A stretch of 64,000 nucleotides of DNA from Bacillus sp. REN16 (GTDB taxonomy: Bacteria > Bacillota > Bacilli > Bacillales > Bacillaceae_L): assembly GCF_020731355.1 (NCBI RefSeq), contig NZ_JAJFZK010000013.1:1-64000 (forward strand), read 5' to 3'. This document shows, piece after piece, positions 1 to 64,000 of the stretch. The first letter of the stretch is position 1. Every line of letters begins with the position of its first letter. The position numbers and the translations under genes are program-made. The notes beneath the pieces were generated by a model. It saw only the letters and a program-made list of their open reading frames with translations. It was not told the DNA's origin and did not search any database.

Positions 1-60
1 CTTTGACTTCGACAGAAGAAGCGAAGCAGCCGTAGGATATGGCTTCTGGAGCTAGACAAA
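1..60 (+). repeat. Possible tail of a family A dispersed repeat in the 23S-5S spacer
   Basis: The stretch shares GAAGCGA, GGCT and the closing GGAGCTAGACA with the right end of the family A repeats at 15277, 37697 and 56918. It is cut by the window edge and diverged, so the assignment is weak. Confidence 0.35.
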
Positions 61-120
61 TCACTTCAAATGAATGTATGAACGTTATCTAGTTTTGAAG
101 GAATGAATCCTTCATCATAG

Positions 121-236
121 TCTAGTGGCGATAGCGAAGAGGTCACACCCGTTCCCATACCGAACACGGAAGTTAAGCTCTTCAGCGCCGATGGTAGTTG
201 GGACTTTGTCCCTGTGAGAGTAGGACGTCGCTAGGC
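121..236 (+). rRNA. rrf: 5S ribosomal RNA
   Basis: The sequence has the usual Bacillus 5S layout: a 5' GGCGATAGCGAAGAGGTCAC segment, the CCGTTCCCATACCGAACACG core and the GTGAGAGTAGGACGTCGC 3' part, about 116 nt in all. The 5' and 3' ends can pair (TAGTGGCG with CGTCGCTA). The region just upstream resembles a 23S-5S spacer, so this is the tail of an rRNA operon whose 16S and 23S genes lie before the window. The ends are accurate to a few bases. Confidence 0.95.
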
Positions 237-243
237 ACTAAAA

Positions 244-271
244 GATCAACCAATATGGTTGGTCTTTTTTG
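244..271 (+). terminator. rRNA operon terminator
   Basis: AAGATCAACC pairs with GGTTGGTCTT around an AATAT loop and is followed by a T run. It sits directly after the 5S gene. Confidence 0.85.
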
Positions 272-296
272 TATTCATAGGAGTTTTGATGTGTGA

Positions 297-395
297 AGGT
301 ATATCACGAGGTTAAAAAATGATAAATGATATACCGCAAAAGAGTCTAACGGTATATCACGAAGCCGAAAAACGATAAATGATATACAATAAATG
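297..395. repeat. Two tandem copies of the 53-bp GGTATATCAC hairpin repeat
   Basis: Two units start at 297 and 350, exactly 53 bp apart. Each carries GGTATATCACGA, then AACGATAAATGATATAC or a close variant, so the outer arms GTATA/TATAC can pair. They are the same unit as the five-copy array at 11265-11525. Nothing else is visible between the 5S terminator and the stop of the leftward gene ending at 449. Confidence 0.75.
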
Positions 396-448
396 CTTTA
401 TTTTCAAGTTTATCTCATCTAAATTTCTTACGGATCCTTTTATTTACC

Positions 449-1276
449 TTAAACCAACAAAGCCCCAAGTAACGGTAAAAGAAGCGCAGCAACCCAGAGT
501 GGCGGGAATAGTTTTCTTGATTTTTTTACTTTTTTTGACGGTAGACTAATTTTATATATACTTCTATGTAAACAATTCATGACTGCAAAGATGATGGAGG
601 TTCCAATAAAACTATATAATAGTGTGACCATGTAATAGGCTATTTTTTTATCCGCAAACGGGATCTTAGTTATTAAATATGTCAAAACCAAGGATACCAG
701 GGCGAGAAAAAGCAATGTGCATATGTTCTTTATAAATAGTTTTGGCGACTTTGCAATTGCGTCGCTAACAGTAGTGTCTTCTATAACGATTATGTATGGG
801 GTTAGGCTGTAAACTAGTACAATTAGAATACCTAATAGGGTTAATGGCCAAAAAACATGTGAAAGAAAGTAAAGTATTCCCCCGATTATAAATTCAATTA
901 TCGAGAATTTCACCATTCTATCGAAATAGTAAGGGGCTATTTTTAAGATTGAATATGTATTATCTGGTCCTTCTAAAAAGCATTTCATAGAGCCAAGATA
1001 CATGCTGAGTGCATAGCTTTTTAAGAGAAGCATAGCAATGGTGGCTATGCTAGTAAGCACCCAATTTGAGGCTGTTCCCTGAAAAGTAAAATTTACCTTA
1101 TCTATTAATGGGATCCCATAGGGTATTGGGAAATCGGTGAATTGAAAAGAAAAAAGGGTGAAACCAATATATACTCCTGTCACTCCGATGAATGTGAGAA
1201 TTACGTTTACGATGAGTGGGATGAAGATTAGTCTTGGGTGGTAGATGGTATGATAAAGTCCTTTTGAAATATTCAA
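449..1276 (-). CDS. Multi-pass membrane protein, possibly EI24/CysZ-like
   Basis: The product has 275 residues. Hydrophobic segments lie at about 14-38, 70-95, 125-165 (probably two), 187-205, 213-232 and 257-275, so it should be an integral membrane protein with six or seven spans. The N-terminal pattern, a short amphipathic helix then HPRLIFIPLIVNVIL, recalls the start of EI24/CysZ-type proteins, but no motif proves a function. The start appears to be TTG, with GAGGTGAT five bases upstream. It follows the rhodanese gene on the same strand, with that gene's terminator in between, so it is probably transcribed separately. Confidence 0.7.
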   Translation of the reverse strand: MNISKGLYHTIYHPRLIFIPLIVNVILTFIGVTGVYIGFTLFSFQFTDFPIPYGIPLIDKVNFTFQGTASNWVLTSIATIAMLLLKSYALSMYLGSMKCFLEGPDNTYSILKIAPYYFDRMVKFSIIEFIIGGILYFLSHVFWPLTLLGILIVLVYSLTPYIIVIEDTTVSDAIAKSPKLFIKNICTLLFLALVSLVLTYLITKIPFADKKIAYYMVTLLYSFIGTSIIFAVMNCLHRSIYKISLPSKKVKKSRKLFPPLWVAALLLPLLGALLV

Positions 1277-1323
1277 AGTATCACCTCAGGTTATTCTTTC
1301 CATATTCTATCATAATGGACCAT

Positions 1324-1354
1324 GAAAAAACCTATTCCAATGAAGGAATAGGTT
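1324..1354 (-). terminator. Terminator of the leftward rhodanese gene
   Basis: Ten perfect pairs, AACCTATTCC with GGAATAGGTT, and a T run on the minus strand. The rhodanese stop codon lies at the edge of the stem. Confidence 0.8.
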
Positions 1355-1754
1355 ATTTTTTCTTTATTTTACCTGACCATTTTTTAAAGCCACCTTGGAG
1401 TTGGTAAAGTTCCTTGTAGCCTTTTTTACGAAGTAATTGTGCTGCACGACCACTGCGAACAGTGTTTTGGCAGTATAGGTAGACTGGTTTGTCAGGTCTG
1501 ATTTCTGTTAATCGTTGTTTCATCTGGGATAATGGGATATTACGTGCTCCCAGAATATGACCCCCGTCAAATTCGTTTGGTTCACGCACATCGATCAGTT
1601 GTGCTTTACGGTATCCTTCACGAAACTGTTCCTCGGTTAAAACAGTTACTATTTTCTTTTGGTAGAAGAATGTGAAAAGTGCGTACGCGATGAGTGCACC
1701 TAAAACAATTAAAAGTATTTCCAAAATCAATCTACTCCTTTTTCTATCTCTCAT
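1353..1754 (-). CDS. yqhL: Membrane-anchored rhodanese-domain protein (YqhL-like)
   Basis: The product is 133 residues with one N-terminal membrane segment (about 10-31) and a cytoplasmic rhodanese fold. The CH2A-type motif IDVREPNEF is at 54-62, and the active-site loop YCQNTVRSGRA puts the catalytic cysteine at residue 95. Such proteins carry sulfane sulfur as a persulfide on this cysteine. The physiological acceptor is not evident. The gene is divergent from lipM, the arrangement of yqhL and yqhM in B. subtilis, which supports the name. Confidence 0.85.
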   Translation of the reverse strand: MRDRKRSRLILEILLIVLGALIAYALFTFFYQKKIVTVLTEEQFREGYRKAQLIDVREPNEFDGGHILGARNIPLSQMKQRLTEIRPDKPVYLYCQNTVRSGRAAQLLRKKGYKELYQLQGGFKKWSGKIKKK

Positions 1755-1879
1755 TTTCTATTATATTCGTGTGGTCAAAAAGAATCAAAGGAATTCTCTG
1801 GAGGTTTTGATTTTGAAAATTAATATTTGTTCTGATAGACTAAGGAATGGCAAATAATATAGAACAAAGAGGGTTTCGT

Positions 1880-2716
1880 ATGGAAAAAGAGGTATGGAGA
1901 TTTATTGACTCTGGTCATTGTTCGCCGGAGTTTAATATGGCATTAGATGAAGCATTGCTTGATTGGAATAGCGAAGGAAAAATTCCGCCGACGATTCGTT
2001 TTTATGGTTGGAATCCCGCGACTCTTTCAGTTGGTTATTTTCAAAAAGTAGAAAAGGAAATAGATTTGGATGCTGTGAAAAAATATGGCCTTGGATTTGT
2101 TCGTCGTCCGACAGGCGGAAGAGGGGTCTTACATGATCAGGAACTTACTTATAGTGTGATTGTGTCGGAAGAGCATCCTGAAATGCCTAAAACGGTAACT
2201 GAGGCGTACCGTGTTATTTCTGAAGGTGTTTTGCAAGGCTTCCGTAAATTAGGACTTGATGCATATTTTGCGGTTCCTAAGACAGCTGAAGAACGTGAAG
2301 GATTAAAAAATCCGCGATCAGCCGTGTGTTTTGATGCGCCTTCTTGGTATGAGCTTGTTGTCGAAGGCAGGAAAGTCGCTGGGAGTGCGCAAACGAGACA
2401 GAAGGGTGTTATTCTTCAGCACGGATCAATCCTACTAGATATAGATGAGGATAAATTATTTGATCTATTTAAATATCCTAGTGACCGTGTCAAGGAAAGA
2501 ATGCAGCGTAATTTTAAAAATAAGGCAGTTGCCATAAATGCATTAAGGGAGATTCCGGTTACGATCGAAGAAGCGAAGAAAGCTTTTAAAGAAGGTTTTG
2601 AGGAAGGACTAAATATTGTGCTCGAGCCTTATCAATTGACAGACGATGAAATGGACTATGTTCACGAAATTGAAGAAAGACGATATAAAACAGATGAATG
2701 GAATTTTAAAAGATAA
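1880..2716 (+). CDS. lipM: Octanoyl-[acyl-carrier protein]:protein N-octanoyltransferase LipM
   Basis: LipM moves octanoate from acyl-carrier protein to GcvH, the first step of Bacillus lipoate synthesis. The 278-residue length equals that of B. subtilis LipM. The BPL/LplA/LipB fold shows [12 protein letters not shown] and [11 protein letters not shown], and the nucleophile Cys150 sits in SAVCFDAP. An upstream ATG at 1847 is in frame, but the ATG at 1880 is preceded six bases away by AAGAGGG and gives the family N terminus [12 protein letters not shown]. Downstream lipoylated enzymes in this window (BkdB) depend on this pathway. Confidence 0.95.
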
Positions 2717-2738
2717 CGACTTTTTTTAGTCGTTATTT
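2715..2738 (+). terminator. lipM terminator
   Basis: AACGACT pairs with AGTCGTT around a T-rich loop and is followed by ATTTCC. The stem begins at the lipM stop codon. The T tail is short. Confidence 0.65.
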
Positions 2739-2916
2739 CCTTTGTAAAACGGAAAACTTTGGTATTACTGAGTTTGTTCTATTATAGCTAAATAGCAACC
2801 GACAAAATTCTTCAAAAAAGACGAAATAATTTAGTTTACCTAGTTTTTCCTCTGTTTTTCTTTGTATATTATACTATTTTTAGTTTGACAAAATAGATTT
2901 TGTTTTAACTGTTTAT

Positions 2917-2962
2917 CAACATGTAGTAGTGTCGAAAATTATTTTAACACTATATATTGATT
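2917..2962 (+). promoter_or_regulatory. Candidate tandem NrdR boxes upstream of nrdJ
   Basis: ACACTATATATTGATT (2947-2962) closely matches the NrdR box consensus acaCwATATaTwGtgt. A weaker partner, CAACATGTAGTAGTGT, occupies 2917-2932. The starts are 30 bp apart, close to the three-helical-turn spacing usual for NrdR pairs. A likely promoter follows directly: TTGTGT (2964-2969), 17 bp, TATGAT (2987-2992). Repression by dATP-loaded NrdR is the expected logic. The nrdR gene is not in this window. Confidence 0.55.
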
Positions 2963-3056
2963 TTTGTGTTGTCTTTCATATGGATATATGATACTTTAAT
3001 TTTATCACATTAAATTAAACATAATTGAATTAATAGATTTAAAGGGAGATGTGGGA

Positions 3057-6000
3057 ATGACTGTTGTGCTAGAAAAAATGAATATTAATGTTGAAAGGTT
3101 GAACCAGGATATACGCCTTTTTCCTCAGGTCCATCCAATTACGGATGACATGAAGATTACGCATAAGGGCGTATCTAAGCTTGTAATGCTTGATCGGTAT
3201 ACCTTTAAGGATACTGAAAAGCTTACTCTTGCTGAAGGCGACTTTGTTGTTCTAACGATCAAAGAGGATCCAAAGTTTCCAGCACGTGGTTTAGGTTTCA
3301 TCGTTGACATCGATTGGGAGCAAAAGACAGCACGGGTGCTAGTAGAAGAAGAGTATCGTGGTGTGCTGGACAACCCTGAGGAAGTGGAATCAGGGATTGT
3401 AAATCGTTCATTAGATGTTATTGAGAAGCCGCTTGAAATCTTCTATGAGCAAATCGCTAAGAGAAATGCGACTGGTTTGGCTTCTGTTGAGAAAACGGAG
3501 GAAAAGCGTCAGGAATGGTTTGAAAAGTTCTATCAAGAGCTAGTGAACCTAAACTTCATTCCAGCTGGCCGTGTTCTCTATGGGGCAGGTGCGGATACAG
3601 ATGTAACATATTTTAACTGTTACGTAATGCCGTATGTTCAGGATTCTCGCGAAGGTATCTCCGAGCACCGTAAGCAGGTCATGGAAATCATGAGCCGTGG
3701 TGGCGGTGTAGGAACGAACGGTTCTACATTACGCCCACGAAACACACTAGCACGCGGTGTTAATGGTAAGTCATCTGGTTCAGTTTCATGGTTAGATGAC
3801 ATTGCGAAATTAACACACCTTGTTGAACAGGGTGGATCCCGTCGTTAACAGCTCGGCGACGTAATCTCGTGAATTGCTGGAACACCCTAAAGCTTTATCA
3901 GCTACAACGTGACTGGCAACAGTGAGCGTGAATGCTTGAAAATGATAAGGATGAAACAATGGGCAATCAGCAGCGAAGAGCCTTTGGAAACAAAGGTTAA
4001 CGTTCAACGACTATTGAAACTTCCTAAAGTTTCCATTGTGATATCTGAATTAAGTAAGGAGGATTACGATTGGGAACAACGGAGGGAGTAAACCACATTC
4101 GACGGCGACGTAAATATGGGGCACGAGACAAAGAAAAATTAATCGAATTAATTATAAAACTTCATGACGAAGGCTACAGCCAAGTGGATATTGCAGATAT
4201 GCTAAGTATTAATAGAGGAACAATTAAGCGATGGAATGATGAACTTCACTTTATCAATTCAAGGTTACCTGGGGAAGCGGGAAAATTAAAATCAAAAAAA
4301 TATAATTACGACGAAAATTATTTTGCAACAATTTGTACCCCAAATCAGGCTTATATTGTAGGGTATATAACGGGAGATGGGACTATCTTCGATCGTAATA
4401 GTTCTAAAAGATTGGTTTTAGCTCTTGCTGAAACAGATAAGCAATTACTTTTTGATATTAGTGAAGAAATGAATATGAGAGAAGTTGTTAAATTCAGAAA
4501 GAAAAATGCTGAAAATGAACAAAATAAATTCTCATTGACCATCAATTCCACAAAAATGTGTGATGATTTAATAGCATTAGGGATTGGCCCAAGAAAAACT
4601 GGAAGTGAATCGTGGATTGATTTTGGAAACCATGAACTTCAATGGGCATATCTGAGGGGATTCTTTGATGCAGATGGCCATATAAGGGTATATCAAAGAA
4701 ATGGTTATCAAAAAGCGCGAATGGGCTTTACCGGAAATCCTATTATGCTAAAATCAATTCTTAATTTTCTAAAGGCACAAGGGTTTGCAAAGAAAGTTAA
4801 CTCTATCTCACACAAACAAGGTTGTTCTGATCTATATCTAAGTAGCATAGAAGAGTTACGCAATATTGGACAACAGCTGTATAGTCATGGTGATATAATA
4901 TTATTTCGAAAGTATGAAAAATTTCTTTCTTTGATGATATAGTCTGATCTCATGTGAAAGCATGAGAGGATGGCAGAAATGACCATCCCCCTCAAAAGAG
5001 GAGTAACAAATCGGGAGCACAAATGATCATGTTACAATCGGATCACCCGGACATTATTGAGTTCATTATTTCAAAAATGCAAAATCCAAGAATACTTCGT
5101 TATTTAATGGAAAATACAGAAGATGAAACAATCAAAAAATACGCACAAGAAAAACTTAAATTCACTCCATTTACAGAGCAGGAAGTTCAAATGTACCAAG
5201 GTATTGTGAACTATAAACAAATTCCTGGTCTAGGTGGATTTAGTGAAAAAATCATAAAAGACGCTGAACAAAAATTAGTAACAGGCGGAACTTATAGTGT
5301 TCATAATTCTGAGTTTTTAACAGGTGCAAATATTTCAGTTTGTATCACAAAGGATTTCATGCAAGCTGTTGAAGGAGATGGCTTATATGAACTAAAATTC
5401 CCAGATGTAGAAAGCTACAATGCAGAAGAAATGAAACACTACAATGAAGAATGGCATAAGGTTGGGGACGTACGTGAGTGGGAAAAGCTTGGTCATAAAG
5501 TACGTGTGTACCGTAAGATTAAAGCAAAAGAACTTTGGAACCTAATCAATATCTGTGCAACTTATGCTGCAGAACCAGGAATTTTCTTCATTGATAATGC
5601 TAACGACATGACAAATGCACAAAGCTACGGTCAAAAAGTTGTTGCAACAAATCCGTGTGGTGAGCAACCTCTAGCACCTTACAGTGTTTGTAACCTCGCA
5701 GCTGTTAACTTAGCTGAAATGGTGGATAAAGACACAAAAACAGTTAATTTTGATAAACTTAAGCAAACTGTTGAAGTTGGAATTAGAATGCAGGATAACG
5801 TTATCGATGCAACTCCATACTTCTTAGAAGCGAATAAAAAGCAAGCATTAGGTGAGCGCCGTGTTGGTCTAGGTGTTATGGGATTACACGATCTGCTTAT
5901 CTATTGTGAGACAGAATATGGTTCAGAAGAAGGAAATAAGCTGGTTGACGAAGTGTTCGAAACAATTGCAACTACTGCTTACCGTGCTTCAATCGAGCTA

Positions 6001-7065
6001 GCAAAAGAAAAAGGAAGCTTCCCATTCCTAGAAGGTAATTCACCAGAGGATGGCAATCGTATCAGAGAAGCTTTAATCAAAACTGGATATATGGAAAAGA
6101 TGCCGGAAGATATTAAAGAAGGAATCATAGAACACGGTATTCGTAATTCACACTTACTAACCGTTGCTCCTACGGGTAAACAACTTGCCCCCTATATTCG
6201 TAAGAATGTAGCGTAAACTTGGCTGTATGCGGGAAACTCCGAGTATCCTTTTGTACCTGTGTGCCGACACGAAAAGGTAAAAATCAAAAGGTGCGGAAAA
6301 TCCGCAGGGAAGGCGTGGCTGCCCCCTCAACGACTACACGCCGAGCAACCCTGTACAAAACGGGGTTGGTGATATAGTCTGGCCCATATGGCGACATATG
6401 GAGTGGGTACTAATAGTCCCACCCTCTATTGATGATAGAGAGTAACAAACGTGAGCACAGGAACAATGGTTGGCGTCTCTACAGGGTTAGAACCTTACTT
6501 CTCATTCTCATATTTCAGAAGTGGACGCTTAGGTAAGTTTATTGAAGTAAAAGCAGATATCGTTCAAGAATATTTAGATCAGCATCCAGAAGCAGATCCA
6601 AACAATTTGCCTAACTGGTTCGTTTCCGCAATGGAACTTTCACCAGAAGCACATGCTGATGTACAATGTGTCATCCAACGCTGGATTGACAGCTCCATCA
6701 GTAAAACTGTTAACGCACCAAAAGGCTATACAGTTTCACAGGTAGAAGCTGTATACGAGCGCCTCTACAAAGGTGGAGCAAAAGGCGGTACAGTCTACGT
6801 TGACGGAAGTCGTGATTCTCAAGTTCTTACATTAAAAGCAGAAGAGAATACTTTTGAAGATACAGAAGTGACAACAGAGCAAGAAGAAAAGCCAAAAAGC
6901 CGTGTAGTTCTAATGGATACAATCATGGATTTACGTCAAACTGACGTTACAATCGGATCAGAAGTGGGCGATACATGTCCAGTATGTCGTCAAGGGACTG
7001 TTGAAGACCTTGGTGGATGTAACACATGTACAAACTGTAATGCACAACTTAAATGTGGACTATAA
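3057..7065 (+). CDS. nrdJ: Class II (adenosylcobalamin-dependent) ribonucleotide reductase, interrupted by two group I introns
   Basis: The coding sequence is join(3057..3845, 5014..6177, 6454..7065), giving 854 residues without a frameshift. NrdJ reduces ribonucleotides to deoxyribonucleotides using B12. Visible signatures are YFNCYV (active-site cysteine region), NPCGEQPLAPYSVCNLAAVNL (finger loop) and a C-terminal zinc-ribbon-like CPVCRQG...CTNC...C tail. The joins restore GGSRR|GAQMIML and LTVAPTG|STGTM, both conserved stretches of the family. ATG 3057 is preferred to GTG 3051 because GGGAG lies eight bases upstream. Unspliced, the message yields only a 263-residue fragment ending at a TAA in intron 1. 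The gene stands between lipM and yqhO, where B. subtilis has mntR. Confidence 0.92.
3846..5013 (+). ncRNA. Group I intron 1 of nrdJ, with an internal homing-endonuclease gene
   Basis: This 1168-nt insertion lies between the GGSRR and GAQM codons. The 5' exon ends in U and the intron ends in G, as group I splicing requires. The exon end CGUCGU pairs over six bases with GCGACG at 3856-3861 (P1), placing the U.G wobble at the splice site. CGACTA (4007-4012) and TAGTC (4940-4944) supply the two P7 strands, and AATCAGCAGCGAAG is a P4/P6-type segment. Autocatalytic excision is inferred from this pairing. The endonuclease gene occupies the long stretch between the P7 strands, probably the P8 loop. 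Confidence 0.88.
4070..4942 (+). CDS. Intron-encoded LAGLIDADG homing endonuclease with N-terminal helix-turn-helix
   Basis: The product has 290 residues. A helix-turn-helix-like segment (about 20-58, with GYSQVDIADMLSINRGTIKRW) comes first. It is followed by two LAGLIDADG helices, VGYITGDGT at 97-105 and LRGFFDADG at 195-203, each with its acidic metal-binding residue. Such enzymes cut intron-less alleles and so spread the intron; some also help splicing. TTG is the start: TAAGGAGG ends seven bases upstream and no ATG fits. The stop TAG falls inside the 3' P7 strand of the intron, so the gene's end and the ribozyme core share bases. Both acidic motif residues are intact, so activity is plausible. 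Confidence 0.9.
   Translation: MGTTEGVNHIRRRRKYGARDKEKLIELIIKLHDEGYSQVDIADMLSINRGTIKRWNDELHFINSRLPGEAGKLKSKKYNYDENYFATICTPNQAYIVGYITGDGTIFDRNSSKRLVLALAETDKQLLFDISEEMNMREVVKFRKKNAENEQNKFSLTINSTKMCDDLIALGIGPRKTGSESWIDFGNHELQWAYLRGFFDADGHIRVYQRNGYQKARMGFTGNPIMLKSILNFLKAQGFAKKVNSISHKQGCSDLYLSSIEELRNIGQQLYSHGDIILFRKYEKFLSLMI
6178..6453 (+). ncRNA. Group I intron 2 of nrdJ (276 nt, no ORF)
   Basis: The insertion separates VAPTG from STGTM. The exon end GGGU pairs with GCCC at 6187-6190 (P1), with U.G at the splice site, and the intron's last base is G. CGACTACACG (6331-6340) and GATATAGTCT (6371-6380) form the P7 region, and AATCCGCAGGGAAGG resembles a P4/P6 core. Its 3' end, GAGAGTAACAAACGTG, resembles that of intron 1 (GAGTAACAAATCG), which suggests a related subgroup. 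Translation of unspliced RNA would stop 13 codons into the intron. Confidence 0.87.
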
Positions 7066-7074
7066 GTAAACACG

Positions 7075-7107
7075 AAGAGGGAATCAAATCGATTCCCTCT
7101 TTTTTTA
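7075..7107 (+). terminator. nrdJ terminator
   Basis: AAGAGGGAATC pairs perfectly with GATTCCCTCTT around an AAAT-type loop, followed by seven Ts. Confidence 0.9.
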
Positions 7108-7224
7108 TGCTCAACAATATTCGAACGTACTAATTCCCAAGCTATCTGATTACAAATGTATAAAGGCATTGTTTTTCTGCAGAACTCCCTTACATTTAAA
7201 AAGTAGGGGATTGGGAGGGGTTCC

Positions 7225-8109
7225 ATGTTAATCGATGGCGTTTTTTCGGGTGGCGGCATTAAAGGCTTTGCGCTTATTGGCGCTTATCAAGCAATTGAGG
7301 CTAGGGGATTAACCTTTAAACGAATGGCTGGAACGAGTGCAGGTTCATTAATTGCCTCCTTGATTGCAGCGGGTTACACAAGTAGTGAGATTATTGACCT
7401 CATGGAAGAATTAAACCTCAGTGATTTTTTAGATCAACGAAAAGCCCTCTTACCCACACCTTTGGCTAAATGGCTTCTTTTATATTGGCGGCTTGGTTTA
7501 TATAAAGGCGATATGTTAGAGAAATGGATTTATCAAAAGCTCCGCGCAAAGGGTGTCGTGACCTTTCAAAACCTTCCTCAAGGTCGTTTAAGAATAATTG
7601 CCTCCGACTTAACGAATGGACGAATCATGGTGTTGCCCGATGATTTAGAACGTTATGGCATTCATCCAGCATCGTTTCCAGTTGCTAAAGCGGTTCGGAT
7701 GAGTTGCAGCCTCCCTTATTTTTTTGAACCTGTCCGTTTAAAAGACTATCAAGGAAACTCAATTGTTGTGGATGGCGGGGTATTGTCCAATTTCCCAATT
7801 TGGCTTTTTGATGAGGAAAAAAAGCTAAAAAAACGCCCTGTCCTAGGAATCAAGCTGAGCGGAAATAGTCAGCAGCAAAAACAAAATAAAATTAATAATG
7901 CCTTCGATATGTTTGGAGCCCTTTTCGAAACGATGAAAAATGCCCATGATGGACGCTATATTTCACGTCGGCATGAAAAAAATATCATTTTTATTCCAAT
8001 TGAAAGTGGTTTGACTACAGAATTTGGTGTCACGGATGAAAAGAAGCAGGAACTTATTCGAGTTGGGAGAACCCGAGCAGAATCGTTTTTACGCACCTGG
8101 GGTTACTAA
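7225..8109 (+). CDS. yqhO: Patatin-like phospholipase family protein (YqhO-like)
   Basis: The 294-residue protein has the patatin core. An oxyanion-hole loop SGGGIKG is at 8-14, the nucleophile elbow GTSAGS has Ser38, and the dyad aspartate is in VVDGGVLSNFP (Asp183). Patatins hydrolyse acyl esters of membrane lipids; the substrate here is unknown. There is no signal peptide, so it should be cytoplasmic. GGGAGGGG lies just before the ATG. It ends facing yqhP across a shared hairpin, as in B. subtilis. Confidence 0.9.
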   Translation: MLIDGVFSGGGIKGFALIGAYQAIEARGLTFKRMAGTSAGSLIASLIAAGYTSSEIIDLMEELNLSDFLDQRKALLPTPLAKWLLLYWRLGLYKGDMLEKWIYQKLRAKGVVTFQNLPQGRLRIIASDLTNGRIMVLPDDLERYGIHPASFPVAKAVRMSCSLPYFFEPVRLKDYQGNSIVVDGGVLSNFPIWLFDEEKKLKKRPVLGIKLSGNSQQQKQNKINNAFDMFGALFETMKNAHDGRYISRRHEKNIIFIPIESGLTTEFGVTDEKKQELIRVGRTRAESFLRTWGY

Positions 8110-8123
8110 AAGAAGAATCAAAA

Positions 8124-8156
8124 AAACTTTATTCAGCCTATTGCTGAATAAAGTTT
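8124..8156. terminator. Bidirectional terminator between yqhO and yqhP
   Basis: A 14-bp perfect stem (AAACTTTATTCAGC with GCTGAATAAAGTTT, loop CTATT) with A and T runs on its two sides, so it can serve both converging genes. Confidence 0.85.
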
Positions 8157-8556
8157 AAAACAATGCACGATTCTTCTTTTTTCCCTTTTTTCCTTCAATT
8201 ACGGTTAGGTGTGTCGGATTCGTTTTTCGCTTTTTATGAATAGACGCTACATTCGACCGTTTTGTCGAACTTGTCGTAGGTTTCTTATTGCCCGCTCCCT
8301 GTGCCTTTCTGATACTTCCTGTTTTAAATCGCTTCCTTGATTGTTTAGCTGCGCGTAAATAAGCGGAATGTTCCATTCCTCCCATTCGTCGACTAATCAC
8401 AAATTTATATAGAAGATAGATAATACCTATGAATAGGAAAATCATGCCTGCCTGCACGAGTAATGAACCCGGACGAGTGAAAAGAGTGTAAACAAATCCA
8501 AGTGCACCTAATCCTAGTAAAACCATGACGACTATATTTGATTTACGACGATTCAT
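8155..8556 (-). CDS. yqhP: Small membrane protein YqhP-like, basic C-terminal tail
   Basis: About 133 residues. Two membrane segments (roughly 8-27 and 32-57 from the chosen start) are followed by a long lysine/arginine-rich, low-complexity tail ending KKGKKKNRALF. The function is unknown. A GTG three codons upstream is possible, but the internal ATG (MNRRKSN) has an AGGAGGTG ribosome-binding site at a better distance. The position opposite yqhO supports the name. About 290 bp of AT-rich sequence upstream, up to yqhR, shows no gene and no clear motif. Confidence 0.75.
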   Translation of the reverse strand: MNRRKSNIVVMVLLGLGALGFVYTLFTRPGSLLVQAGMIFLFIGIIYLLYKFVISRRMGGMEHSAYLRAAKQSRKRFKTGSIRKAQGAGNKKPTTSSTKRSNVASIHKKRKTNPTHLTVIEGKKGKKKNRALF

Positions 8557-8844
8557 GAGATACACCTCCTGAAAACTATACTTATATTGTATTAAAAATC
8601 AATATTGTTGTTGCTCGTCTATTTCAATTATTAATTAATAATATAAAAATAATAAGTGCTTCTTCTATATATATTCTACAAGATATGTTAATAAACCTCT
8701 ATGTTAACAACATCATTTATGACAATTTTATTTTTTATTCACTTAAACATTTACTATTGTAACCAGCAATTTCCAATGCTACACATTTTTCAGTAAAATA
8801 GATTAAAAAAGTTCTGGACATACTACCAAATGGAGGTGTTATCT

Positions 8845-9372
8845 GTGGCAGATGCTGAAAAAAAGAATCCAGAACTTGAACAAAACAAAAAAGAACGTGA
8901 GATGCCTTTGATTGGTAAGGTTGTTGTGATTGGTTTGTTCGGGGGTATTTTTTGGAGCCTGTTATCTTATTTTACGTATGTTTTTCACTTTACAGAACTG
9001 AGCCCTAATCTTGTCCTTAAGCCATGGATCCTTGGTGACTGGAAAAATCGTGTGTTAGGTCAGTTTATTGGAGTTGTAGTGATTGGTATTATATCAATCG
9101 GTGTAGCACTTTTATATTATGCTTTTTTAAAAAAATTTCAATCGATTTGGGTTGGTGCCGGGTTTGGTATTGTTTTATGGCTAATTGTCTTTTATGTGTT
9201 TAATCCAATCTTTCCGGATATTAAAACCGTTGCAGAACTAAAACGGGATACAGTTATTACTACAATATGCTTTTATATTCTATATGGTGTCTTTATTGGT
9301 TATTCGATTTCATTTGAGCATAATGAAATGCGGGATGAGAGGCAAGCAGAGGCCGTCTCTACAAATGAGTAG
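8845..9372 (+). CDS. yqhR: Conserved membrane protein YqhR-like
   Basis: The product has 175 residues with a charged N terminus and four membrane spans (about 22-44, 65-90, 97-117 and 133-155). An ATG at 8830 overlaps the ribosome-binding site (ATGGAGG). The GTG at 8845 is eight bases after GGAGG and gives MADAEKKNPELEQ, so it is the better start. The function is unknown. YqhR is conserved in this position in Bacillus, although yqhQ, which precedes it in B. subtilis, is absent here. Confidence 0.75.
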   Translation: MADAEKKNPELEQNKKEREMPLIGKVVVIGLFGGIFWSLLSYFTYVFHFTELSPNLVLKPWILGDWKNRVLGQFIGVVVIGIISIGVALLYYAFLKKFQSIWVGAGFGIVLWLIVFYVFNPIFPDIKTVAELKRDTVITTICFYILYGVFIGYSISFEHNEMRDERQAEAVSTNE

Positions 9373-9392
9373 GTGATAATGGGAAAATTATG

Positions 9393-9426
9393 ATAGAATG
9401 TTCTTGTTCGAACATTCTATTTTTAA
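9393..9426 (+). terminator. yqhR terminator
   Basis: ATAGAATGTTC pairs with GAACATTCTAT (11 bp, six-base loop), followed by TTTTAAG. Confidence 0.8.
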
Positions 9427-9528
9427 GGGAGTTTTGACTCCTTGGCAATTGTACGAATTGTCGTAATAGGTGTTTGCGGCTACAAACTTGCTCTTTGTCG
9501 AAGTTAGAGCACTTAGGGGGAAAGCTAG

Positions 9529-10590
9529 ATGAGTAAATTAGAAAAATTACGGGAAAGTTTTTCTGGCTTTGGAATCGATGGATTATTAGTTGCCAATAGC
9601 TACAACAGACGTTACATAACAAATTTCACTGGTACAGCTGGAGTAGCTCTCATTTCTGAAAATGGGGCCGTTTTTATTACCGATTTTCGCTATGTTGAGC
9701 AAGCAAATGAACAAGTAAAGGAATTTGACATTGTGCAGCACTCAGGTCCGATTATTGAAGAAGTTGCTAAACAAGCTGAAAAATTAGGAATTAAAAAGCT
9801 TGGCTTTGAGCAAGAGGACCTATCATATGCGACATTTACCGCATATGACAAAGAAGTGAAAGCCGAACTTGTTCCAGTTTCGGGTGCAATTGAAAAGTTA
9901 CGCTTGATTAAGACAGAATCAGAGATTAAGATATTAAAGGAAGCAGCGGAGATAGCTGACGCCGCCTTTACATATATCTTAGATGTGATTCGTCCTGGTA
10001 TTACAGAAATTGAAGTTTCAACTGAGTTAGAATTCTTTATGCGAAAACAAGGAGCCACTTCATCTTCATTCGATACAATTGTTGCATCAGGCTTTCGTTC
10101 AGCCTTACCGCATGGGGTAGCAAGCGACAAAGTAATTGAAAAAGGTGATTTTGTAACCCTTGATTATGGTGCATATTATAAAGGATATTGTTCTGACATC
10201 ACTCGTACCGTTGCAGTAGGTACTCCTAGTGATGAACTGAAAAATATTTATGATGTGGTTTTAGAAGCTCAACTTCGTGGCATGGCAGGTATCAAGGCTG
10301 GCATTACAGGTAAAGAAGCCGATGCACTTACTCGTGATTATATTACGGAAAAAGGCTATGGCGAATATTTTGGTCATTCAACTGGCCATGGACTTGGTAT
10401 GGAGGTTCATGAGCAACCTTCGCTATCTTTCCGTTCTGATAATGTGCTTGAGCCGGGCATGATTGTTACATGTGAACCAGGAATTTACATAGCAGGATTA
10501 GGTGGCGTGAGAATTGAAGATGATGTAGTTGTTAAGGAAAATGGAAACGAAACGCTCACTTTCTCTAAAAAGGAATTAATCATTCTTTAG
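9529..10590 (+). CDS. yqhT: Xaa-Pro dipeptidase/aminopeptidase, M24 family (YqhT-like)
   Basis: The 353-residue protein has a creatinase-like N-terminal domain (1-125) and a pita-bread metallopeptidase domain. All five metal ligands are present: Asp212 and Asp223 (LDYGAYYKGYCSD), His287 (HSTGHGLG), Glu316 (TCEPGIYI) and Glu330 (GVRIED). It should release the N-terminal residue before proline in the cytoplasm. It directly precedes efp, as in most Bacillus. A link to turnover of proline-rich peptides is only guilt by association. AGGGGGAAAG precedes the ATG. Confidence 0.93.
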   Translation: MSKLEKLRESFSGFGIDGLLVANSYNRRYITNFTGTAGVALISENGAVFITDFRYVEQANEQVKEFDIVQHSGPIIEEVAKQAEKLGIKKLGFEQEDLSYATFTAYDKEVKAELVPVSGAIEKLRLIKTESEIKILKEAAEIADAAFTYILDVIRPGITEIEVSTELEFFMRKQGATSSSFDTIVASGFRSALPHGVASDKVIEKGDFVTLDYGAYYKGYCSDITRTVAVGTPSDELKNIYDVVLEAQLRGMAGIKAGITGKEADALTRDYITEKGYGEYFGHSTGHGLGMEVHEQPSLSFRSDNVLEPGMIVTCEPGIYIAGLGGVRIEDDVVVKENGNETLTFSKKELIIL

Positions 10591-10627
10591 ACAAAGTTTT
10601 CGGAATTGAATTAGGAGGAAATAGTAT

Positions 10628-11185
10628 ATGATTTCAGTTAACGATTTTCGTACAGGTTTAACAATTGAAGTAGATGGCGGAATTTGGAGAGTAATGGACT
10701 TCCAACACGTGAAGCCTGGTAAAGGTGCCGCATTCGTACGTTCAAAGCTTCGTAATTTACGCTCAGGTAATGTGCAGGAAAAAACATTCCGTGCGGGAGA
10801 AAAAGTGGCAAAAGCGCAAATCGAAAACCGCAGAATGCAATATCTATATGCAAATGGCGATTCTCACGTATTTATGGACAATGAATCTTATGAGCAAATC
10901 GAACTGCCAGCATCAGCGATTGAGTATGAATTAAAATTCTTGAAAGAGAATATGGAAGTGCACATCATGATGTTCCAATCTGAAACACTTGGGGTTGAGC
11001 TTCCAAACACAGTTGAGCTTAAAGTTGTTGAAACAGAGCCTGGTATTAAAGGGGACACAGCTTCAGGCGGTTCCAAACCAGCTAAACTTGAGACAGGTTT
11101 AATTGTACAGGTTCCTTTCTTCATTAATGAAGGCGATGTGTTAATCATCAACACAGATGAAGGATCTTACATTTCACGTGCATAA
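10628..11185 (+). CDS. efp: Translation elongation factor P
   Basis: EF-P relieves ribosome stalling at polyproline. The 185-residue length and three-domain layout are standard: a KOW-like N domain (1-63), then two OB folds. The modified-residue loop is [10 protein letters not shown] (near residue 29-38), and the C-terminal signature is [16 protein letters not shown]...[17 protein letters not shown] lies just upstream and the gene is 37 bp after the peptidase, so the two are probably co-transcribed. Confidence 0.98.
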
Positions 11186-11203
11186 TAATAAATAATGATG
11201 AGG

Positions 11204-11232
11204 ACTCACCGATTTCGGTGGGTTCTTTTTTT
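11204..11232 (+). terminator. efp terminator
   Basis: ACTCACCG pairs with CGGTGGGT around ATTT, followed by a long T run. Confidence 0.85.
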
Positions 11233-11249
11233 ATTTTTGGATGCATCTT

Positions 11250-11525
11250 CGCAACCGCCCTATTCGGTATATCACTAAATCGAGAAACGATAAATGGTAT
11301 ACCGCAAATGCTCCTATCGGTATATCATTGAGTCGAGAAACGATAAATGGTATACCACAAATGCTCCTATCGGTATATCACAGAGTCGAAAAACGATAAG
11401 TGCTATACCGCAACCGCTTCTAGCGGTATATCACGGAGTCGAAAAACGATAAGTGGTATACCGCAACCGCTCCTATCGGTATATCACGGAGTCGAAAAAC
11501 GATAAATGGTATACCGCAAACACTC
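11250..11525. repeat. Array of five 53-bp tandem hairpin repeats
   Basis: Units begin at 11265, 11318, 11371, 11424 and 11477, an exact 53-bp period, preceded by a partial unit tail at about 11250. The consensus begins CGGTATATCACNGAGTCGAA and ends GGTATACCGCAAnnGCTCCTAT. Outer arms CGGTATA/TATACCG and inner TCG/CGA can form a cruciform or RNA hairpin on either strand. Spacers are conserved rather than unique, so this is not CRISPR. Two more units lie at 297-395. The array fills most of the 430-bp gap between efp and yqhV. Confidence 0.93.
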
Positions 11526-11616
11526 CATTCAAGCAACTCCTCAAAATTTCTTCTTCTGAAAATCCCCCCACAAGCATAGGTTGTACAAAAGAAAATGAAA
11601 TTGGGTGGGGACTTCA

Positions 11617-11898
11617 ATGAAACGAATGTTTTCGATGTTTGATTCTACTGTACTGACGATGGCTGGACTAAGGATCCTATCTGGATGCTTAGAGATCACG
11701 GCGGCCATTTTAATGCTGGTTTTTAATGATGTGAAAAAAGCCTTAGCTGTTAATGCGACACTTGCCATTTTCGGACCGCTTATTTTGATCGCGACGATGT
11801 CGATTGGTCTAATTGGCTTAGCGGATCAGTTGTCTTATTCAAAGTTACTATTCATAGGGCTTGGAGTTGCGTTTATTTTGTATGGAATCTTCCGGTAG
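11617..11898 (+). CDS. yqhV: YqhV-like small membrane protein (DUF2619 type)
   Basis: The product has 93 residues, the length of B. subtilis YqhV, with three hydrophobic spans (about 12-32, 40-62 and 70-92). The ATG at 11617, six bases after GGTGGGG, is preferred to an in-frame GTG at 11605 that overlaps the ribosome-binding site. The function is unknown. It always sits just before spoIIIAA in Bacillus, and here an intervening sigma-E promoter separates the two units. Confidence 0.8.
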   Translation: MKRMFSMFDSTVLTMAGLRILSGCLEITAAILMLVFNDVKKALAVNATLAIFGPLILIATMSIGLIGLADQLSYSKLLFIGLGVAFILYGIFR

Positions 11899-11914
11899 AA
11901 ATCTGCCTTCGTAG

Positions 11915-11942
11915 GCATAATGTGTCCAAGCTAGCATACATT
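11915..11942 (+). promoter_or_regulatory. Sigma-E promoter of the spoIIIA operon
   Basis: The -10 element CATACATT (11935-11942) is a perfect sigma-E match, with GCATAAT 13 bases upstream as the -35. This fits the known mother-cell expression of spoIIIA. Confidence 0.75.
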
Positions 11943-11975
11943 GAATTATGAGAGAGAATATGAGGAGTTTACTAT

Positions 11976-12899
11976 ATGAAAGAAATAGTCGAGGTTTTAC
12001 CGAAATCAATCGCTAATCTACTAGCTAAGTATCCTCCAGAACGAACAGACAAAATGGAAGAAATCCGAATCAGGGTCTCACGTCCGCTTGAAACCATTGA
12101 GAATGGAGTTCCGATTTTTCACAATTATAACGTCACTGGTGAAGACGCCATTCAGCTCCTGAACAAGCTTGGGCAATACTCCATATATACGCTTGAGGAA
12201 GAGCTGAAACGCGGCTATGTCACAATCCAAGGCGGGCATCGAGTGGGACTGGCTGGTAAGGTCATCACTGAAAATGGAATGGTTAAAGCCATTCGCGATG
12301 TAACATCTTTCAATATTCGGGTTGCCAAACAAAAAATCGGTGTTGCTGAACCACTTGCACCTTATCTCTATAACTCATATTGGAAAAACACGATTATCAT
12401 TGGTCCGCCGCAAACCGGTAAAACAACGTTATTAAGGGACCTTGCAAGGATGATCAGCTCGGGAATTGAAACAAGACGTATTCCCGCAATGAAGGTAGGA
12501 ATTGTTGATGAGCGTTCTGAGATTGCTGGATGTGTAAAAGGCGTTCCACAAGCATCTCTAGGACCAAGAGTGGATGTCCTGGATGCCTGTCCAAAGGCAG
12601 AAGGCATGATGATGATGATCAGATCAATGAGTCCTGATGTTCTAATAGTGGACGAGATTGGTAGAGAAGAGGACAGTCAGGCAATTTTGGAGGCTGTAAA
12701 TGCTGGTGTAAGTTTAATTGTCACAGCACATGGTCATCAAGTTTCCGACCTCTTAAAGCGACCGTCTTTAGAAAAAATAATTAATGCAGGAGTTATTGAG
12801 AGATTTGTAGAGTTATCACGCACAAATGGTCCAGGTACTGTAAAAGCCATCCTTGGTCCAACTGGAAAGCAACTTTTACCAAAAGCGAGCGTGAAATAA
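11976..12899 (+). CDS. spoIIIAA: Stage III sporulation protein AA, secretion-type ATPase
   Basis: SpoIIIAA is the cytosolic ATPase of the mother cell-forespore channel and is related to type II/IV secretion ATPases. The 307-residue product has Walker A GPPQTGKTT at 143-151 and Walker B VLIVDEIG near 229-236. The region between, with DERSEIAG, carries the conserved acidic box. GAGGAG precedes the ATG. It is the first gene of an eight-gene operon, and its stop abuts the spoIIIAB start. Confidence 0.97.
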   Translation: MKEIVEVLPKSIANLLAKYPPERTDKMEEIRIRVSRPLETIENGVPIFHNYNVTGEDAIQLLNKLGQYSIYTLEEELKRGYVTIQGGHRVGLAGKVITENGMVKAIRDVTSFNIRVAKQKIGVAEPLAPYLYNSYWKNTIIIGPPQTGKTTLLRDLARMISSGIETRRIPAMKVGIVDERSEIAGCVKGVPQASLGPRVDVLDACPKAEGMMMMIRSMSPDVLIVDEIGREEDSQAILEAVNAGVSLIVTAHGHQVSDLLKRPSLEKIINAGVIERFVELSRTNGPGTVKAILGPTGKQLLPKASVK

Positions 12900-13415
12900 A
12901 TGATAAAAATATTTGGTGCTATTTTAATATTACTTGCAACAACATGGGCTGGGTTTGAAGCAGCGCGAAAGTTAAGTGAGAGGCCACGCCAGCTGAGGAT
13001 GCTAAAAACCGCTTTGCAATCACTAGAAGCGGAAATCATGTATGGGCATGTCCCGTTAATTGATGTTGCTACACATCTATCACGGCAAATCCCTAAACCG
13101 ATTTCCTATTTTTTCGAGGGGTTTGCAAAACGGCTTCAAACTGGCGAGGTTAGTGTAAAGGTAGCATGGGATGAGAGTCTGAAAGAAGTGTCCAAGCAGA
13201 CTGCATTTCACCAAGGAGAAATTGAGATTCTTCAGCAGTTTGGTGAGACGCTTGGGCAGCATGACAGAACCTCACAGCAAAAACATATTAAACTTGCGAT
13301 TACCCATCTTGAGAGAGAAGAAAGCGATGCAAGAGATAGACAATTCCGGTATGAAAAAATGGTGAAAAGCCTGGGCTTTTTGTCAGGATTATTAGTAGTC
13401 ATTTTATTGATTTAG
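12900..13415 (+). CDS. spoIIIAB: Stage III sporulation protein AB
   Basis: The 171-residue protein resembles GspF-type secretion components. It has an N-terminal membrane segment (about 3-20), a helical cytoplasmic domain and a C-terminal segment (about 155-171, LGFLSGLLVVILLI). It is a mother-cell membrane part of the SpoIIIA-SpoIIQ channel. The ATG follows the spoIIIAA TAA without a gap, so translational coupling is likely. Confidence 0.96.
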   Translation: MIKIFGAILILLATTWAGFEAARKLSERPRQLRMLKTALQSLEAEIMYGHVPLIDVATHLSRQIPKPISYFFEGFAKRLQTGEVSVKVAWDESLKEVSKQTAFHQGEIEILQQFGETLGQHDRTSQQKHIKLAITHLEREESDARDRQFRYEKMVKSLGFLSGLLVVILLI

Positions 13416-13430
13416 GGGGAGAAGAAGCGC

Positions 13431-13637
13431 ATGGGAGTGGATGTAAATATTATTTTTCAAATAGCCGGTGTAGGAATTGTGGTTGCCTTTCTCCATACAA
13501 TCCTAGATCAGATGGGTAAAAAGGAGTACGCCCAGTGGGTTACATTGTTGGGCTTCATCTATATTTTGTTTATGGTTGCAACAATCGTAGAGGACCTCTT
13601 TAAAAAGATTAAAGCTGTATTCCTCTTTCAGGGATAA
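13431..13637 (+). CDS. spoIIIAC: Stage III sporulation protein AC
   Basis: The 68-residue protein has two membrane helices (about 7-26 and 36-57). The family is a small paralogue of SpoIIIAD and is required for sigma-G activity in the forespore. GGGGGAGAAG precedes the ATG. Confidence 0.95.
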   Translation: MGVDVNIIFQIAGVGIVVAFLHTILDQMGKKEYAQWVTLLGFIYILFMVATIVEDLFKKIKAVFLFQG

Positions 13638-13651
13638 GGAGGGGATGAGCG

Positions 13652-14041
13652 ATTGAGATTATACAAATCGTTGGATTAGGTTTAATTGGAACCTTTCTAG
13701 CACTCATTGTAAAAGAACAGAAACCAACCTTTGCCTTTTTGCTAGTCGTGTTTATCGGATGTGTCATTTTTCTCTTTTTAGTCGGAGAAATTGCAGATAT
13801 CATTCGGATGCTCGAAAAGGTCGCGATTAACGCAAATGTGAACACTGTGTATGTGGAAACCATTCTCAAGATCATTGGAATAGCGTACATCGCTGAATTT
13901 GGAGCACAAATTACCAAAGATGCAGGTCAAGGATCCATTGCCTCAAAGATTGAACTTGGAGGAAAAATTTTAATTTTAGCAATGGCGATACCAATTTTAA
14001 CAGTATTAATAGAAACAATCATTGGACTTATTCCTAGTTAA
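13652..14041 (+). CDS. spoIIIAD: Stage III sporulation protein AD, apparently starting with ATT
   Basis: From 13652 the reading frame gives I/M-EIIQIVGLGLIGTFLALIVKEQ, the expected family N terminus, and a 129-residue protein close to the usual 133. A TGA lies two codons upstream in frame, and no ATG, GTG or TTG occurs until 13739, which would delete the first 29 residues including the first membrane helix. AAGGAGGGG ends at 13644, with GGAGG nine bases before the ATT. The protein has three or four membrane spans and works with SpoIIIAC in the channel. The identity is certain; the ATT start is an inference. Confidence 0.88.
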   Translation: MEIIQIVGLGLIGTFLALIVKEQKPTFAFLLVVFIGCVIFLFLVGEIADIIRMLEKVAINANVNTVYVETILKIIGIAYIAEFGAQITKDAGQGSIASKIELGGKILILAMAIPILTVLIETIIGLIPS

Positions 14042-14077
14042 ATCATTGGAACAAATGTTTCAAGGGGGGTGATTGGC

Positions 14078-15274
14078 GTGACTGGTACCAGAGTCTTTTC
14101 TTTCCTGGCTTTATTGCTTTTCTTTTTTTCTTTGCCTCAATTTGTACAAGCATCACCCTCACAACAAGAAATCATCGACGAACAAATTCAACATCAGGTT
14201 GAGGAACAGCTCGAAACCCTCGGCATTGATGAAATAAAACAATACTGGGATGAAATCGTAACCGAATACGGGGGGTATCTCCCTGAAAGTCAAAAGGGCA
14301 GTTTGCTGGATTTCATCCGGGGCGAGAAGGAGCTATCACTGAAAGAATGGCTGCTTGGACTCGTCAAATTCGTGTTTCACGAGATAATTGCAAACGGAAA
14401 ACTTTTGAGCACACTGATTATGCTTACGATTTTTAGTATGTTTTTACAAACCCTGCAAAATTCATTTGAAAAAAGTGCTGTCAGCAAGGTGGCGTATTCG
14501 ATTGTCTACATGGTGTTAATCATCATCGCGCTAAATAGCTTCCGCGTTGCCATTATGTACACGGAGCAAGCAATCCAGTCGATGATCAATTTTATATTAG
14601 CGCTAGTGCCGTTATTGCTTGCCTTAGTAGCATCCTCAGGAGGAATTACGTCTGCGGCATTTTTCCACCCGCTCATTTTATTTTTAATGAATACAAGCGG
14701 GTTGTTGATTCAATATATCGTGTTACCGCTGTTATTTATGTCGGCCCTGCTGAGCATCGTGAGTACATTAAGTGACCAGTACAAGGTGACAAAGCTTGCC
14801 CAGCTGCTTAGAAATGTGAGTATTGGAATCATTGGTGTCTTCCTGACCATCTTTCTTGGAGTGATATCCGTACAGGGGGCCACCACAGCAGTTGCGGACG
14901 GGATAACGATACGGACAGCAAAATTTATTACCGGTAATTTTATCCCTGTCATTGGCCGAATGTTTACAGATGCCACAGATACGGTTATAAGCGCCTCGGT
15001 CATTTTGAAAAATACAGTAGGGATTTTTGGGTTAGTCATTTTACTATTAATTGCTGCATTTCCGGCGATTAAAGTGCTATCCCTGGCAATTATTTATAAG
15101 CTGGCAGCAGCACTCTTACAGCCGCTTGGCGGTGGGCCGATCATCGCCTGCTTGGATATCATCAGTAAAAGTGTGATTTATATTTTTGCAGCATTAGCTA
15201 TCGTGTCACTTATGTTTTTCTTAAGTATCACGGTTATTATCGCTGCTGGAAACCTGACCTTGATGGTGAGATAG
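14078..15274 (+). CDS. spoIIIAE: Stage III sporulation protein AE
   Basis: The product has 398 residues: an N-terminal signal-like helix (about 6-24, ending near QAS), a charged extracytoplasmic segment (30-100), then six to eight membrane spans to the C terminus. It is the largest membrane component of the SpoIIIA channel. GTG 14078 is eight bases from the GGGGGG ribosome-binding site. GTG 14069 overlaps that site and is less likely. Confidence 0.95.
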   Translation: MTGTRVFSFLALLLFFFSLPQFVQASPSQQEIIDEQIQHQVEEQLETLGIDEIKQYWDEIVTEYGGYLPESQKGSLLDFIRGEKELSLKEWLLGLVKFVFHEIIANGKLLSTLIMLTIFSMFLQTLQNSFEKSAVSKVAYSIVYMVLIIIALNSFRVAIMYTEQAIQSMINFILALVPLLLALVASSGGITSAAFFHPLILFLMNTSGLLIQYIVLPLLFMSALLSIVSTLSDQYKVTKLAQLLRNVSIGIIGVFLTIFLGVISVQGATTAVADGITIRTAKFITGNFIPVIGRMFTDATDTVISASVILKNTVGIFGLVILLLIAAFPAIKVLSLAIIYKLAAALLQPLGGGPIIACLDIISKSVIYIFAALAIVSLMFFLSITVIIAAGNLTLMVR

Positions 15275-15276
15275 AA

Positions 15277-15394
15277 AAGTGTAAGGCGCCTGCTTATCGG
15301 CGACAAGCATAAGACGAGCGCTGACAGAAGGTATTTTTTACCTTCCGAAGCGATTGGCTTATGACCTCGAGCCCATGGCGCCTGGAACTAGACA
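15277..15394 (+). repeat. Family A dispersed repeat inside the spoIIIA operon
   Basis: The element runs from GTAAGGCGCC to GGCGCCTGGAACTAGAC and contains the shared core GACAAGCATAAGACGAGCGC, then GAAGCGATTGGCTTATGACC. It matches copies at 37697 and 56918 and, inverted, 30890. It fills the spoIIIAE-spoIIIAF gap and ends ten bases before the spoIIIAF ribosome-binding site. Confidence 0.85.
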
Positions 15395-15407
15395 AAAGAT
15401 TTAGGAG

Positions 15408-16058
15408 GTGAGGACACTGAGTTTTATTGCCGAATGGGTCACAAATATTATTTTATTTATTTTACTTGCCACAATTATGGACATGCTGTTGCCGAGTTCG
15501 AGTATGCAAAAATACGTGAAAATGGTAACGGGTCTGTTATTAATCCTAATTATCTTAACTCCATTGTTCTCCCTGTTTAAATCTGATTTGGATCAGGCAT
15601 TGTTAAATATGAACTTAAAACCGGTTCAAACTGAAAAAAATCTAGAAAATTTAATAGATTTGAAGAAAAAAGAAATACAAGCCTCACAACGTGCATATGC
15701 TTTAGAAACAGTGCAAGTCCAAATGAGAAACGATGTTGAAGAGGAGTTGATGACGAAACAATCCAATCTAACAGTTCAAAAAGTTAATATACTCCTAAAT
15801 AGTGAAATCGAAAACAATGACACTGTTACTTATGATGACATTCAATCAATCGAGGTGGTGTTATCAGAAGAGACTGCCGAGCCAGATGATGTCCCAGTGG
15901 TCAAACCGGTTGAGATTAATACCTCCAAGCAGATTAAACCAGTGTATAAAAAAGCAGATCAAACCAATGTCAAAGCAATCGCAAAATCATTATCCACCAG
16001 ATGGGAAATGGACTCAGAAAAGATTGTAGTCACTGTGGAAGGGGGGAAAGAGTCGTAG
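15408..16058 (+). CDS. spoIIIAF: Stage III sporulation protein AF
   Basis: The product has 213-216 residues, with two N-terminal membrane helices (about 10-30 and 38-58) and a C-terminal extracytoplasmic ring-building-like domain (about 100-216). GTG 15408 overlaps the ribosome-binding site AGGAGG. A CTG at 15417 is eight bases from it and would give L/M-SFIAEWVTN, the start shape I expect for SpoIIIAF, so CTG initiation is possible. A repeat element separates it from spoIIIAE, but nothing suggests the operon is broken. Confidence 0.92.
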   Translation: MRTLSFIAEWVTNIILFILLATIMDMLLPSSSMQKYVKMVTGLLLILIILTPLFSLFKSDLDQALLNMNLKPVQTEKNLENLIDLKKKEIQASQRAYALETVQVQMRNDVEEELMTKQSNLTVQKVNILLNSEIENNDTVTYDDIQSIEVVLSEETAEPDDVPVVKPVEINTSKQIKPVYKKADQTNVKAIAKSLSTRWEMDSEKIVVTVEGGKES

Positions 16059-16727
16059 ATGGAAAAGAAAAAAGGAATTTTGAACACACTCAAAGGGATA
16101 TTCCCTGGGTCCAAGGATGACCCGCCAGATAAAAAGGGAAACAAGAAAAACCAATATTTATTACTTTTATTAGCAGCTGGAGTAGTCTTTATGTTAATTA
16201 GTAATTTATTCGGTGACAAACCATCATCTTCTGTTTTGCCTGCTTCTTCGCAAGAAGTGAGCAGTAAAGATGAGCCAACTTTTGGACAGCAGAAGGATGA
16301 TGACCTGACAATGGCGATCTCCAAATATGAGGATCGTTATGAAAACGAGCTCAAGGAGGCGCTTGAAGCGATTGCGGGGGTAGAGGATGTCATCGTTTCG
16401 GTGAGTGTAGATGCTACTGAAACAAAAATACTTGAAAAAAACACCGTCACCCAAAGCCAAATCACAAATGAGGAGGATAGGGATGGCGGAAAACGACAAG
16501 TTGAGGACATTACAACAGATGAGCAAGTTGTCATCATCCGCAGTGGAGATTCAGAAACGCCAATCATCCTGAAGATTGAAAAGCCGGAAATTCGAAGTGT
16601 TCTAATCGTTGCTAAGGGTGTTGAGAACGCGAAAATAAAACAAATGGTAGTTGAGGCAGTTACAAAAGGATTTGATGTTCCAAATCATAAAGTAGCAGTT
16701 GTACCAAGGAAAACGAAGGGGGATTAA
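16059..16727 (+). CDS. spoIIIAG: Stage III sporulation protein AG
   Basis: The 222-residue protein has one membrane helix (about 31-49), a charged linker and a ring-building-motif domain (about 90-222, with EALEAIAGVEDVIVSV). SpoIIIAG homologues form the large channel ring in the intermembrane space. Its ATG directly follows the spoIIIAF stop. The acidic insert near residues 125-150 is a usual feature of the family. Confidence 0.96.
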   Translation: MEKKKGILNTLKGIFPGSKDDPPDKKGNKKNQYLLLLLAAGVVFMLISNLFGDKPSSSVLPASSQEVSSKDEPTFGQQKDDDLTMAISKYEDRYENELKEALEAIAGVEDVIVSVSVDATETKILEKNTVTQSQITNEEDRDGGKRQVEDITTDEQVVIIRSGDSETPIILKIEKPEIRSVLIVAKGVENAKIKQMVVEAVTKGFDVPNHKVAVVPRKTKGD

Positions 16728-16731
16728 TAAA

Positions 16732-17349
16732 ATGTTATTGAAAAAACAAACGGTATGGTTATTAACAATGTTAAGTCTAGTTGTTGTGTTATCTGTGTAT
16801 TATATTACAACACCTGAAAACAACAATAATGTGGCAGTAGAGCAGGATGAGCAAAAGGATACTGAAAAAGAAAATGTGGAAACAGCCACTGAAGATAAAA
16901 ATGTAAGTAAAACTGAAAATAAAGAAGGTGCAAGCGTTACTGTTGAAGAGGATGAAAATGGCAATGTGATTTCATCGATTGCAGATGATGAAATGTTTGC
17001 TGAGTTACGTCTGCAAATTGATGAGTATCGCAGTAAATTAAGAAGCAATTTGGAAGCACAAACAGCTTCTACTGAGCTTACAGCTGACCAAAAGCTTAAG
17101 GCTTATGACGAAATCACGAAGCTAGAAGAAATCAAAACAAAAGAGAAAATTATTGAAACGATGATTAAAAGTAATAACTACGAGGACGCTCTAGTTCGAG
17201 TAGAGGGTGATAAAATTAGAATTATAGTTAAATCAAAGGATAGCTCTAGTAAACAGGCCAACGATATTTTACGTCTTGTTCGCAGCGAGATAGGTGACCT
17301 TCAAAATATGGCAGTACAATTTGAATTAACTGGTGAAAAAGAAAAGTAA
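16732..17349 (+). CDS. spoIIIAH: Stage III sporulation protein AH
   Basis: The 205-residue protein has an N-terminal membrane anchor (about 7-23) and a YscJ/FliF-like ring-building domain in the C-terminal half (about 95-205). It pairs with forespore SpoIIQ to hold the channel together. An in-frame upstream codon at 16699 lies inside spoIIIAG. ATG 16732 follows GAAGGGGG by about nine bases and gives MLLKKQTVWLLTML. Confidence 0.96.
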   Translation: MLLKKQTVWLLTMLSLVVVLSVYYITTPENNNNVAVEQDEQKDTEKENVETATEDKNVSKTENKEGASVTVEEDENGNVISSIADDEMFAELRLQIDEYRSKLRSNLEAQTASTELTADQKLKAYDEITKLEEIKTKEKIIETMIKSNNYEDALVRVEGDKIRIIVKSKDSSSKQANDILRLVRSEIGDLQNMAVQFELTGEKEK

Positions 17350-17360
17350 TCCATATCTTC

Positions 17361-17393
17361 AAAGCACGGTAATATCCGCCGTGCTTTTTTTGT
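17361..17393 (+). terminator. spoIIIA operon terminator
   Basis: AAAGCACGG pairs with CCGTGCTTT, followed by a T run. Confidence 0.9.
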
Positions 17394-17480
17394 TTTCATA
17401 AAACAATGAAATTCAGGGAAAGTTTTGTTATGATTTGTATATCGATGATAACGTTTTCGATAAAAAATCTGCACAATATA

Positions 17481-17529
17481 TTGAAATGAACCTTTTAAGT
17501 ATCGTATCATATTAGTATGTGGTACTAAT
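17481..17529 (+). promoter_or_regulatory. accB promoter with FapR-like operator
   Basis: TTGAAA (17481-17486), 18 bp, TATCAT (17505-17510) is a plausible sigma-A promoter. ATTAGTA (17511-17517) and TACTAAT (17523-17529) form a perfect inverted repeat around five bases, the arm sequence and spacing of FapR boxes. It begins right at the -10 element, where FapR binding would block initiation. A cre-like TGATAACGTTTTCG lies further upstream at about 17446. Confidence 0.7.
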
Positions 17530-17552
17530 ACTAGCAATAAAATGCTACCTAT

Positions 17553-17595
17553 AACATTATTCTGAAGAAGTCTCCCACTTCTTCAGAATAATGTT
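17553..17595 (+). other. 19-bp perfect hairpin in the accB leader
   Basis: Nineteen bases at 17553-17571 pair perfectly with 17577-17595 around CTCCC. No T run follows, so it is not a standard terminator. It lies between the FapR-like box and the family C repeat, in the predicted 5' leader. Confidence 0.8.
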
Positions 17596-17597
17596 AA

Positions 17598-17697
17598 GTC
17601 TCCGGCGGATGTCACAGATTTTCAAAGGTATCTTTTCGAGCTTGCTCGAAAAAATCTGGGCACAAATCCGCCAAGGCGCATTTGATTAGGAAATATA
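17598..17697 (+). repeat. Family C structured repeat upstream of accB
   Basis: It has nested inverted segments GGCGGAT/ATCCGCC, CAGATTTT/AAAATCTG and TTTTCGAG/CTCGAAAA, then AAGGCGCATTTGATTAGGAA. The same closing segment occurs upstream of spoIVB at 29526-29545. Confidence 0.7.
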
Positions 17698-17726
17698 TTT
17701 TGAGTTATTCACAAGGAGTGTAACGA

Positions 17727-18227
17727 ATGTATAAAATTCAAGAGCTACGCGAGCTTATTAAGTTAGTTGATCAATCAAATATTGACGAGTTTACATTTGA
17801 GAGCGAAGGCTCAAAAATTAAAATGAAAAAAAATAAAGAAACAGCTGTTCAAACAGTTGTTGAAAGCAAGGTGCAAGCACAACCTGTTGCTCCAGTTGTT
17901 GCTGAAGCAGCTCAACCTGCTGTACAACCTGCACAACCGCAAGCCCAGCCGGCAGAGCCCGTTGCAGCTGCACCAACAGTTGATGAAAACTTACATAAAA
18001 TTGTTTCACCGATGGTTGGTACTTTCTATGCATCTCCATCACCAGATGCTGATGTTTATGTTCAAAAAGGTGATAAAGTAAAAGAAGATTCTGTTGTTTG
18101 TATCGTTGAAGCAATGAAGCTATTCAACGAGATTGAAGCAGAAGTGAATGGAGAAATCGTTGAAATATTGGTAGAGAATGGTCAGCTTGTGGAGTATGGC
18201 CAACCATTATTCTTAGTAAAAGCATAA
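17727..18227 (+). CDS. accB: Biotin carboxyl carrier protein of acetyl-CoA carboxylase
   Basis: AccB carries the biotin that AccC carboxylates for malonyl-CoA synthesis. The 166-residue protein has a helical N terminus, a Pro/Ala/Gln-rich flexible linker (about 50-84) and a biotinyl domain with the EAMKL motif, where Lys131 receives biotin. CAAGGAG precedes the ATG. The leader contains a FapR-like operator and strong hairpins. A 200-bp repeat separates it from accC, yet the pair is surely functional together. Confidence 0.97.
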
Positions 18228-18232
18228 ATCCT

Positions 18233-18433
18233 TGTTCAAAAGGAGGGTGAAGAGGACCGGGTCGACAAAAACGCCACGTCCTGTGGCATTATCGACACTA
18301 GCACATCCTGTGCGTCGAAATTTCAAGGCGGCGCAGCTTTGAGTACCGGAGCGTATGTAGTTAATACGCGAGGAACGGAGAAGCAAGACAACGCGGAAAT
18401 TCGATGCGTCATATTCGGCCGATTTTTTGAACA
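18233..18433 (+). repeat. Family B MITE-like repeat between accB and accC
   Basis: The element is bounded by inverted ends TGTTCAAAA (18233-18241) and TTTTGAACA (18425-18433). The internal segments GCAGCTTTGAGTACCGGAGC and GAAATTCGATGCGTCAT recur, inverted, at 33417-33602. It also holds the hairpin module GCCACGTCCTGTGGC (18273-18287) with GCACATCCTGTGC, which family A copies share. It has no coding capacity of its own. Confidence 0.82.
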
Positions 18434-18456
18434 TCACATAAATGAGGAGCGACCGT

Positions 18457-19803
18457 ATGTTAAAAAAGATCTTAATAGCAAACCGTGGAGAAATAGCTGT
18501 TCGTATCATTCGAGCATGTAAAGAGCTTGGAATTGAAACGGTAGCTGTTTTCTCGGAAGCAGACCGTGAATCACTCCACGTTCAATTAGCAGATGAGGCC
18601 TATTGTATTGGTCCTAAATCATCAAAAGATAGCTATTTGAATTTTACAAATATTATTAGTGTTGCAAAGCTAACAGATTGTGAAGGTATTCACCCCGGAT
18701 ATGGCTTTTTAGCAGAAAATGCAGATTTTGCAGAGCTTTGCCGTGAAGTTAACCTAACGTTCATTGGTCCAAGTCCTGAAGCTATAAACAAAATGGGAAC
18801 AAAGGACGTTGCTCGTGAAACGATGAGAGAAGCGGGAGTACCAATCGTGCCTGGTTCTCAAGGAATCATCAAGGATTCGGGTGAAGCGATCGCCCTTGCA
18901 AATGATATGGGTTATCCTGTCATTATTAAAGCCACAGCTGGTGGGGGCGGAAAAGGGATTCGTGTTGCGAGAGATGAGGAAGAACTCGTTAAGGGAATCA
19001 ACATCACTCAGCAAGAAGCGGCAACTGCCTTTGGTAACCCTGGCGTGTATATTGAAAAATATATTCAAGATTTCCGCCATGTCGAGATTCAAGTATTAGC
19101 CGATAACCATGGAAATGTGATACATTTAGGAGAGAGAGATTGCTCCATTCAACGTCGTTTGCAAAAACTTGTTGAGGAAACTCCATCACCTGCCCTCAAT
19201 GAAGCAACAAGGAAAAAAATGGGTGATGCTGCTGTTAAAGCGGCAAAAGCTGTTGACTATTCAGGAGCGGGAACAATCGAATTCATCTATGATCACATTA
19301 ATGACAAATTCTATTTCATGGAAATGAATACAAGAATCCAGGTTGAGCATCCCGTCACAGAGATGGTAACTGGAGTGGACTTAATTAAAGAAATGATTTA
19401 CGTAGCATCTGGTAAAGAGCTTTCATTAACTCAAGAAGATGTAACATTTAATGGTTGGGCAATTGAATGTCGAATCAATGCGGAAAATCCAGAGAAGAAT
19501 TTCATGCCTTCGCCTGGAAAAATCGAAATGTATTTACCACCAGGTGGTCTTGGGGTAAGAATAGACTCAGCAGCGTATCCTGGCTATTCAATACCTCCGT
19601 ATTACGATTCCATGATTGCAAAGCTCATTACTTATGGGGCAACGAGGGAAGAAGCAATTTCAAGAATGAAGCGTGCCCTTAGCGAATTTGTAATTGAAGG
19701 TGTGCACACGACAATTCCTTTCCACCTCCGACTTATGAATCATGAAAAATTTGTAGGCGGGGACTTCAATACAAAATTTCTTGAATTGCATGAGGTTATG
19801 TAG
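18457..19803 (+). CDS. accC: Acetyl-CoA carboxylase, biotin carboxylase subunit
   Basis: AccC uses ATP and bicarbonate to carboxylate the biotin on AccB. The 448-residue length is standard. The ATP-grasp fold shows [16 protein letters not shown] at the N terminus, the glycine-rich loop [12 protein letters not shown], the [14 protein letters not shown] segment and the active-site [18 protein letters not shown] 18457 has GAGGAG seven bases upstream; an earlier in-frame start at 18442 is inside the ribosome-binding region. Confidence 0.98.
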
Positions 19804-19845
19804 TAGTACAATTAAGTATAGATCTATTATAGGAGGTGCTTGCTG

Positions 19846-20256
19846 ATGACAGCGGAAACGAATATTTTAGAAATGGATCAAGGCAGCAATGGTCTTGGTA
19901 AGGTTGAAATCGCACCAGAGGTAATTGAAGTGATTGCAGGTATTGCTTCTTCAGAAGTTGAAGGAGTCGCATCAATGAGAGGGAATTTTGCTTCAGGTGT
20001 TGTTGAGAAACTTGGAAAGAAAAATCATGGAAAAGGTGTTAAAGTCGAATTAACAGAAACAGGCATTATTGTTGATGTATTCTGTGTCATGAACTTTGGC
20101 GTTTCCATTCCCAATGTTGCTCGTCAAATTCAGGACAATGTACGTCAAGCTTTATTGAATATGACTGCTCTAGATGCAAATGAAGTAAACATCCACGTTG
20201 TAGGTGTCTTATTTGAATCCCAAAAACCTGAAGTTCAGGTGGAAGAAGAGATGTAA
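19846..20256 (+). CDS. yqhY: Asp23/Gls24 family protein YqhY
   Basis: The 136-residue Asp23/Gls24-type protein shows EVIEVIAGIASSEVEGVASM and the C-terminal ARQIQDNVRQALLNMT stretch. YqhY homologues cluster with accBC, and in B. subtilis YqhY has been linked to control of acetyl-CoA carboxylase. ATG 19846 lies nine bases after AGGAGG; TTG 19840 is too close. It is separated from accC by only 42 bp, so one transcript is likely. Confidence 0.92.
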   Translation: MTAETNILEMDQGSNGLGKVEIAPEVIEVIAGIASSEVEGVASMRGNFASGVVEKLGKKNHGKGVKVELTETGIIVDVFCVMNFGVSIPNVARQIQDNVRQALLNMTALDANEVNIHVVGVLFESQKPEVQVEEEM

Positions 20257-20257
20257 T

Positions 20258-20298
20258 GAAAAAAGTGTCTGATGGCAAACGCTATCAGACTTTTTTCT
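20258..20298 (+). terminator. accBC-yqhY terminator
   Basis: GTCTGAT pairs with ATCAGAC, flanked by an A run before and a T run after. Confidence 0.85.
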
Positions 20299-20413
20299 TT
20301 TTTATCCTCTATATTAGGGTTGGTTTTTATTTTGAAATTATTTTATGATATTATCATGGTATTAGACTGTTAGTGGGACAAATAAGTTTTACTATACATA
20401 AAGGAGAAATAAA

Positions 20414-20806
20414 ATGAAAAGACGTACAGCAAGACAAAAGGCTCTACAATCGTTATTCCAGGTGGATGTAAGTGAAAGTGATCCGAAAGAAGCGATTGAA
20501 AGTGTACTGGAAGAAGATTCTTCAGATCCTTTCCTTGAGCAGCTCGTTCATGGAGTTGTCGAACATAAAGAAGAAATTGATACCTTATTACGAGAGCATC
20601 TTGAAAAATGGAATCTTGAAAGACTTGCAAATGTAGACCGCTCCATATTAAGAATCGCTGTTTTTGAAATGAAGTATGTAGATGAAATCCCAGTAAAAGT
20701 AAGTATGGATGAAGCGATTGAACTTGCAAAAGAATTCGGGGATGACAGCTCAAGCCGTTTTATTAATGCGATTCTATCGAAAATAAAAGATACAATAGTG
20801 AAATAA
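20414..20806 (+). CDS. nusB: Transcription antitermination factor NusB
   Basis: NusB binds boxA RNA with NusE (S10) and supports rRNA transcription. The 130-residue all-helical protein has [15 protein letters not shown] at the start and [11 protein letters not shown]...[28 protein letters not shown], the family core. AAGGAG precedes the ATG. Confidence 0.97.
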
Positions 20807-20876
20807 ACGTACCTTTATGCTTTGAAATAAGAGAAATCCAACAAATGATTGAATGTATAAAAGGGAGAGTTGAAAA

Positions 20877-21743
20877 ATGGCAGCAGAGATTATTAGTGGG
20901 AAAGAATTAGCACAAACAAAACGAAACGAACTTGCTGAGGAAGTACAAAAATTAGCACAAGAGGGAATCGTTCCGGGTTTAGCTGTGCTATTGGTAGGGA
21001 ATAACCCAGCTTCAAGATCCTATGTAAAAGGTAAAGATAAAGCATGTAAAGAAACGGGTATCCATTCCCTAATGCTAGAATATCCGGATACTATCACCGA
21101 AGAATTTTTACTAGGAGAAATTGACCGCTTAAATCAGGATCCTTCTATCCATGGAATTCTTGTTCAATTACCTTTGCCAAATACAATTAATGAAACAGCT
21201 GTTATCGAAAGAATCTCACCTGAAAAAGATGTGGATGGGTTCCATCCGATTAATATCGGAAGAATGATGATTGGACAAGATGCCTTCCTCCCATGTACAC
21301 CATATGGAATTATTGAAATGGTGAAATCAATACAGATTTCAATTGAAGGTAAGCATGTTGTTGTTGTTGGAAGAAGTAATATTGTTGGAAAGCCAGTTGG
21401 ACAGCTTTTCCTTAAAGAAAATGCGACCGTGACATATTGTCATTCGAAAACGAAAAATTTAAAAGAAATGACTCTTCAAGCTGATATTTTAGTGGCTGCT
21501 GTTGGTAGAGCGAATTTTATTCCAGGGGATTATATTAAAGAAGGTGCAGTTGTAATCGATGTTGGCGTAAATCGCCTAGAATCAACTGGTAAGCTTGTTG
21601 GCGACGTTGTGTTTGATGATGCGAAGGAAAAAGCAAGCTATATTACTCCAGTACCAGGTGGAGTGGGCCCAATGACAATTACAATGCTACTGCATAATAC
21701 TGTTCAATCTGCAAAAAAATCTGCCCTTCTGTCAAGAAAGTAG
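20877..21743 (+). CDS. folD: Bifunctional methylenetetrahydrofolate dehydrogenase/cyclohydrolase
   Basis: FolD converts 5,10-methylene-THF to 10-formyl-THF with NADP. The 288-residue protein has the catalytic YVKGKDKACKETGI (Lys near 56), the PEKDVDGFHPINIGRM loop and the Rossmann motif GRSNIVGKPVGQL. GGGAGAG lies just before the ATG. Confidence 0.98.
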   Translation: MAAEIISGKELAQTKRNELAEEVQKLAQEGIVPGLAVLLVGNNPASRSYVKGKDKACKETGIHSLMLEYPDTITEEFLLGEIDRLNQDPSIHGILVQLPLPNTINETAVIERISPEKDVDGFHPINIGRMMIGQDAFLPCTPYGIIEMVKSIQISIEGKHVVVVGRSNIVGKPVGQLFLKENATVTYCHSKTKNLKEMTLQADILVAAVGRANFIPGDYIKEGAVVIDVGVNRLESTGKLVGDVVFDDAKEKASYITPVPGGVGPMTITMLLHNTVQSAKKSALLSRK

Positions 21744-21755
21744 GGATCGGGTAGA

Positions 21756-23102
21756 ATGGATCAGAATCGTTATTTAACGGTAGCAGCCCTAACCAAGTAT
21801 ATTAAGCGTAAATTTGATGCCGACCCTCACTTACAGGATATTTGGGTAAAAGGGGAAATCTCAAACTTTAAAGCGCATAGCCGCGGGCATATGTATTTTA
21901 CGATTAAGGATCAGCAAGCACGAATTCAAGCTGTCATGTTTGCTGGCTACAACCGTGAATTGAAGTTTACTCCTGAGAACGGGATGAAAGTGTTACTTCG
22001 CGGTGAGGTCACTGTATTTGAATCGAACGGAAATTATCAGCTCTATGTAAAAGAAATGCAGCCAGACGGGATCGGAAATTTATACTTAGCCTATGAAGAA
22101 ATGAAAAAGCGTCTTGAGGCTGAAGGACTTTTTTCACAACAGTATAAAAAGCCTATTCCCAAAATCCCGCACTATATTGGAATTGTTACTTCGCCTACTG
22201 GTGCTGCAATCCGGGATATTATTACAACGATTAGACGGAGATTTCCTATCGCTAAGGTAATTGTGTTTCCTGCTTTAGTCCAAGGGGTTAATGCCGGACC
22301 TTCCGTCGTAAAGGCGATTCAACAAGCGAATGAATTTGGAAACATTGATGTCCTTATTGTTGGACGCGGTGGAGGCTCGATTGAGGAGCTTTGGGCTTTT
22401 AACGAAGAAATAGTGGCACGAGCGATTTTTCAGTCTAAGGTTCCGATTATTTCAGCGGTAGGTCATGAGACTGATGTAACGATTGCCGATTTTGTTGCTG
22501 ATTTACGTGCACCAACACCAACAGGTGCTGCGGAATTGGCTGTTCCGCATTTGGCGGAGCTTTCAGAACGTTTATTAGTGAGACATACACGTTTATTACG
22601 TGCTATGAAGGAAAAATTGGTAAATGATACGAAACGATTAGATACATTGAAAAAATCCTATGCTTTTCGTTTTCCAAAGAATCTCTATCAACAAAAGGAG
22701 CAACAGCTTGATCGGTTGGTAGAACGTTTGGAAAGAGAAGGAGTAATGGCTTTCTCTCGTAAGCAGGAGGAATTTCAAAGGCTAAAGCTAAGATTACTGC
22801 ATAACCATCCAAGTGAAAAGCTTGTTCAAGCAAAGCATAAGCAGGACTATCATACGAAAATGCTTGTAAAGGAATTTACACAAATTTTAAAGCAGAAGCA
22901 ATATGTTTTTTCATCAACTCTTGCAAAGCTTGAAGCTCTTAGTCCGTTAAAAATCATGGACCGCGGATATAGCCTCGTATACGATCAGGAAGAACATTTA
23001 GTGAAAAGTGTACAGCAAGTGGAATCGGGGAATCGAATAAAGGTAAAGCTTACGGACGGTCATCTTGATTGTGAAGTAATTGAAATAGAGGAGAGACAAT
23101 AA
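21756..23102 (+). CDS. xseA: Exodeoxyribonuclease VII large subunit
   Basis: XseA with XseB degrades single-stranded DNA from both ends. The 448-residue protein has the N-terminal OB domain ([27 protein letters not shown]), the catalytic region [14 protein letters not shown]...[11 protein letters not shown], and a coiled-coil C-terminal part that binds XseB. The start is 12 bp after folD and its end touches xseB, so these genes share a transcript. Confidence 0.97.
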
Positions 23103-23336
23103 ATGAGTGAAGAAAAGGTATTATCCTTTGAGGAAGCAATGGAACAGCTCGAGCAAATTGTTGGGCGTCTTGAAGAAGGGGATGTCCCTTTAGAGAAAGC
23201 AATCACTTATTTCCAAGATGGAATGAAGCTATCAAAGCTTTGTCATGATAAGCTTCAGCATGTTGAAAAGCAAATGGAGCAAATTTTGCGTGAAGATGGC
23301 GAACTTGAGCCGTTTACGATTCAGGAGGAAGAATAG
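23103..23336 (+). CDS. xseB: Exodeoxyribonuclease VII small subunit
   Basis: The 77-residue two-helix protein has [26 protein letters not shown], the family signature, and coats the XseA coiled coil. Its ATG follows the xseA stop directly and its TAG overlaps the GTG of ispA by one base, indicating tight translational coupling. Confidence 0.97.
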
Positions 23337-24232
23337 TGAGGCAGCCAACTGAGGTAGAGCAATTTTTAAACATACAAAAGAATAAGATCGAGGAGCAGCT
23401 GCCGAAGTATATTTCTCATTTATCAGCCCCGGAAATCATCAAGGATGCCATGGACTATTCCCTGGAAGCGGGTGGAAAACGAATTCGTCCATTATTGTTA
23501 TTAGGCACGCTTCATTCCTTTGGAAAAGATGAGAGTATTGGTATGCCGACTGCGTGTGCAGTTGAAATGATTCATACGTATTCCCTTATTCACGATGATC
23601 TTCCGAGTATGGATGATGATGATCTTCGCAGAGGGAAGCCCACCAATCATAAGGTGTATGGAGAGGCAGTCGCAATTTTAGCGGGGGATGCGCTTCTGAC
23701 ATACAGTTTTCAAGTAATTACTGAGTCCATGAAAGACCATATATCTGCTGAAAAGAAGCTTTTGCTCGTTACAGAATTAGCGAAAGCATCTGGACCTGAG
23801 GGAATGGTTGGCGGACAGGTTGCTGATATGGAAGGTGAAGGAGCTGTCCTGAACCTGGAAGAGTTGGAATACATTCACCGCCATAAAACTGGAAAATTAT
23901 TAGCATATAGCGTAATTGCAGGGGCGATACTTGCAGATGCTACTAGTGAACAGCTTGATAAGCTATCCCAATTTGCACATCATTTAGGCCTGGCTTTTCA
24001 AATTCGGGATGATATTTTAGATATTGAGGGCACTGAGATTGTTCTTGGGAAACCGGTCGGCAGTGATACAGGTAATCATAAAAATACATATCCTGCTTTA
24101 TTAACTCTTGAGGGTGCAAAGGAAAAATTAACCTTTCATATAGATGAAGCAAAACGGTTTTTATATAGTGTTGATATGAAACATGATATACTAGACTATA
24201 TGTGCAATCTAATCGCATCTAGAGATCATTAA
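23336..24232 (+). CDS. ispA: Farnesyl diphosphate synthase (polyprenyl synthase)
   Basis: The enzyme adds isopentenyl diphosphate to dimethylallyl and geranyl diphosphate. The 298-residue protein has the first aspartate-rich motif DDLPSMDDDDLRRGKPT, the GGKRIRPL motif near 45, and the second motif DDILDIEGT. GTG 23336 overlaps the xseB stop, and GGAGGAAGA lies upstream. It precedes dxs, the first enzyme of the same isoprenoid route. Confidence 0.96.
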   Translation: MRQPTEVEQFLNIQKNKIEEQLPKYISHLSAPEIIKDAMDYSLEAGGKRIRPLLLLGTLHSFGKDESIGMPTACAVEMIHTYSLIHDDLPSMDDDDLRRGKPTNHKVYGEAVAILAGDALLTYSFQVITESMKDHISAEKKLLLVTELAKASGPEGMVGGQVADMEGEGAVLNLEELEYIHRHKTGKLLAYSVIAGAILADATSEQLDKLSQFAHHLGLAFQIRDDILDIEGTEIVLGKPVGSDTGNHKNTYPALLTLEGAKEKLTFHIDEAKRFLYSVDMKHDILDYMCNLIASRDH

Positions 24233-24266
24233 ATATACTTTTTGAACAACCTCTAAAAGTATATTT
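24231..24266 (+). other. 12-bp inverted repeat between ispA and dxs
   Basis: AAATATACTTTT pairs perfectly with AAAAGTATATTT across 12 bases. No T run follows, so it may be an RNA-stability or processing hairpin or an AT-rich cruciform. Confidence 0.55.
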
Positions 24267-24300
24267 AAGGCGGAATAGTAAATGAAAGTGAGTGAAACCT

Positions 24301-26190
24301 TTGGATCTTCAAAGTATTAAAGACCCTAAGTTCCTTAAAAATATGTCATTAGACGAATTGAATACATTGAGTCAGGATATCCGTCAATTTTTAATAGAGA
24401 AATTATCTAAGACTGGTGGACATATTGGCCCTAACCTTGGAGTTGTTGAGCTGACAATTGCTTTACATAAGGAGTTTGACAGTCCAAACGATAAATTTAT
24501 TTGGGATGTGGGTCACCAGTCATATGTGCATAAAATTTTGACGGGACGGGCTTGTGAATTTGATACATTGCGTCAATATAAAGGGCTATGCGGGTTTCCG
24601 AAGCGTGTTGAAAGTGAGCATGACGTTTGGGAAACAGGACATAGCTCAACAAGTCTTTCCGCTGCTATGGGGATGGCTGTTGCGCGTGATGTTAAAGGAA
24701 CGAAGGAATTTGTCGTTCCCATTATTGGTGATGGTGCCTTAACGGGTGGAATGGCATTGGAAGCGTTAAATCATATTGGACATGAAAAGAAAGATATGAT
24801 TGTGATTTTAAATGACAATGAAATGTCGATAGCGCCAAATGTAGGCGCTCTTCATCATGTTCTTGCGAGATTAAGAACTGCTGGTAAATATAATTGGGTT
24901 AAAGATGAACTAGAGCTTTTACTGAAGAAAATTCCAGCTGTTGGCGGAAAGCTTGCAGCAACCGCTGAGCGAGTAAAGGATAGTCTTAAATATCTGCTTG
25001 TATCTGGAGTCTTCTTTGAGGAGCTTGGATTTACGTATTTAGGACCGATTGATGGGCATAATTTTGAAGATTTATTTGAAACCCTTGAATATGCAAAGAA
25101 AACAAAGGGTCCAGTCTTAGTCCATGTCATTACAAAAAAAGGAAAGGGCTATACCCCTGCTGAAACTGACAAAATCGGAACATGGCATGGTACAGGCCCA
25201 TATAAAATTGAAACAGGCGATTTTGTTAAACCTAAAAATGCACCTCCAGCATGGAGTGCCGTTATTAGTGAGACAGTTCGGAAGCTAGCCAAAAATGATC
25301 AGCGTATTGTTGCGATTACACCTGCAATGCCTGTAGGTTCAAAGCTAGAAAAGTTTGCGGAGGAATTCCCGGAACGTATGTATGATGTGGGAATTGCCGA
25401 ACAGCATGCAACTACAATGGCGGCTGGTCTTGCAACACAAGGTATGAAGCCGTTTCTTGCCATTTATTCGACGTTTTTACAAAGAGCATATGACCAAGTC
25501 GTGCACGATGTGTGTCGTCAAAACCTAAATGTATTCATTGGAATCGATCGTTCGGGTTTAGTTGGAGCAGACGGAGAAACACATCAGGGAGTATTCGATA
25601 TTGCATTTTTAAGACATATCCCTAATATGGTCATCATGATGCCAATGGACGAGAATGAAGGTCAACACATGGTAAATACGGCAATTCATTATGATGAAGG
25701 TCCGATTGCTCTAAGATATGCAAGAGGAAATGGCCTTGGAGTCGATATGGATGAAGAGCTAAAGCTGATTCCAATCGGTTCATGGGAAATCGTGAAACCG
25801 GGAACAGATGCTGTTATTTTAACGTTTGGAACAACAATACCAATGGCACTTGAAGCAGCAGAGCGACTTGAAAAAGAGGATATTTCCGTAAGAGTGGTGA
25901 ATGCTCGCTTTATTAAACCACTTGATAATGATATGATGCATCAAATTTTAGGATCAAATCTTCCTGTTTTAACAATTGAGGAATCAGTGCTGATGGGTGG
26001 ATTTGGCAGTTCGGTACTGGAATTTGCTTATGATCATGAATATCAAAATGTTAAAATTGATCGAATGGGAATTCCAGATCAATTTATTGAGCATGGAAAC
26101 GTCAACGATCTGCTCGCCGAAATTGGCATGACAACGGAAAATGTCGTTGAACGTATTCACAAGCTCGTACCTAATAAGAAAAGAGTGTAA
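24301..26190 (+). CDS. dxs: 1-deoxy-D-xylulose-5-phosphate synthase
   Basis: Dxs condenses pyruvate and glyceraldehyde 3-phosphate with thiamine diphosphate, the first MEP-pathway step. The protein has about 629 residues. The TPP motif is [15 protein letters not shown], the catalytic Glu lies in [13 protein letters not shown], and the C-terminal transketolase domain is complete. TTG 24301 gives [16 protein letters not shown], which fits the family start; GTG 24292 is an alternative three codons upstream. The ribosome-binding site (AAAGTGAG) is weak for either. Confidence 0.96.
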
Positions 26191-26192
26191 GC

Positions 26193-27026
26193 ATGGGTAC
26201 AAAAAAAGAAAGACTCGACGTTTTATTAGTTGAACGTGGCTTGATTGAAACAAGAGAAAAAGCAAAACGTTCCATCATGGCTGGTCTCGTCTATACAAAT
26301 CAGGAACGACTTGATAAACCTGGAGAAAAAGTAGAAATTGATATACCTCTTACTGTTAAGGGAAACGTTATCCCTTATGTAAGTAGGGGTGGGTTGAAAC
26401 TCGAGAAAGCCTTAAAAGTTTTTGATTTAAATATTAAAGATAAAATCATGATTGATATTGGCTCCTCGACTGGCGGATTTACGGATTGTGCGCTTCAAAA
26501 TGGCGTTAAGAAGTCATATGCCCTAGATGTCGGGTATAACCAGCTTGCGTGGAAGCTTCGTCAGGATGAACGTGTAGTCGTGATGGAAAGGACCAATTTC
26601 AGGTATGTGACTCCCGCAGACCTCCAAAGCGGTTTACCTGAGTTTGCAACAATTGATGTGTCCTTTATCTCATTGCGCTTGATATTACCTGTGTTAAAAA
26701 CACTTCTCGTTCCTAACAGTGATATTGTGGCTCTTGTTAAACCGCAATTTGAAGCAGGGAAAGAACAAGTTGGCAAAAAGGGGATTGTTCGTGATCCGAA
26801 AACGCATGAGGCTGTGCTGACGCATATTATCGAATTTTCCTTAAAGGAAGGGTATGATTGCATCGATTTATCATACTCGCCTATTACTGGCGGAGAAGGA
26901 AATATCGAATTTTTACTTCATTTACGTTGGAATGGACCCGCAGAAGTTGGGGAAAACAAACTCCCTGTTAGTGAACAAGAGATTGTTGAAAGTGCACATG
27001 CAAACTTAAAGAATGATAAATCATAA
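26193..27026 (+). CDS. yqxC: TlyA family S4/FtsJ-like rRNA methyltransferase or hemolysin-like protein YqxC
   Basis: The 277-residue protein has an S4 RNA-binding domain (about 5-66, RLDVLLVERGLIETREKAKRS) and an FtsJ-like methyltransferase domain. The SAM motif is DIGSSTGGFTDCAL and the K-D-K-E-type residues are in ALDVGYNQLAW and KPQFEAG. TlyA homologues methylate rRNA riboses; the target here is unproven. It starts two bases after dxs, as in B. subtilis. Confidence 0.92.
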   Translation: MGTKKERLDVLLVERGLIETREKAKRSIMAGLVYTNQERLDKPGEKVEIDIPLTVKGNVIPYVSRGGLKLEKALKVFDLNIKDKIMIDIGSSTGGFTDCALQNGVKKSYALDVGYNQLAWKLRQDERVVVMERTNFRYVTPADLQSGLPEFATIDVSFISLRLILPVLKTLLVPNSDIVALVKPQFEAGKEQVGKKGIVRDPKTHEAVLTHIIEFSLKEGYDCIDLSYSPITGGEGNIEFLLHLRWNGPAEVGENKLPVSEQEIVESAHANLKNDKS

Positions 27027-27032
27027 ATGTTA

Positions 27033-27064
27033 AGGGGATAGCCATTGCGCTGTCCTCTTTCTTC
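27033..27064 (+). terminator. Terminator-like hairpin after yqxC
   Basis: AGGGGATAGC pairs with GCTGTCCTCT (10 bp including two G-T pairs), followed by TTCTTCG. The T tract is interrupted, so read-through into argR is possible. Confidence 0.55.
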
Positions 27065-27189
27065 GTTAAATAAATTATTACCTCTCTCGCATTGTTAACC
27101 TTAAAATCAGTAAAAAAAATGTACAATCTTGTCAGAATCGGCTAACATAGGAGGTAATATAACACGTTTATGAGAGAGAGGAATACATG

Positions 27190-27639
27190 ATGAATAAGGG
27201 TCAACGACATATTAAAATCCGTGAAATCATTACGAGCAATGATATTGAAACACAGGATGAAATTGTTGATATTTTAAAAAGTGAGGGGTACAACATCACC
27301 CAAGCAACCGTATCCCGAGACATAAAAGAACTCCATTTAGTAAAGGTTCCGATGATTGATGGTCGTTATAAATACAGTTTACCAGCAGACCAACGTTTCA
27401 ATCCGCTTCAGAAGCTTAAGCGTTCATTGATGGATGCTTTCGTAAAGATTGATTCAGCAGGCCATATGCTTGTGATGAAAACCCTTCCGGGGAATGCAAA
27501 TGCGATTGGTGCATTAATCGATCATTTAGATTGGGAAGAAATTTTAGGGACAATTTGTGGAGATGACACCTGCTTAATCATCTGTAAAACTCCGGAACAA
27601 ACCGAAATTGTGTCTAAACGATTCCTAGACATGCTGTGA
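27190..27639 (+). CDS. argR: Arginine repressor ArgR/AhrC
   Basis: The 149-residue regulator has a winged-helix N domain (1-70, [20 protein letters not shown]) and a C-terminal arginine-binding, hexamer-forming domain with [14 protein letters not shown]. It represses arginine synthesis and activates catabolism. [14 protein letters not shown] matches the B. subtilis AhrC start, so the second of two adjacent ATGs is chosen. The artPQR transporter downstream is a plausible but untested target. Confidence 0.97.
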
Positions 27640-27663
27640 CAGTGAAATAAGGAGGTGCAGGAA

Positions 27664-29373
27664 TTGTTAGCAGAATTATCAATCAAGAATTTCGCCATTA
27701 TTGAATCACTTTCTGTATCATTAGAAAAAGGTTTAACGGTCCTGACTGGTGAAACCGGAGCGGGGAAATCCATCATCATCGATGCGATTCATTTATTGGT
27801 GGGTGGCAGAGGATCCGCAGAATTTGTCCGCTATGGGGAAGAACGTGCAGAAATTGAAGGTCTTTTTTTAATAGAAGATGACACTCATCCATGTTACGCA
27901 AAAGCTGAAGAGTTCGGAATAGAAATTAGCGAGGGAATGATTGTCTTACGAAGAGATATTTCAAAATCAGGAAAAAGTGTTTGCAGGATTAACGGTAAAC
28001 TCGTTACGATTGCTATTCTCCGTGAATTTGGGAGAACTTTAATCGATATTCACGGCCAGCATGAACACCAGGATTTGATGAATCAGGAACGGCATATCGA
28101 TATGCTTGACCAATATGGCGGAGATTCGATTAAACAAGCATTACATGAATACCAAGCGGTTTATAAGAGTTTTTTAAATATAAAGCAACGGTTAAAAAGC
28201 TTTAATGAAAATGAACAAGAGATGGTACATCGCCTTGATTTAATCCAATTTCAATTAAATGAGATTGGAAAAGCAAAACTAAAGCCGAATGAAGATCTGG
28301 AACTAACCGAGGAAAGAAGAAAGATTTCAAATTACGAAAAGATCTTCAAAGCCCTTCAAAATAGCTATAACGCGCTTTATGGAGACCAAAAAGGTCTTGA
28401 TTGGGTTGGACTGGCTATGAATCATTCCGAAGATGTCATGGATATTGATAAAGAATTAAAGAACATTCATGAAATCATCTCCAACAGCTTTTATCAATTG
28501 GAGGAAATTTCCTATAAAATACGTGATCAGCTGGATGAATTGGAGTTTGATCCTGAAAGACTGGACTTTATCGAAGGCCGTTTAAATGAAATCGCTCAGT
28601 TAAAGCGAAAATATGGACAATCAGTTGAAGAAATTCTAGAATATGCAGCAAAAATTGAGGATGAGGTTGACACGATTCAAAATCGAGAGCAGCATATTGG
28701 GAAGCTAAAAGAAGAGCTTGAATCCATTCTGGAAGATGTAAAGCTTGAGTCTGAAAATGTTTCTCAGCTTCGAAAAAGGCTTGCAAAAGAGCTTATTGCA
28801 AAAATTACGAGGGAATTGAAAGACCTTTATATGGAAAAAGCGAAATTTGATATTAATTTTTTTGAAGAATCACCTATTAAATTCACTTCAAATGGGAAAG
28901 ATGATATTGAATTTTATATTTCGACGAATCCTGGTGAACCACTAAAACCATTAGCAAAGGTTGCTTCTGGCGGGGAACTATCAAGGATAATGCTGGCAAT
29001 TAAAAGTATTTTTTCAAAACACCAAGGTGTTACCTCCATTATTTTTGATGAGGTTGATACTGGTGTAAGCGGTCGTGTAGCACAAGCGATTGCTGAAAAA
29101 ATTTATGGAGTATCTGTTGGCTCTCAGGTTCTATGTATTTCACACCTTCCGCAGGTTGCGGCAATGGCTGATACCCATTTATTTATAGCGAAGGAAACGA
29201 TACAAGGAAGAACGACAACGTCAGTTACCCCGTTAGATGAGACCGAGAAAATAAAGGAAATTAGTCGTATGATTTCGGGCGTTGAAATTACCGATTTAAC
29301 GAAAGAACATGCAAAAGAGTTGTTAACCCTTGCAAAAGAAAGCAAACTTGCACGACAAATGGTAAATCACTAA
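27664..29373 (+). CDS. recN: DNA repair protein RecN
   Basis: RecN is an SMC-like ATPase recruited to double-strand breaks. The 569-residue protein has Walker A TGETGAGKS (about 31-39), long coiled coils (about 155-390) and the ABC signature ASGGELSRIMLAI with Walker B TSIIFDEVDTGVSG. TTG 27664 is eight bases from GGAGG and gives MLAELSIKNFAIIE, the conserved start; GTG 27655 overlaps the ribosome-binding site. Confidence 0.97.
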   Translation: MLAELSIKNFAIIESLSVSLEKGLTVLTGETGAGKSIIIDAIHLLVGGRGSAEFVRYGEERAEIEGLFLIEDDTHPCYAKAEEFGIEISEGMIVLRRDISKSGKSVCRINGKLVTIAILREFGRTLIDIHGQHEHQDLMNQERHIDMLDQYGGDSIKQALHEYQAVYKSFLNIKQRLKSFNENEQEMVHRLDLIQFQLNEIGKAKLKPNEDLELTEERRKISNYEKIFKALQNSYNALYGDQKGLDWVGLAMNHSEDVMDIDKELKNIHEIISNSFYQLEEISYKIRDQLDELEFDPERLDFIEGRLNEIAQLKRKYGQSVEEILEYAAKIEDEVDTIQNREQHIGKLKEELESILEDVKLESENVSQLRKRLAKELIAKITRELKDLYMEKAKFDINFFEESPIKFTSNGKDDIEFYISTNPGEPLKPLAKVASGGELSRIMLAIKSIFSKHQGVTSIIFDEVDTGVSGRVAQAIAEKIYGVSVGSQVLCISHLPQVAAMADTHLFIAKETIQGRTTTSVTPLDETEKIKEISRMISGVEITDLTKEHAKELLTLAKESKLARQMVNH

Positions 29374-29420
29374 ATGCAGATTAGCTTTATACAAAGTTAA
29401 GAGCGATTTTTATTTGTAAT

Positions 29421-29446
29421 GCTATCCAAAATGGGTAGCTTTTTTA
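29421..29446 (+). terminator. recN terminator
   Basis: GCTATCC pairs with GGGTAGC (one G-T pair), followed by six Ts. Confidence 0.8.
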
Positions 29447-29499
29447 ATCTCTAAGTTGTTATAAATGTGACCCCGAAAGGCCAAATTAAAGAATGTAGC

Positions 29500-29549
29500 C
29501 ATAAAATTTCGAGAGCAAATTCGCTAAGGCGCATTTGATTAGGAATATG
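29500..29549 (+). repeat. Family C repeat upstream of spoIVB (short copy)
   Basis: CGCTAAGGCGCATTTGATTA followed by GGAATAT matches the right end of the element upstream of accB, with TTTCGAGAGCAAAT as a shortened left part. The large nested hairpin of the accB copy is missing. Confidence 0.6.
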
Positions 29550-29582
29550 GCGTGGGATAGGAGCGAGGAGAGTGAAAAGTAA

Positions 29583-30872
29583 ATGAAGACAGATAAAATT
29601 AGATATATAATTGGTACATTTCTCCTTGTTTCATTAATGGCTTTAGGGTTTTACAAGCCGCTTAAAGAATATATAGAAATTCCTAAACACCTTACTCTAT
29701 TTGAAGGTCAAGATTTCACAGTCCAATCCTCATTACCAGTCACCACATCTATTCAGGATTCCAATTTTGCTTTTTCATCAGCAGCCCGGGATCAACAGAT
29801 CTCAATAGCTGCCAATGAAAATGGTGAAGGTGAGATGATGGTTGAATTTGCTGGTATTCCAGTTAAAAAGGTAAATGTTAATGTATTATCTGACTTTAAG
29901 GTTATACCTGGAGGTCAATCAATTGGGGTGAAACTCAATACCCTTGGTGTGTTAGTTGTTGGTCACCACCAAATTGACACAGATGATGGAAAAAAGTCCC
30001 CAGGTGAAATTGCTGGAGTACAGGTTGGAGACATCATTAAAGAGATCAATGGTAAAAAAATTGAAAAAATGAGTGATGTAGGACCATTTGTTCAAGAATC
30101 CGGTAAAACCGGTGATCCATTAAACCTGGTAATTGTTCGAGACAACGAGGATATTAATGCGAAGCTAATGCCGCTAAAAGATAAGAATGATGAGGCATAT
30201 CGAATTGGTCTCTATATACGCGATTCAGCTGCCGGTATTGGGACGATGACCTTCTACCACCCTGATACGAAAAAATACGGGGCATTAGGCCATGTAATCT
30301 CTGATATGGATACGAAGGAGCCAATCGTTGTATCTGATGGCCAAATTGTAAGATCCACGGTTACTTCTATTGAAAAGGGAAGCAATGGTGATCCTGGTGA
30401 AAAGCTTGCGCGTTTTTCAGCAGATAAGGAAATCATCGGGAACATTAAACGAAATAGTCCGTTTGGCATTTTTGGTGAGTTAAACAAACAAGTGAATAAC
30501 GGCATAATGGATAAGCCGCTTCCAATTGCACTTTCACATCAAGTAAAGCCTGGACCTGCAAAAATTTTGACAGTTGTAGAAAACGACAAGGTTGAGGAAT
30601 TTGATGTTGAAATTGTGAGTGTTGTTCCTCAAAAAATTCCTGCGACAAAAGGAATGGTTGTTAAAATTACGGATAAACGCTTATTAGATAAAACAGGTGG
30701 TATCGTTCAAGGGATGAGCGGCAGTCCTATCATTCAAGACGGTAAACTAATTGGAGCAGTGACACATGTATTTGTAAATGACCCGACAAGCGGATATGGT
30801 GTTCATATTGAATGGATGTTAAGTGAAGCGGGTATTGATATTTATAAAAAGGAACAAAAAAAGGCGAGCTAA
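29583..30872 (+). CDS. spoIVB: SpoIVB serine peptidase
   Basis: SpoIVB is secreted from the forespore and cleaves SpoIVFA, triggering pro-sigma-K processing in the mother cell. The 429-residue protein has an N-terminal membrane signal (about 8-24), a PDZ domain (about 110-200) and an S55 peptidase domain. The catalytic residues expected from B. subtilis (His236, Asp363, Ser378) align with His237 (GALGHVIS), Asp364 (KITDKRL) and Ser379 (GMSGSP). The stop codon lies in its terminator stem. Confidence 0.97.
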
Positions 30873-30887
30873 CAGCTCGCTTTTTTC
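30859..30887 (+). terminator. spoIVB terminator
   Basis: GCGAGCT pairs with AGCTCGC around AAC, with flanking A and T runs. It overlaps the spoIVB stop codon. Confidence 0.88.
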
Positions 30888-30889
30888 TT

Positions 30890-31010
30890 GTCTAGCACAA
30901 GCGCCTAGCCCCTCGAGGTCACAAGCTAATCGCTTCGAAAAGGCAAAGAACGCCTTTTTGTCAGCGCTCATCTTGTGCTTGTCGGGGCTGATCAATGCGC
31001 TTGCGCTTTT
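30890..31010 (-). repeat. Family A dispersed repeat, inverted, downstream of spoIVB
   Basis: Read on the minus strand it begins AAAAGCGCAAGCGC and contains GACAAGCACAAGATGAGCGC, AAGGCGTTCTTTGCCTT and CCTCGAGGGGCTAGGCGC, matching 37697-37880 closely. It lacks the central GCCACGTCCTGTGGC module. It sits just after the spoIVB terminator and before the spo0A control region. Confidence 0.85.
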
Positions 31011-31072
31011 CTTTTAATATTTTCTATCGCCAAATGTTCATGGAGATTATATAATAAAATCAAATAAAGATT

Positions 31073-31214
31073 TTTCGACAAAACCGAAATTTCATCAATA
31101 ATTTATGGCGTAATTAGTCGAATACTTAAGTATAATGGAGAATAATTTATTTTTCAATAAATTTTTCCTATTTTTTTAAAAAAATAGAGGAATTCTTATT
31201 GCATTGTCGAATTC
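31073..31214 (+). promoter_or_regulatory. spo0A control region: sigma-H promoter and three 0A boxes
   Basis: AGAGGAATT (31186-31194), 11 bp, GTCGAATTC (31206-31214) matches the sigma-H consensus RnAGGAWWW-N11-RnnGAATWW almost fully, which is the Ps promoter. 0A boxes (TGTCGAA) are seen inverted as TTTCGACA at 31073-31080, as AGTCGAAT at 31116-31123 and as TTGTCGAAT at 31204-31212, the last overlapping the sigma-H -10. TATAAT at 31131-31136 may belong to the vegetative promoter. Confidence 0.8.
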
Positions 31215-31273
31215 TTTCTTTAGAATAAGAATATATACAAATTTTCTGGATTTAAGCTTGAGGAGGAAATAAT

Positions 31274-32068
31274 TTGAAGAAAATACAAGTTTGTGTGGTT
31301 GATGATAACAGAGAACTGGTAAATTTACTTGACGAATATTTATCTAGCCAAGATGATATAGAAGTCTTAGGTGTAGCTTATAATGGCCAGGATTGTCTTA
31401 ACATGCTTCAGGATAAACAGCCGGATGTTCTGATTTTAGATATTATTATGCCTCACCTGGATGGCTTAGCTGTTTTAGAAAAGTTACGCGAATTGAATCT
31501 TGAAAAACAACCCAATGTCATTATGTTAACAGCTTTCGGTCAAGAGGATGTGACGAAAAAAGCCGTCGATTTAGGCGCAGCTTATTTTATTTTAAAGCCA
31601 TTTGATATGGAAAACCTTGCAGATCGCATCCGTCATGTAAGTGGAAAGACTGCTCCAGTGATTAAACGAAATCAATCCAATCCAATTGGCCGTACACAGC
31701 CAGAAAGCAGCCCGAAAAACCTAGATGCGAACATCACAAGTATTATTCACGAAATTGGAGTTCCTGCGCATATTAAAGGATATTTATACTTAAGAGAAGC
31801 AATCTCAATGGTATACAATGATATTGAATTATTAGGATCCATCACAAAGGTTCTTTATCCGGATATCGCAAAGAAATTCAATACAACTGCAAGCCGCGTT
31901 GAGCGTGCGATTCGTCATGCCATTGAAGTTGCGTGGAGCCGTGGCAATATTGATTCTATTTCTAATCTTTTCGGATATACAGTAAGTATGTCAAAAGCAA
32001 AGCCTACAAATTCCGAGTTTATCGCAATGGTCGCAGATAAGCTTCGTCTTGAGCACAAGGCTTCTTGA
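31274..32068 (+). CDS. spo0A: Sporulation master regulator Spo0A
   Basis: The 264-residue response regulator has a receiver domain (1-125) with phosphoacceptor Asp56 ([12 protein letters not shown]), acidic Asp10/Asp11 and Lys in FILKPFD. The C-terminal DNA-binding domain (about 145-264) has the recognition helix [15 protein letters not shown]. Phosphorylated Spo0A activates sporulation genes and represses abrB. TTG is the start: AGGAGG lies eight bases before it and no ATG fits. Confidence 0.98.
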
Positions 32069-32106
32069 GAGGGTAAGAATTATTAGTTGAACTCATACTT
32101 CATATT

Positions 32107-32143
32107 AAAATACACCGCTAATCACGTAAGCGGTGTATTTTTT
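32107..32143 (+). terminator. spo0A terminator
   Basis: AATACACCGCT pairs with AGCGGTGTATT, followed by six Ts. Confidence 0.9.
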
Positions 32144-32159
32144 GCTATTTATTTTCTTC

Positions 32160-32303
32160 TTATTTCTCTTCTTCTCTTTTCTCGAGTTCCATCATTTTTT
32201 GAACAAGAATATGCTGAGGCATATGCATAATTTGTTCAATTGGGACATTTAATGCTTTAGATAAACGTAATGCTGTTTCAGCAGAAATTTGCAAAGGTCT
32301 CAT
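32160..32303 (-). CDS. yycC: YycC-like small protein
   Basis: The product has 47 residues, MRPLQISAETALRLSKAL then NVPIEQIMHMPQHILVQKM and a Glu/Lys tail. The pattern matches my memory of the YycC family in Bacillaceae; the function is unknown. ATG 32303 has AAGGGAGA seven bases upstream on the minus strand, and the longer in-frame extension has no ribosome-binding site. It is divergent from the next gene. Confidence 0.78.
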   Translation of the reverse strand: MRPLQISAETALRLSKALNVPIEQIMHMPQHILVQKMMELEKREEEK

Positions 32304-32367
32304 ATTTTTTTCTCCCTTAAATAAAATTAATCTATAATGGAAGTATACCAAAAAAAGGAGATTATCA

Positions 32368-33099
32368 ATGATGAAAACGAAAATTTTTGGGCATAGGGGT
32401 TCGGCCGGAACGCACCCGGAAAATACAATGATTTCGTTTAAAGAAGCAGCAAGAGTCGGTGCTGATGGAATTGAATTAGATATTCAGATGACGAAGGACG
32501 GTGTCATTGTTGTCATTCATGATGAAACCGTCAAACGAACAACGAATGGAAAAGATAAGGGTTGGGTTAAGGATTATACATTAAAACAACTCAAAAAAAT
32601 GGATGCAAGCTATAAGTTTAAGGATCAGTACGGAATATGCGAAATTCCGACACTTGAAGAGGTGTTTGATTGGGCAAAATCAAACCAGCTGCTAATTAAT
32701 GTTGAATTTAAAACCGGACTCGTCGCTTATAAGGGCATAGAAGAGAAAACCTTGAAAATGATTAATGACTATGGACTTGAAGACCGAATTGTTTTATCCA
32801 GCTTTAATCATTATAGTTTAGTGAAGTGTCGACAACTATCAAGTACAATTGATTTGGCAATTTTGTATATGGAAGGTCTTTATGAACCTTGGGATTATGC
32901 AAAACGCCTTCATACAAATGGAATCCATCCATATCATCAAACAATTAACAAAGAAATCGTTGATGAATCAATACGTAATGGAATTGCGGTTCGTCCGTTT
33001 ACGATCAATGATGAGAAAAAAATGAAGGAATTCATTGATTATGGTTGTTCTGCAATTATTACAGATCATCCGAAAATGGCCGCAGCTTTGATTAAATAG
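32368..33099 (+). CDS. yqiK: Glycerophosphodiester phosphodiesterase (YqiK/UgpQ-like)
   Basis: The 243-residue TIM-barrel enzyme lacks a signal peptide, so it acts in the cytoplasm. Catalytic and metal residues are visible: HRGSAGTHPENT (His near 9), ELDIQMTKDGVIVVIHDE with Glu-Asp and His, and VEFKTG. It should hydrolyse deacylated phospholipids to glycerol 3-phosphate and an alcohol. AAGGAG lies seven bases before the first of two ATGs. Confidence 0.93.
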   Translation: MMKTKIFGHRGSAGTHPENTMISFKEAARVGADGIELDIQMTKDGVIVVIHDETVKRTTNGKDKGWVKDYTLKQLKKMDASYKFKDQYGICEIPTLEEVFDWAKSNQLLINVEFKTGLVAYKGIEEKTLKMINDYGLEDRIVLSSFNHYSLVKCRQLSSTIDLAILYMEGLYEPWDYAKRLHTNGIHPYHQTINKEIVDESIRNGIAVRPFTINDEKKMKEFIDYGCSAIITDHPKMAAALIK

Positions 33100-33102
33100 A
33101 CA

Positions 33103-33140
33103 AAAATAATCCTGCTCAAAAAAGCAGGATTATTTATTTT
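33103..33140. terminator. Bidirectional terminator between yqiK and yqzF
   Basis: AAATAATCCTGCT pairs perfectly with AGCAGGATTATTT (13 bp). The stop of the minus-strand gene lies in the stem. Confidence 0.88.
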
Positions 33141-33393
33141 GCTCTCCAGCTGGGGAGCTTTCTTTATTAAATTTGTCTTGAACTTTATTTCTTTTACGAT
33201 CGCGATGGAGTATGAAACCACCGATAAAGGATAAACCGGCCAGGAAGAAAATTAGACCGATAATAGCTTGAAGAATTAAGTTTGGAATCGGGCTGTGTAA
33301 CACACCAAAAAACATATCCCTCATAAATTTAATCCCAACCCCAGCAATGATTCCGGGTATTAAGAGCACGATAAGTGCTAGTATACGCTGCAT
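33130..33393 (-). CDS. yqzF: YqzF-like membrane protein (DUF2627 type)
   Basis: The 87-residue product starts MQRILALIVLLIPGIIAG and has two membrane spans (about 3-21 and 37-62) and a basic, polar tail. The function is unknown. An open frame continues 48 codons further upstream, but that part lies in a family B repeat. The ATG at 33393 has GAAAGGAAT just upstream, so it is the real start. Confidence 0.83.
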   Translation of the reverse strand: MQRILALIVLLIPGIIAGVGIKFMRDMFFGVLHSPIPNLILQAIIGLIFFLAGLSFIGGFILHRDRKRNKVQDKFNKESSPAGEQNK

Positions 33394-33416
33394 ATTAAAA
33401 ATTCCTTTCAAGTGGT

Positions 33417-33602
33417 TGTTCAAAAAGTCCGGTAAAAATGACACATCGAATTTCTTTGTTGGCTTGCTTTTCCGTTCCTTGGAAAAGAAAACCACTTTTC
33501 CGGCGTGCAAGATCGTCTGCTCACGTATTAACAGCATACGTTCCGCTACTCAAAGCTGCACCGCCTAGAACTTCTTGGTCCTTTTTATCCTCCTTTTGAA
33601 CA
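33417..33602 (-). repeat. Family B MITE-like repeat, inverted, upstream of yqzF and bkdR
   Basis: The ends are TGTTCAAAA and TTTTGAACA in inverted orientation. On the minus strand it carries GCAGCTTTGAGTAGCGGAAC, GGAACGGAAAAGCAAGC and GAAATTCGATGTGTCAT, matching the copy between accB and accC. The CACGTCCTGTGG module of that copy is absent. It fills half of the 375-bp gap; the rest holds the bkdR promoter area. Confidence 0.82.
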
Positions 33603-33687
33603 CGTACTTCAAATAAAACTGCCTACTTTTAATTTAAGCTATTAATAAAATTTGTCAAGATGGAGGTTTCAGGTTATTATAAAGGTG

Positions 33688-33750
33688 TGCATTTTTTTGC
33701 AAAGGGAATACTGAGGGTATGTAAAATATTGCAAAACCCTACTTTGCGAT
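33688..33750 (+). promoter_or_regulatory. TGCAA-rich region upstream of bkdR, possible autoregulatory sites
   Basis: TGCATTTTTTTGCAAA (33688-33703), ATTGCAAAA near 33728 and TTTGCG near 33744 resemble the TTGCA repeats in front of the sigma-54 promoter of ptb. Binding by BkdR is inferred only. Confidence 0.35.
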
Positions 33751-33768
33751 TGGGAGGTGTCTTTGGTT

Positions 33769-35490
33769 ATGCAGAAAGTTATGGTCGATTTGATCTTAGA
33801 TTCAACCCATGATGGAATGGTTGTCATTGATATAAATAGCCAAGTCATCTTATTAAATAATAGTGCATCAAGGATGATTGGTGTTGCGAAGGAGGAAGCA
33901 ATCGGTAAGCATGTTTTCGAATGCATTCCGGAAAGCCGATTACCTGAAATTCTTTCAACAAGGGCGATTGAAGTTAACCAGGAATTTGTTTTGAAAAATG
34001 GACGAAAAATCATTACAACTCGAATACCGGTGGTTAATGAATCAGGAATGCTGCTAGGTGCATTCGCTGTTTTTAAAGATATTACTGAAGTTGTAGAGCT
34101 TGCTGAAGAAATTACAAATTTAAAAGAAATACAAACCATGCTTGAAGCGATTATCCAATCCTCTGATGAAGCTATTTCTGTTGTCGATGAGGATGGACGC
34201 GGAATCTTAATAAATCGTGCATACACCCGAATAACGGGTCTTGAAAAAGAACAAGTCATCGGAAAGCCTGCAAATGCTGATATTTCCGAAGGAGAAAGTA
34301 TGCACATGCAGGTGTTGAAGACGAGAAGACCTGTTAGAGGGGCTCGAATGAAGGTGGGTCCTTACAAAAAAGATGTGATCGTAAATGTTGCGCCAGTCAT
34401 AGTGGATGGCAGGCTCAAAGGGAGTGTCGGAGTCATACACGATGTGTCTGAAATTAGCCAGCTTACATCTGAATTGAATCGGGCTAGACATATCATTCGG
34501 TCCCTTGAAGCAAAATACACATTTGATGATATCATTGGTTCCTCAGAAGAAATGGAATTTGCAATTGAACAGGCAAAACTTGGAGCAAAAACTCCAGCTA
34601 CTGTTTTACTTAGGGGAGAATCTGGGACAGGCAAGGAATTATTTGCACATGCTATACATAATGAAAGTAAGCGAAAATATAACAAGTTTGTTCGTGTCAA
34701 CTGTGCTGCGATCTCAGAATCACTTTTAGAAAGTGAGCTTTTTGGGTATGAAGAAGGGGCTTTTTCAGGAGCAAAGCGCGGTGGAAAACGAGGCATATTT
34801 GAGGAAGCGAACAATGGCAGTATTTTCTTAGATGAGATAGGGGAGCTGTCATTAAATACTCAAGCAAAATTACTTAGAGTTTTGCAGGAAAGAGAGATAA
34901 GACGAGTCGGGGGAACGAAGTCGATTCCGATTGACGTACGAATTATTTGCGCTACAAATGTAAATTTAGAAAAAGGAATTGGAAATGGGACCTTTAGAGA
35001 GGACCTCTACTATCGTATAAATAAAATTCCCATTCAGATTCCATCACTGCGAATGAGAAAACAGGATATCCATCCACTCGCAGAGCATTTGCTGCTTAAA
35101 ATTAATCAGGATTATGGGCGGACGGTTGAAGGATTAACGGAACAAGCAATTCATTATTTATATGGTTATGATTGGCCTGGTAATGTTAGGGAGCTTGAAA
35201 ATGTGCTTGGCAGAGCCGTAATCTTTATGAACTATCAGGAAAGACTAATTGATGTAAAGCATATCCAGCCACTACATCAAAAAACGGAAAAAGCGCCTGA
35301 TCGTGATCCATTACCAGAAGCTGAAATTAAGGATGTTCCTTTATCCGATTTAGTGGAAAAATATGAAGCAAAAGTTATATCAGAGGTATTGGAGTTAAAT
35401 GGCGGAAATAAAACGGCTGCTGCCAAATCATTAGGGATATCACTAAGAAGTCTATATTATAAGCTGGAAAAATATCAACTTGCAAATTAG
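33769..35490 (+). CDS. bkdR: Sigma-54-dependent transcriptional activator BkdR
   Basis: The product has about 573 residues: PAS domain (about 8-105), a second PAS (about 125-235), a AAA+ domain and a Fis-type helix-turn-helix (about 535-573, [23 protein letters not shown]). Walker A is [13 protein letters not shown] and the sigma-54 contact loop is [17 protein letters not shown], so it should drive open-complex formation at the -24/-12 promoter of ptb. It lacks an extra N-terminal domain found in longer homologues. The start is uncertain: TTG 33763 (five bases from GGGAGG) or ATG 33769. Confidence 0.94.
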
Positions 35491-35503
35491 AGCACGCAAA
35501 TAA

Positions 35504-35518
35504 TTGCAAAAAATGCAA
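35504..35518 (+). promoter_or_regulatory. Inverted repeat TTGCA-N5-TGCAA, possible BkdR upstream activating site
   Basis: A perfect inverted repeat 61 bp upstream of the -24 element, with a further TTGCAA at 35523-35528. Enhancer-binding proteins usually bind such repeats near this distance or somewhat farther. Confidence 0.45.
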
Positions 35519-35578
35519 GATGTTGCAAGGTATTTTCGGAAAAAGTAATCCAAATAAAGCGCTTTCAATTATTTTATG

Positions 35579-35596
35579 TTGGCACGATAATTGCAT
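35579..35596 (+). promoter_or_regulatory. Sigma-54 promoter of the bkd operon
   Basis: TTGGCACGATAATTGCAT matches the -24/-12 consensus TGGCAC-N5-TTGCA exactly, including the GG/GC spacing. It lies 61 bp before the ptb start. Confidence 0.93.
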
Positions 35597-35656
35597 GAAT
35601 AAATAGTGTATAAAACTAAGTGAAGGGGACTTTGATTAAAAAGAAGGTAAAGTCAG

Positions 35657-36562
35657 ATGAAACTAATGAATCTTATCAATAATGCAAAAGCTCAAACCCA
35701 GGTTACCGTTGCGGTAGCAGCTGCTGAGGATGAAGAGGTCCTTGAAGCAGTTGTCGAAGCCGTTAGTCACGGGCTTGCCCGTTTCTTATTGTTTGGTAAT
35801 CGAGAAAAAATTGACCAAATCCTATCTGGAATTAGAGGATTTTCAGCAGGGCGTGAAGCACTGAATGTCGTACATTCACCCTCGCAGGAAGAGTCAGCAA
35901 AGGATGCTGTAAAAGCAGTTCATTCTGGAGAAGCAAATGTATTAATGAAAGGGAATATCCCAACATCAACTATTTTAAGTGCTGTGTTGCATAAAGAATA
36001 TGGACTGCGTACTGGGAAAGTTCTATCACATGTTGCAGTCTTTGAAGTCCCTGATTATGATCGCTTTGTCATCGTAACAGATGCAGCGATGAACATAGCG
36101 CCTGGGCTTCAGGAAAAGGTGCAAATCTTAAACAATGCGGTCAAGGTAGCAAATGCAATTGGGATAAACATGCCAAAAGTAGCGCCGATTGCAGCTGTTG
36201 AGGTTGTAAATCCAGCGATGCAAGCAACACTAGATGCGGCTGTTTTAACCCAAATGAACCACCGTGGCCAAATTCAAAACTGTATCGTTGATGGACCATT
36301 AGCACTTGATAATGCTATTTCAACTCATGCAGCTGAGCACAAAGGAATCACGAGTGCAGTAGCTGGACAGGCTGATATTTTGCTAGTTCCAGCAATTGAA
36401 GTTGGAAATGCATTATATAAATCATTGGTTTATTTTGCCAAAGCAGAGGCAGGGGCGATTATTGCAGGTGCGTCTGCACCAATTGTTTTAACTTCTAGAG
36501 CTGACACTGCAAAAAGCAAATTATACTCATTAGCATTGGCAGTATGTACTGCAAACAAATAA
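35657..36562 (+). CDS. ptb: Phosphate butyryltransferase
   Basis: The 301-residue PTA/PTB-family enzyme exchanges the CoA of butyryl- or branched acyl-CoA for phosphate. Conserved stretches include NVLMKGNIPTSTIL and VIVTDAAMNIAPGLQEKV, with DGPLALDNAIS near 215. As first gene of the sigma-54 operon it works with butyrate kinase to gain ATP from branched acyl-CoAs. The ribosome-binding site is AAGAAGGTAAAG and the ATG is clear. Confidence 0.95.
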   Translation: MKLMNLINNAKAQTQVTVAVAAAEDEEVLEAVVEAVSHGLARFLLFGNREKIDQILSGIRGFSAGREALNVVHSPSQEESAKDAVKAVHSGEANVLMKGNIPTSTILSAVLHKEYGLRTGKVLSHVAVFEVPDYDRFVIVTDAAMNIAPGLQEKVQILNNAVKVANAIGINMPKVAPIAAVEVVNPAMQATLDAAVLTQMNHRGQIQNCIVDGPLALDNAISTHAAEHKGITSAVAGQADILLVPAIEVGNALYKSLVYFAKAEAGAIIAGASAPIVLTSRADTAKSKLYSLALAVCTANK

Positions 36563-36598
36563 TCATTAATTAGTCAATCTTGGGGAGGAACTAACACA

Positions 36599-37696
36599 AT
36601 GGAAATCTTTTCTTACATGGAAAAATTTGATTATGAGCAATTGGTATTCTGTCAGGACAAACAATCCGGTTTAAAGGCGATTATCGCTATTCACGATACA
36701 ACATTAGGCCCGGCACTTGGTGGAACTCGCATGTGGACATATGCTTCAGAGGAAGCAGCAATTGAGGATGCTTTAAGACTTGCAAGAGGAATGACCTATA
36801 AAAATGCAGCTGCCGGATTAAATCTTGGTGGAGGAAAAACAGTTATTATCGGTGATCCGCGCAAGGATAAGAATGAAGAAATGTTCCGGGCATTTGGACG
36901 ATATATTCAAGGACTTAATGGACGTTATATTACAGCTGAAGATGTGGGTACAACTGTTGCTGATATGGACATTATCCACGAAGAAACTGATTTTGTAACA
37001 GGGATTTCACCTGCGTTTGGATCTTCCGGAAATCCTTCTCCAGTAACAGCATTTGGTGTATATCGCGGAATGAAGGCAGCAGCCAAAGAAGCATTTGGAT
37101 CTGACTCACTCGAAGGTAAGACAGTTGCTGTTCAAGGAGTCGGAAATGTAGCGTACACACTTTGTAAATACCTTCACGAAGAAGGCGCAAATTTAATTGT
37201 AACTGATATCAATAAAGAAGCTGTTGATCGTGCTGTTAGAGATTTCGGAGCGAAAGCAGTAGACCCCAACGAGATTTATAGTGTGGATTGTGACATTTAT
37301 GCTCCTTGTGCACTAGGTGCAACAGTAAACGATGAAACGATTCCCCAATTAAAAGCAAGAGTTATTGCGGGTTCAGCAAATAATCAGCTAAAAGAACCAC
37401 GTCATGGTGACATGATTCATGAGTTAGGAATTGTTTATGCTCCCGATTATGTGATTAACGCTGGCGGGGTTATCAATGTAGCAGACGAATTATATGGATA
37501 CAATCAAGAGCGTGCGCTTAAGAAGGTTGAATCGCTTTACGATACCATTGAAAAAGTCATTGAGATCGCAAAAAGAGACGGAATTCCAACCTATCAGGCT
37601 GCAGACCGTTTGGCAGAAGAGCGCATTGAGAGAATGAGAAATTCAAGAAGCCAATTTTTACAAAACGGGCACCACATTTTAAGTCGCAGGAAATAA
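36599..37696 (+). CDS. bcd: Leucine (branched-chain amino acid) dehydrogenase
   Basis: The NAD-dependent enzyme deaminates leucine, valine and isoleucine to their keto acids, the substrates of the Bkd complex. The 365-residue protein has the catalytic lysines Lys68 and Lys80 ([19 protein letters not shown]) and the Rossmann motif [25 protein letters not shown] precedes the ATG. Confidence 0.96.
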
Positions 37697-37880
37697 GAAA
37701 AGCGCAAGCGCCTTGGGAGTGGAACATCGACTAACTACTGCCACGTCCTGTGGCAAACATCGATGTCAGCACATCCTGTGCAAGTCCGACAAGCACAAGA
37801 CGAGCGCTGATAGAAGGCGTTCTTTGCCTTCAGAAGCGATTGGCTTGTGACCTCGAGGGGCTAGGCGCCGGAGCTAGACA
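37697..37880 (+). repeat. Family A dispersed repeat between bcd and buk (long copy)
   Basis: It runs from AAAAGCGCAAGCGCC to GGCGCCGGAGCTAGACA. Inside are two short hairpins, GCCACGTCCTGTGGC (37740-37754) and GCACATCCTGTGC (37769-37781), then the common core AAGCACAAGACGAGCGCTGA and CCTCGAGGGGCTAGG. It lengthens the bcd-buk gap within the operon to about 275 bp without any visible promoter. Confidence 0.88.
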
Positions 37881-37971
37881 TTAAAACTGAACGGAGAATG
37901 TGGGAAAGCTGACTAAGCTTTTCCTCATTTGTCCAACCGTAGGACTGGATCTAGTACTGGAGGTTTCAATA

Positions 37972-39081
37972 TTGCTTGACAAAGAATACAGGATTCTCGT
38001 TATTAATCCAGGATCAACATCAACGAAAATCGGCGTCTATGATAATGAACGTTCTGTTTTTGAAAAGACAATTAGACATGACCGATCAGAATTAATGGCA
38101 TATGACAATATTATCGATCAATATGAATTTCGAAAAAAAACCATTCTAGAAACACTCGATAATGAGGGTATAAATATCTCAAAATTAAATGCTGTTTGCG
38201 GTAGAGGTGGCTTACTAAAGCCGATACAAGGCGGGACCTACAAAGTAAATGATGAAATGCTTCATGATTTACGAATTGGTTATGCAGGGCAACATGCCTC
38301 TAATCTTGGGGGTATTTTGGCATATGAAATTGCATCTGGGTTAAATATTCCGCCATATATTGTCGATCCCGTCGTTGTTGACGAACTTGAGCCGATTGCT
38401 AGAATTTCAGGATTTGATTTGATTGAGAGAAGGAGTATTTTTCATGCTTTGAATCAAAAGGCAGTTGCAAGAAGAGTTGCAAAGAATCTTGGGAAAACCT
38501 ATGAAGAAATGAATTTAATCGTGACCCATATGGGTGGTGGAATTACAGTTGGTGTTCATAGACGCGGTAAAGTGATCGACGTAAATAATGGGTTGCATGG
38601 TGACGGACCATTTAGCCCAGAACGAGCTGGGACGGTTCCTGCAGGGGATTTAATCGACCTTTGCTTTTCTGGTCAGTACTTCCGTGAAGAAATTATGAAA
38701 AAACTTGTTGGTCAAGGCGGATTAGTTGGTTATCTTGGGACAAATGATGCAATAGAAGTTGAAAAAATGATTGAAAATGGAGACGACAAGGCCCGTTTAG
38801 TCTACAAAGCAATGGCGTATCAAATATCCAAAGAAATCGGTGCAGCGAGTGCAGTCCTATCAGGACGTGTGGATGCGATCATTTTAACCGGCGGATTAGC
38901 CTACGGAAATGAATTTATCTCTGAAATTTCGAACCATGTCAATTGGATAGCGGATGTCATCATCCAACCAGGTGAAAATGAATTGCAGGCATTAGCAGAG
39001 GGTGCATTACGTGTGCTTCGCGGGGAAGAGAAGGATAAAGAATACCCCGGTAAGCAACTCTGGGCCCCTGTCTTAAAATAA
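37972..39081 (+). CDS. buk: Butyrate kinase
   Basis: Buk transfers phosphate from butyryl or branched acyl phosphates to ADP. The 369-residue acetokinase-family protein has the N-terminal phosphate loop [17 protein letters not shown] and the [17 protein letters not shown] motif. TTG 37972 is preferred: TGGAGG ends eight bases upstream and the product then starts [18 protein letters not shown] at 37900 would add 24 residues without a good ribosome-binding site. Confidence 0.94.
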
Positions 39082-39106
39082 GTGGAATTAAGAAGGTGAG
39101 CAGGTC

Positions 39107-40528
39107 ATGTCAAAGGAATACGATTTAGTCATTTTGGGCGGCGGTACCGGCGGGTATGTTGCTGCCATTCGTGCATCACAGCTTGGACTGAAAGTGGCAG
39201 TTGTAGAAAAAGGAAAGCTTGGCGGTACATGTTTGCATGCGGGTTGTATTCCAAGTAAAGCTCTTTTAAGAAGTGCTGAAGTGTATGCAACAACGAAGAG
39301 AAGTGAAGAATTCGGTGTCATCACGAAGGATGTTTCACTCGATTTTTTAAAGGTCCAGGACCGGAAAAATAAAATCACTGAACAGTTATATAAAGGTGTT
39401 CAACATTTAATGAAACAAGGAAAAATTGATGTAATTGAAGGCTTCGGACGAATTTTAGGACCGTCTATTTTTTCACCGATTCCTGGAACTGTTTCAGTTG
39501 AAATGAACAATGGAGAAGAAAATGAAATGCTGATTCCGAAAAACGTCGTCATCGCAACAGGATCCAGACCGAGGTCTTTACCTGGACTCGAAATTGATGG
39601 GGAATATGTGTTAACTTCTGATGAAGCACTACAAATGGATTCTCTTCCAAAGTCTATTATCATCGTTGGGGGAGGCGTGATCGGAATTGAATGGGCATCT
39701 ATGCTTCATGATTTTGGAGTAGAAGTAACCGTGCTTGAGTATGCAGATCGGATTCTGCCGACAGAGGATCATGAAATCTCAAAGGAAATGCAGCGTTTGC
39801 TAAAGAAAAAAGGCGTAAAGCTTGTCACTGGAGCGAAAGTCTTGCCTGAGACCCTTGAAAAGGGGGAAGGGATTACGATCCAGGCTGAGCATAAAGGTGA
39901 AGCTAAATCTTTTTCAGCTGAAAAGGTGCTTGTATCTGTCGGTCGACAAGCAAATGTTGAAAATATTGGTCTTGAAAATACGGAGATTGTTTTGGAAAAA
40001 GGATATATTACAACAAATGAATTTTTCCAAACAAAGGAATCCCATATTTATGCGATTGGTGATGTAATTGGAGGTTTCCAGCTTGCACATGTAGCATCAC
40101 ACGAAGGGATCGTCGCAGTAGAGCATATTGCAGGTGAAAATCCATCACCAATTGATTATTCGCTCGTATCTAAATGTGTATACAGTAGTCCTGAGATTGC
40201 AAGTGTTGGTTTTACAGAAGAAGAAGCAAAAGAAAAAGGATTTACTGTTAAGGTAGGTAAGTTTTCATTTAGAGCAATCGGGAAGGCGCTTGTATTTGGT
40301 GAGTCTGATGGGTTTGTCAAACTTGTGGTTGATCAGGCAACTGATGATTTACTAGGTGTTCATATGATTGGACCGCATGTGACAGATATGATTTCAGAGG
40401 CGGGTTTAGCGAGAGTACTAGATGCAACTCCTTGGGAGATTGCACACACGATCCATCCGCATCCAACATTATCTGAAGCAATTGGGGAAGCTGCCTTAGC
40501 TGTTGATGGTAAGGCAATCCACGCATAA
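39107..40528 (+). CDS. lpdV: Dihydrolipoyl dehydrogenase, E3 of the branched-chain complex
   Basis: The 473-residue flavoprotein reoxidises the lipoyl arm of BkdB. Features are FAD motif ILGGGTGGYVAA (9-20), redox disulfide Cys42/Cys47 (GGTCLHAGCIPSK), NAD motif IIVGGGVIGIEWA (about 185) and the C-terminal His-Glu pair in HTIHPHPTLSEA. The gene is 26 bp after buk, so it belongs to the same operon. Confidence 0.96.
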   Translation: MSKEYDLVILGGGTGGYVAAIRASQLGLKVAVVEKGKLGGTCLHAGCIPSKALLRSAEVYATTKRSEEFGVITKDVSLDFLKVQDRKNKITEQLYKGVQHLMKQGKIDVIEGFGRILGPSIFSPIPGTVSVEMNNGEENEMLIPKNVVIATGSRPRSLPGLEIDGEYVLTSDEALQMDSLPKSIIIVGGGVIGIEWASMLHDFGVEVTVLEYADRILPTEDHEISKEMQRLLKKKGVKLVTGAKVLPETLEKGEGITIQAEHKGEAKSFSAEKVLVSVGRQANVENIGLENTEIVLEKGYITTNEFFQTKESHIYAIGDVIGGFQLAHVASHEGIVAVEHIAGENPSPIDYSLVSKCVYSSPEIASVGFTEEEAKEKGFTVKVGKFSFRAIGKALVFGESDGFVKLVVDQATDDLLGVHMIGPHVTDMISEAGLARVLDATPWEIAHTIHPHPTLSEAIGEAALAVDGKAIHA

Positions 40529-40608
40529 ATTATTCGCTTCATTAATATTTTTTAATATAGTGAGGTTGTCCAATTGAATACATTTTGATTTTTTAAGGAG
40601 GTTTTTTC

Positions 40609-41598
40609 ATGTCCGAAAATCGTCATCAAGCTTTGGGGTTAAGTGATGAAGCGGTTCTTGAAATGTATGAAACAATGCTGCTGGCTAGAAAAATAGATGA
40701 AAGAATGTGGTTGTTAAACCGCGCTGGAAAAATTCCATTCGTTATTTCCTGCCAAGGACAGGAAGCAGCTCAAGTAGGTGCGGCATTTGCGCTTGATCGC
40801 GAAAAGGATTATGTATTGCCATATTACCGTGATATGGGGGTTGTTCTAACTTTTGGAATGACTGCAAAAGACTTAATGCTTTCTGGTTTTGCTAAGGCAG
40901 AGGATCCGAATTCAGGCGGACGTCAAATGCCTGGTCACTTTGGACAAAAGAAGAATCGTATCGTCACGGGTTCATCTCCTGTAACGACACAAGTTCCACA
41001 TGCAGTGGGTGTAGCGCTTGGAGGAAGAATGGAAGGAAAGGATTTAGTCTCGTTTGTGACGTTCGGAGAAGGTTCTTCGAATCAGGGAGATTTCCATGAA
41101 GGCGCGAATTTCGCAGCAGTTCATAAGCTTCCGGTCATCTTTATGTGTGAAAATAATCAATACGCTATTTCTGTTCCATATGAAAAGCAGGTAGCCTGTG
41201 AAAAAATTTCTGACCGTGCCATTGGGTATGGAATGCCTGGTGTAACAGTGGATGGAAATGACCCACTAGAAGTATATAAGGTCGTTAAAGAAGCAGCAGA
41301 TAGAGGTCGTCGTGGCGAAGGACCGACCTTAGTTGAGACCATCTCGTATCGTCTAACTGCACACTCTTCTGATGATGATGATCGTGCATATCGTGAGCAG
41401 GAAGAAGTGGCTGAAGCGAAAAAGAAAGATCCAGTCCTTTCATTTGCTCACTATTTAAAGGAAGCTGGCGTCTTAACTGATGCGAAGGAAAAGGAAATTG
41501 GAGATCGTATTGCAGGACTTGTCAATGAAGCGACCGATTATGCAGAAAATGCACCATATGCAGAGCCGGAATCTGCTCTTAAACATGTATATGCGTAA
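40609..41598 (+). CDS. bkdAA: Branched-chain 2-oxoacid dehydrogenase E1 alpha
   Basis: The 329-residue subunit forms the thiamine-diphosphate site with BkdAB and decarboxylates branched keto acids. The TPP motif is GEGSSNQGDFHEGANFAAVH...CENNQYAIS, and the phosphorylation-loop-like region SYRLTAHSSDDDDRAYR is typical. AAGGAGG precedes the ATG. Confidence 0.96.
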   Translation: MSENRHQALGLSDEAVLEMYETMLLARKIDERMWLLNRAGKIPFVISCQGQEAAQVGAAFALDREKDYVLPYYRDMGVVLTFGMTAKDLMLSGFAKAEDPNSGGRQMPGHFGQKKNRIVTGSSPVTTQVPHAVGVALGGRMEGKDLVSFVTFGEGSSNQGDFHEGANFAAVHKLPVIFMCENNQYAISVPYEKQVACEKISDRAIGYGMPGVTVDGNDPLEVYKVVKEAADRGRRGEGPTLVETISYRLTAHSSDDDDRAYREQEEVAEAKKKDPVLSFAHYLKEAGVLTDAKEKEIGDRIAGLVNEATDYAENAPYAEPESALKHVYA

Positions 41599-41617
41599 AC
41601 AGTAAGGGGGAAAAAGA

Positions 41618-42601
41618 ATGCCTGTAATTTCATATATTGATGCCGTAACAATGGCGATTCGTGAAGAAATGGAACGAGATCCTAAAGTGTTTATTTTAGG
41701 AGAGGATGTAGGGAAAAAAGGTGGCGTATTTAAAGCAACGAATGGACTTTATGAGCAATTCGGCGAGCAGCGCGTGATGGACACTCCTTTAGCTGAGTCG
41801 GCAATAGCTGGTGTTGGAATAGGTGCGGCGATGTATGGCATGAGACCTATTGCGGAAATGCAATTTGCTGATTTTATTATGCCAGCGGTCAATCAAATTA
41901 TCTCTGAAGCTGCTAAAATTAGATATCGTTCAAACAATGATTGGAGTTGCCCAATCACGATTAGAGCCCCTTATGGTGGCGGAGTACATGGCGCACTTTA
42001 CCACTCACAATCTGTGGAAGCTGTATTTGCAAACCAACCTGGCTTAAAAATTGTGATGCCTTCTACCCCTTATGATGTTAAAGGCTTGCTAAAGGCCGCT
42101 ATTCGTGATGAGGATCCGGTATTATTTTTTGAACATAAACGTGCATATCGCTTAATTAAGGGTGAAGTTCCTGGGGACGATTATGTATTGCCAATCGGTA
42201 AGGCTGATGTAAAGCGTAAGGGTGAAGACATTACAGTTATTACGTACGGCTTATGTGTTCATTTTGCTTTACAGGCTGCAGAGCGTCTTGCAAAGGACGG
42301 AATCCAAGCACATATCCTTGACTTACGTACGGTATATCCGCTTGATAAAGAAGCGATTATCGAAGCAGCCTCAAAAACAGGTAAAGTTTTATTGGTAACG
42401 GAAGACAATAAAGAAGGAAGTATTATGGGTGAAGTTGCTGCTATCATTGCAGAAAATTGCTTATTTGATTTAGACGCCCCTATCAAACGACTTGCCGGCC
42501 CAGATGTGCCAGCAATGCCATATGCGCCAACTATGGAAAAATACTTTATGGTAAATCCGGATAAAGTAGAAAAGGCTATGAGAGAGCTCGCAGAATTTTA
42601 A
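41618..42601 (+). CDS. bkdAB: Branched-chain 2-oxoacid dehydrogenase E1 beta
   Basis: The 327-residue transketolase-type subunit has ILGEDVGKKGGVFKATNGL, the DTPLAESAIAGVGIGAAM segment with the TPP-activating glutamate, and the C-terminal domain starting near 205. It starts 19 bp after bkdAA. Confidence 0.97.
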   Translation: MPVISYIDAVTMAIREEMERDPKVFILGEDVGKKGGVFKATNGLYEQFGEQRVMDTPLAESAIAGVGIGAAMYGMRPIAEMQFADFIMPAVNQIISEAAKIRYRSNNDWSCPITIRAPYGGGVHGALYHSQSVEAVFANQPGLKIVMPSTPYDVKGLLKAAIRDEDPVLFFEHKRAYRLIKGEVPGDDYVLPIGKADVKRKGEDITVITYGLCVHFALQAAERLAKDGIQAHILDLRTVYPLDKEAIIEAASKTGKVLLVTEDNKEGSIMGEVAAIIAENCLFDLDAPIKRLAGPDVPAMPYAPTMEKYFMVNPDKVEKAMRELAEF

Positions 42602-42632
42602 GTGTTCTGGCTATTCAGAGGAGGTTTTATGA

Positions 42633-43916
42633 TTGGCAACTGAAAAAATAATAATGCCCCAGCTTGGTGAGAGTGTTACAGAGGGAACGATTAGTAAATG
42701 GCTTGTAGCAGTTGGGGATACTGTAAACAAATACGATCCTTTAGCTGATGTGATGACCGATAAAGTAAATGCAGAGGTACCTTCCTCGTTTGCAGGTACG
42801 ATTAAAGAGTTAATTGCGGAAGAAGGGGAAACGCTAGCGGTTGGTGAAGTGATTTGTGTCATTGAAACCACAGGCGGTGGAACTGAACAAGTAACACCTC
42901 AAGCAAATCTACAAGAGGAAACTCCTGAAAAGACTGTGAATATGTCTGCTGAACCAAGTGATACTTCGAAAAAACTACGTTATTCACCAGCGGTTCTAAA
43001 GCTTTCTCAGGAACATAATATTGATCTTACACAGGTACAAGGGACGGGTGCAGGCGGAAGAATTACCCGTAAGGATCTCCAGAAATTAATTGAATCTGGA
43101 CAGATTCCGACAGCAGGAAAGCAAGTTGAAAATGTGGCACCTCAACCTACCAGCCCACCGGTGACAAGTGTACAAACTTCTAAGCCAACCCCAGCACCTA
43201 ATGTACCTGTAACGGTTGGAGATGTTGAAATACCAGTAACAGGAGTTCGAAAAGCAATCGCAGCGAATATGCTTCGTAGCAAGCATGAGATTCCTCATGC
43301 ATGGACAATGGTTGAAGTGGATGCTACAAATATGGTTCAATACAGAAATTCACTTAAGAATGAGTTTAAGCAAAAGGAAGGCTTCAATCTTACTTTCTTT
43401 GCTTTCTTTGTCAAAGCTGTTGCACAAGCTTTGAAGGAGTTTCCGCAAATTAATTCAATGTGGGCCGGGGATAAAATTATCCAGAAGAAGGATATTAATA
43501 TTTCAATCGCGGTTGCCACCGATGATGCTTTGTTTGTCCCGGTGATTAAGAACGCTGATGAAAAATCAATCAAAGGGATTGCAAGAGAAATCACGGACCT
43601 CGCTGCTAAAGTTCGTACTGGAAAACTTTCAGCAGATGATATGCAGGGCGGTACTTTCACCGTGAATAACACGGGTTCATTTGGATCTGTTCAGTCAATG
43701 GGGATAATTAATTATCCGCAGGCTGCTATTTTACAGGTCGAATCGATCGTTCAACGACCGGTGATCATCGACGGCATGATTGCCGTTCGTCACATGGTGA
43801 ATCTCTGTATGTCCCTTGATCATCGTGTATTGGATGGACTTGTATGCGGCCGCTTCTTAGCACGAGTCAAGGAAATCATCGAGAATACCACGAACGAAAA
43901 TACATCTATCTACTAA
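42633..43916 (+). CDS. bkdB: Branched-chain 2-oxoacid dehydrogenase E2 (dihydrolipoyl acyltransferase)
   Basis: The 427-residue core subunit has a lipoyl domain (1-78; Lys44 in VMTDKVNAE), a peripheral-subunit-binding domain (about 112-148, RYSPAVLKLSQEHNIDL) and a catalytic domain ending DHRVLDG (catalytic His near 397). TTG is the start: AGAGGAGG ends eight bases upstream, and the nearby ATG at 42629 is out of frame. Confidence 0.97.
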   Translation: MATEKIIMPQLGESVTEGTISKWLVAVGDTVNKYDPLADVMTDKVNAEVPSSFAGTIKELIAEEGETLAVGEVICVIETTGGGTEQVTPQANLQEETPEKTVNMSAEPSDTSKKLRYSPAVLKLSQEHNIDLTQVQGTGAGGRITRKDLQKLIESGQIPTAGKQVENVAPQPTSPPVTSVQTSKPTPAPNVPVTVGDVEIPVTGVRKAIAANMLRSKHEIPHAWTMVEVDATNMVQYRNSLKNEFKQKEGFNLTFFAFFVKAVAQALKEFPQINSMWAGDKIIQKKDINISIAVATDDALFVPVIKNADEKSIKGIAREITDLAAKVRTGKLSADDMQGGTFTVNNTGSFGSVQSMGIINYPQAAILQVESIVQRPVIIDGMIAVRHMVNLCMSLDHRVLDGLVCGRFLARVKEIIENTTNENTSIY

Positions 43917-43946
43917 AGACATTGCTCAGGCAGTGTCTTCTTTTTA
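43916..43946 (+). terminator. bkd operon terminator
   Basis: AAGACATTGC pairs with GCAGTGTCTT (one G-T) around TCAG, followed by CTTTTTA. Confidence 0.85.
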
Positions 43947-43951
43947 TTTCA

Positions 43952-44005
43952 TTGCGACAATCTTCTAACTATACTAAAATTAATGTATAGGTGAAAACGA
44001 TTTCG
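43952..44005 (+). promoter_or_regulatory. mutA promoter and CcpA cre-like site
   Basis: TTGCGA (43952-43957), 17 bp, TAAAAT (43975-43980) is a plausible sigma-A promoter. TGAAAACGATTTCG (43992-44005) matches the cre consensus TGnAAnCGnTTnCA except for the final base and lies just after the start point, a position typical of catabolite repression by roadblock. Confidence 0.6.
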
Positions 44006-44022
44006 AAAAAGGGGGAAGCCTT

Positions 44023-45921
44023 GTGACGAAGCAATCGAAGGAATACCAAAATAGTACCTTCCCATCCATAGATTACGAGACATGGAAACAGGAAGCTGAA
44101 AAATCATTAAAAGGAAAACCCATTGAAAAATTACATAAAAAAACCTACGAAAAAATTACACTGAAACCGATTTATACAAAAGAAGACGTTCAGCAAATAC
44201 CATTTCTAAAAGACATGCCTGGAGAAGGATCAAGGGTACGTGGTTCAATACATACGGGTTATGTGAAGCGCCCATGGCATGTCAGTCAGGAAATTGACGT
44301 AAAAACACCAGATGCTTTTAACACTGCAATAAAAGACGCTCTTCAAAACGGCCAAACCATGATTCATTTTACATTGCAACCGCAAAATAGCTCGGGTGAG
44401 GGCCTTGCATTACATAATATGGAGGACATCGAAAAGGCATTCGATGGCATCTCGCTATCTAATACGCCACTCCTAATAGATGCCGGTACCGAATTATTGC
44501 CATTTTTATCACTAATTAATTCTTACGAAAAAACAAATTCCATTCAAGGCACAATCGGGATAGATCCGCTTGCGATACTAGTTCAAACAGGTCAGTTATC
44601 TATGAAACCAGAATCTGCTTTTGACCAATTAGCGGAATCCGTCAAATGGGTGAAGGAACATCAGCCGAGTGTAAGGACGATTCTTGTAAAAGGCGATCCG
44701 TACCATAATGGAGGCGCAAATGCAGTTCAGGAACTTGCTTTTACAATTGGATCAGGAATTGAGTATTTAAGCGAACTGCTTGAGAGAGGGCTTTCTGTAG
44801 ATGATATTGCACAACATATGACATTTTCTTTTTCAATTGGCTCAAATATTTTTATTGAAATCGCAAAATTAAGGGCTGCAAAAATTCTTTGGACAACCAT
44901 CATTGAAGCATACGGGGGCAATGAGGATTCAGCAAAAATGCAGATTCATGCAAGAACATCTGCATTTACAAAAACGGTTCATGACCCATATGTCAATATG
45001 CTCCGCTCGACGATAGAAGCATTTTCTGCGATTGTAGGCGGAATTGATAGTCTTCATGTTTCAGCTTTTGATGAACCGATTAAGGACTCAGATTCTTTTT
45101 CAAGAAGAATTGCCAGAAACACACAAGCGATTCTTCGCGAGGAATCCTTCCTAAGTAAGATCATTGATCCCGCCGGCGGCTCTTGGTATGTGGAAACTAT
45201 CACAAATGAACTGGCAGAAAAAGCATGGGAGCTGTTAAACGAAATCGAATCCCAAGGTGGAATGCTTGAATCTTTGAAAGCAGGGAGTATTCAAGAGAGT
45301 ATATTGTCAGTTTTACAGGAAAGACAAAAAAATGTGAACCACCGAAAAGATAAAATAGTCGGTACGAATATGTATGCAAATATCCAGGAAAAGTCAATCA
45401 GCATCACGAAAGTAAAAGAAACAGAAGGAAGCACAGAAGCAGCTATTTCTATCAAACGAATCGCACCAGTAAGAATCTCGGAAAACTTTGAACAGCTTCG
45501 GAAGGCATCTGAAAGCTATCTCCAAACTTCTGGTGAGCGACCTAAAGTTGGTTTATTGAATTTAGGTCCCATTCCAGAGCATAAACCGAGAGCTGATTTT
45601 ATTACCGGATTCTTTGAAGCGGGTGGCTTCCAAATTGTGAAAAACGAAGGATATTTAACGGTAAAAGAGGCAATCGATGGCGCAAACGCTATGAATCTTC
45701 AAACCTATATTATTTGCGGAAAAGATGAAACGTACAACGAAGTGGCACCGGAATTATGTAGTGAATTAAAAAATTCGAACGCTGATATTCGACTTTATAT
45801 AGCCGGGAAACAAGAAAATGAAGCAGTTTATCGAAACGCAGGAATAACCGATTTTATCCATATCGGTACAGATTGTTTTGCATTTTTACATCAATTACAA
45901 CAAGAAATGGGGGTGCGCTAA
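44023..45921 (+). CDS. mutA: Methylmalonyl-CoA mutase small subunit
   Basis: The 632-residue protein has the mutase barrel domain (about 1-480) and a degenerate C-terminal flavodoxin-like domain (about 495-632). The latter lacks the DxHxxG cobalamin motif, reading [20 protein letters not shown] instead, as expected for the non-catalytic subunit that partners MutB. GTG start with GGGGGAAG upstream. A cre-like site suggests glucose repression. Confidence 0.95.
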
Positions 45922-45922
45922 T

Positions 45923-48118
45923 ATGGCTAAAAGACTTGATCTATCCAAAATAAAGTTAAAAATATCCAATACATCTTCACTTGAAAATTGGAGAAACAAA
46001 GTAGAGGAAGAAATCAAGCAGTCTTTTGAGGATTTGCTATTTGAAACAAATGAACAAATTGCGGTAAAACCTTTATATACAGAGGAAGATATCGACGGGA
46101 TGACTCATCTTGATTACATGCCTGGTATTCCTCCGTTTTTAAGAGGTCCATATCCTACGATGTATGTAAACCGCCCTTGGACTGTTCGGCAATATGCTGG
46201 TTTTTCCACAGCAGAGGAGAGTAATGCTTTTTACCGGCGAAACCTTGCAATGGGGCAAAAGGGACTGTCTGTTGCCTTTGACTTAGCTACACACCGCGGC
46301 TATGATTCGGACCACCCTCGTGTTGTAGGTGATGTCGGTAAAGCGGGGGTTGCGATTGATTCAATTCTGGATATGAAGACATTATTTGATGGAATTCCAC
46401 TTGATCAAATGAGCGTCTCAATGACGATGAATGGTGCAGTACTTCCGATTATGGCGTTTTATATTGTTACAGCAGAAGAGCAGGGCGTTCCTACTGAAAA
46501 ATTATCGGGAACCATACAAAATGATATTTTAAAAGAATATATGGTGAGAAATACATATATTTATCCGCCGGAAACGTCAATGAAGATTATTTCAGATATT
46601 TTTGAGTACACGTCAATGAATATGCCAAAATTCAATAGTATAAGTATTTCTGGGTACCATATGCAGGAAGCAGGTGCACCAGCAGATCTTGAACTAGCCT
46701 ATACCCTAGCAGATGGGTTGGAATATGTTCGAACGGGTATTAAGAAGGGAATTGATATTGATTCCTTTGCTCCCCGGTTGTCTTTCTTCTGGGCGATCGG
46801 CATGAACTATTTTATGGAGGTTGCGAAGATGAGAGCAGCACGACTCATTTGGGCGCAAATGATGAATGCTTTTCATCCTAAAAACCCGAAATCACTTGCA
46901 TTAAGAACACATTCACAGACTTCGGGTTGGAGCCTAACCGAGCAAGATCCATATAATAATGTGACGAGAACATGCATCGAGGCATTGGCTGCTGCTTCTG
47001 GACACACCCAATCCTTGCACACAAATGCTCTGGATGAAGCCATTGCACTTCCAACTGACTTTTCTGCCCGTATCGCTCGAAATACGCAGTTATATTTACA
47101 GGACGAAACGGGAATTTGTAATGTGATCGATCCATGGGGCGGCTCCTATTATGTCGAGACTTTGACTAATCAGCTCATGGAGCGGGCATGGGAACATATT
47201 GAGGAAATAGAATCACTTGGCGGAATGACGAAAGCAATTGAAACGGGTCTTCCAAAAATGCGAATCGAAGAAGCATCAGCAAGAAGGCAGGCCAGAATCG
47301 ATTCCGGTAAAGAAACAATCATTGGTGTGAATAAATATCGATTACAAAAAGAAGATCCACTTGATATTTTAGATATCGACAATACAGCTGTTCGACTAAA
47401 ACAAATTGAAAGACTTAGTGAACTAAAAGCTTCACGTGATGACAGAGAAGTGGAAGAGGCGTTGACTAAGATTACGAGAGCAGTTGAAACAGGTGAAGGA
47501 AATCTGTTGGAGCTAGCAGTTAATGCGGCAAGAGCTCGTGCAACTCTTGGAGAGATTTCAAATGCGGTTGAAAAGGCATCGGCACGGCATAAAGCTGTTA
47601 TTCGGTCAATTAGCGGGATTTATAGTACCGAATATTCAAACGAGGACGAGATTATGAATGTGAAGAATATGACAGATGAGTTTTTAGAAAACGAAGGAAG
47701 ACGTCCAAGAATTCTGATTGCAAAAATGGGGCAGGATGGGCATGACCGTGGAGCAAAAGTCATTGCTACAGCTTTTGCGGATTTAGGATTTGATGTTGAT
47801 ATTGGCCCATTGTTTCAAACACCTGAAGAAACAGCATTGCAAGCTGTGGAGAATGATGTTCATGTGATTGGAATGAGTTCTCTTGCAGCGGGTCATAAAA
47901 CATTACTTCCACAGCTAACCCGCGAACTAAAGAAACTGGGGCGAGAAGATATTATTGTAATTGCTGGAGGAGTTATCCCTGCACAGGATTATGATTATTT
48001 AAAAGAGCAAGGAGCTGCTGCTATATTTGGACCGGGTACAGTCATTCCAGTTGCTGCACAAAAAGTAATCGAGGAAATTTATCTTCGCCTAGGATATGAG
48101 GAAGAAGGCAATGACTGA
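45923..48118 (+). CDS. mutB: Methylmalonyl-CoA mutase large (catalytic) subunit
   Basis: MutB isomerises (R)-methylmalonyl-CoA to succinyl-CoA with adenosylcobalamin. The protein has about 731 residues. The barrel domain carries [18 protein letters not shown] and [16 protein letters not shown], and the C-terminal B12 domain has [19 protein letters not shown], with the cobalt-ligating histidine. ATG 45923 is one base after the mutA stop; an in-frame upstream start lies inside mutA. Confidence 0.97.
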
Positions 48119-49214
48119 TAAAAAAAATCGACCTGAATGGGTGCCGGAAAACGCCTCTGATGGTTTTACAACAGAAATTGTGAAGGGAAAAGACCCAGCT
48201 AGCGCATCTGACAGCGGTCGTAAATTTGTTAAAACGAAAGGGCGATCAACTGAAGAGTATGTAGAAGGAATCCGCAATGGCAATCGTGCCGTTCTTGCAC
48301 AAGCCATTACTCTTGTTGAAAGCAACGCAAAACGACATGAAGACCAGGCACAGGCAGTCATAAATGAAATTCTTCCACACACTGGAAATTCAATCCGAAT
48401 CGGGATTACTGGGGTCCCGGGAGCGGGTAAAAGTACGTTTATCGAAAGCTTTGGTTCGTATCTTTGCGAACAGGGGCATCGGGTTGCTGTTTTAGCTGTT
48501 GACCCAAGCAGCAGTATTACGGGCGGAAGTATACTTGGTGATAAAACACGCATGGAGACACTTGCCCGGAATAAAAATGCATTTATTCGTCCGTCTCCAT
48601 CAGGAGGGACTCTTGGTGGTGTAAATCGAAAAACAAGAGAAACGATTTTACTTTGTGAAGCAGCAGGGTTTGATGTGATTCTTGTGGAGACGATTGGTGT
48701 TGGGCAAAGCGAAGTTGTGGTTAGGAGTATGGTGGATTTTTTCCTTCTCCTCGTATTAACCGGTGCAGGGGATGAATTACAAGGTATGAAAAAAGGTGTC
48801 ATGGAGCTTGCTGATACTTTATTGATTAATAAAGCAGATGGTGAAAATCGCCAGAAGGCTAAGGTAGCACGCGGAGAGTACAATCGTATTCTGCACCTTC
48901 TTCAGCCTGCAACAAAAGGCTGGTCATCAAAGGCTTATACAGTTTCCGCACTCTATCATGAAGGAATGGAAGAAACGTGGAAAATTGTCCGGCGATTTAT
49001 GGAGACAACGAAAGAATCCGGAGTGTTTATGGAGCGCAGAAACTCACAAACAAAGGACTGGATTTATGCAATGATAAAGGATTATCTTGAAACAAGCTTT
49101 TTTACCAATCCCTCCGTTAAAGCGCAGCTTCCTTTGCTCGAAAACAAGGTTGTGCAAGGAGATTTGAATGTAACGATGGCTGTGAAGGAATTAATTCAAC
49201 TTTTTGAAGCATAA
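48111..49214 (+). CDS. meaB: Methylmalonyl-CoA mutase-associated GTPase MeaB (ArgK family)
   Basis: MeaB guards the mutase and gates delivery of adenosylcobalamin. The 367-residue G3E-type GTPase has Walker [10 protein letters not shown], the [20 protein letters not shown] switch region, [10 protein letters not shown] and the base-specificity motif NKAD. ATG 48111 overlaps the mutB stop by eight bases; ATG 48096 is an alternative five codons upstream. The mutA-mutB-meaB order is the usual one. Confidence 0.95.
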
Positions 49215-49219
49215 AGAAA

Positions 49220-49246
49220 GAAGGAGAGATTTCGCTCTCCTTCCAT
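49220..49246 (+). terminator. Hairpin after meaB
   Basis: GAAGGAGAG pairs perfectly with CTCTCCTTC, but only CATCT follows, so termination may be inefficient. Confidence 0.6.
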
Positions 49247-49399
49247 CTAGGGAGTTTAGGGGTATGATCTAGATGTATTTATAGAATACCCGAATATGAA
49301 ATTTTTAAACGTCATTTACAGTATCTTAAATTTGAAAAACTATGTTCTAAATTGATATTATGAAACTAAGCAAGATATTTTTTTGAAGGAGTGGACAAT

Positions 49400-49837
49400 A
49401 TGGAAGTAGATTTCAATATGTTTATGAATGATATAGTGCAAACAGCTCGAAAAGAAATTTCAGAAGCTGGGTATCAAGAATTAAAAACACCTGAAGAGGT
49501 TGACGAAGCTCTTAACAAGAAAGGGACAACATTAGTGATGGTAAACTCAGTTTGTGGATGTGCAGGAGGGATTGCAAGACCAGCCGCAGCCCATTCAGTC
49601 CATTATGATAAGCGCCCAGATCAATTAGTAACCGTATTTGCCGGTCAAGATAAAGCGGCAACAGAAAAAGCAAGATCCTATTTTGAAGGTTTTCCACCAT
49701 CTTCCCCGTCATTTGCATTAATGAAAGACGGAAAGCTTGTTAGAATGATTGAGCGTCACGAAATAGAAGGACATGAACCAATGGATGTCATTAATAAATT
49801 GCAAGAATCCTTTGAAGAATATTGTGAGGAAGTATAA
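49400..49837 (+). CDS. brxB: Bacilliredoxin (BrxA/BrxB family, YqiW-like)
   Basis: Bacilliredoxins remove bacillithiol from protein cysteines. The 145-residue thioredoxin-fold protein has the CGC active site at Cys52 and Cys54 ([15 protein letters not shown]). ATG 49400 lies eight bases after AAGGAG; GTG 49391 overlaps that site. The position before artP matches yqiW in B. subtilis, which favours BrxB over BrxA. Confidence 0.92.
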
Positions 49838-49861
49838 GAGGCCATTATGGCTTCTTTTTTT
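49838..49861 (+). terminator. brxB terminator
   Basis: GAGGCC pairs with GGCTTC (one G-T), followed by eight Ts. Confidence 0.82.
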
Positions 49862-50071
49862 TGCGATAAAAAGCTAATAAAATATGCATAATAAAGGAGT
49901 GTGATTTTAGATTATTGCTTTATCTCTTTATATTAGTAAAGTATTAAAATGGGGTTTTTGCAGTATCCTTTAGATTCAAACTTTTCGCTAAATGCACTTG
50001 TTTGTAGAATAAAGAATACGTTAAACGCAAATGATAGAATTATGAATCAATTATTATTTTTAAAAAACATA

Positions 50072-50099
50072 TTGTATATTTATACAGATGTGTTAAAAT
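50072..50099 (+). promoter_or_regulatory. artP promoter with palindromic operator-like sequence
   Basis: TTGTAT (50072-50077), 16 bp, TAAAAT (50094-50099) is a likely promoter. TGTATA-TT-TATACA (50073-50086) is a perfect inverted repeat over the -35. The binding protein is unknown. The rest of the 308-bp gap is AT-rich and shows only the brxB terminator. Confidence 0.45.
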
Positions 50100-50145
50100 A
50101 CAATCTATCGAATAATTATGAGAAACGACATAGGGGGAAAACATA

Positions 50146-50931
50146 ATGAAAAAGTTTTTACTAGCATCATTGATTACTATTTTATCTCTTGCAGTTCTAG
50201 CTGCTTGTGGGACAAGCGATGACAATGCAACAGGTTCTAAAGAAGGAACGGATGCTAAGAAAGTATTAACAATGGGAACATCTGCTGACTTCCCGCCATT
50301 TGAAACAATTGACGAGAAAACTGGTGAATTTATCGGATTTGACATAGAGTTAGCGAAGCAAATTGCGGATAAACTTGGATATGAGCTAAAAATTGAAAAC
50401 ATGGATTTCGGTGGTCTTATTAGTGCATTACAAGCAGAACGTCTTGATTTTATCATCTCAGGTATGTCAGCAACTGCTGAACGTAAGGAAAGTGTTGATT
50501 TTTCTACGGAATACCATAAATCAGGCGAAATGTTTGTTACATTAAAAGATTCTGATGTAAAGAAACTTGAAGATTTAGACGGTAAAAAGGTTGGCGTACA
50601 ATTAGGTTCCATTCAAGAAGAAGGAGCTAAAAAAATTAAAAAAGATACACTTAAAAATCTTGAAATTTCAGCATTAAACAAAGCTCCAGAATTAATTCAA
50701 GAATTAAAATCAGGAAGAATCGATGCTGTTTATTTAGATAAAACAGTTGCCGTTGGTTTCATTGAAGAATTAGACCTAGCTGGATTTGATGATCCAACTG
50801 AAGCTTCACCAGGCATGGCGGTTGCATTTGCAAAAGGCAGCGAGCTTACTGAAGAATTTAATAAAGTGTTAGAAGAAATGAAAACAAATGGTGAATTAGA
50901 AAAACTAGAGAAACAATGGATTGAAGAATAA
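50146..50931 (+). CDS. artP: Amino-acid ABC transporter substrate-binding lipoprotein (ArtP-like)
   Basis: The 261-residue family 3 solute-binding protein has a lipoprotein signal with lipobox LAAC (Cys21), then TMGTSADFPPFE and IGFDIELAKQIADKLG, typical of polar amino-acid binders. It is anchored outside the membrane and feeds ArtQ/ArtR. By synteny with yqiX the ligand may be arginine, but this is not readable from the sequence. Confidence 0.93.
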   Translation: MKKFLLASLITILSLAVLAACGTSDDNATGSKEGTDAKKVLTMGTSADFPPFETIDEKTGEFIGFDIELAKQIADKLGYELKIENMDFGGLISALQAERLDFIISGMSATAERKESVDFSTEYHKSGEMFVTLKDSDVKKLEDLDGKKVGVQLGSIQEEGAKKIKKDTLKNLEISALNKAPELIQELKSGRIDAVYLDKTVAVGFIEELDLAGFDDPTEASPGMAVAFAKGSELTEEFNKVLEEMKTNGELEKLEKQWIEE

Positions 50932-50967
50932 TCATCATAAATTTTTGGTAGAAATGAGGTGTAAGGC

Positions 50968-51633
50968 ATGGGTTTGGATATTGATTTTTCCCGAATCGTG
51001 CCTTCAATTCCGTTTATACTAGAAGGGATCGGCATTACAGTATCCTTTGCACTAGTATCGGCAATTTTAGGTTTAATTCTTGGGACAATTTTAGCGGTAT
51101 TTAAAATTAGCAAGGTTTCATTTTTAAAGTGGTTTGCGAATATTTATACGTCCATATTCAGAGGAACACCACTTATCCTTCAATTGGTTTTAATCTATTT
51201 TGCGGTTCCGCAGCTTTTTCAATATGATATTGATAAATTTGCGGCTGGAGTTATTGCATTCGGATTAAATTCAGGTGCTTATATTTCTGAGATCATTCGA
51301 GCAGGAATTCAGGCTGTTGATAAAGGCCAACAAGAAGCGTCGGAAGCACTTGGCATTTCGTACCGTCCGATGATGTTGGATATTATTCTGCCGCAGGCTG
51401 TGAAAAATATATTACCTGCACTTTTAAATGAATTTGTAACCTTAACGAAAGAATCAGCACTTGTAAGTACAATTGGATTATTGGATATTATGAGACGAGC
51501 TCAAGTTGTCGGATCGAATACATTCCGCTATTTTGAACCATTATTAATTGCTGGTTTAGTTTATTGGATAATTGTTACAATCCTCACATTCCTAGGAGGA
51601 AGACTTGAGAGGAGGTTGCGTCGTAGTGAGTAA
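50968..51633 (+). CDS. artQ: Amino-acid ABC transporter permease (ArtQ-like)
   Basis: The 221-residue HisMQ-family permease has about five membrane spans and the EAA loop [30 protein letters not shown] that docks the ATPase. AATGAGGTG precedes the ATG. The gene overlaps artR by eight bases. Confidence 0.95.
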
Positions 51634-52360
51634 TGATCATATTAAAGTAGAGGGACTTCATAAATCTTTTGGCAAGCTTCATGTGTTAAAAGGGATTACG
51701 ACCACTTTTAAACAAGGTGAGGTTGTTGCCATAATTGGGCCTTCTGGTTCAGGAAAATCTACATTTCTAAGATGTTTAAATTTACTTGAAAAACCAACTG
51801 AGGGACAAATCTGGGTTGCGGATGATGAAATCACAAATGCAAAGACGAATATTACGAAGGTACGCCAGCATATCGGCATGGTGTTTCAGCATTTTTATCT
51901 GTTTCCACATAAGACTGTACTTCAAAATCTAACGTATGCCCCAATGAAGGTAAAAGGGGTATCGAAGAGTGAGGCAGAAGCGAAGGCTCAGGAACTGTTA
52001 AAACAGGTTGGTTTATCGGAAAAGGCCAATGAATATCCAAATCGTCTATCTGGAGGTCAAAAGCAAAGGGTTGCGATTGCAAGAGCATTGGCAATGGAAC
52101 CTGAAATTATGCTGTTTGATGAGCCAACTTCTGCACTAGACCCTGAGATGGTTAAAGAGGTTCTTAGTGTTATGAAGGGATTAGCTGATACAGGGATGAC
52201 GATGCTCATTGTAACCCATGAAATGGGGTTTGCTCGTGAAGTAGCAGACAAAGTGCTCTTTATGGATGATGGAGTAATTGTTGAACAAACAACACCTGAT
52301 GAGTTTTTCACGAATCCAAATTCCCAACGTGCTAAGGATTTCCTAGAGAAGGTCCTTTAA
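51626..52360 (+). CDS. artR: Amino-acid ABC transporter ATP-binding protein (ArtR-like)
   Basis: The 244-residue ATPase has Walker [11 protein letters not shown]-loop [13 protein letters not shown], signature LSGGQKQR, Walker [16 protein letters not shown] and the H-loop [11 protein letters not shown] 51626 is ten bases from GGAGG and overlaps the end of artQ; an earlier in-frame codon at 51605 is inside artQ upstream of that site. Confidence 0.96.
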
Positions 52361-52391
52361 AAGAATGATCACTGTGATCATTCTTTTTTTC
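52359..52391 (+). terminator. artPQR terminator
   Basis: AAAAGAATGATCAC pairs with GTGATCATTCTTTT, followed by more Ts. Confidence 0.92.
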
Positions 52392-52459
52392 GTTAATTTA
52401 GCCATACTAAGATTTGTAATGGTGTTTTAGTTTCTCTAAAAAAATCGTAGGAGCCGATT

Positions 52460-53413
52460 ATGTTTAAAATAGGTTATCGAACTTTAAAAACTGCAATAGG
52501 TACAACTATTTCCATATCTATCGCAAAGCTAATCGGACTAGATAGTTTTGCATCTGCTGGAATCCTAACAATTTTATGTATTAAGGTAACCAGAAAAAAA
52601 TCGCTTGAGAGTTCTTGGGAGCGATTTGTTGCGTGTGTTCTGGGAATCATATTTTCGTTTGTATTTTTCGAAGGAATAGGGTATCATCCCTTAACCATCG
52701 GCTTGTTACTCCTGTTTTTTATCCCTACTGTGGTTGCGGTACGAGCGAAAGATGGGATTGTAACAAGTTCCGTCATTATTTTACATATATTTTCAGCTGG
52801 GAATGTAACTTTAGATTTGATTGTGAATGAACTTGGGTTAATTATTATTGGAATTGGTGTTGCGCTACTCGTTAATCTATATATGCCGAGTGTTGACAAT
52901 CAACTTAGGGTGTACCAACAAGAAATAGAAACTCTTTTTGGAAATATATTAAATGAAATGGTTCACTATCTGCGAACAGGTGAAAGTATTTGGGATGGTC
53001 AGGAGATAACGGCTATTGAAGATTTATTAAAGAAAGCGAAAAGAATTGCATATAGAGATGTTGAAAATAACCTAATGCGAGATGAAAACTTATATTATAC
53101 GTATTTTGATATGAGAGAAAAGCAATTTGAGATTCTACAAAGGATGTTACCTACTATAACTTCAATTACCCAGTCGGTTGAACAGAGGGACATGGTTGCT
53201 GACTTTATTATGGAGGTCAGCCAATCCATCCATCCGGGTAACACTGCAGTTATATTTTTGAAGAAACTTGAAGCAATGCGCAAAGCGTTTAGAGAAATGC
53301 CATTGCCAAAAACTCGAGAGGAATTTGAAACAAGAGCTGCTCTTCTTCAATTTATTAAAGAAATGGAAGAATATCTAATCATAAAAAGACTATTCAAAGG
53401 GCTTCCGACATAA
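52460..53413 (+). CDS. yqjA: Aromatic acid exporter family membrane protein (YqjA-like)
   Basis: The 317-residue protein has four to six N-terminal membrane segments (about 10-145) and a helical C-terminal cytoplasmic domain (about 150-317), the ArAE/DUF939 layout. The substrate is unknown. It follows artR, as yqjA follows yqiXYZ in B. subtilis. TAGGAG precedes the ATG. Confidence 0.88.
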   Translation: MFKIGYRTLKTAIGTTISISIAKLIGLDSFASAGILTILCIKVTRKKSLESSWERFVACVLGIIFSFVFFEGIGYHPLTIGLLLLFFIPTVVAVRAKDGIVTSSVIILHIFSAGNVTLDLIVNELGLIIIGIGVALLVNLYMPSVDNQLRVYQQEIETLFGNILNEMVHYLRTGESIWDGQEITAIEDLLKKAKRIAYRDVENNLMRDENLYYTYFDMREKQFEILQRMLPTITSITQSVEQRDMVADFIMEVSQSIHPGNTAVIFLKKLEAMRKAFREMPLPKTREEFETRAALLQFIKEMEEYLIIKRLFKGLPT

Positions 53414-53423
53414 TGAAAGGGTA

Positions 53424-53450
53424 AAGGTGACCAACTAGGTCACCTTGTCT
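53424..53450. terminator. Terminator between yqjA and prli42
   Basis: AAGGTGACC pairs perfectly with GGTCACCTT around AACTA. It lies between converging genes and may serve both, though T runs are short. Confidence 0.75.
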
Positions 53451-53467
53451 TACATTATAGGTTTGAA

Positions 53468-53560
53468 TTAAAACCACATACCTACTCCTGCTAACAGAGT
53501 CGTAATTACCATTACACCAATCATTAAATATACAACAATTTTTTGAGTTTTACGGGACAT
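53468..53560 (-). CDS. prli42: Prli42-like stressosome-associated miniprotein
   Basis: This 30-residue ORF reads MSRKTQKIVVYLMIGVMV then ITTLLAGVGMWF: a short basic head followed by one membrane helix. This is the length and pattern of Prli42, the Listeria membrane miniprotein that tethers the stressosome and is conserved in Bacillaceae. AGGAGTAGGTGAC stands just before the ATG on the minus strand. It is too short for routine gene finders. The identification rests on remembered family pattern, not a search. Confidence 0.85.
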   Translation of the reverse strand: MSRKTQKIVVYLMIGVMVITTLLAGVGMWF

Positions 53561-53720
53561 GTCACCTACTCCTTTCTGCTTGCTTCTTTATTATATTTTA
53601 CCGTGAAACCCGAAGTTGGACAACTATCTAGTAAAAATCATTAAAACTGAAAATAAACAATTTTTGATGAGCTTATGCTAAAATAGTCTTAGTACACCTA
53701 GAAAGCGTATACAATTTTTG

Positions 53721-53734
53721 AGCGAGCGCTCGCT
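53721..53734. promoter_or_regulatory. Perfect palindrome, probable TetR-type operator
   Basis: AGCGAGCGCTCGCT is a 14-bp perfect palindrome 15 bp before the epimerase start. It is far GC-richer than its surroundings and resembles operators of TetR-family fatty-acid and acyl-CoA regulators. A TAAAAT -10-like hexamer lies about 40 bp upstream. Confidence 0.6.
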
Positions 53735-53748
53735 TGAGGAGTGAAAGC

Positions 53749-54168
53749 ATGATTAAAAAAATTGACCACATTGGAATAGCTGTTTCATCAATTGAAACTT
53801 CCCTTCCTTTTTACACGAACGTTCTAAACCTCCAGGTAGAAGGAATTGAAGAAGTAGAATCAGAGAAAGTAAGAGTTGCCTTTATCAAAATCGGAGAATC
53901 GAAGCTGGAGCTATTGGAGCCATTATCACCAGAAAGTCCAATTGCTAAATTTATAGAAAAACGCGGTGAGGGAATACATCATATCGCATTGGGTGTAACA
54001 TCCATCGAAGAGCGTATTCAAGAAATAAAGGAACATGGCATTCGAATGCTTGCTATGGAGCCAAAGCTTGGGGCAGGCGGTGCAAAGATTGCCTTCATGC
54101 ACCCAAAGTCTACAGGTAATATCCTATATGAGCTTTGTGAGAAACCTATCAAGGGGGATACAAAATAA
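53749..54168 (+). CDS. mce: Methylmalonyl-CoA epimerase-like VOC protein
   Basis: The 139-residue glyoxalase-fold protein starts KKIDHIGIAVSSIE (metal His near 7) and has ESKLELLEPLSPESPIAKFIEKRGEGIHHIALGV (Glu and second His), typical of methylmalonyl-CoA epimerases. It should interconvert (S)- and (R)-methylmalonyl-CoA, linking the downstream carboxyltransferase with MutAB. ATG 53749 has GAGGAG seven bases upstream. The stop overlaps yqjD by one base. Confidence 0.92.
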   Translation: MIKKIDHIGIAVSSIETSLPFYTNVLNLQVEGIEEVESEKVRVAFIKIGESKLELLEPLSPESPIAKFIEKRGEGIHHIALGVTSIEERIQEIKEHGIRMLAMEPKLGAGGAKIAFMHPKSTGNILYELCEKPIKGDTK

Positions 54169-55718
54169 TGGTAGATATCTATGAGAAAATTGACGAACTC
54201 TATGATCGTCGTCGTGAGGTAGAATTAGGCGGCGGAGACGAAAAGATTGATAAACAGCATGAAAAAGGAAAATTAACCGCTAGAGAGCGGATTGATTTAT
54301 TACTTGATAAGGGAACCTTTGTGGAATTGAATCCATTTATCGAGCATCGTAGTATTGATTTTGGACTAGCCGATAAAAAAGGGCCTGGCGATGGTGTCGT
54401 TACTGGCTATGGAAAAATTAACGGAAGACCGGTTTATTTGTTTTCTCAGGATTTTACTGTATTTGGTGGAGCACTTGGGGAAATGCATGCGAAAAAAATT
54501 GCAAATGTCATGGACCTGGCTGCTAAAAATGGTGCACCCTTTATTGGCTTAAATGATTCAGGTGGTGCAAGAATTCAAGAGGGTGTCGTCTCCCTTGACG
54601 GCTATGGTCACATTTTTTATCGAAATGCGATTTATTCGGGAGTCATTCCGCAAATCTCTGTCATTATGGGACCATGCGCGGGCGGGGCCGTGTATTCTCC
54701 AGCGATTACCGATTTTGTCTTTATGGTGGAAAAGACGTCACAGATGTTTATAACTGGGCCGAAAGTCATTGAAACCGTTACAGGTGAAAAAATAAGCTCA
54801 GAGGATTTAGGTGGAGCAAGCGTACATAATTCAATCAGCGGGAACGCACATTTTTCAGGAGAAACCGAAGAGGATGTTTTGCAGCAGGTAAGGGCTTTAG
54901 TGAGCTATCTCCCTCAAAATAATGAAGAAAAATCACCCATTCTACCTGTACAAGAAGATGACGATTATCGGCCCGATTTGACAGATGTGATCCCATTTGA
55001 TGCAGTCAGACCCTATGATGTTCGCAAAGTAATTGAACAAGTAGTTGACGAAAATTCATTCATGGAAGTTCACAAAGATTTTGCGAAAAACATCGTTGTT
55101 GGGTTTGCAAGAATAAAAGGTGAAGTTGTCGGTTTAGTATGTAATCAGCCGAAATATATGGCCGGAGGGCTTGATATTGATTCATCTGATAAAGCTTCAA
55201 GATTTATTCGTTTTTGTGATTCCTTTAATATTCCGCTGATCACATTTGAGGATGTAACAGGCTTCTTCCCCGGGGTAAAACAGGAGCATGGCGGAATTAT
55301 AAGACATGGAGCAAAGATTTTATTTGCGTATTCAGAAGCCACAGTGCCTAAGCTAACAGTCATTCTAAGAAAGGCATATGGCGGGGCATATGTAGCTTTA
55401 AATAGTAAATCAATTGGAGCTGATTTAGTTTATGCATGGCCAAATGCCGAAATTGCGGTAATGGGTCCACAAGGAGCTGCCAATATCATTTTTGCTCGTG
55501 AAATTAATGAAAGTGATGACCCGGAAAAAACGCGCGCAGCTAAGATTGAGGAATACCGTGAAAAGTTTGCTAATCCATATGTTGCAGCGAGTCAAGGAAT
55601 GGTAGATGATGTCATCGATCCTCGCGAAACGCGGATAAAAATTATTCAGGCTTTAGAAATGCTTCGAAATAAAAAAGAATCCCGTCCAAAGAAAAAGCAT
55701 GGAAATATTCCATTATAG
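54168..55718 (+). CDS. yqjD: Acyl-CoA carboxylase carboxyltransferase beta subunit (propionyl/methylmalonyl type, YqjD-like)
   Basis: The 516-residue crotonase-fold carboxyltransferase shows the acyl-CoA site GGALGEMHAKKI...NDSGGARIQEGV and the biotin-site half GFFPGVKQEHGGIIRHGAK...LRKAYGGAYVALNSK. It moves carboxyl between biotin and propionyl-CoA. No biotin carboxylase or carrier partner is adjacent, so the partner must come from elsewhere, or the enzyme may act as a decarboxylase or transcarboxylase subunit. Translation is coupled to the epimerase gene. Confidence 0.92.
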   Translation: MVDIYEKIDELYDRRREVELGGGDEKIDKQHEKGKLTARERIDLLLDKGTFVELNPFIEHRSIDFGLADKKGPGDGVVTGYGKINGRPVYLFSQDFTVFGGALGEMHAKKIANVMDLAAKNGAPFIGLNDSGGARIQEGVVSLDGYGHIFYRNAIYSGVIPQISVIMGPCAGGAVYSPAITDFVFMVEKTSQMFITGPKVIETVTGEKISSEDLGGASVHNSISGNAHFSGETEEDVLQQVRALVSYLPQNNEEKSPILPVQEDDDYRPDLTDVIPFDAVRPYDVRKVIEQVVDENSFMEVHKDFAKNIVVGFARIKGEVVGLVCNQPKYMAGGLDIDSSDKASRFIRFCDSFNIPLITFEDVTGFFPGVKQEHGGIIRHGAKILFAYSEATVPKLTVILRKAYGGAYVALNSKSIGADLVYAWPNAEIAVMGPQGAANIIFAREINESDDPEKTRAAKIEEYREKFANPYVAASQGMVDDVIDPRETRIKIIQALEMLRNKKESRPKKKHGNIPL

Positions 55719-55794
55719 GGCGGAGTATTTGATTTTTGATGATATTGTGATAGTCTAATTTCATTAGACCTATTCATCTTGGAGGTACATAGTT

Positions 55795-56913
55795 ATGATA
55801 AATCAAGAAAGACTTGTTAATGAATTTTTAGAGTTAGTACAAGTGGACTCTGAAACAAGATTCGAAACTGAAATTGCAAAAGTGTTAAAAGAAAAATTCA
55901 CTGCATTAGGTGTACATGTGATCGAGGATGACACAACCGGTCAAACTGGACATGGGGCAGGGAATTTAATTTGTACGCTTGAAGGAAAAAAGAATGATGT
56001 AGATACCATTTATTTTACATCCCATATGGATACAGTTGTTCCAGGTAAGGGGATTAAGCCGTCCATAAAGGATGGTTATATTGTCTCAGACGGTACAACC
56101 ATTTTGGGAGCAGATGATAAAGCAGGATTAGCTGCAATGTTCGAAGCGATTCGTGTTATAAAAGAAAATCAAATTCCGCATGGTAAAATAGAATTTATTA
56201 TTACAGCCGGTGAAGAATCCGGTCTTATGGGGGCAAAAGCTCTAGACCCTTCTATGATTACTGCGAAATACGGCTATGCGCTTGATAGTGATGGCAAGGT
56301 TGGCAACATTATTGTTGCTGCACCAACACAAGCGAAAGTGAAGGCAACTATCATTGGAAAAACAGCACATGCCGGTGTTGCCCCTGAAAAAGGTGTTTCA
56401 GCGATTACAATGGCTGCAAAATCAATTTCCAGAATGCCTTTAGGTCGAATTGATGAAGAAACAACTGCTAATATCGGTCGCTTTGAAGGTGGAACACAAA
56501 CGAATATCGTTTGCGACCATGTTGAAATTTTAGCAGAAGCCCGTTCATTAATTACAGAAAAAATGGAAAGCCAAGTTCAAAAGATGAAGGAAGCTTTCGA
56601 ATCTGTAGCAGCTGAAATGGGCGGTCGTGCAGATGTCGAGACAACGGTCATGTATCCAGGATTTAAGTTTGCAGATGGCGACCATGTTGTTGAGGTTGCA
56701 AAACGAGCAGTTGCGCGAATTGGACGTCAAAGTGAACTGCAACAAAGCGGTGGTGGCAGTGATGCAAACGTCATCGCGGGTCATGGTATTCCAACCGTAA
56801 ATCTAGCTGTTGGTTACGAAGAAATCCATACAACAAATGAAAAAATGCCGATTGAAGAACTTGTTAAAACGGCGGAACTCATTGTTGCGATTGTCGAAGA
56901 GGTTGCGAAATAA
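55795..56913 (+). CDS. yqjE: M20 family peptidase, tripeptidase/PepT-like (YqjE-like)
   Basis: The 372-residue metallopeptidase shows YFTSHMDTVVPG (zinc His), GADDKAGLAAM (bridging Asp), AGEESGLMGAKAL (catalytic Glu), ALDSDG and a closing metal His in EEIHTTNE, with a dimerisation domain at about 180-290. It should act on small peptides in the cytoplasm. TTGGAGG precedes the ATG. It follows yqjD as in B. subtilis. Confidence 0.93.
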   Translation: MINQERLVNEFLELVQVDSETRFETEIAKVLKEKFTALGVHVIEDDTTGQTGHGAGNLICTLEGKKNDVDTIYFTSHMDTVVPGKGIKPSIKDGYIVSDGTTILGADDKAGLAAMFEAIRVIKENQIPHGKIEFIITAGEESGLMGAKALDPSMITAKYGYALDSDGKVGNIIVAAPTQAKVKATIIGKTAHAGVAPEKGVSAITMAAKSISRMPLGRIDEETTANIGRFEGGTQTNIVCDHVEILAEARSLITEKMESQVQKMKEAFESVAAEMGGRADVETTVMYPGFKFADGDHVVEVAKRAVARIGRQSELQQSGGGSDANVIAGHGIPTVNLAVGYEEIHTTNEKMPIEELVKTAELIVAIVEEVAK

Positions 56914-56917
56914 GAAC

Positions 56918-57100
56918 AAAAGCGCAGCGCCTTGAAGTTGAACGTCAACTAAAACCTGCCACGTCCTGTGGCAAACGTAGACGTCAGCACATCATGTGCA
57001 AGTCCGACAAGCATAAGACGAGACGGCTAGAAGGTTGCCCTTTGACCTTCTTGACGGATTGGCTTATGACCTCGAGGGGCTAGGCGCTGAAGCTGGATGT
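56918..57100 (+). repeat. Family A dispersed repeat after yqjE (long copy)
   Basis: The copy runs from AAAAGCGCAGCGCC to GGCGCTGAAGCTGGATG. It holds GCCACGTCCTGTGGC (56958-56972), GCACATCATGTGC and CCTCGAGGGGCTAGGCGC, like the copy at 37697. It lies between the yqjE stop and its terminator, so it would be transcribed with yqjE. Confidence 0.87.
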
Positions 57101-57112
57101 TGAATTTTAAGT

Positions 57113-57147
57113 GGAATTCCGTTTAATAAGGGAGTTCCTCTTTTTTT
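57113..57147 (+). terminator. Terminator downstream of yqjE and its repeat
   Basis: GGAATTCC pairs with GGAGTTCC (one G-T) around ten bases, followed by a T run. Confidence 0.75.
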
Positions 57148-57219
57148 GTTTCTTTTCCAAATCGGGTAAAGTATGATAGAAAGAGAAGATTTTTGTTATT
57201 TTGGTAGAGGTGAAGTCAG

Positions 57220-57681
57220 ATGGAAGATCAAAAAGTTGTCGTTTTTTCGGCAGGTAATGAGGAATTTGCTATCCCTGTGTTAAATGTGATTTCCATAGAA
57301 AGAGCACAGAAGCTTAATGCAATACCGCAAATGCCAAACTATATGCTAGGTGTTCTAACGATTCGAGATGAACTAGTTCCCATTATAGATACGGGAATTA
57401 TTTTATTTAATAAAACTACAAATCATACGGAGAAAACGAGGATTATCGTTTCCAAATCGGATACACTTTCAGTTGGATTACTTGTTGATGATGCAAAAGA
57501 AATAATCGATATTCCTCAAGATCAATTGAAGCCATTACATGTAACGTACCAGTTCTCCCCATATATAACTGGAATTGCGACACTTGAAGATAGAATGATA
57601 ACATTACTAGACCCTGCAAAACTATTTGATGGTCTAGACGGATTCGATACGATAGAGGAACATATTCAAAGCCGCCAATAG
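57220..57681 (+). CDS. Stand-alone CheW-domain protein
   Basis: The 153-residue protein is a single CheW-like beta domain: KVVVFSAGNEEFAIPVLNVISIE, then IPQMPNYMLGVLTIRDELVPIID and a closing PYITGIATLEDRMITLLDPAKLF. CheW proteins couple receptors to the CheA kinase. No chemotaxis gene is nearby, so the partner is unknown. A TGGTAGAGGTG site precedes the ATG, and its own terminator follows. Confidence 0.9.
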   Translation: MEDQKVVVFSAGNEEFAIPVLNVISIERAQKLNAIPQMPNYMLGVLTIRDELVPIIDTGIILFNKTTNHTEKTRIIVSKSDTLSVGLLVDDAKEIIDIPQDQLKPLHVTYQFSPYITGIATLEDRMITLLDPAKLFDGLDGFDTIEEHIQSRQ

Positions 57682-57697
57682 AATAGGTGGCTTTTTC
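57668..57697 (+). terminator. Terminator of the CheW-domain gene
   Basis: AAAGCCGCC pairs with GGTGGCTTT (one G-T), followed by TT and CTAT. The stop codon lies in the loop region. Confidence 0.8.
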
Positions 57698-57739
57698 TAT
57701 GATAAACTAGTAATAGTGGATGAATAGGAAGTGCGAATG

Positions 57740-58993
57740 ATGAAGGAAATGTATCCGAAAAACGGAAAGGTTATTTTACACGTCGATATGAATAGCTTCT
57801 ATGCATCGGTTGAAATGGCCTATGATCCTACATTACAGGGCAAGCCCTTAGCGATAGCTGGGAATCCCGAGGAGCGCAAGGGCATTATCGTAACATGCAG
57901 TTATGAAGCACGTGCATTTGGGGTGAAAACGACGATGCCCTTATGGGAGGCAAAGCGTAAATGCCCAAATCTGATCGTACGTAAACCAAATTTTGAACGT
58001 TATCGCAGTGCCTCGCTAGCGATGTTTGATATCCTTCGTTCCTATACGGATCTTGTTGAGCCTGTTTCAATTGATGAAGGTTATCTCGATATAACAAATT
58101 GCTATGACAAGGGATCTCCAATTGAAATCGCAACCTCCATTCAAGAAACGGTACGAAAAGCTCTTCTTCTTCCTTGCAGTATTGGAATTGCACCGAATAA
58201 ATTTCTCGCAAAAATGGCGTCGGATATGAAAAAACCGTTAGGAATTACTGTTTTACGCAAGCGGGATGTTCCAACTATTCTTTGGCCGCTGCCAGTTGGG
58301 GAAATGCACGGAGTTGGATCGAAAACAGCTGAAAAATTGGCCACAATCAATATTAAAACAATTGGCGATCTTGCAAAGGGAAATGATATTCAATTAAAAC
58401 AATTATTAGGTATAAATGGGGGAAGAATTAAGCAGCGGGCTAATGGAATCGACAATAGACCTGTTGACCCGGATTCCATTTCAGTGTTTAAAAGCATTGG
58501 GAATTCAACAACATTGCCGTATGATTCTACAGATGAGGAACAACTGCTTGGTGTTATTAAAAGACTATCAAACTCCGTCGGGGCTCGAATTAGGCGAAAG
58601 GACATGTTATCAAATAACGTCCAGTTAATGATTCGCTATGCAGACCGAAAAACAGTGACAAGAAGCAGAAAGCTTGAAAATCCAATTGACCAAGATGAAG
58701 AAATTTTTCAGGCAGCCAAGCTTCTTTGGAGGAAACATTGGAACGGGGAACCCATTCGCTTATTAGGTGTAACGGCTCAAGAATTAGTGGAAAAGCATGA
58801 GGCATATAAACAGCTTGATCTGTTCTCTTATGAAAAAGAAGCGAAGAAAGAACCTTTATTAAAAGTGATTGACGAATTGAAAGATAAGTATGGAAATGAG
58901 ATTCTGTCAAATGGAATCAAGCTTCCAAAGGATAAAAATCCGCGAAATAATGAACATGGAACTAGTTTTGAAAAGGACTTTTTAAGCGATTAA
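57740..58993 (+). CDS. polY1: Y-family DNA polymerase IV (PolY1, YqjH-like)
   Basis: The translesion polymerase has about 417 residues. The palm carries HVDMNSFYASVE and SIDEGYLDIT with the catalytic acidic residues, GKPLAIAG and YEARAFGVKT follow family order, and HhH motifs lie near 175-215. QLDLFS near the C terminus is a sliding-clamp binding motif. The start is chosen among GTG 57731, ATG 57737 and ATG 57740; the last is eight bases from AGGAAG. Confidence 0.94.
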   Translation: MKEMYPKNGKVILHVDMNSFYASVEMAYDPTLQGKPLAIAGNPEERKGIIVTCSYEARAFGVKTTMPLWEAKRKCPNLIVRKPNFERYRSASLAMFDILRSYTDLVEPVSIDEGYLDITNCYDKGSPIEIATSIQETVRKALLLPCSIGIAPNKFLAKMASDMKKPLGITVLRKRDVPTILWPLPVGEMHGVGSKTAEKLATINIKTIGDLAKGNDIQLKQLLGINGGRIKQRANGIDNRPVDPDSISVFKSIGNSTTLPYDSTDEEQLLGVIKRLSNSVGARIRRKDMLSNNVQLMIRYADRKTVTRSRKLENPIDQDEEIFQAAKLLWRKHWNGEPIRLLGVTAQELVEKHEAYKQLDLFSYEKEAKKEPLLKVIDELKDKYGNEILSNGIKLPKDKNPRNNEHGTSFEKDFLSD

Positions 58994-59026
58994 AGACCCC
59001 AACTCAATTGAGAAGGGGTCTTTTGC
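58993..59026. terminator. Bidirectional terminator between polY1 and zwf
   Basis: AAGACCCC pairs perfectly with GGGGTCTT between converging genes, followed by TTTG on the plus strand. Confidence 0.82.
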
Positions 59027-59031
59027 AATAC

Positions 59032-60519
59032 TTAATCTTCTACTGGCCACCAGTGGAATCCATCCTCGGCTAATAAATCATGTGCTGCCTTTGGACCGTT
59101 AGAATCAGAAGGATAATTAGGAAATTCAGTTGCAATTTGATTTTCCCAAACCTTGGAGATGGCGTCAACGTAACGCCATGATAGGGCAACTTCATCCCAG
59201 TGAGCAAAGTTGGTTGTATCACCCATCATACAGTCATAAATGAGCTTTTCATAAGCCTCCGGTGTATTAATCCCATCGATGCAGTTATTGCAATAATCAA
59301 GCTTAACAGGCAGTGTCATCGTGTTTTGTCCCGGTCTTTTCGCATTTAAATTGAGTGTAATTCCCTCATCCGGTTGGATGTTGATGACAAGCAGGTTAGG
59401 ATTTTGACGTTCATTATCCTCTTTATAATATAAATCCATTGGAATGTCTTTAAACTGAACAACAATCTTTGTTGATTTTTCCTTCATTCGTTTACCCGTA
59501 CGGATATAGAATGGAACACCTGCCCATCTGAAATTATCAATTAAAAGTCTTCCTGCAACAAATGTAGCCGTATTTGACTGAGGATCTACATTATCCTCTT
59601 CGCGGTAACCAGGGACCTGTTTTCCCTTTATTGAACCAGCGCCATATTGTCCTCTAACAAAGTTCTTTCTAACATCTTCCTCGTCCATTGGGCGAAGGGC
59701 ACGTAAAACCTTGATTTTTTCACTGCGAATCTCATCTGTATTTAATTTAATCGGTGGTTCCATGGCTAGTAGGGCAACCATTTGAAGCATATGGTTTTGA
59801 ACCATATCGCGTAGTGCACCTGATTTTTCATAATAGCCGCCACGATCTTCTACACCTAGAACCTCACTCGAAGTGACCTGAATATTGGATATGTATCGAT
59901 TATTCCAAAGTGGTTCGAATATCGCATTTGCAAAACGGATGACTTCAATATTTTGGACCATTTCCTTGCCTAAATAATGGTCAATTCGGTATATCTCATC
60001 CTCTGAAAATGCATGTCTTAGTTGTTCATTAAGTTGTTTTGCAGAAGGTAGGTTATGGCCGAATGGTTTTTCAATCACAAGTCTTGTATAACCTTCCGTT
60101 GATGTTAATCCTTCTGATTTCAAATTGACAGCAATTGTTCCGAAAAATTCAGGAGCCATTGCTAAATAAAATATTCTGTTTCCACCTGTGTTATAGGTCG
60201 AATCTAAATTCTCTGCAACTGCCTTTAATTCCCGATAAGAAGCACTGTCATTCACATTAAACGGATGGTAGTAAAAATGTTTTGAGAACTTTTCAATATC
60301 CTCACGTTGTTCCTCAAATTGCCCGGCAACTGAATTTCTTACGTTTTGTTGGAATTCTTCATTCTTTAATGGGCGTCTTGCCACGCCGATTACCGCAAAA
60401 TCCTCAGAAAGCTTTCCTTTCGTATATAAATTATAGATCGAAGGATAGAGCTTTCGGTTGGCCAAATCACCTGTTGCTCCAAAAATAATTACAATTGATT
60501 TTGGTGCTGTATTTGTCAT
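59032..60519 (-). CDS. zwf: Glucose-6-phosphate 1-dehydrogenase
   Basis: Zwf makes 6-phosphogluconolactone and NADPH, opening the oxidative pentose phosphate path. The 495-residue protein has the coenzyme motif IIFGATGDLANRKLYPS and the active-site signature RIDHYLGKE (His-Tyr-Lys). ATG 60519 has GGGGGA five bases upstream; a longer in-frame start at 60540 lacks one. The 6-phosphogluconate dehydrogenase gene that neighbours zwf in B. subtilis is absent here. Confidence 0.97.
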   Translation of the reverse strand: MTNTAPKSIVIIFGATGDLANRKLYPSIYNLYTKGKLSEDFAVIGVARRPLKNEEFQQNVRNSVAGQFEEQREDIEKFSKHFYYHPFNVNDSASYRELKAVAENLDSTYNTGGNRIFYLAMAPEFFGTIAVNLKSEGLTSTEGYTRLVIEKPFGHNLPSAKQLNEQLRHAFSEDEIYRIDHYLGKEMVQNIEVIRFANAIFEPLWNNRYISNIQVTSSEVLGVEDRGGYYEKSGALRDMVQNHMLQMVALLAMEPPIKLNTDEIRSEKIKVLRALRPMDEEDVRKNFVRGQYGAGSIKGKQVPGYREEDNVDPQSNTATFVAGRLLIDNFRWAGVPFYIRTGKRMKEKSTKIVVQFKDIPMDLYYKEDNERQNPNLLVINIQPDEGITLNLNAKRPGQNTMTLPVKLDYCNNCIDGINTPEAYEKLIYDCMMGDTTNFAHWDEVALSWRYVDAISKVWENQIATEFPNYPSDSNGPKAAHDLLAEDGFHWWPVED

Positions 60520-60597
60520 ATAAATCCCCCATTTTTCCACGCATTTATAATATCTTTTTAATGTATCCTTTTTTGTTTAGTAAATCAACTAATTAGT

Positions 60598-60720
60598 ATG
60601 ATTTTTTTAAGTTTTCCCTTAAAGTATGCCTTAACAAGGAAGGGATATGCGGAAAAACGATTCAAAGATATCTTACTCGAAGGGGCATATCTAGAGAACA
60701 AAAGGCAGAATATGATATAG
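60598..60720 (+). CDS. Candidate 40-residue ORF of unknown function
   Basis: The frame reads MIFLSFPLKYALTRKGYAEK then RFKDILLEGAYLENKRQNMI. Its composition (KRF, ILLEGAYLE) looks protein-like, but no ribosome-binding site stands before the ATG, so it could be a remnant or chance. It lies in the divergent zwf-rnz gap. Confidence 0.3.
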   Translation: MIFLSFPLKYALTRKGYAEKRFKDILLEGAYLENKRQNMI

Positions 60721-60782
60721 TAGGTAATGGAACAGCGAAGGAAAAACGTAAAAAATGAGATGTTAATTGGAGGATTTCGCAA

Positions 60783-61709
60783 GTGGAAGTCGTATTTTTA
60801 GGAACGGGTGCAGGGGTCCCTGCAAAAGAGCGGAATGTTACTTCTATCGCCTTACAATTGCTTGATGAACGCAGAGCCTCTTGGTTATTTGATTGCGGGG
60901 AGGCAACACAGCATCAAATTTTATATACAAATATAAAGCCAGGGAAACTTGAAAAGATTTTTATTAGCCATTTACATGGTGACCATATTTTTGGATTGCC
61001 CGGATTGTTGGGAAGTCGCTCCTTTCAGGGGGGAGAATCCTTATTAACTGTCTATGGACCCAAGGGTATTAAAGCATTTATTGAAACTTCATTAATAGTA
61101 AGTACGACCCATATTCGATATCCGCTTGAAGTGGTTGAGATCGAAGAAGGGGTGATTTTTGAGGATGAGCAATTTTGTGTGATGGCTAAAGAGCTGGAGC
61201 ATGGGATTCAATCCTTTGGGTATCGCATTGTAGAGAAGGACCTTCCTGGAACATTGTTGATTGACAAGCTCTCAAAAGAAGGGATCAAGCCTGGTCCTAT
61301 TTATCAAAAAATAAAAGAAGGTCAAACCGTAATCCTTGAGGATGGCCGCAGGCTCAATGGAGAGGAATATATTGGTCCTCCTAAAAAAGGCCGAATCGTG
61401 ACCATTTTAGGTGATACACGTTATGTGAAGGAAAGTATTGAACTAGCAAAAAATGCAGATCTCCTTGTACATGAAGCAACGTTTAGTTCAAATGAAGCAG
61501 ATTTGGCTTATGATTATTTTCACTCAACGACTGCACAAGCAGCTGAGGTTGCAAAATTGGCCGGAGTTAAAAACTTGATATTGACCCATATTAGTTCAAG
61601 GTACCAAGGTGAAGATAGTCAGATGTTACTTAAAGAAGCTCAGCAGGTATTTCAACATACATATATGGCTAAAGATTTTTTGAGGTTCGACATAAAGCAC
61701 ACCGTATAA
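60783..61709 (+). CDS. rnz: Ribonuclease Z
   Basis: RNase Z removes 3' trailers from tRNA precursors without encoded CCA. The 308-residue metallo-beta-lactamase protein shows [17 protein letters not shown], the zinc motif [23 protein letters not shown] and HEATF, and the closing LTHISSRY histidine. GTG 60783 with GGAGGATTT upstream is the start. Confidence 0.96.
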
Positions 61710-61729
61710 CACTGGAGGTTAATGTAAGA

Positions 61730-62479
61730 ATGAATTCAGTTATTGAAACGATTATGAATCATCGGTCGATTCGTAAATTTGAAAAGAAAGTATTAACAGA
61801 TGAACAAATTCGGATGATTGTGGAAAGTGCCCAAGCGGCCTCGACTTCCAGTTTTATTCAGGCATATTCGATTATTGGGGTTAAGGATCCAGATAAAAAG
61901 CAAAAGCTCGCAGCGATTGTTGGAAATCAAGCCTATGTAGCAGAAAATGGTCATTTCTTTGTATTTTGCGGGGATCTCTATCGTCATCAAGTGATTAGCA
62001 ATTTGGAGGAAAAGGATTTATCAACCTCATTGGAGAGTACGGAGAAGTTTATGGTTGCGACGATTGACGCTGCCTTAGCGGCTCAGAATGCCGTACTTGC
62101 AGCTGAATCACTGGGCTTAGGCGCCTGCTATATTGGTGGCTTGCGCAATAATTTAGACGAGGTTTGTGAAATTTTAAATATCCCTGAATTTGTGATCCCA
62201 CTCTTTGGAATTGCCGTAGGTTACCCGGCGCAAATGCCAGATAAAAAGCCACGACTTCCATTCGAACATATTTATCATGAAGATGAATATCAACAAGATG
62301 AAGCCTTGTTTAAACAAGGGTTAGATACGTACAATCAAACGATTTCTGATTACTATACAAAACGTACAAATGGGAAACGATCAGATACATGGACAGGCCA
62401 GATGGCAAACATGCTAGAGAAACCAAAACGTATGTATATGAAGGATTTTGTGAAGAAACAAGGATTTAATCAACAGTAA
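61730..62479 (+). CDS. NADPH-dependent FMN nitroreductase (NfrA family)
   Basis: The 249-residue flavoenzyme has the family start IETIMNHRSIRKF (FMN-binding HRSIR) and the second flavin site LGLGACYIGGLRNN. The length equals that of B. subtilis NfrA1 and NfrA2. It reduces nitro compounds, flavins or quinones. CTGGAGG precedes the ATG, and it lies 20 bp after rnz. Confidence 0.92.
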   Translation: MNSVIETIMNHRSIRKFEKKVLTDEQIRMIVESAQAASTSSFIQAYSIIGVKDPDKKQKLAAIVGNQAYVAENGHFFVFCGDLYRHQVISNLEEKDLSTSLESTEKFMVATIDAALAAQNAVLAAESLGLGACYIGGLRNNLDEVCEILNIPEFVIPLFGIAVGYPAQMPDKKPRLPFEHIYHEDEYQQDEALFKQGLDTYNQTISDYYTKRTNGKRSDTWTGQMANMLEKPKRMYMKDFVKKQGFNQQ

Positions 62480-62507
62480 CCCCTAAAACTAGAGAGGAGC
62501 GGAACCC

Positions 62508-64000
62508 ATGGATATTAAAATCAATCATAAAATGATCAAAGAAATGTGTGGCACCGTCTCCTTTAAAAGAGGGGACGCTTTTTATCGAACAAATAAGGTG
62601 ACATTTACGGAATACGGACAAAACGAGTGCAAAGCAACTGTAAAGGGTGCAGAGGAATTTCACGTTAAAATTGAAAAAAATAGAAATGGAAAAATTACGG
62701 CAACATGCAGTTGTCCGTCACTTGCGAATTTTGATAAAGATTGCCAGCATATCGCGGCGGTTTTAATCGCGATTCATGAGCAACAAAGTCAGGAACCTTT
62801 CGAATTTCATGAATCGGTATCATCCGTAGGCGGAAGCCTCACAAATGATTTTATGTCACTATTTTTAGATCATCCAACGCGTTCAAGTGGTCATCAGCTT
62901 CACTTTGAGAAACGGGAAGTACTTGATGTTCGTTTTACATGCAGGCCTGTTGAGGTTTCATATGAGCAAACTTTATTTGGTGTGGAAATGGAGATCGAAC
63001 AGACAGGAGTACATGATATCCGAGACTTTCTAAAATGTTTAAAAACAGGAAAGCCAAGTATTCTTTCTTCACAATTTAAATATGATCCAAATTTACATTG
63101 CTTTTTACAAGAAGCGGATTCCCTTCTTCACCAATTAGTGAAAGTAACCGAAGATGAAAAGGCTTTTCTTGATATGATCTCAGGTCAAACAACTTACAAA
63201 GCTAGTCCAAAACAATTGCTGATTCCTCCGTCGTCGTGGAAAGGGCTTATTCCCTTAATTTCAAAATGCCCATCCGTTTTTCTAGAAAACAACAGCCATT
63301 CCTATGAGGGGCTTAACATTGTTCAGGAACCGCCACCGCTTCATTTCTCATTTGAGGAAGGGGAGCAAGGAGACTATCAGTTAAGAATTCAGGGCTTCAA
63401 TCGAATGCGTGTGTTAAAATCCTACAACACCGTCCTAAGCGATGGACTGCTTTATCAAATCGAGGCAGAGGATTGTGACCGATTATTGGAGCTAAAACAA
63501 ATGCTCGCAAACCCTAATGCAAATCATATTCCCATTCCAAAGGAGCAAACAAATTTTTTCCTGAAAAAAATTGTGCCAAGCTTGAAAAAAATTGGCGTTG
63601 TTCACATGTCTCAGGCTATTTCCAAAGAGTTTATGAAAACACCGCTTGTTGCTAAGCTTTATTTGGATCGTCTACGACATAAGCTGCTTGCGGGACTTGA
63701 ATTTCACTATGAAAATATCATCATCCAACCACTAGAGAATCGGGATCTTCCCACTGGTCCTATGGTTATTAGGGATACAGAAAAAGAGGATGAAATTCTG
63801 CGAATTATGGATGAGAGTGGCCTTTCGAAGACGGAAGGCGGATATTATATGCATAATGAGGAACTAGAGTATGAGTTTTTGTATCATATCGTTCCAAGGC
63901 TTCAGCCCCACTGCCAAATATATGCCACAACAGCCATACGAAATCGAATCATTCCAAAGAATGATCACCTGAAAATAAGAGTAAAGATGATGAAGGAACG
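62508..64000 (+). CDS. SWIM zinc-finger protein, N-terminal part of a probable SNF2-type helicase (partial)
   Basis: The frame is open from ATG 62508 (AGAGAGGAG upstream) to the window end, at least 497 residues. A SWIM zinc finger lies at residues 67-81: Cys67-x-Cys69, nine residues, Cys79-x-His81, in CSCPSLANFDKDCQH. The rest is a long alpha/beta region without recognisable helicase motifs, as in Bacillus YwqA-like proteins, whose SNF2 ATPase domains come after about 500-600 residues. The helicase part would lie beyond the window, so that assignment is an inference. Confidence 0.75.
   Translation, partial: MDIKINHKMIKEMCGTVSFKRGDAFYRTNKVTFTEYGQNECKATVKGAEEFHVKIEKNRNGKITATCSCPSLANFDKDCQHIAAVLIAIHEQQSQEPFEFHESVSSVGGSLTNDFMSLFLDHPTRSSGHQLHFEKREVLDVRFTCRPVEVSYEQTLFGVEMEIEQTGVHDIRDFLKCLKTGKPSILSSQFKYDPNLHCFLQEADSLLHQLVKVTEDEKAFLDMISGQTTYKASPKQLLIPPSSWKGLIPLISKCPSVFLENNSHSYEGLNIVQEPPPLHFSFEEGEQGDYQLRIQGFNRMRVLKSYNTVLSDGLLYQIEAEDCDRLLELKQMLANPNANHIPIPKEQTNFFLKKIVPSLKKIGVVHMSQAISKEFMKTPLVAKLYLDRLRHKLLAGLEFHYENIIIQPLENRDLPTGPMVIRDTEKEDEILRIMDESGLSKTEGGYYMHNEELEYEFLYHIVPRLQPHCQIYATTAIRNRIIPKNDHLKIRVKMMKE

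Follow-up and report, generated by a model that had tools for sequence, protein, structure and literature searches.

A probably mobile group I intron in nrdJ, the gene for class II ribonucleotide reductase in Bacillus sp. REN16, and the spread of nrdJ introns across its order

A class II, adenosylcobalamin-dependent ribonucleotide reductase (RNR) is encoded in the first 7 kb of the window (the whole 64,000-nucleotide stretch of Bacillus sp. REN16 DNA analysed here) by nrdJ, which two inserts divide into three exons. The first insert, here called intron A1, appears to be a group I intron that is mobile, and its type is most likely a phage-like IA. Transcribed with nrdJ, it would fold into a P3-P9 ribozyme whose guide would pair with the six exon bases next to the 5' splice site (P1) and with the start of exon 2 (P10) and, using a guanosine cofactor, it would remove itself so that codon 263 is joined to codon 264. 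The product of the open reading frame (ORF) in the P8 loop would probably cut intronless nrdJ around codons 262-264, and repair of the cut allele would copy the intron in; the second insert, intron C, would splice independently of intron A1. We hold this explanation as a whole, that of a self-splicing, mobile, IA-like intron spread by a LAGLIDADG enzyme and joined by an independent second intron, with great confidence. Several kinds of sequence evidence support it: where the boundaries lie, how the RNA folds and covaries, the existence of empty sites, the conservation of the endonuclease ORF and the differences seen between relatives. Splicing in the cell, as well as cutting and homing by the endonuclease, we infer.

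A preliminary description of this DNA had placed a group I intron in nrdJ at 3846-5013, and the Rfam matches, the helices and the empty sites within the genus bear this out. The reading frame that it gave, stopping at TAA after GGSRR and resuming 1168 nt later at GAQM, holds with breaks at 3846 and 5014, where the frame reopens as GGA GCA CAA ATG. Scanned apart, exon 1 matches NCBIfam NF005991 (vitamin B12-dependent RNR) at model positions 6-264 with 511.7 bits and exon 2 at positions 265-653 with 750.8 bits (the cut-off of 854 applies to the whole protein), so the two exons join seamlessly; the nrdJ exons also match TIGR02504, and exon 3 matches PF02867. Spliced alignment, in which each insert had to be preceded by T, to end in G and to be at least 150 nt long, with nothing else demanded, covers residues 1-853 at 95.8% identity to an intact relative, with zero stops and exactly two inserts. 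The single intron first described thus stands, but a second group I intron of the same gene was missed: intron C, which RF00028 matches with 73.9 bits over 6168-6401. With it, the gene consists of three exons plus the endonuclease ORF (Table 1); excising both introns restores the 853-residue NrdJ frame.

Table 1. Exons, introns, helices and intron-encoded gene of the nrdJ locus in the window.
Feature	Position	Strand	Remarks
nrdJ exon 1	3057..3845	+	residues 1-263, ends GGSRR; alignment with the intact 853-aa NrdJ of G007
Group I intron A1	3846..5013	+	1168 nt, after codon 263 (GGSRR/GAQM)
P1	3840..3861	+	exon CGUCGU 3840-3845 with guide GCGACG 3856-3861; U3845·G3856 at the 5' splice site
P10 guide	3851..3854	+	GCUC, pairing 3' exon GAGC 5015-5018; predicted from complementarity
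Intron A1 5' core	3865..4013	+	P3 5' strand to P7 5' strand; same helices on relatives
P3	3865-3871/4122-4128	+	7 bp
P4; P5; P5 extensions	3875-3880/3967-3972; 3885-3887/3961-3963; 3893-3950	+	
P6; P6a	3973-3975/4001-4003; 3979-3998	+	
P7	4009-4013/4940-4944	+	GACUA/UAGUC; pseudoknot, crosses P3
P7.1; P7.2	4020-4024/4081-4085; 4093-4098/4114-4119	+	one mismatch in P7.2
Intron A1 stretch, P7.1 to P8 5' strand	4020..4136	+	doubles as coding sequence of the endonuclease N-terminus
Shine-Dalgarno-like AAGGAGG	4056..4062	+	7 nt upstream of the endonuclease TTG
Homing endonuclease gene (predicted)	4070..4942	+	290 aa, TTG start, TAG stop overlapping P7 3' strand
P8	4129-4136/4926-4933	+	8 bp; endonuclease ORF looped out
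Intron A1 3' core	4926..5001	+	P8 3' strand, P7 3' strand, P9-P9.2
P9; P9.1; P9.2	4949-4954/4961-4966; 4968-4973/4983-4988; 4990-4993/4998-5001	+	
nrdJ exon 2	5014..6177	+	residues 264-651, includes NPCGE, ends APTG
Group I intron C	6178..6453	+	276 nt, no ORF, after codon 651 (APTG/STGT)
nrdJ exon 3	6454..7065	+	residues 652-853 and stop

The U/G boundaries, the six-base P1 and both P7 strands that had been read from the sequence are all present, the last base of exon 1 being U3845 and the last base of the intron G5013. Intron A1 opens with an in-frame TAA (3846-3848), so translation of unspliced RNA would end at the splice site. A covariance search of the intron with RF00028, as had been proposed, gave two pieces, one on each side of the ORF, of 38.9 and 27.6 bits (E 5e-8 and 1.2e-4); both pieces fall below the gathering score of 50, as is expected where an ORF splits the core. 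The copy of the intron in the sister genome G008, from which most of the ORF is deleted, scores 65.4 bits, above the gathering score.

The fold was modelled on 14 relatives that have no intact endonuclease gene. RNAalifold found the architecture unaided, without the pseudoknot, in 86 pairs of which 40 show kept two-sided changes. In an 81-pair model that includes P7, 99.0% of the cells are paired (P7 98.6%, P3 100%) and 36 pairs carry double changes; none of 500 shuffles reached this level of pairing or of double changes, and sliding the partners by 1-3 columns lowers pairing to 36-44%, a comparison that favours the model because its pairs were chosen partly on the same sequences. P7 hardly varies among the relatives, so covariation says little about it, and double changes occur in three of the five pairs of P7.1 and five of the six of P7.2. 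The presence of both P7.1 and P7.2 between P7 and P3 is the criterion for group I subgroup IA (IA1/IA2), and by this criterion intron A1 looks like a member of that subgroup.

The predicted product of the ORF looped out of P8 is a LAGLIDADG homing endonuclease, to which cutting and homing are provisionally ascribed. It begins with a helix-turn-helix and has two LAGLIDADG motifs (YIVGYITGDG and YLRGFFDADG); its first residues are encoded by P7.1, P7.2 and P3. PF14528 matches the protein with 39.2 bits against a cut-off of 22.5, in a single stretch under the default limit and in two under a loose one. A profile search found I-AniI and I-HjeMI over one LAGLIDADG repeat (E 9.5e-7 to 2.3e-4), from which the window protein differs by its added helix-turn-helix; a single-sequence search found no relative among solved structures, and an AlphaFold2 model has a pLDDT of 85.4 and a pTM of 0.72. 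The 15 aligned relatives are 47-72% identical to the window protein, and the acidic residues D103 and D202 of the LAGLIDADG motifs are invariant in all 16 proteins. Divergence at codon positions 1, 2 and 3 averages 0.32, 0.21 and 0.55 and is highest at the third in each of the 120 pairs, which argues that the endonuclease has been maintained as a protein. Several relatives have ATG at a place where the window reads ACG; this copy may therefore start at TTG, and its expression may be weak.

A phage or plasmid origin of the window's copy of the intron was rejected, since no close relative of the endonuclease was found in phages (104 records, all below 60% identity, and at most about 32% among the 30 matches listed), in viral contigs (four loci, 25-39% identity) or on plasmids (five records, all below 60% identity). 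The ribozyme core alone (first 215 nt) matches 293 phage records and may therefore have come from a phage long ago; the 15 matches listed cover 67-74% of the 215 nt at 75-78% identity. Where annotated, the phage introns that share the P3-P6 core lie in host genes other than that of the window intron.

Within the genus, nrdJ is uninterrupted in four of nine genomes (G001, G003, G004 and G007), and six of the nine have no intron at codons 262-264. Codon 263 is occupied in the window, with the ORF intact, and in G008 (498 nt, ORF mostly deleted), and codon 264 in G002 only (355 nt). The codon-479 site (NPCG/E), which we take to be the place of the radical cysteine of the reductase, is occupied in G005 and G002. 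At codon 651 (APTG/STGT) the ORF-less 276-nt intron of the window has counterparts of 379 nt with a remnant (G006), of 1129 nt with the ORF broken in two (G008) and of 1129 nt with an open 267-aa ORF (G002). Joining the exons restores the NrdJ frame in all five interrupted genomes, that of the window included. A single genus shows nrdJ introns in empty, endonuclease-bearing, endonuclease-decayed and ORF-less states.

The spread of nrdJ introns, on which the preliminary description was silent, is wide within the order. NrdJ was found in 345 of 396 genomes, and among the best-scoring 150 of these 345 rows, a choice that favours enzymes like that of the window, the frame is open over 840 aa or more in 79 and broken in the other 71, near codons 262-272 (49), 479 (16) or 651 (6). 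The cut rows comprise four genus members and 67 loci from outside the genus, which were fetched. All but two of the fetched loci (65 of 67) map to a full-length NrdJ with at least one insert, so that 69 of the 150 genes (65 plus the four of the genus) are fully mapped as interrupted; left out were L137, where the contig ends and the first half of a codon-264 intron is visible, and L138, where the gene runs off the contig and no intron could be placed. A further 16 loci were reached through the endonuclease and are for that reason biased towards codons 262/263; 15 of them were tallied, and L043, too divergent for the aligner, was aligned by hand and kept out of the counts. Three loci of the nrdJ search (L090, L094 and L120) are the same genes as three of the endonuclease search (L050, L039 and L042), which leaves the 69 of 150 unaffected because that count uses nrdJ-search and genus loci only. 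Joined exons give a stop-free full NrdJ at all 65 nrdJ-search loci and all 15 tallied endonuclease-search loci; one of the 65, L101, additionally carries a group II intron (RF00029, 66.5 bits). As a control, gyrB is interrupted in none of 148 main rows, whose frames all reach at least 637 aa; these came from 150 genomes of the order drawn separately from the nrdJ sample and overlapping it, the best 150 rows having been reduced by two lower-scoring-paralogue rows, with the gyrB of two genomes lying outside. Eight second reductase-like frames listed in the genus are 762-788 aa long and thus uninterrupted. A search beyond the order, in 159 genomes of the phylum, matched 27 genomes, that of the window included; the other 26 have frames of at least 611 aa, so none is cut at codons 262-272, and nearly all of these enzymes are distant.

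In the whole mapped set, endonuclease-search loci included, there are 125 group I-like inserts (130 minus those of the three duplicated loci), at codons 262 (26), 263 (8), 264 (19), 272 (22), 479 (35) and 651 (15); the codon-272 sites, given by the aligner as 273.0 or 269.1, and one codon-264 site, given as 264.1, were assigned from the sequence. An ORF of 200 aa is absent from 83 of the 125. All 60 inserts at codons 262/263 and 272 (duplicates included) open with an in-frame stop, so that here, too, translation of unspliced RNA would end at the splice site. Each site tends to have its own endonuclease type, judged from one representative ORF scanned per type and the others by eye. Codons 262-264 hold LAGLIDADG proteins with a helix-turn-helix, except for one DUF559/Vsr-like ORF at codon 264, and codon 272 holds HNH enzymes. 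The ORFs at codon 479 have PDF...EIK motifs and no Pfam match, and the codon-651 proteins were read by eye as zinc-ribbon HNH, Pfam giving a weak zinc-finger match alone. Where two introns lie close together they leave a mini-exon of 30 nt (262 and 272) or 24 nt (264 and 272), an arrangement seen at six of 65 nrdJ-search loci and 10 of 15 endonuclease-search loci, with one gene in both tallies.

In 15 loci scanned with RF00028, every mapped insert at codons 262-264, 272 and 651 reached the threshold and none of the eight codon-479 inserts did; at five loci the latter gave no match at E values up to 1. Sixteen of the 19 short codon-479 inserts were aligned and yield a group I-like consensus with P1, P3-P6, P8 and P9 in which 35 of 60 pairs have kept double changes; one of the 16 (L053) seems to be of another type, as do the three that were not aligned (L052, L098 and L100), which differ in appearance. 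Most codon-479 introns thus form a main lineage that is probably group I, of a divergent kind.

Guides vary in step with their exons. Each of the 37 introns at codons 262/263, a count that includes three duplicated loci, has a guide exactly complementary to its own last six exon bases, with U·G at the end, across the exon hexamers TCCCGT (26), CGTCGT (8) and AGTCGT (3). At codon 479, 34 introns pair CCGTGTGGT with GCCTCACG (duplicates included) and two pair CCATGTGGT with GCCTCATG, a silent codon change being matched in the guide. Such joint change of guide and exon would be hard to explain unless the inserts splice.

One intron lineage occupies two registers, some genomes having it behind codon 262 and others behind codon 263. 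The two codons preceding the codon-263 introns are CGT CGT in 8 of 8 cases, and the codon-262 introns are preceded by CGT in 29 of 29 cases and followed by CGT in 25 of 29 (both read by eye, duplicates included). For most of them, then, the joined message does not differ, the intron having changed position by a single repeat unit. In a tree of 33 intron cores, the codon-263 introns do not form one clade (AU p 0.0187), and the starred branches force three register changes. The tree was built on 223 columns with the guide and the last 8 nt excluded, after 20 of 56 rows (17 of the 19 codon-264 introns among them) had failed the anchor search and three duplicates had been removed. We read this as repeated one-codon shifts of the window lineage, from short data in which gene conversion could confuse the signal. 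The 16-row endonuclease tree lacks the resolution to locate the change of register, and its one relevant starred clade mixes registers 262 and 263.

The history of the introns departs from that of their host gene. When the intron cores are constrained to the NrdJ topology, taken from a quick tree with open forks, the log-likelihood falls by 198 units (AU p about 2e-58). On 86 NrdJ rows, most of which were included because they are interrupted, the state of site A requires 31 changes. Two genomes with identical NrdJ proteins (G202 and G348) carry different introns. The metagenome-assembled locus L043 has a 1180-nt intron in the codon-262 register; its NrdJ is about 43% identical to that of the window over the aligned parts, and its endonuclease 66% identical, for which transfer is the better reading because slower evolution of a homing endonuclease than of the reductase would be surprising. 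Given this relative and the rejection of the NrdJ tree by the intron cores, the introns have likely moved laterally between species. Against transfer count the window and G008, whose introns are no more alike than their exons, and several other relatives in which intron identity is close to exon identity.

The same kind of evidence bears on a reading to which we give a modest minority chance, that intron A1 splices but is an immobile passenger with an inactive endonuclease, inherited vertically. The intron pieces of the window and G008 (90.6-92.2% identical) show no excess of identity over the exons (90.9%), which fits vertical descent, and the usual ATG start of the endonuclease is lost. Such a passenger is hard to reconcile with the invariance of D103 and D202 in 16 of 16 proteins, with third codon positions that are the most variable in 120 of 120 pairs, and with the strong conflict between the intron-core and NrdJ trees. 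It is very improbable that intron A1 is a group I intron that has decayed and lost its splicing, leaving nrdJ broken and the cell dependent on another reductase. The window genome does have a second reductase-like gene (an open 768-aa frame, class I by eye), so that loss of NrdJ could be tolerable; P7.2 also has its one mismatch. However, all other listed helices of the window are paired, the guide matches the exon exactly, and the three exons are open and join into a protein 95.8% identical to intact NrdJ. We give next to no credence to a reductase encoded in pieces, its fragments assembling as separate proteins from unspliced RNA: split RNR genes are known in phages, one of class II among them (PMC3653736, in part), and exon 2 holds an ATG at 5023, but the breaks fall at U/...G/ with matching guides, at few recurring codons and in dozens of genomes, and 83 of the 125 inserts are without an ORF of 200 aa. 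The U/G rule, the matching guides and the ORF-less majority disfavour split-gene and broken-gene readings alike.

The preferred reading, a mobile self-splicing intron, has precedents in other reductase genes. Group I introns are known in nrdE, nrdF and recA of Bacillus and in nrdE of the phages Twort and SPbeta (parts of PMC3653736 and PMC3984707). As far as those parts go, the RNR introns are likewise group I and close to conserved residues, sometimes two in a gene and sometimes with a homing endonuclease. They interrupt class I genes, whereas the window intron lies in a chromosomal class II nrdJ, and the LAGLIDADG enzyme with its N-terminal helix-turn-helix also sets the latter apart. The introns of Bastillevirinae phages, according to portions of PMC11878797, are mostly IA-like, as the window intron probably is, and like it have a homing-endonuclease ORF interrupting the ribozyme, though theirs lie in phage genes; the same portions report a small exon between two introns in the reductase gene of phage phiNIT1. 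A review names flagellin, recA and nrdE as bacterial protein-coding genes with group I introns and, in the part drawn on here, sees little evidence for bacterial introns moving between bacterial species (PMC3984707). The RNRdb description, likewise in part, counts more than 100 curated group I introns in RNR genes (PMC2795772). A literature search over titles and the beginnings of abstracts returned no report of group I introns in bacterial nrdJ; RNRdb may hold cases.

In summary, we lean, by a narrow margin of confidence, towards a joint picture in which nrdJ of this order is a chromosomal hot spot: several mobile intron lineages with separate endonuclease families vie there for a small number of codons and cross from one species to another. 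In this picture the window lineage has repeatedly shifted by one codon across CGT/CGT with its guide rewritten and the message unchanged, and the codon-479 lineage is a divergent group I type invisible to Rfam. Gene callers would fragment such genes, so B12-dependent nucleotide reduction may be under-annotated. The parts that seem most worth following are the concentration of introns in nrdJ, the apparent traffic between species and the apparent one-codon register shifts. With 125 mapped group I-like introns in one chromosomal gene in a sample of one order, the homing cycle, transfer, register shift and guide-exon co-evolution become directly testable, and nrdJ is an exceptionally good setting in which to follow the gain, loss and interspecies movement of introns.

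Several nrdJ exons, only 24 or 30 nt long, are flanked by group I introns on both sides in the class II ribonucleotide reductase loci of relatives (L041, L044, L046-L052, L054, L076, L077, L100, L101 and L104; L090 is a repeat of L050). One of these loci, L101 of genome G151, contains three group I introns besides a group II intron, which is inserted after NPCGEQ and carries a reverse-transcriptase-like ORF.

A family of short inserts with group I-like pairing was also observed at codon 479 of nrdJ (loci L034, L038, L093, L103 and others), from which 16 sequences were aligned. In the five loci examined, these inserts gave no match to the Rfam group I intron model RF00028, even at E values up to 1. 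PDF...EIK motifs occur in the protein encoded by the long versions of the insert; a scan of one such protein gave no Pfam match.

The nrdJ of L045 groups with Sporosarcina, despite the record title of Arthrobacter beigongshangensis, by taxonomy an actinomycete, and there may be an error in the organism name or in the assembly.

Features in the window and in two further loci
Feature	Location	Strand	Remarks
Group I intron	L009 2813-3066		contig C45, window genome
Group I intron	L009 3946-4294		contig C45, window genome
Group I intron	L009 4389-4735		contig C45, window genome
LAGLIDADG-like ORF, 324 aa	L009 4860-5834	opposite to introns' gene
Group I intron match	L011 2151-2430	minus	38 bits, under cut-off; overlaps tmRNA
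tmRNA	L011 2419-2757	minus
LAGLIDADG-like ORF, 135 aa	L011 1653-2060	opposite to tmRNA and intron match
Bacillaceae-1 RNA	window 37715-37782
Bacillaceae-1 RNA	window 56933-57000
Match to Listeria sRNA sbrA family	window 49213-49278	minus
5S rRNA	window 121-236

At the tmRNA locus L011, the sub-threshold group I match lies at the tmRNA gene's 3' end, and the neighboring gene reads as smpB.

Elsewhere in the window genome, approximately 2 kb of L009 holds three further group I introns, whose host gene, read by eye, appears to be flagellin. Another group I intron (93.3 bits) lies in L010, close to the end of contig C2 of the same genome, and the frame adjoining it similarly reads, on visual inspection, as a putative thymidylate synthase.
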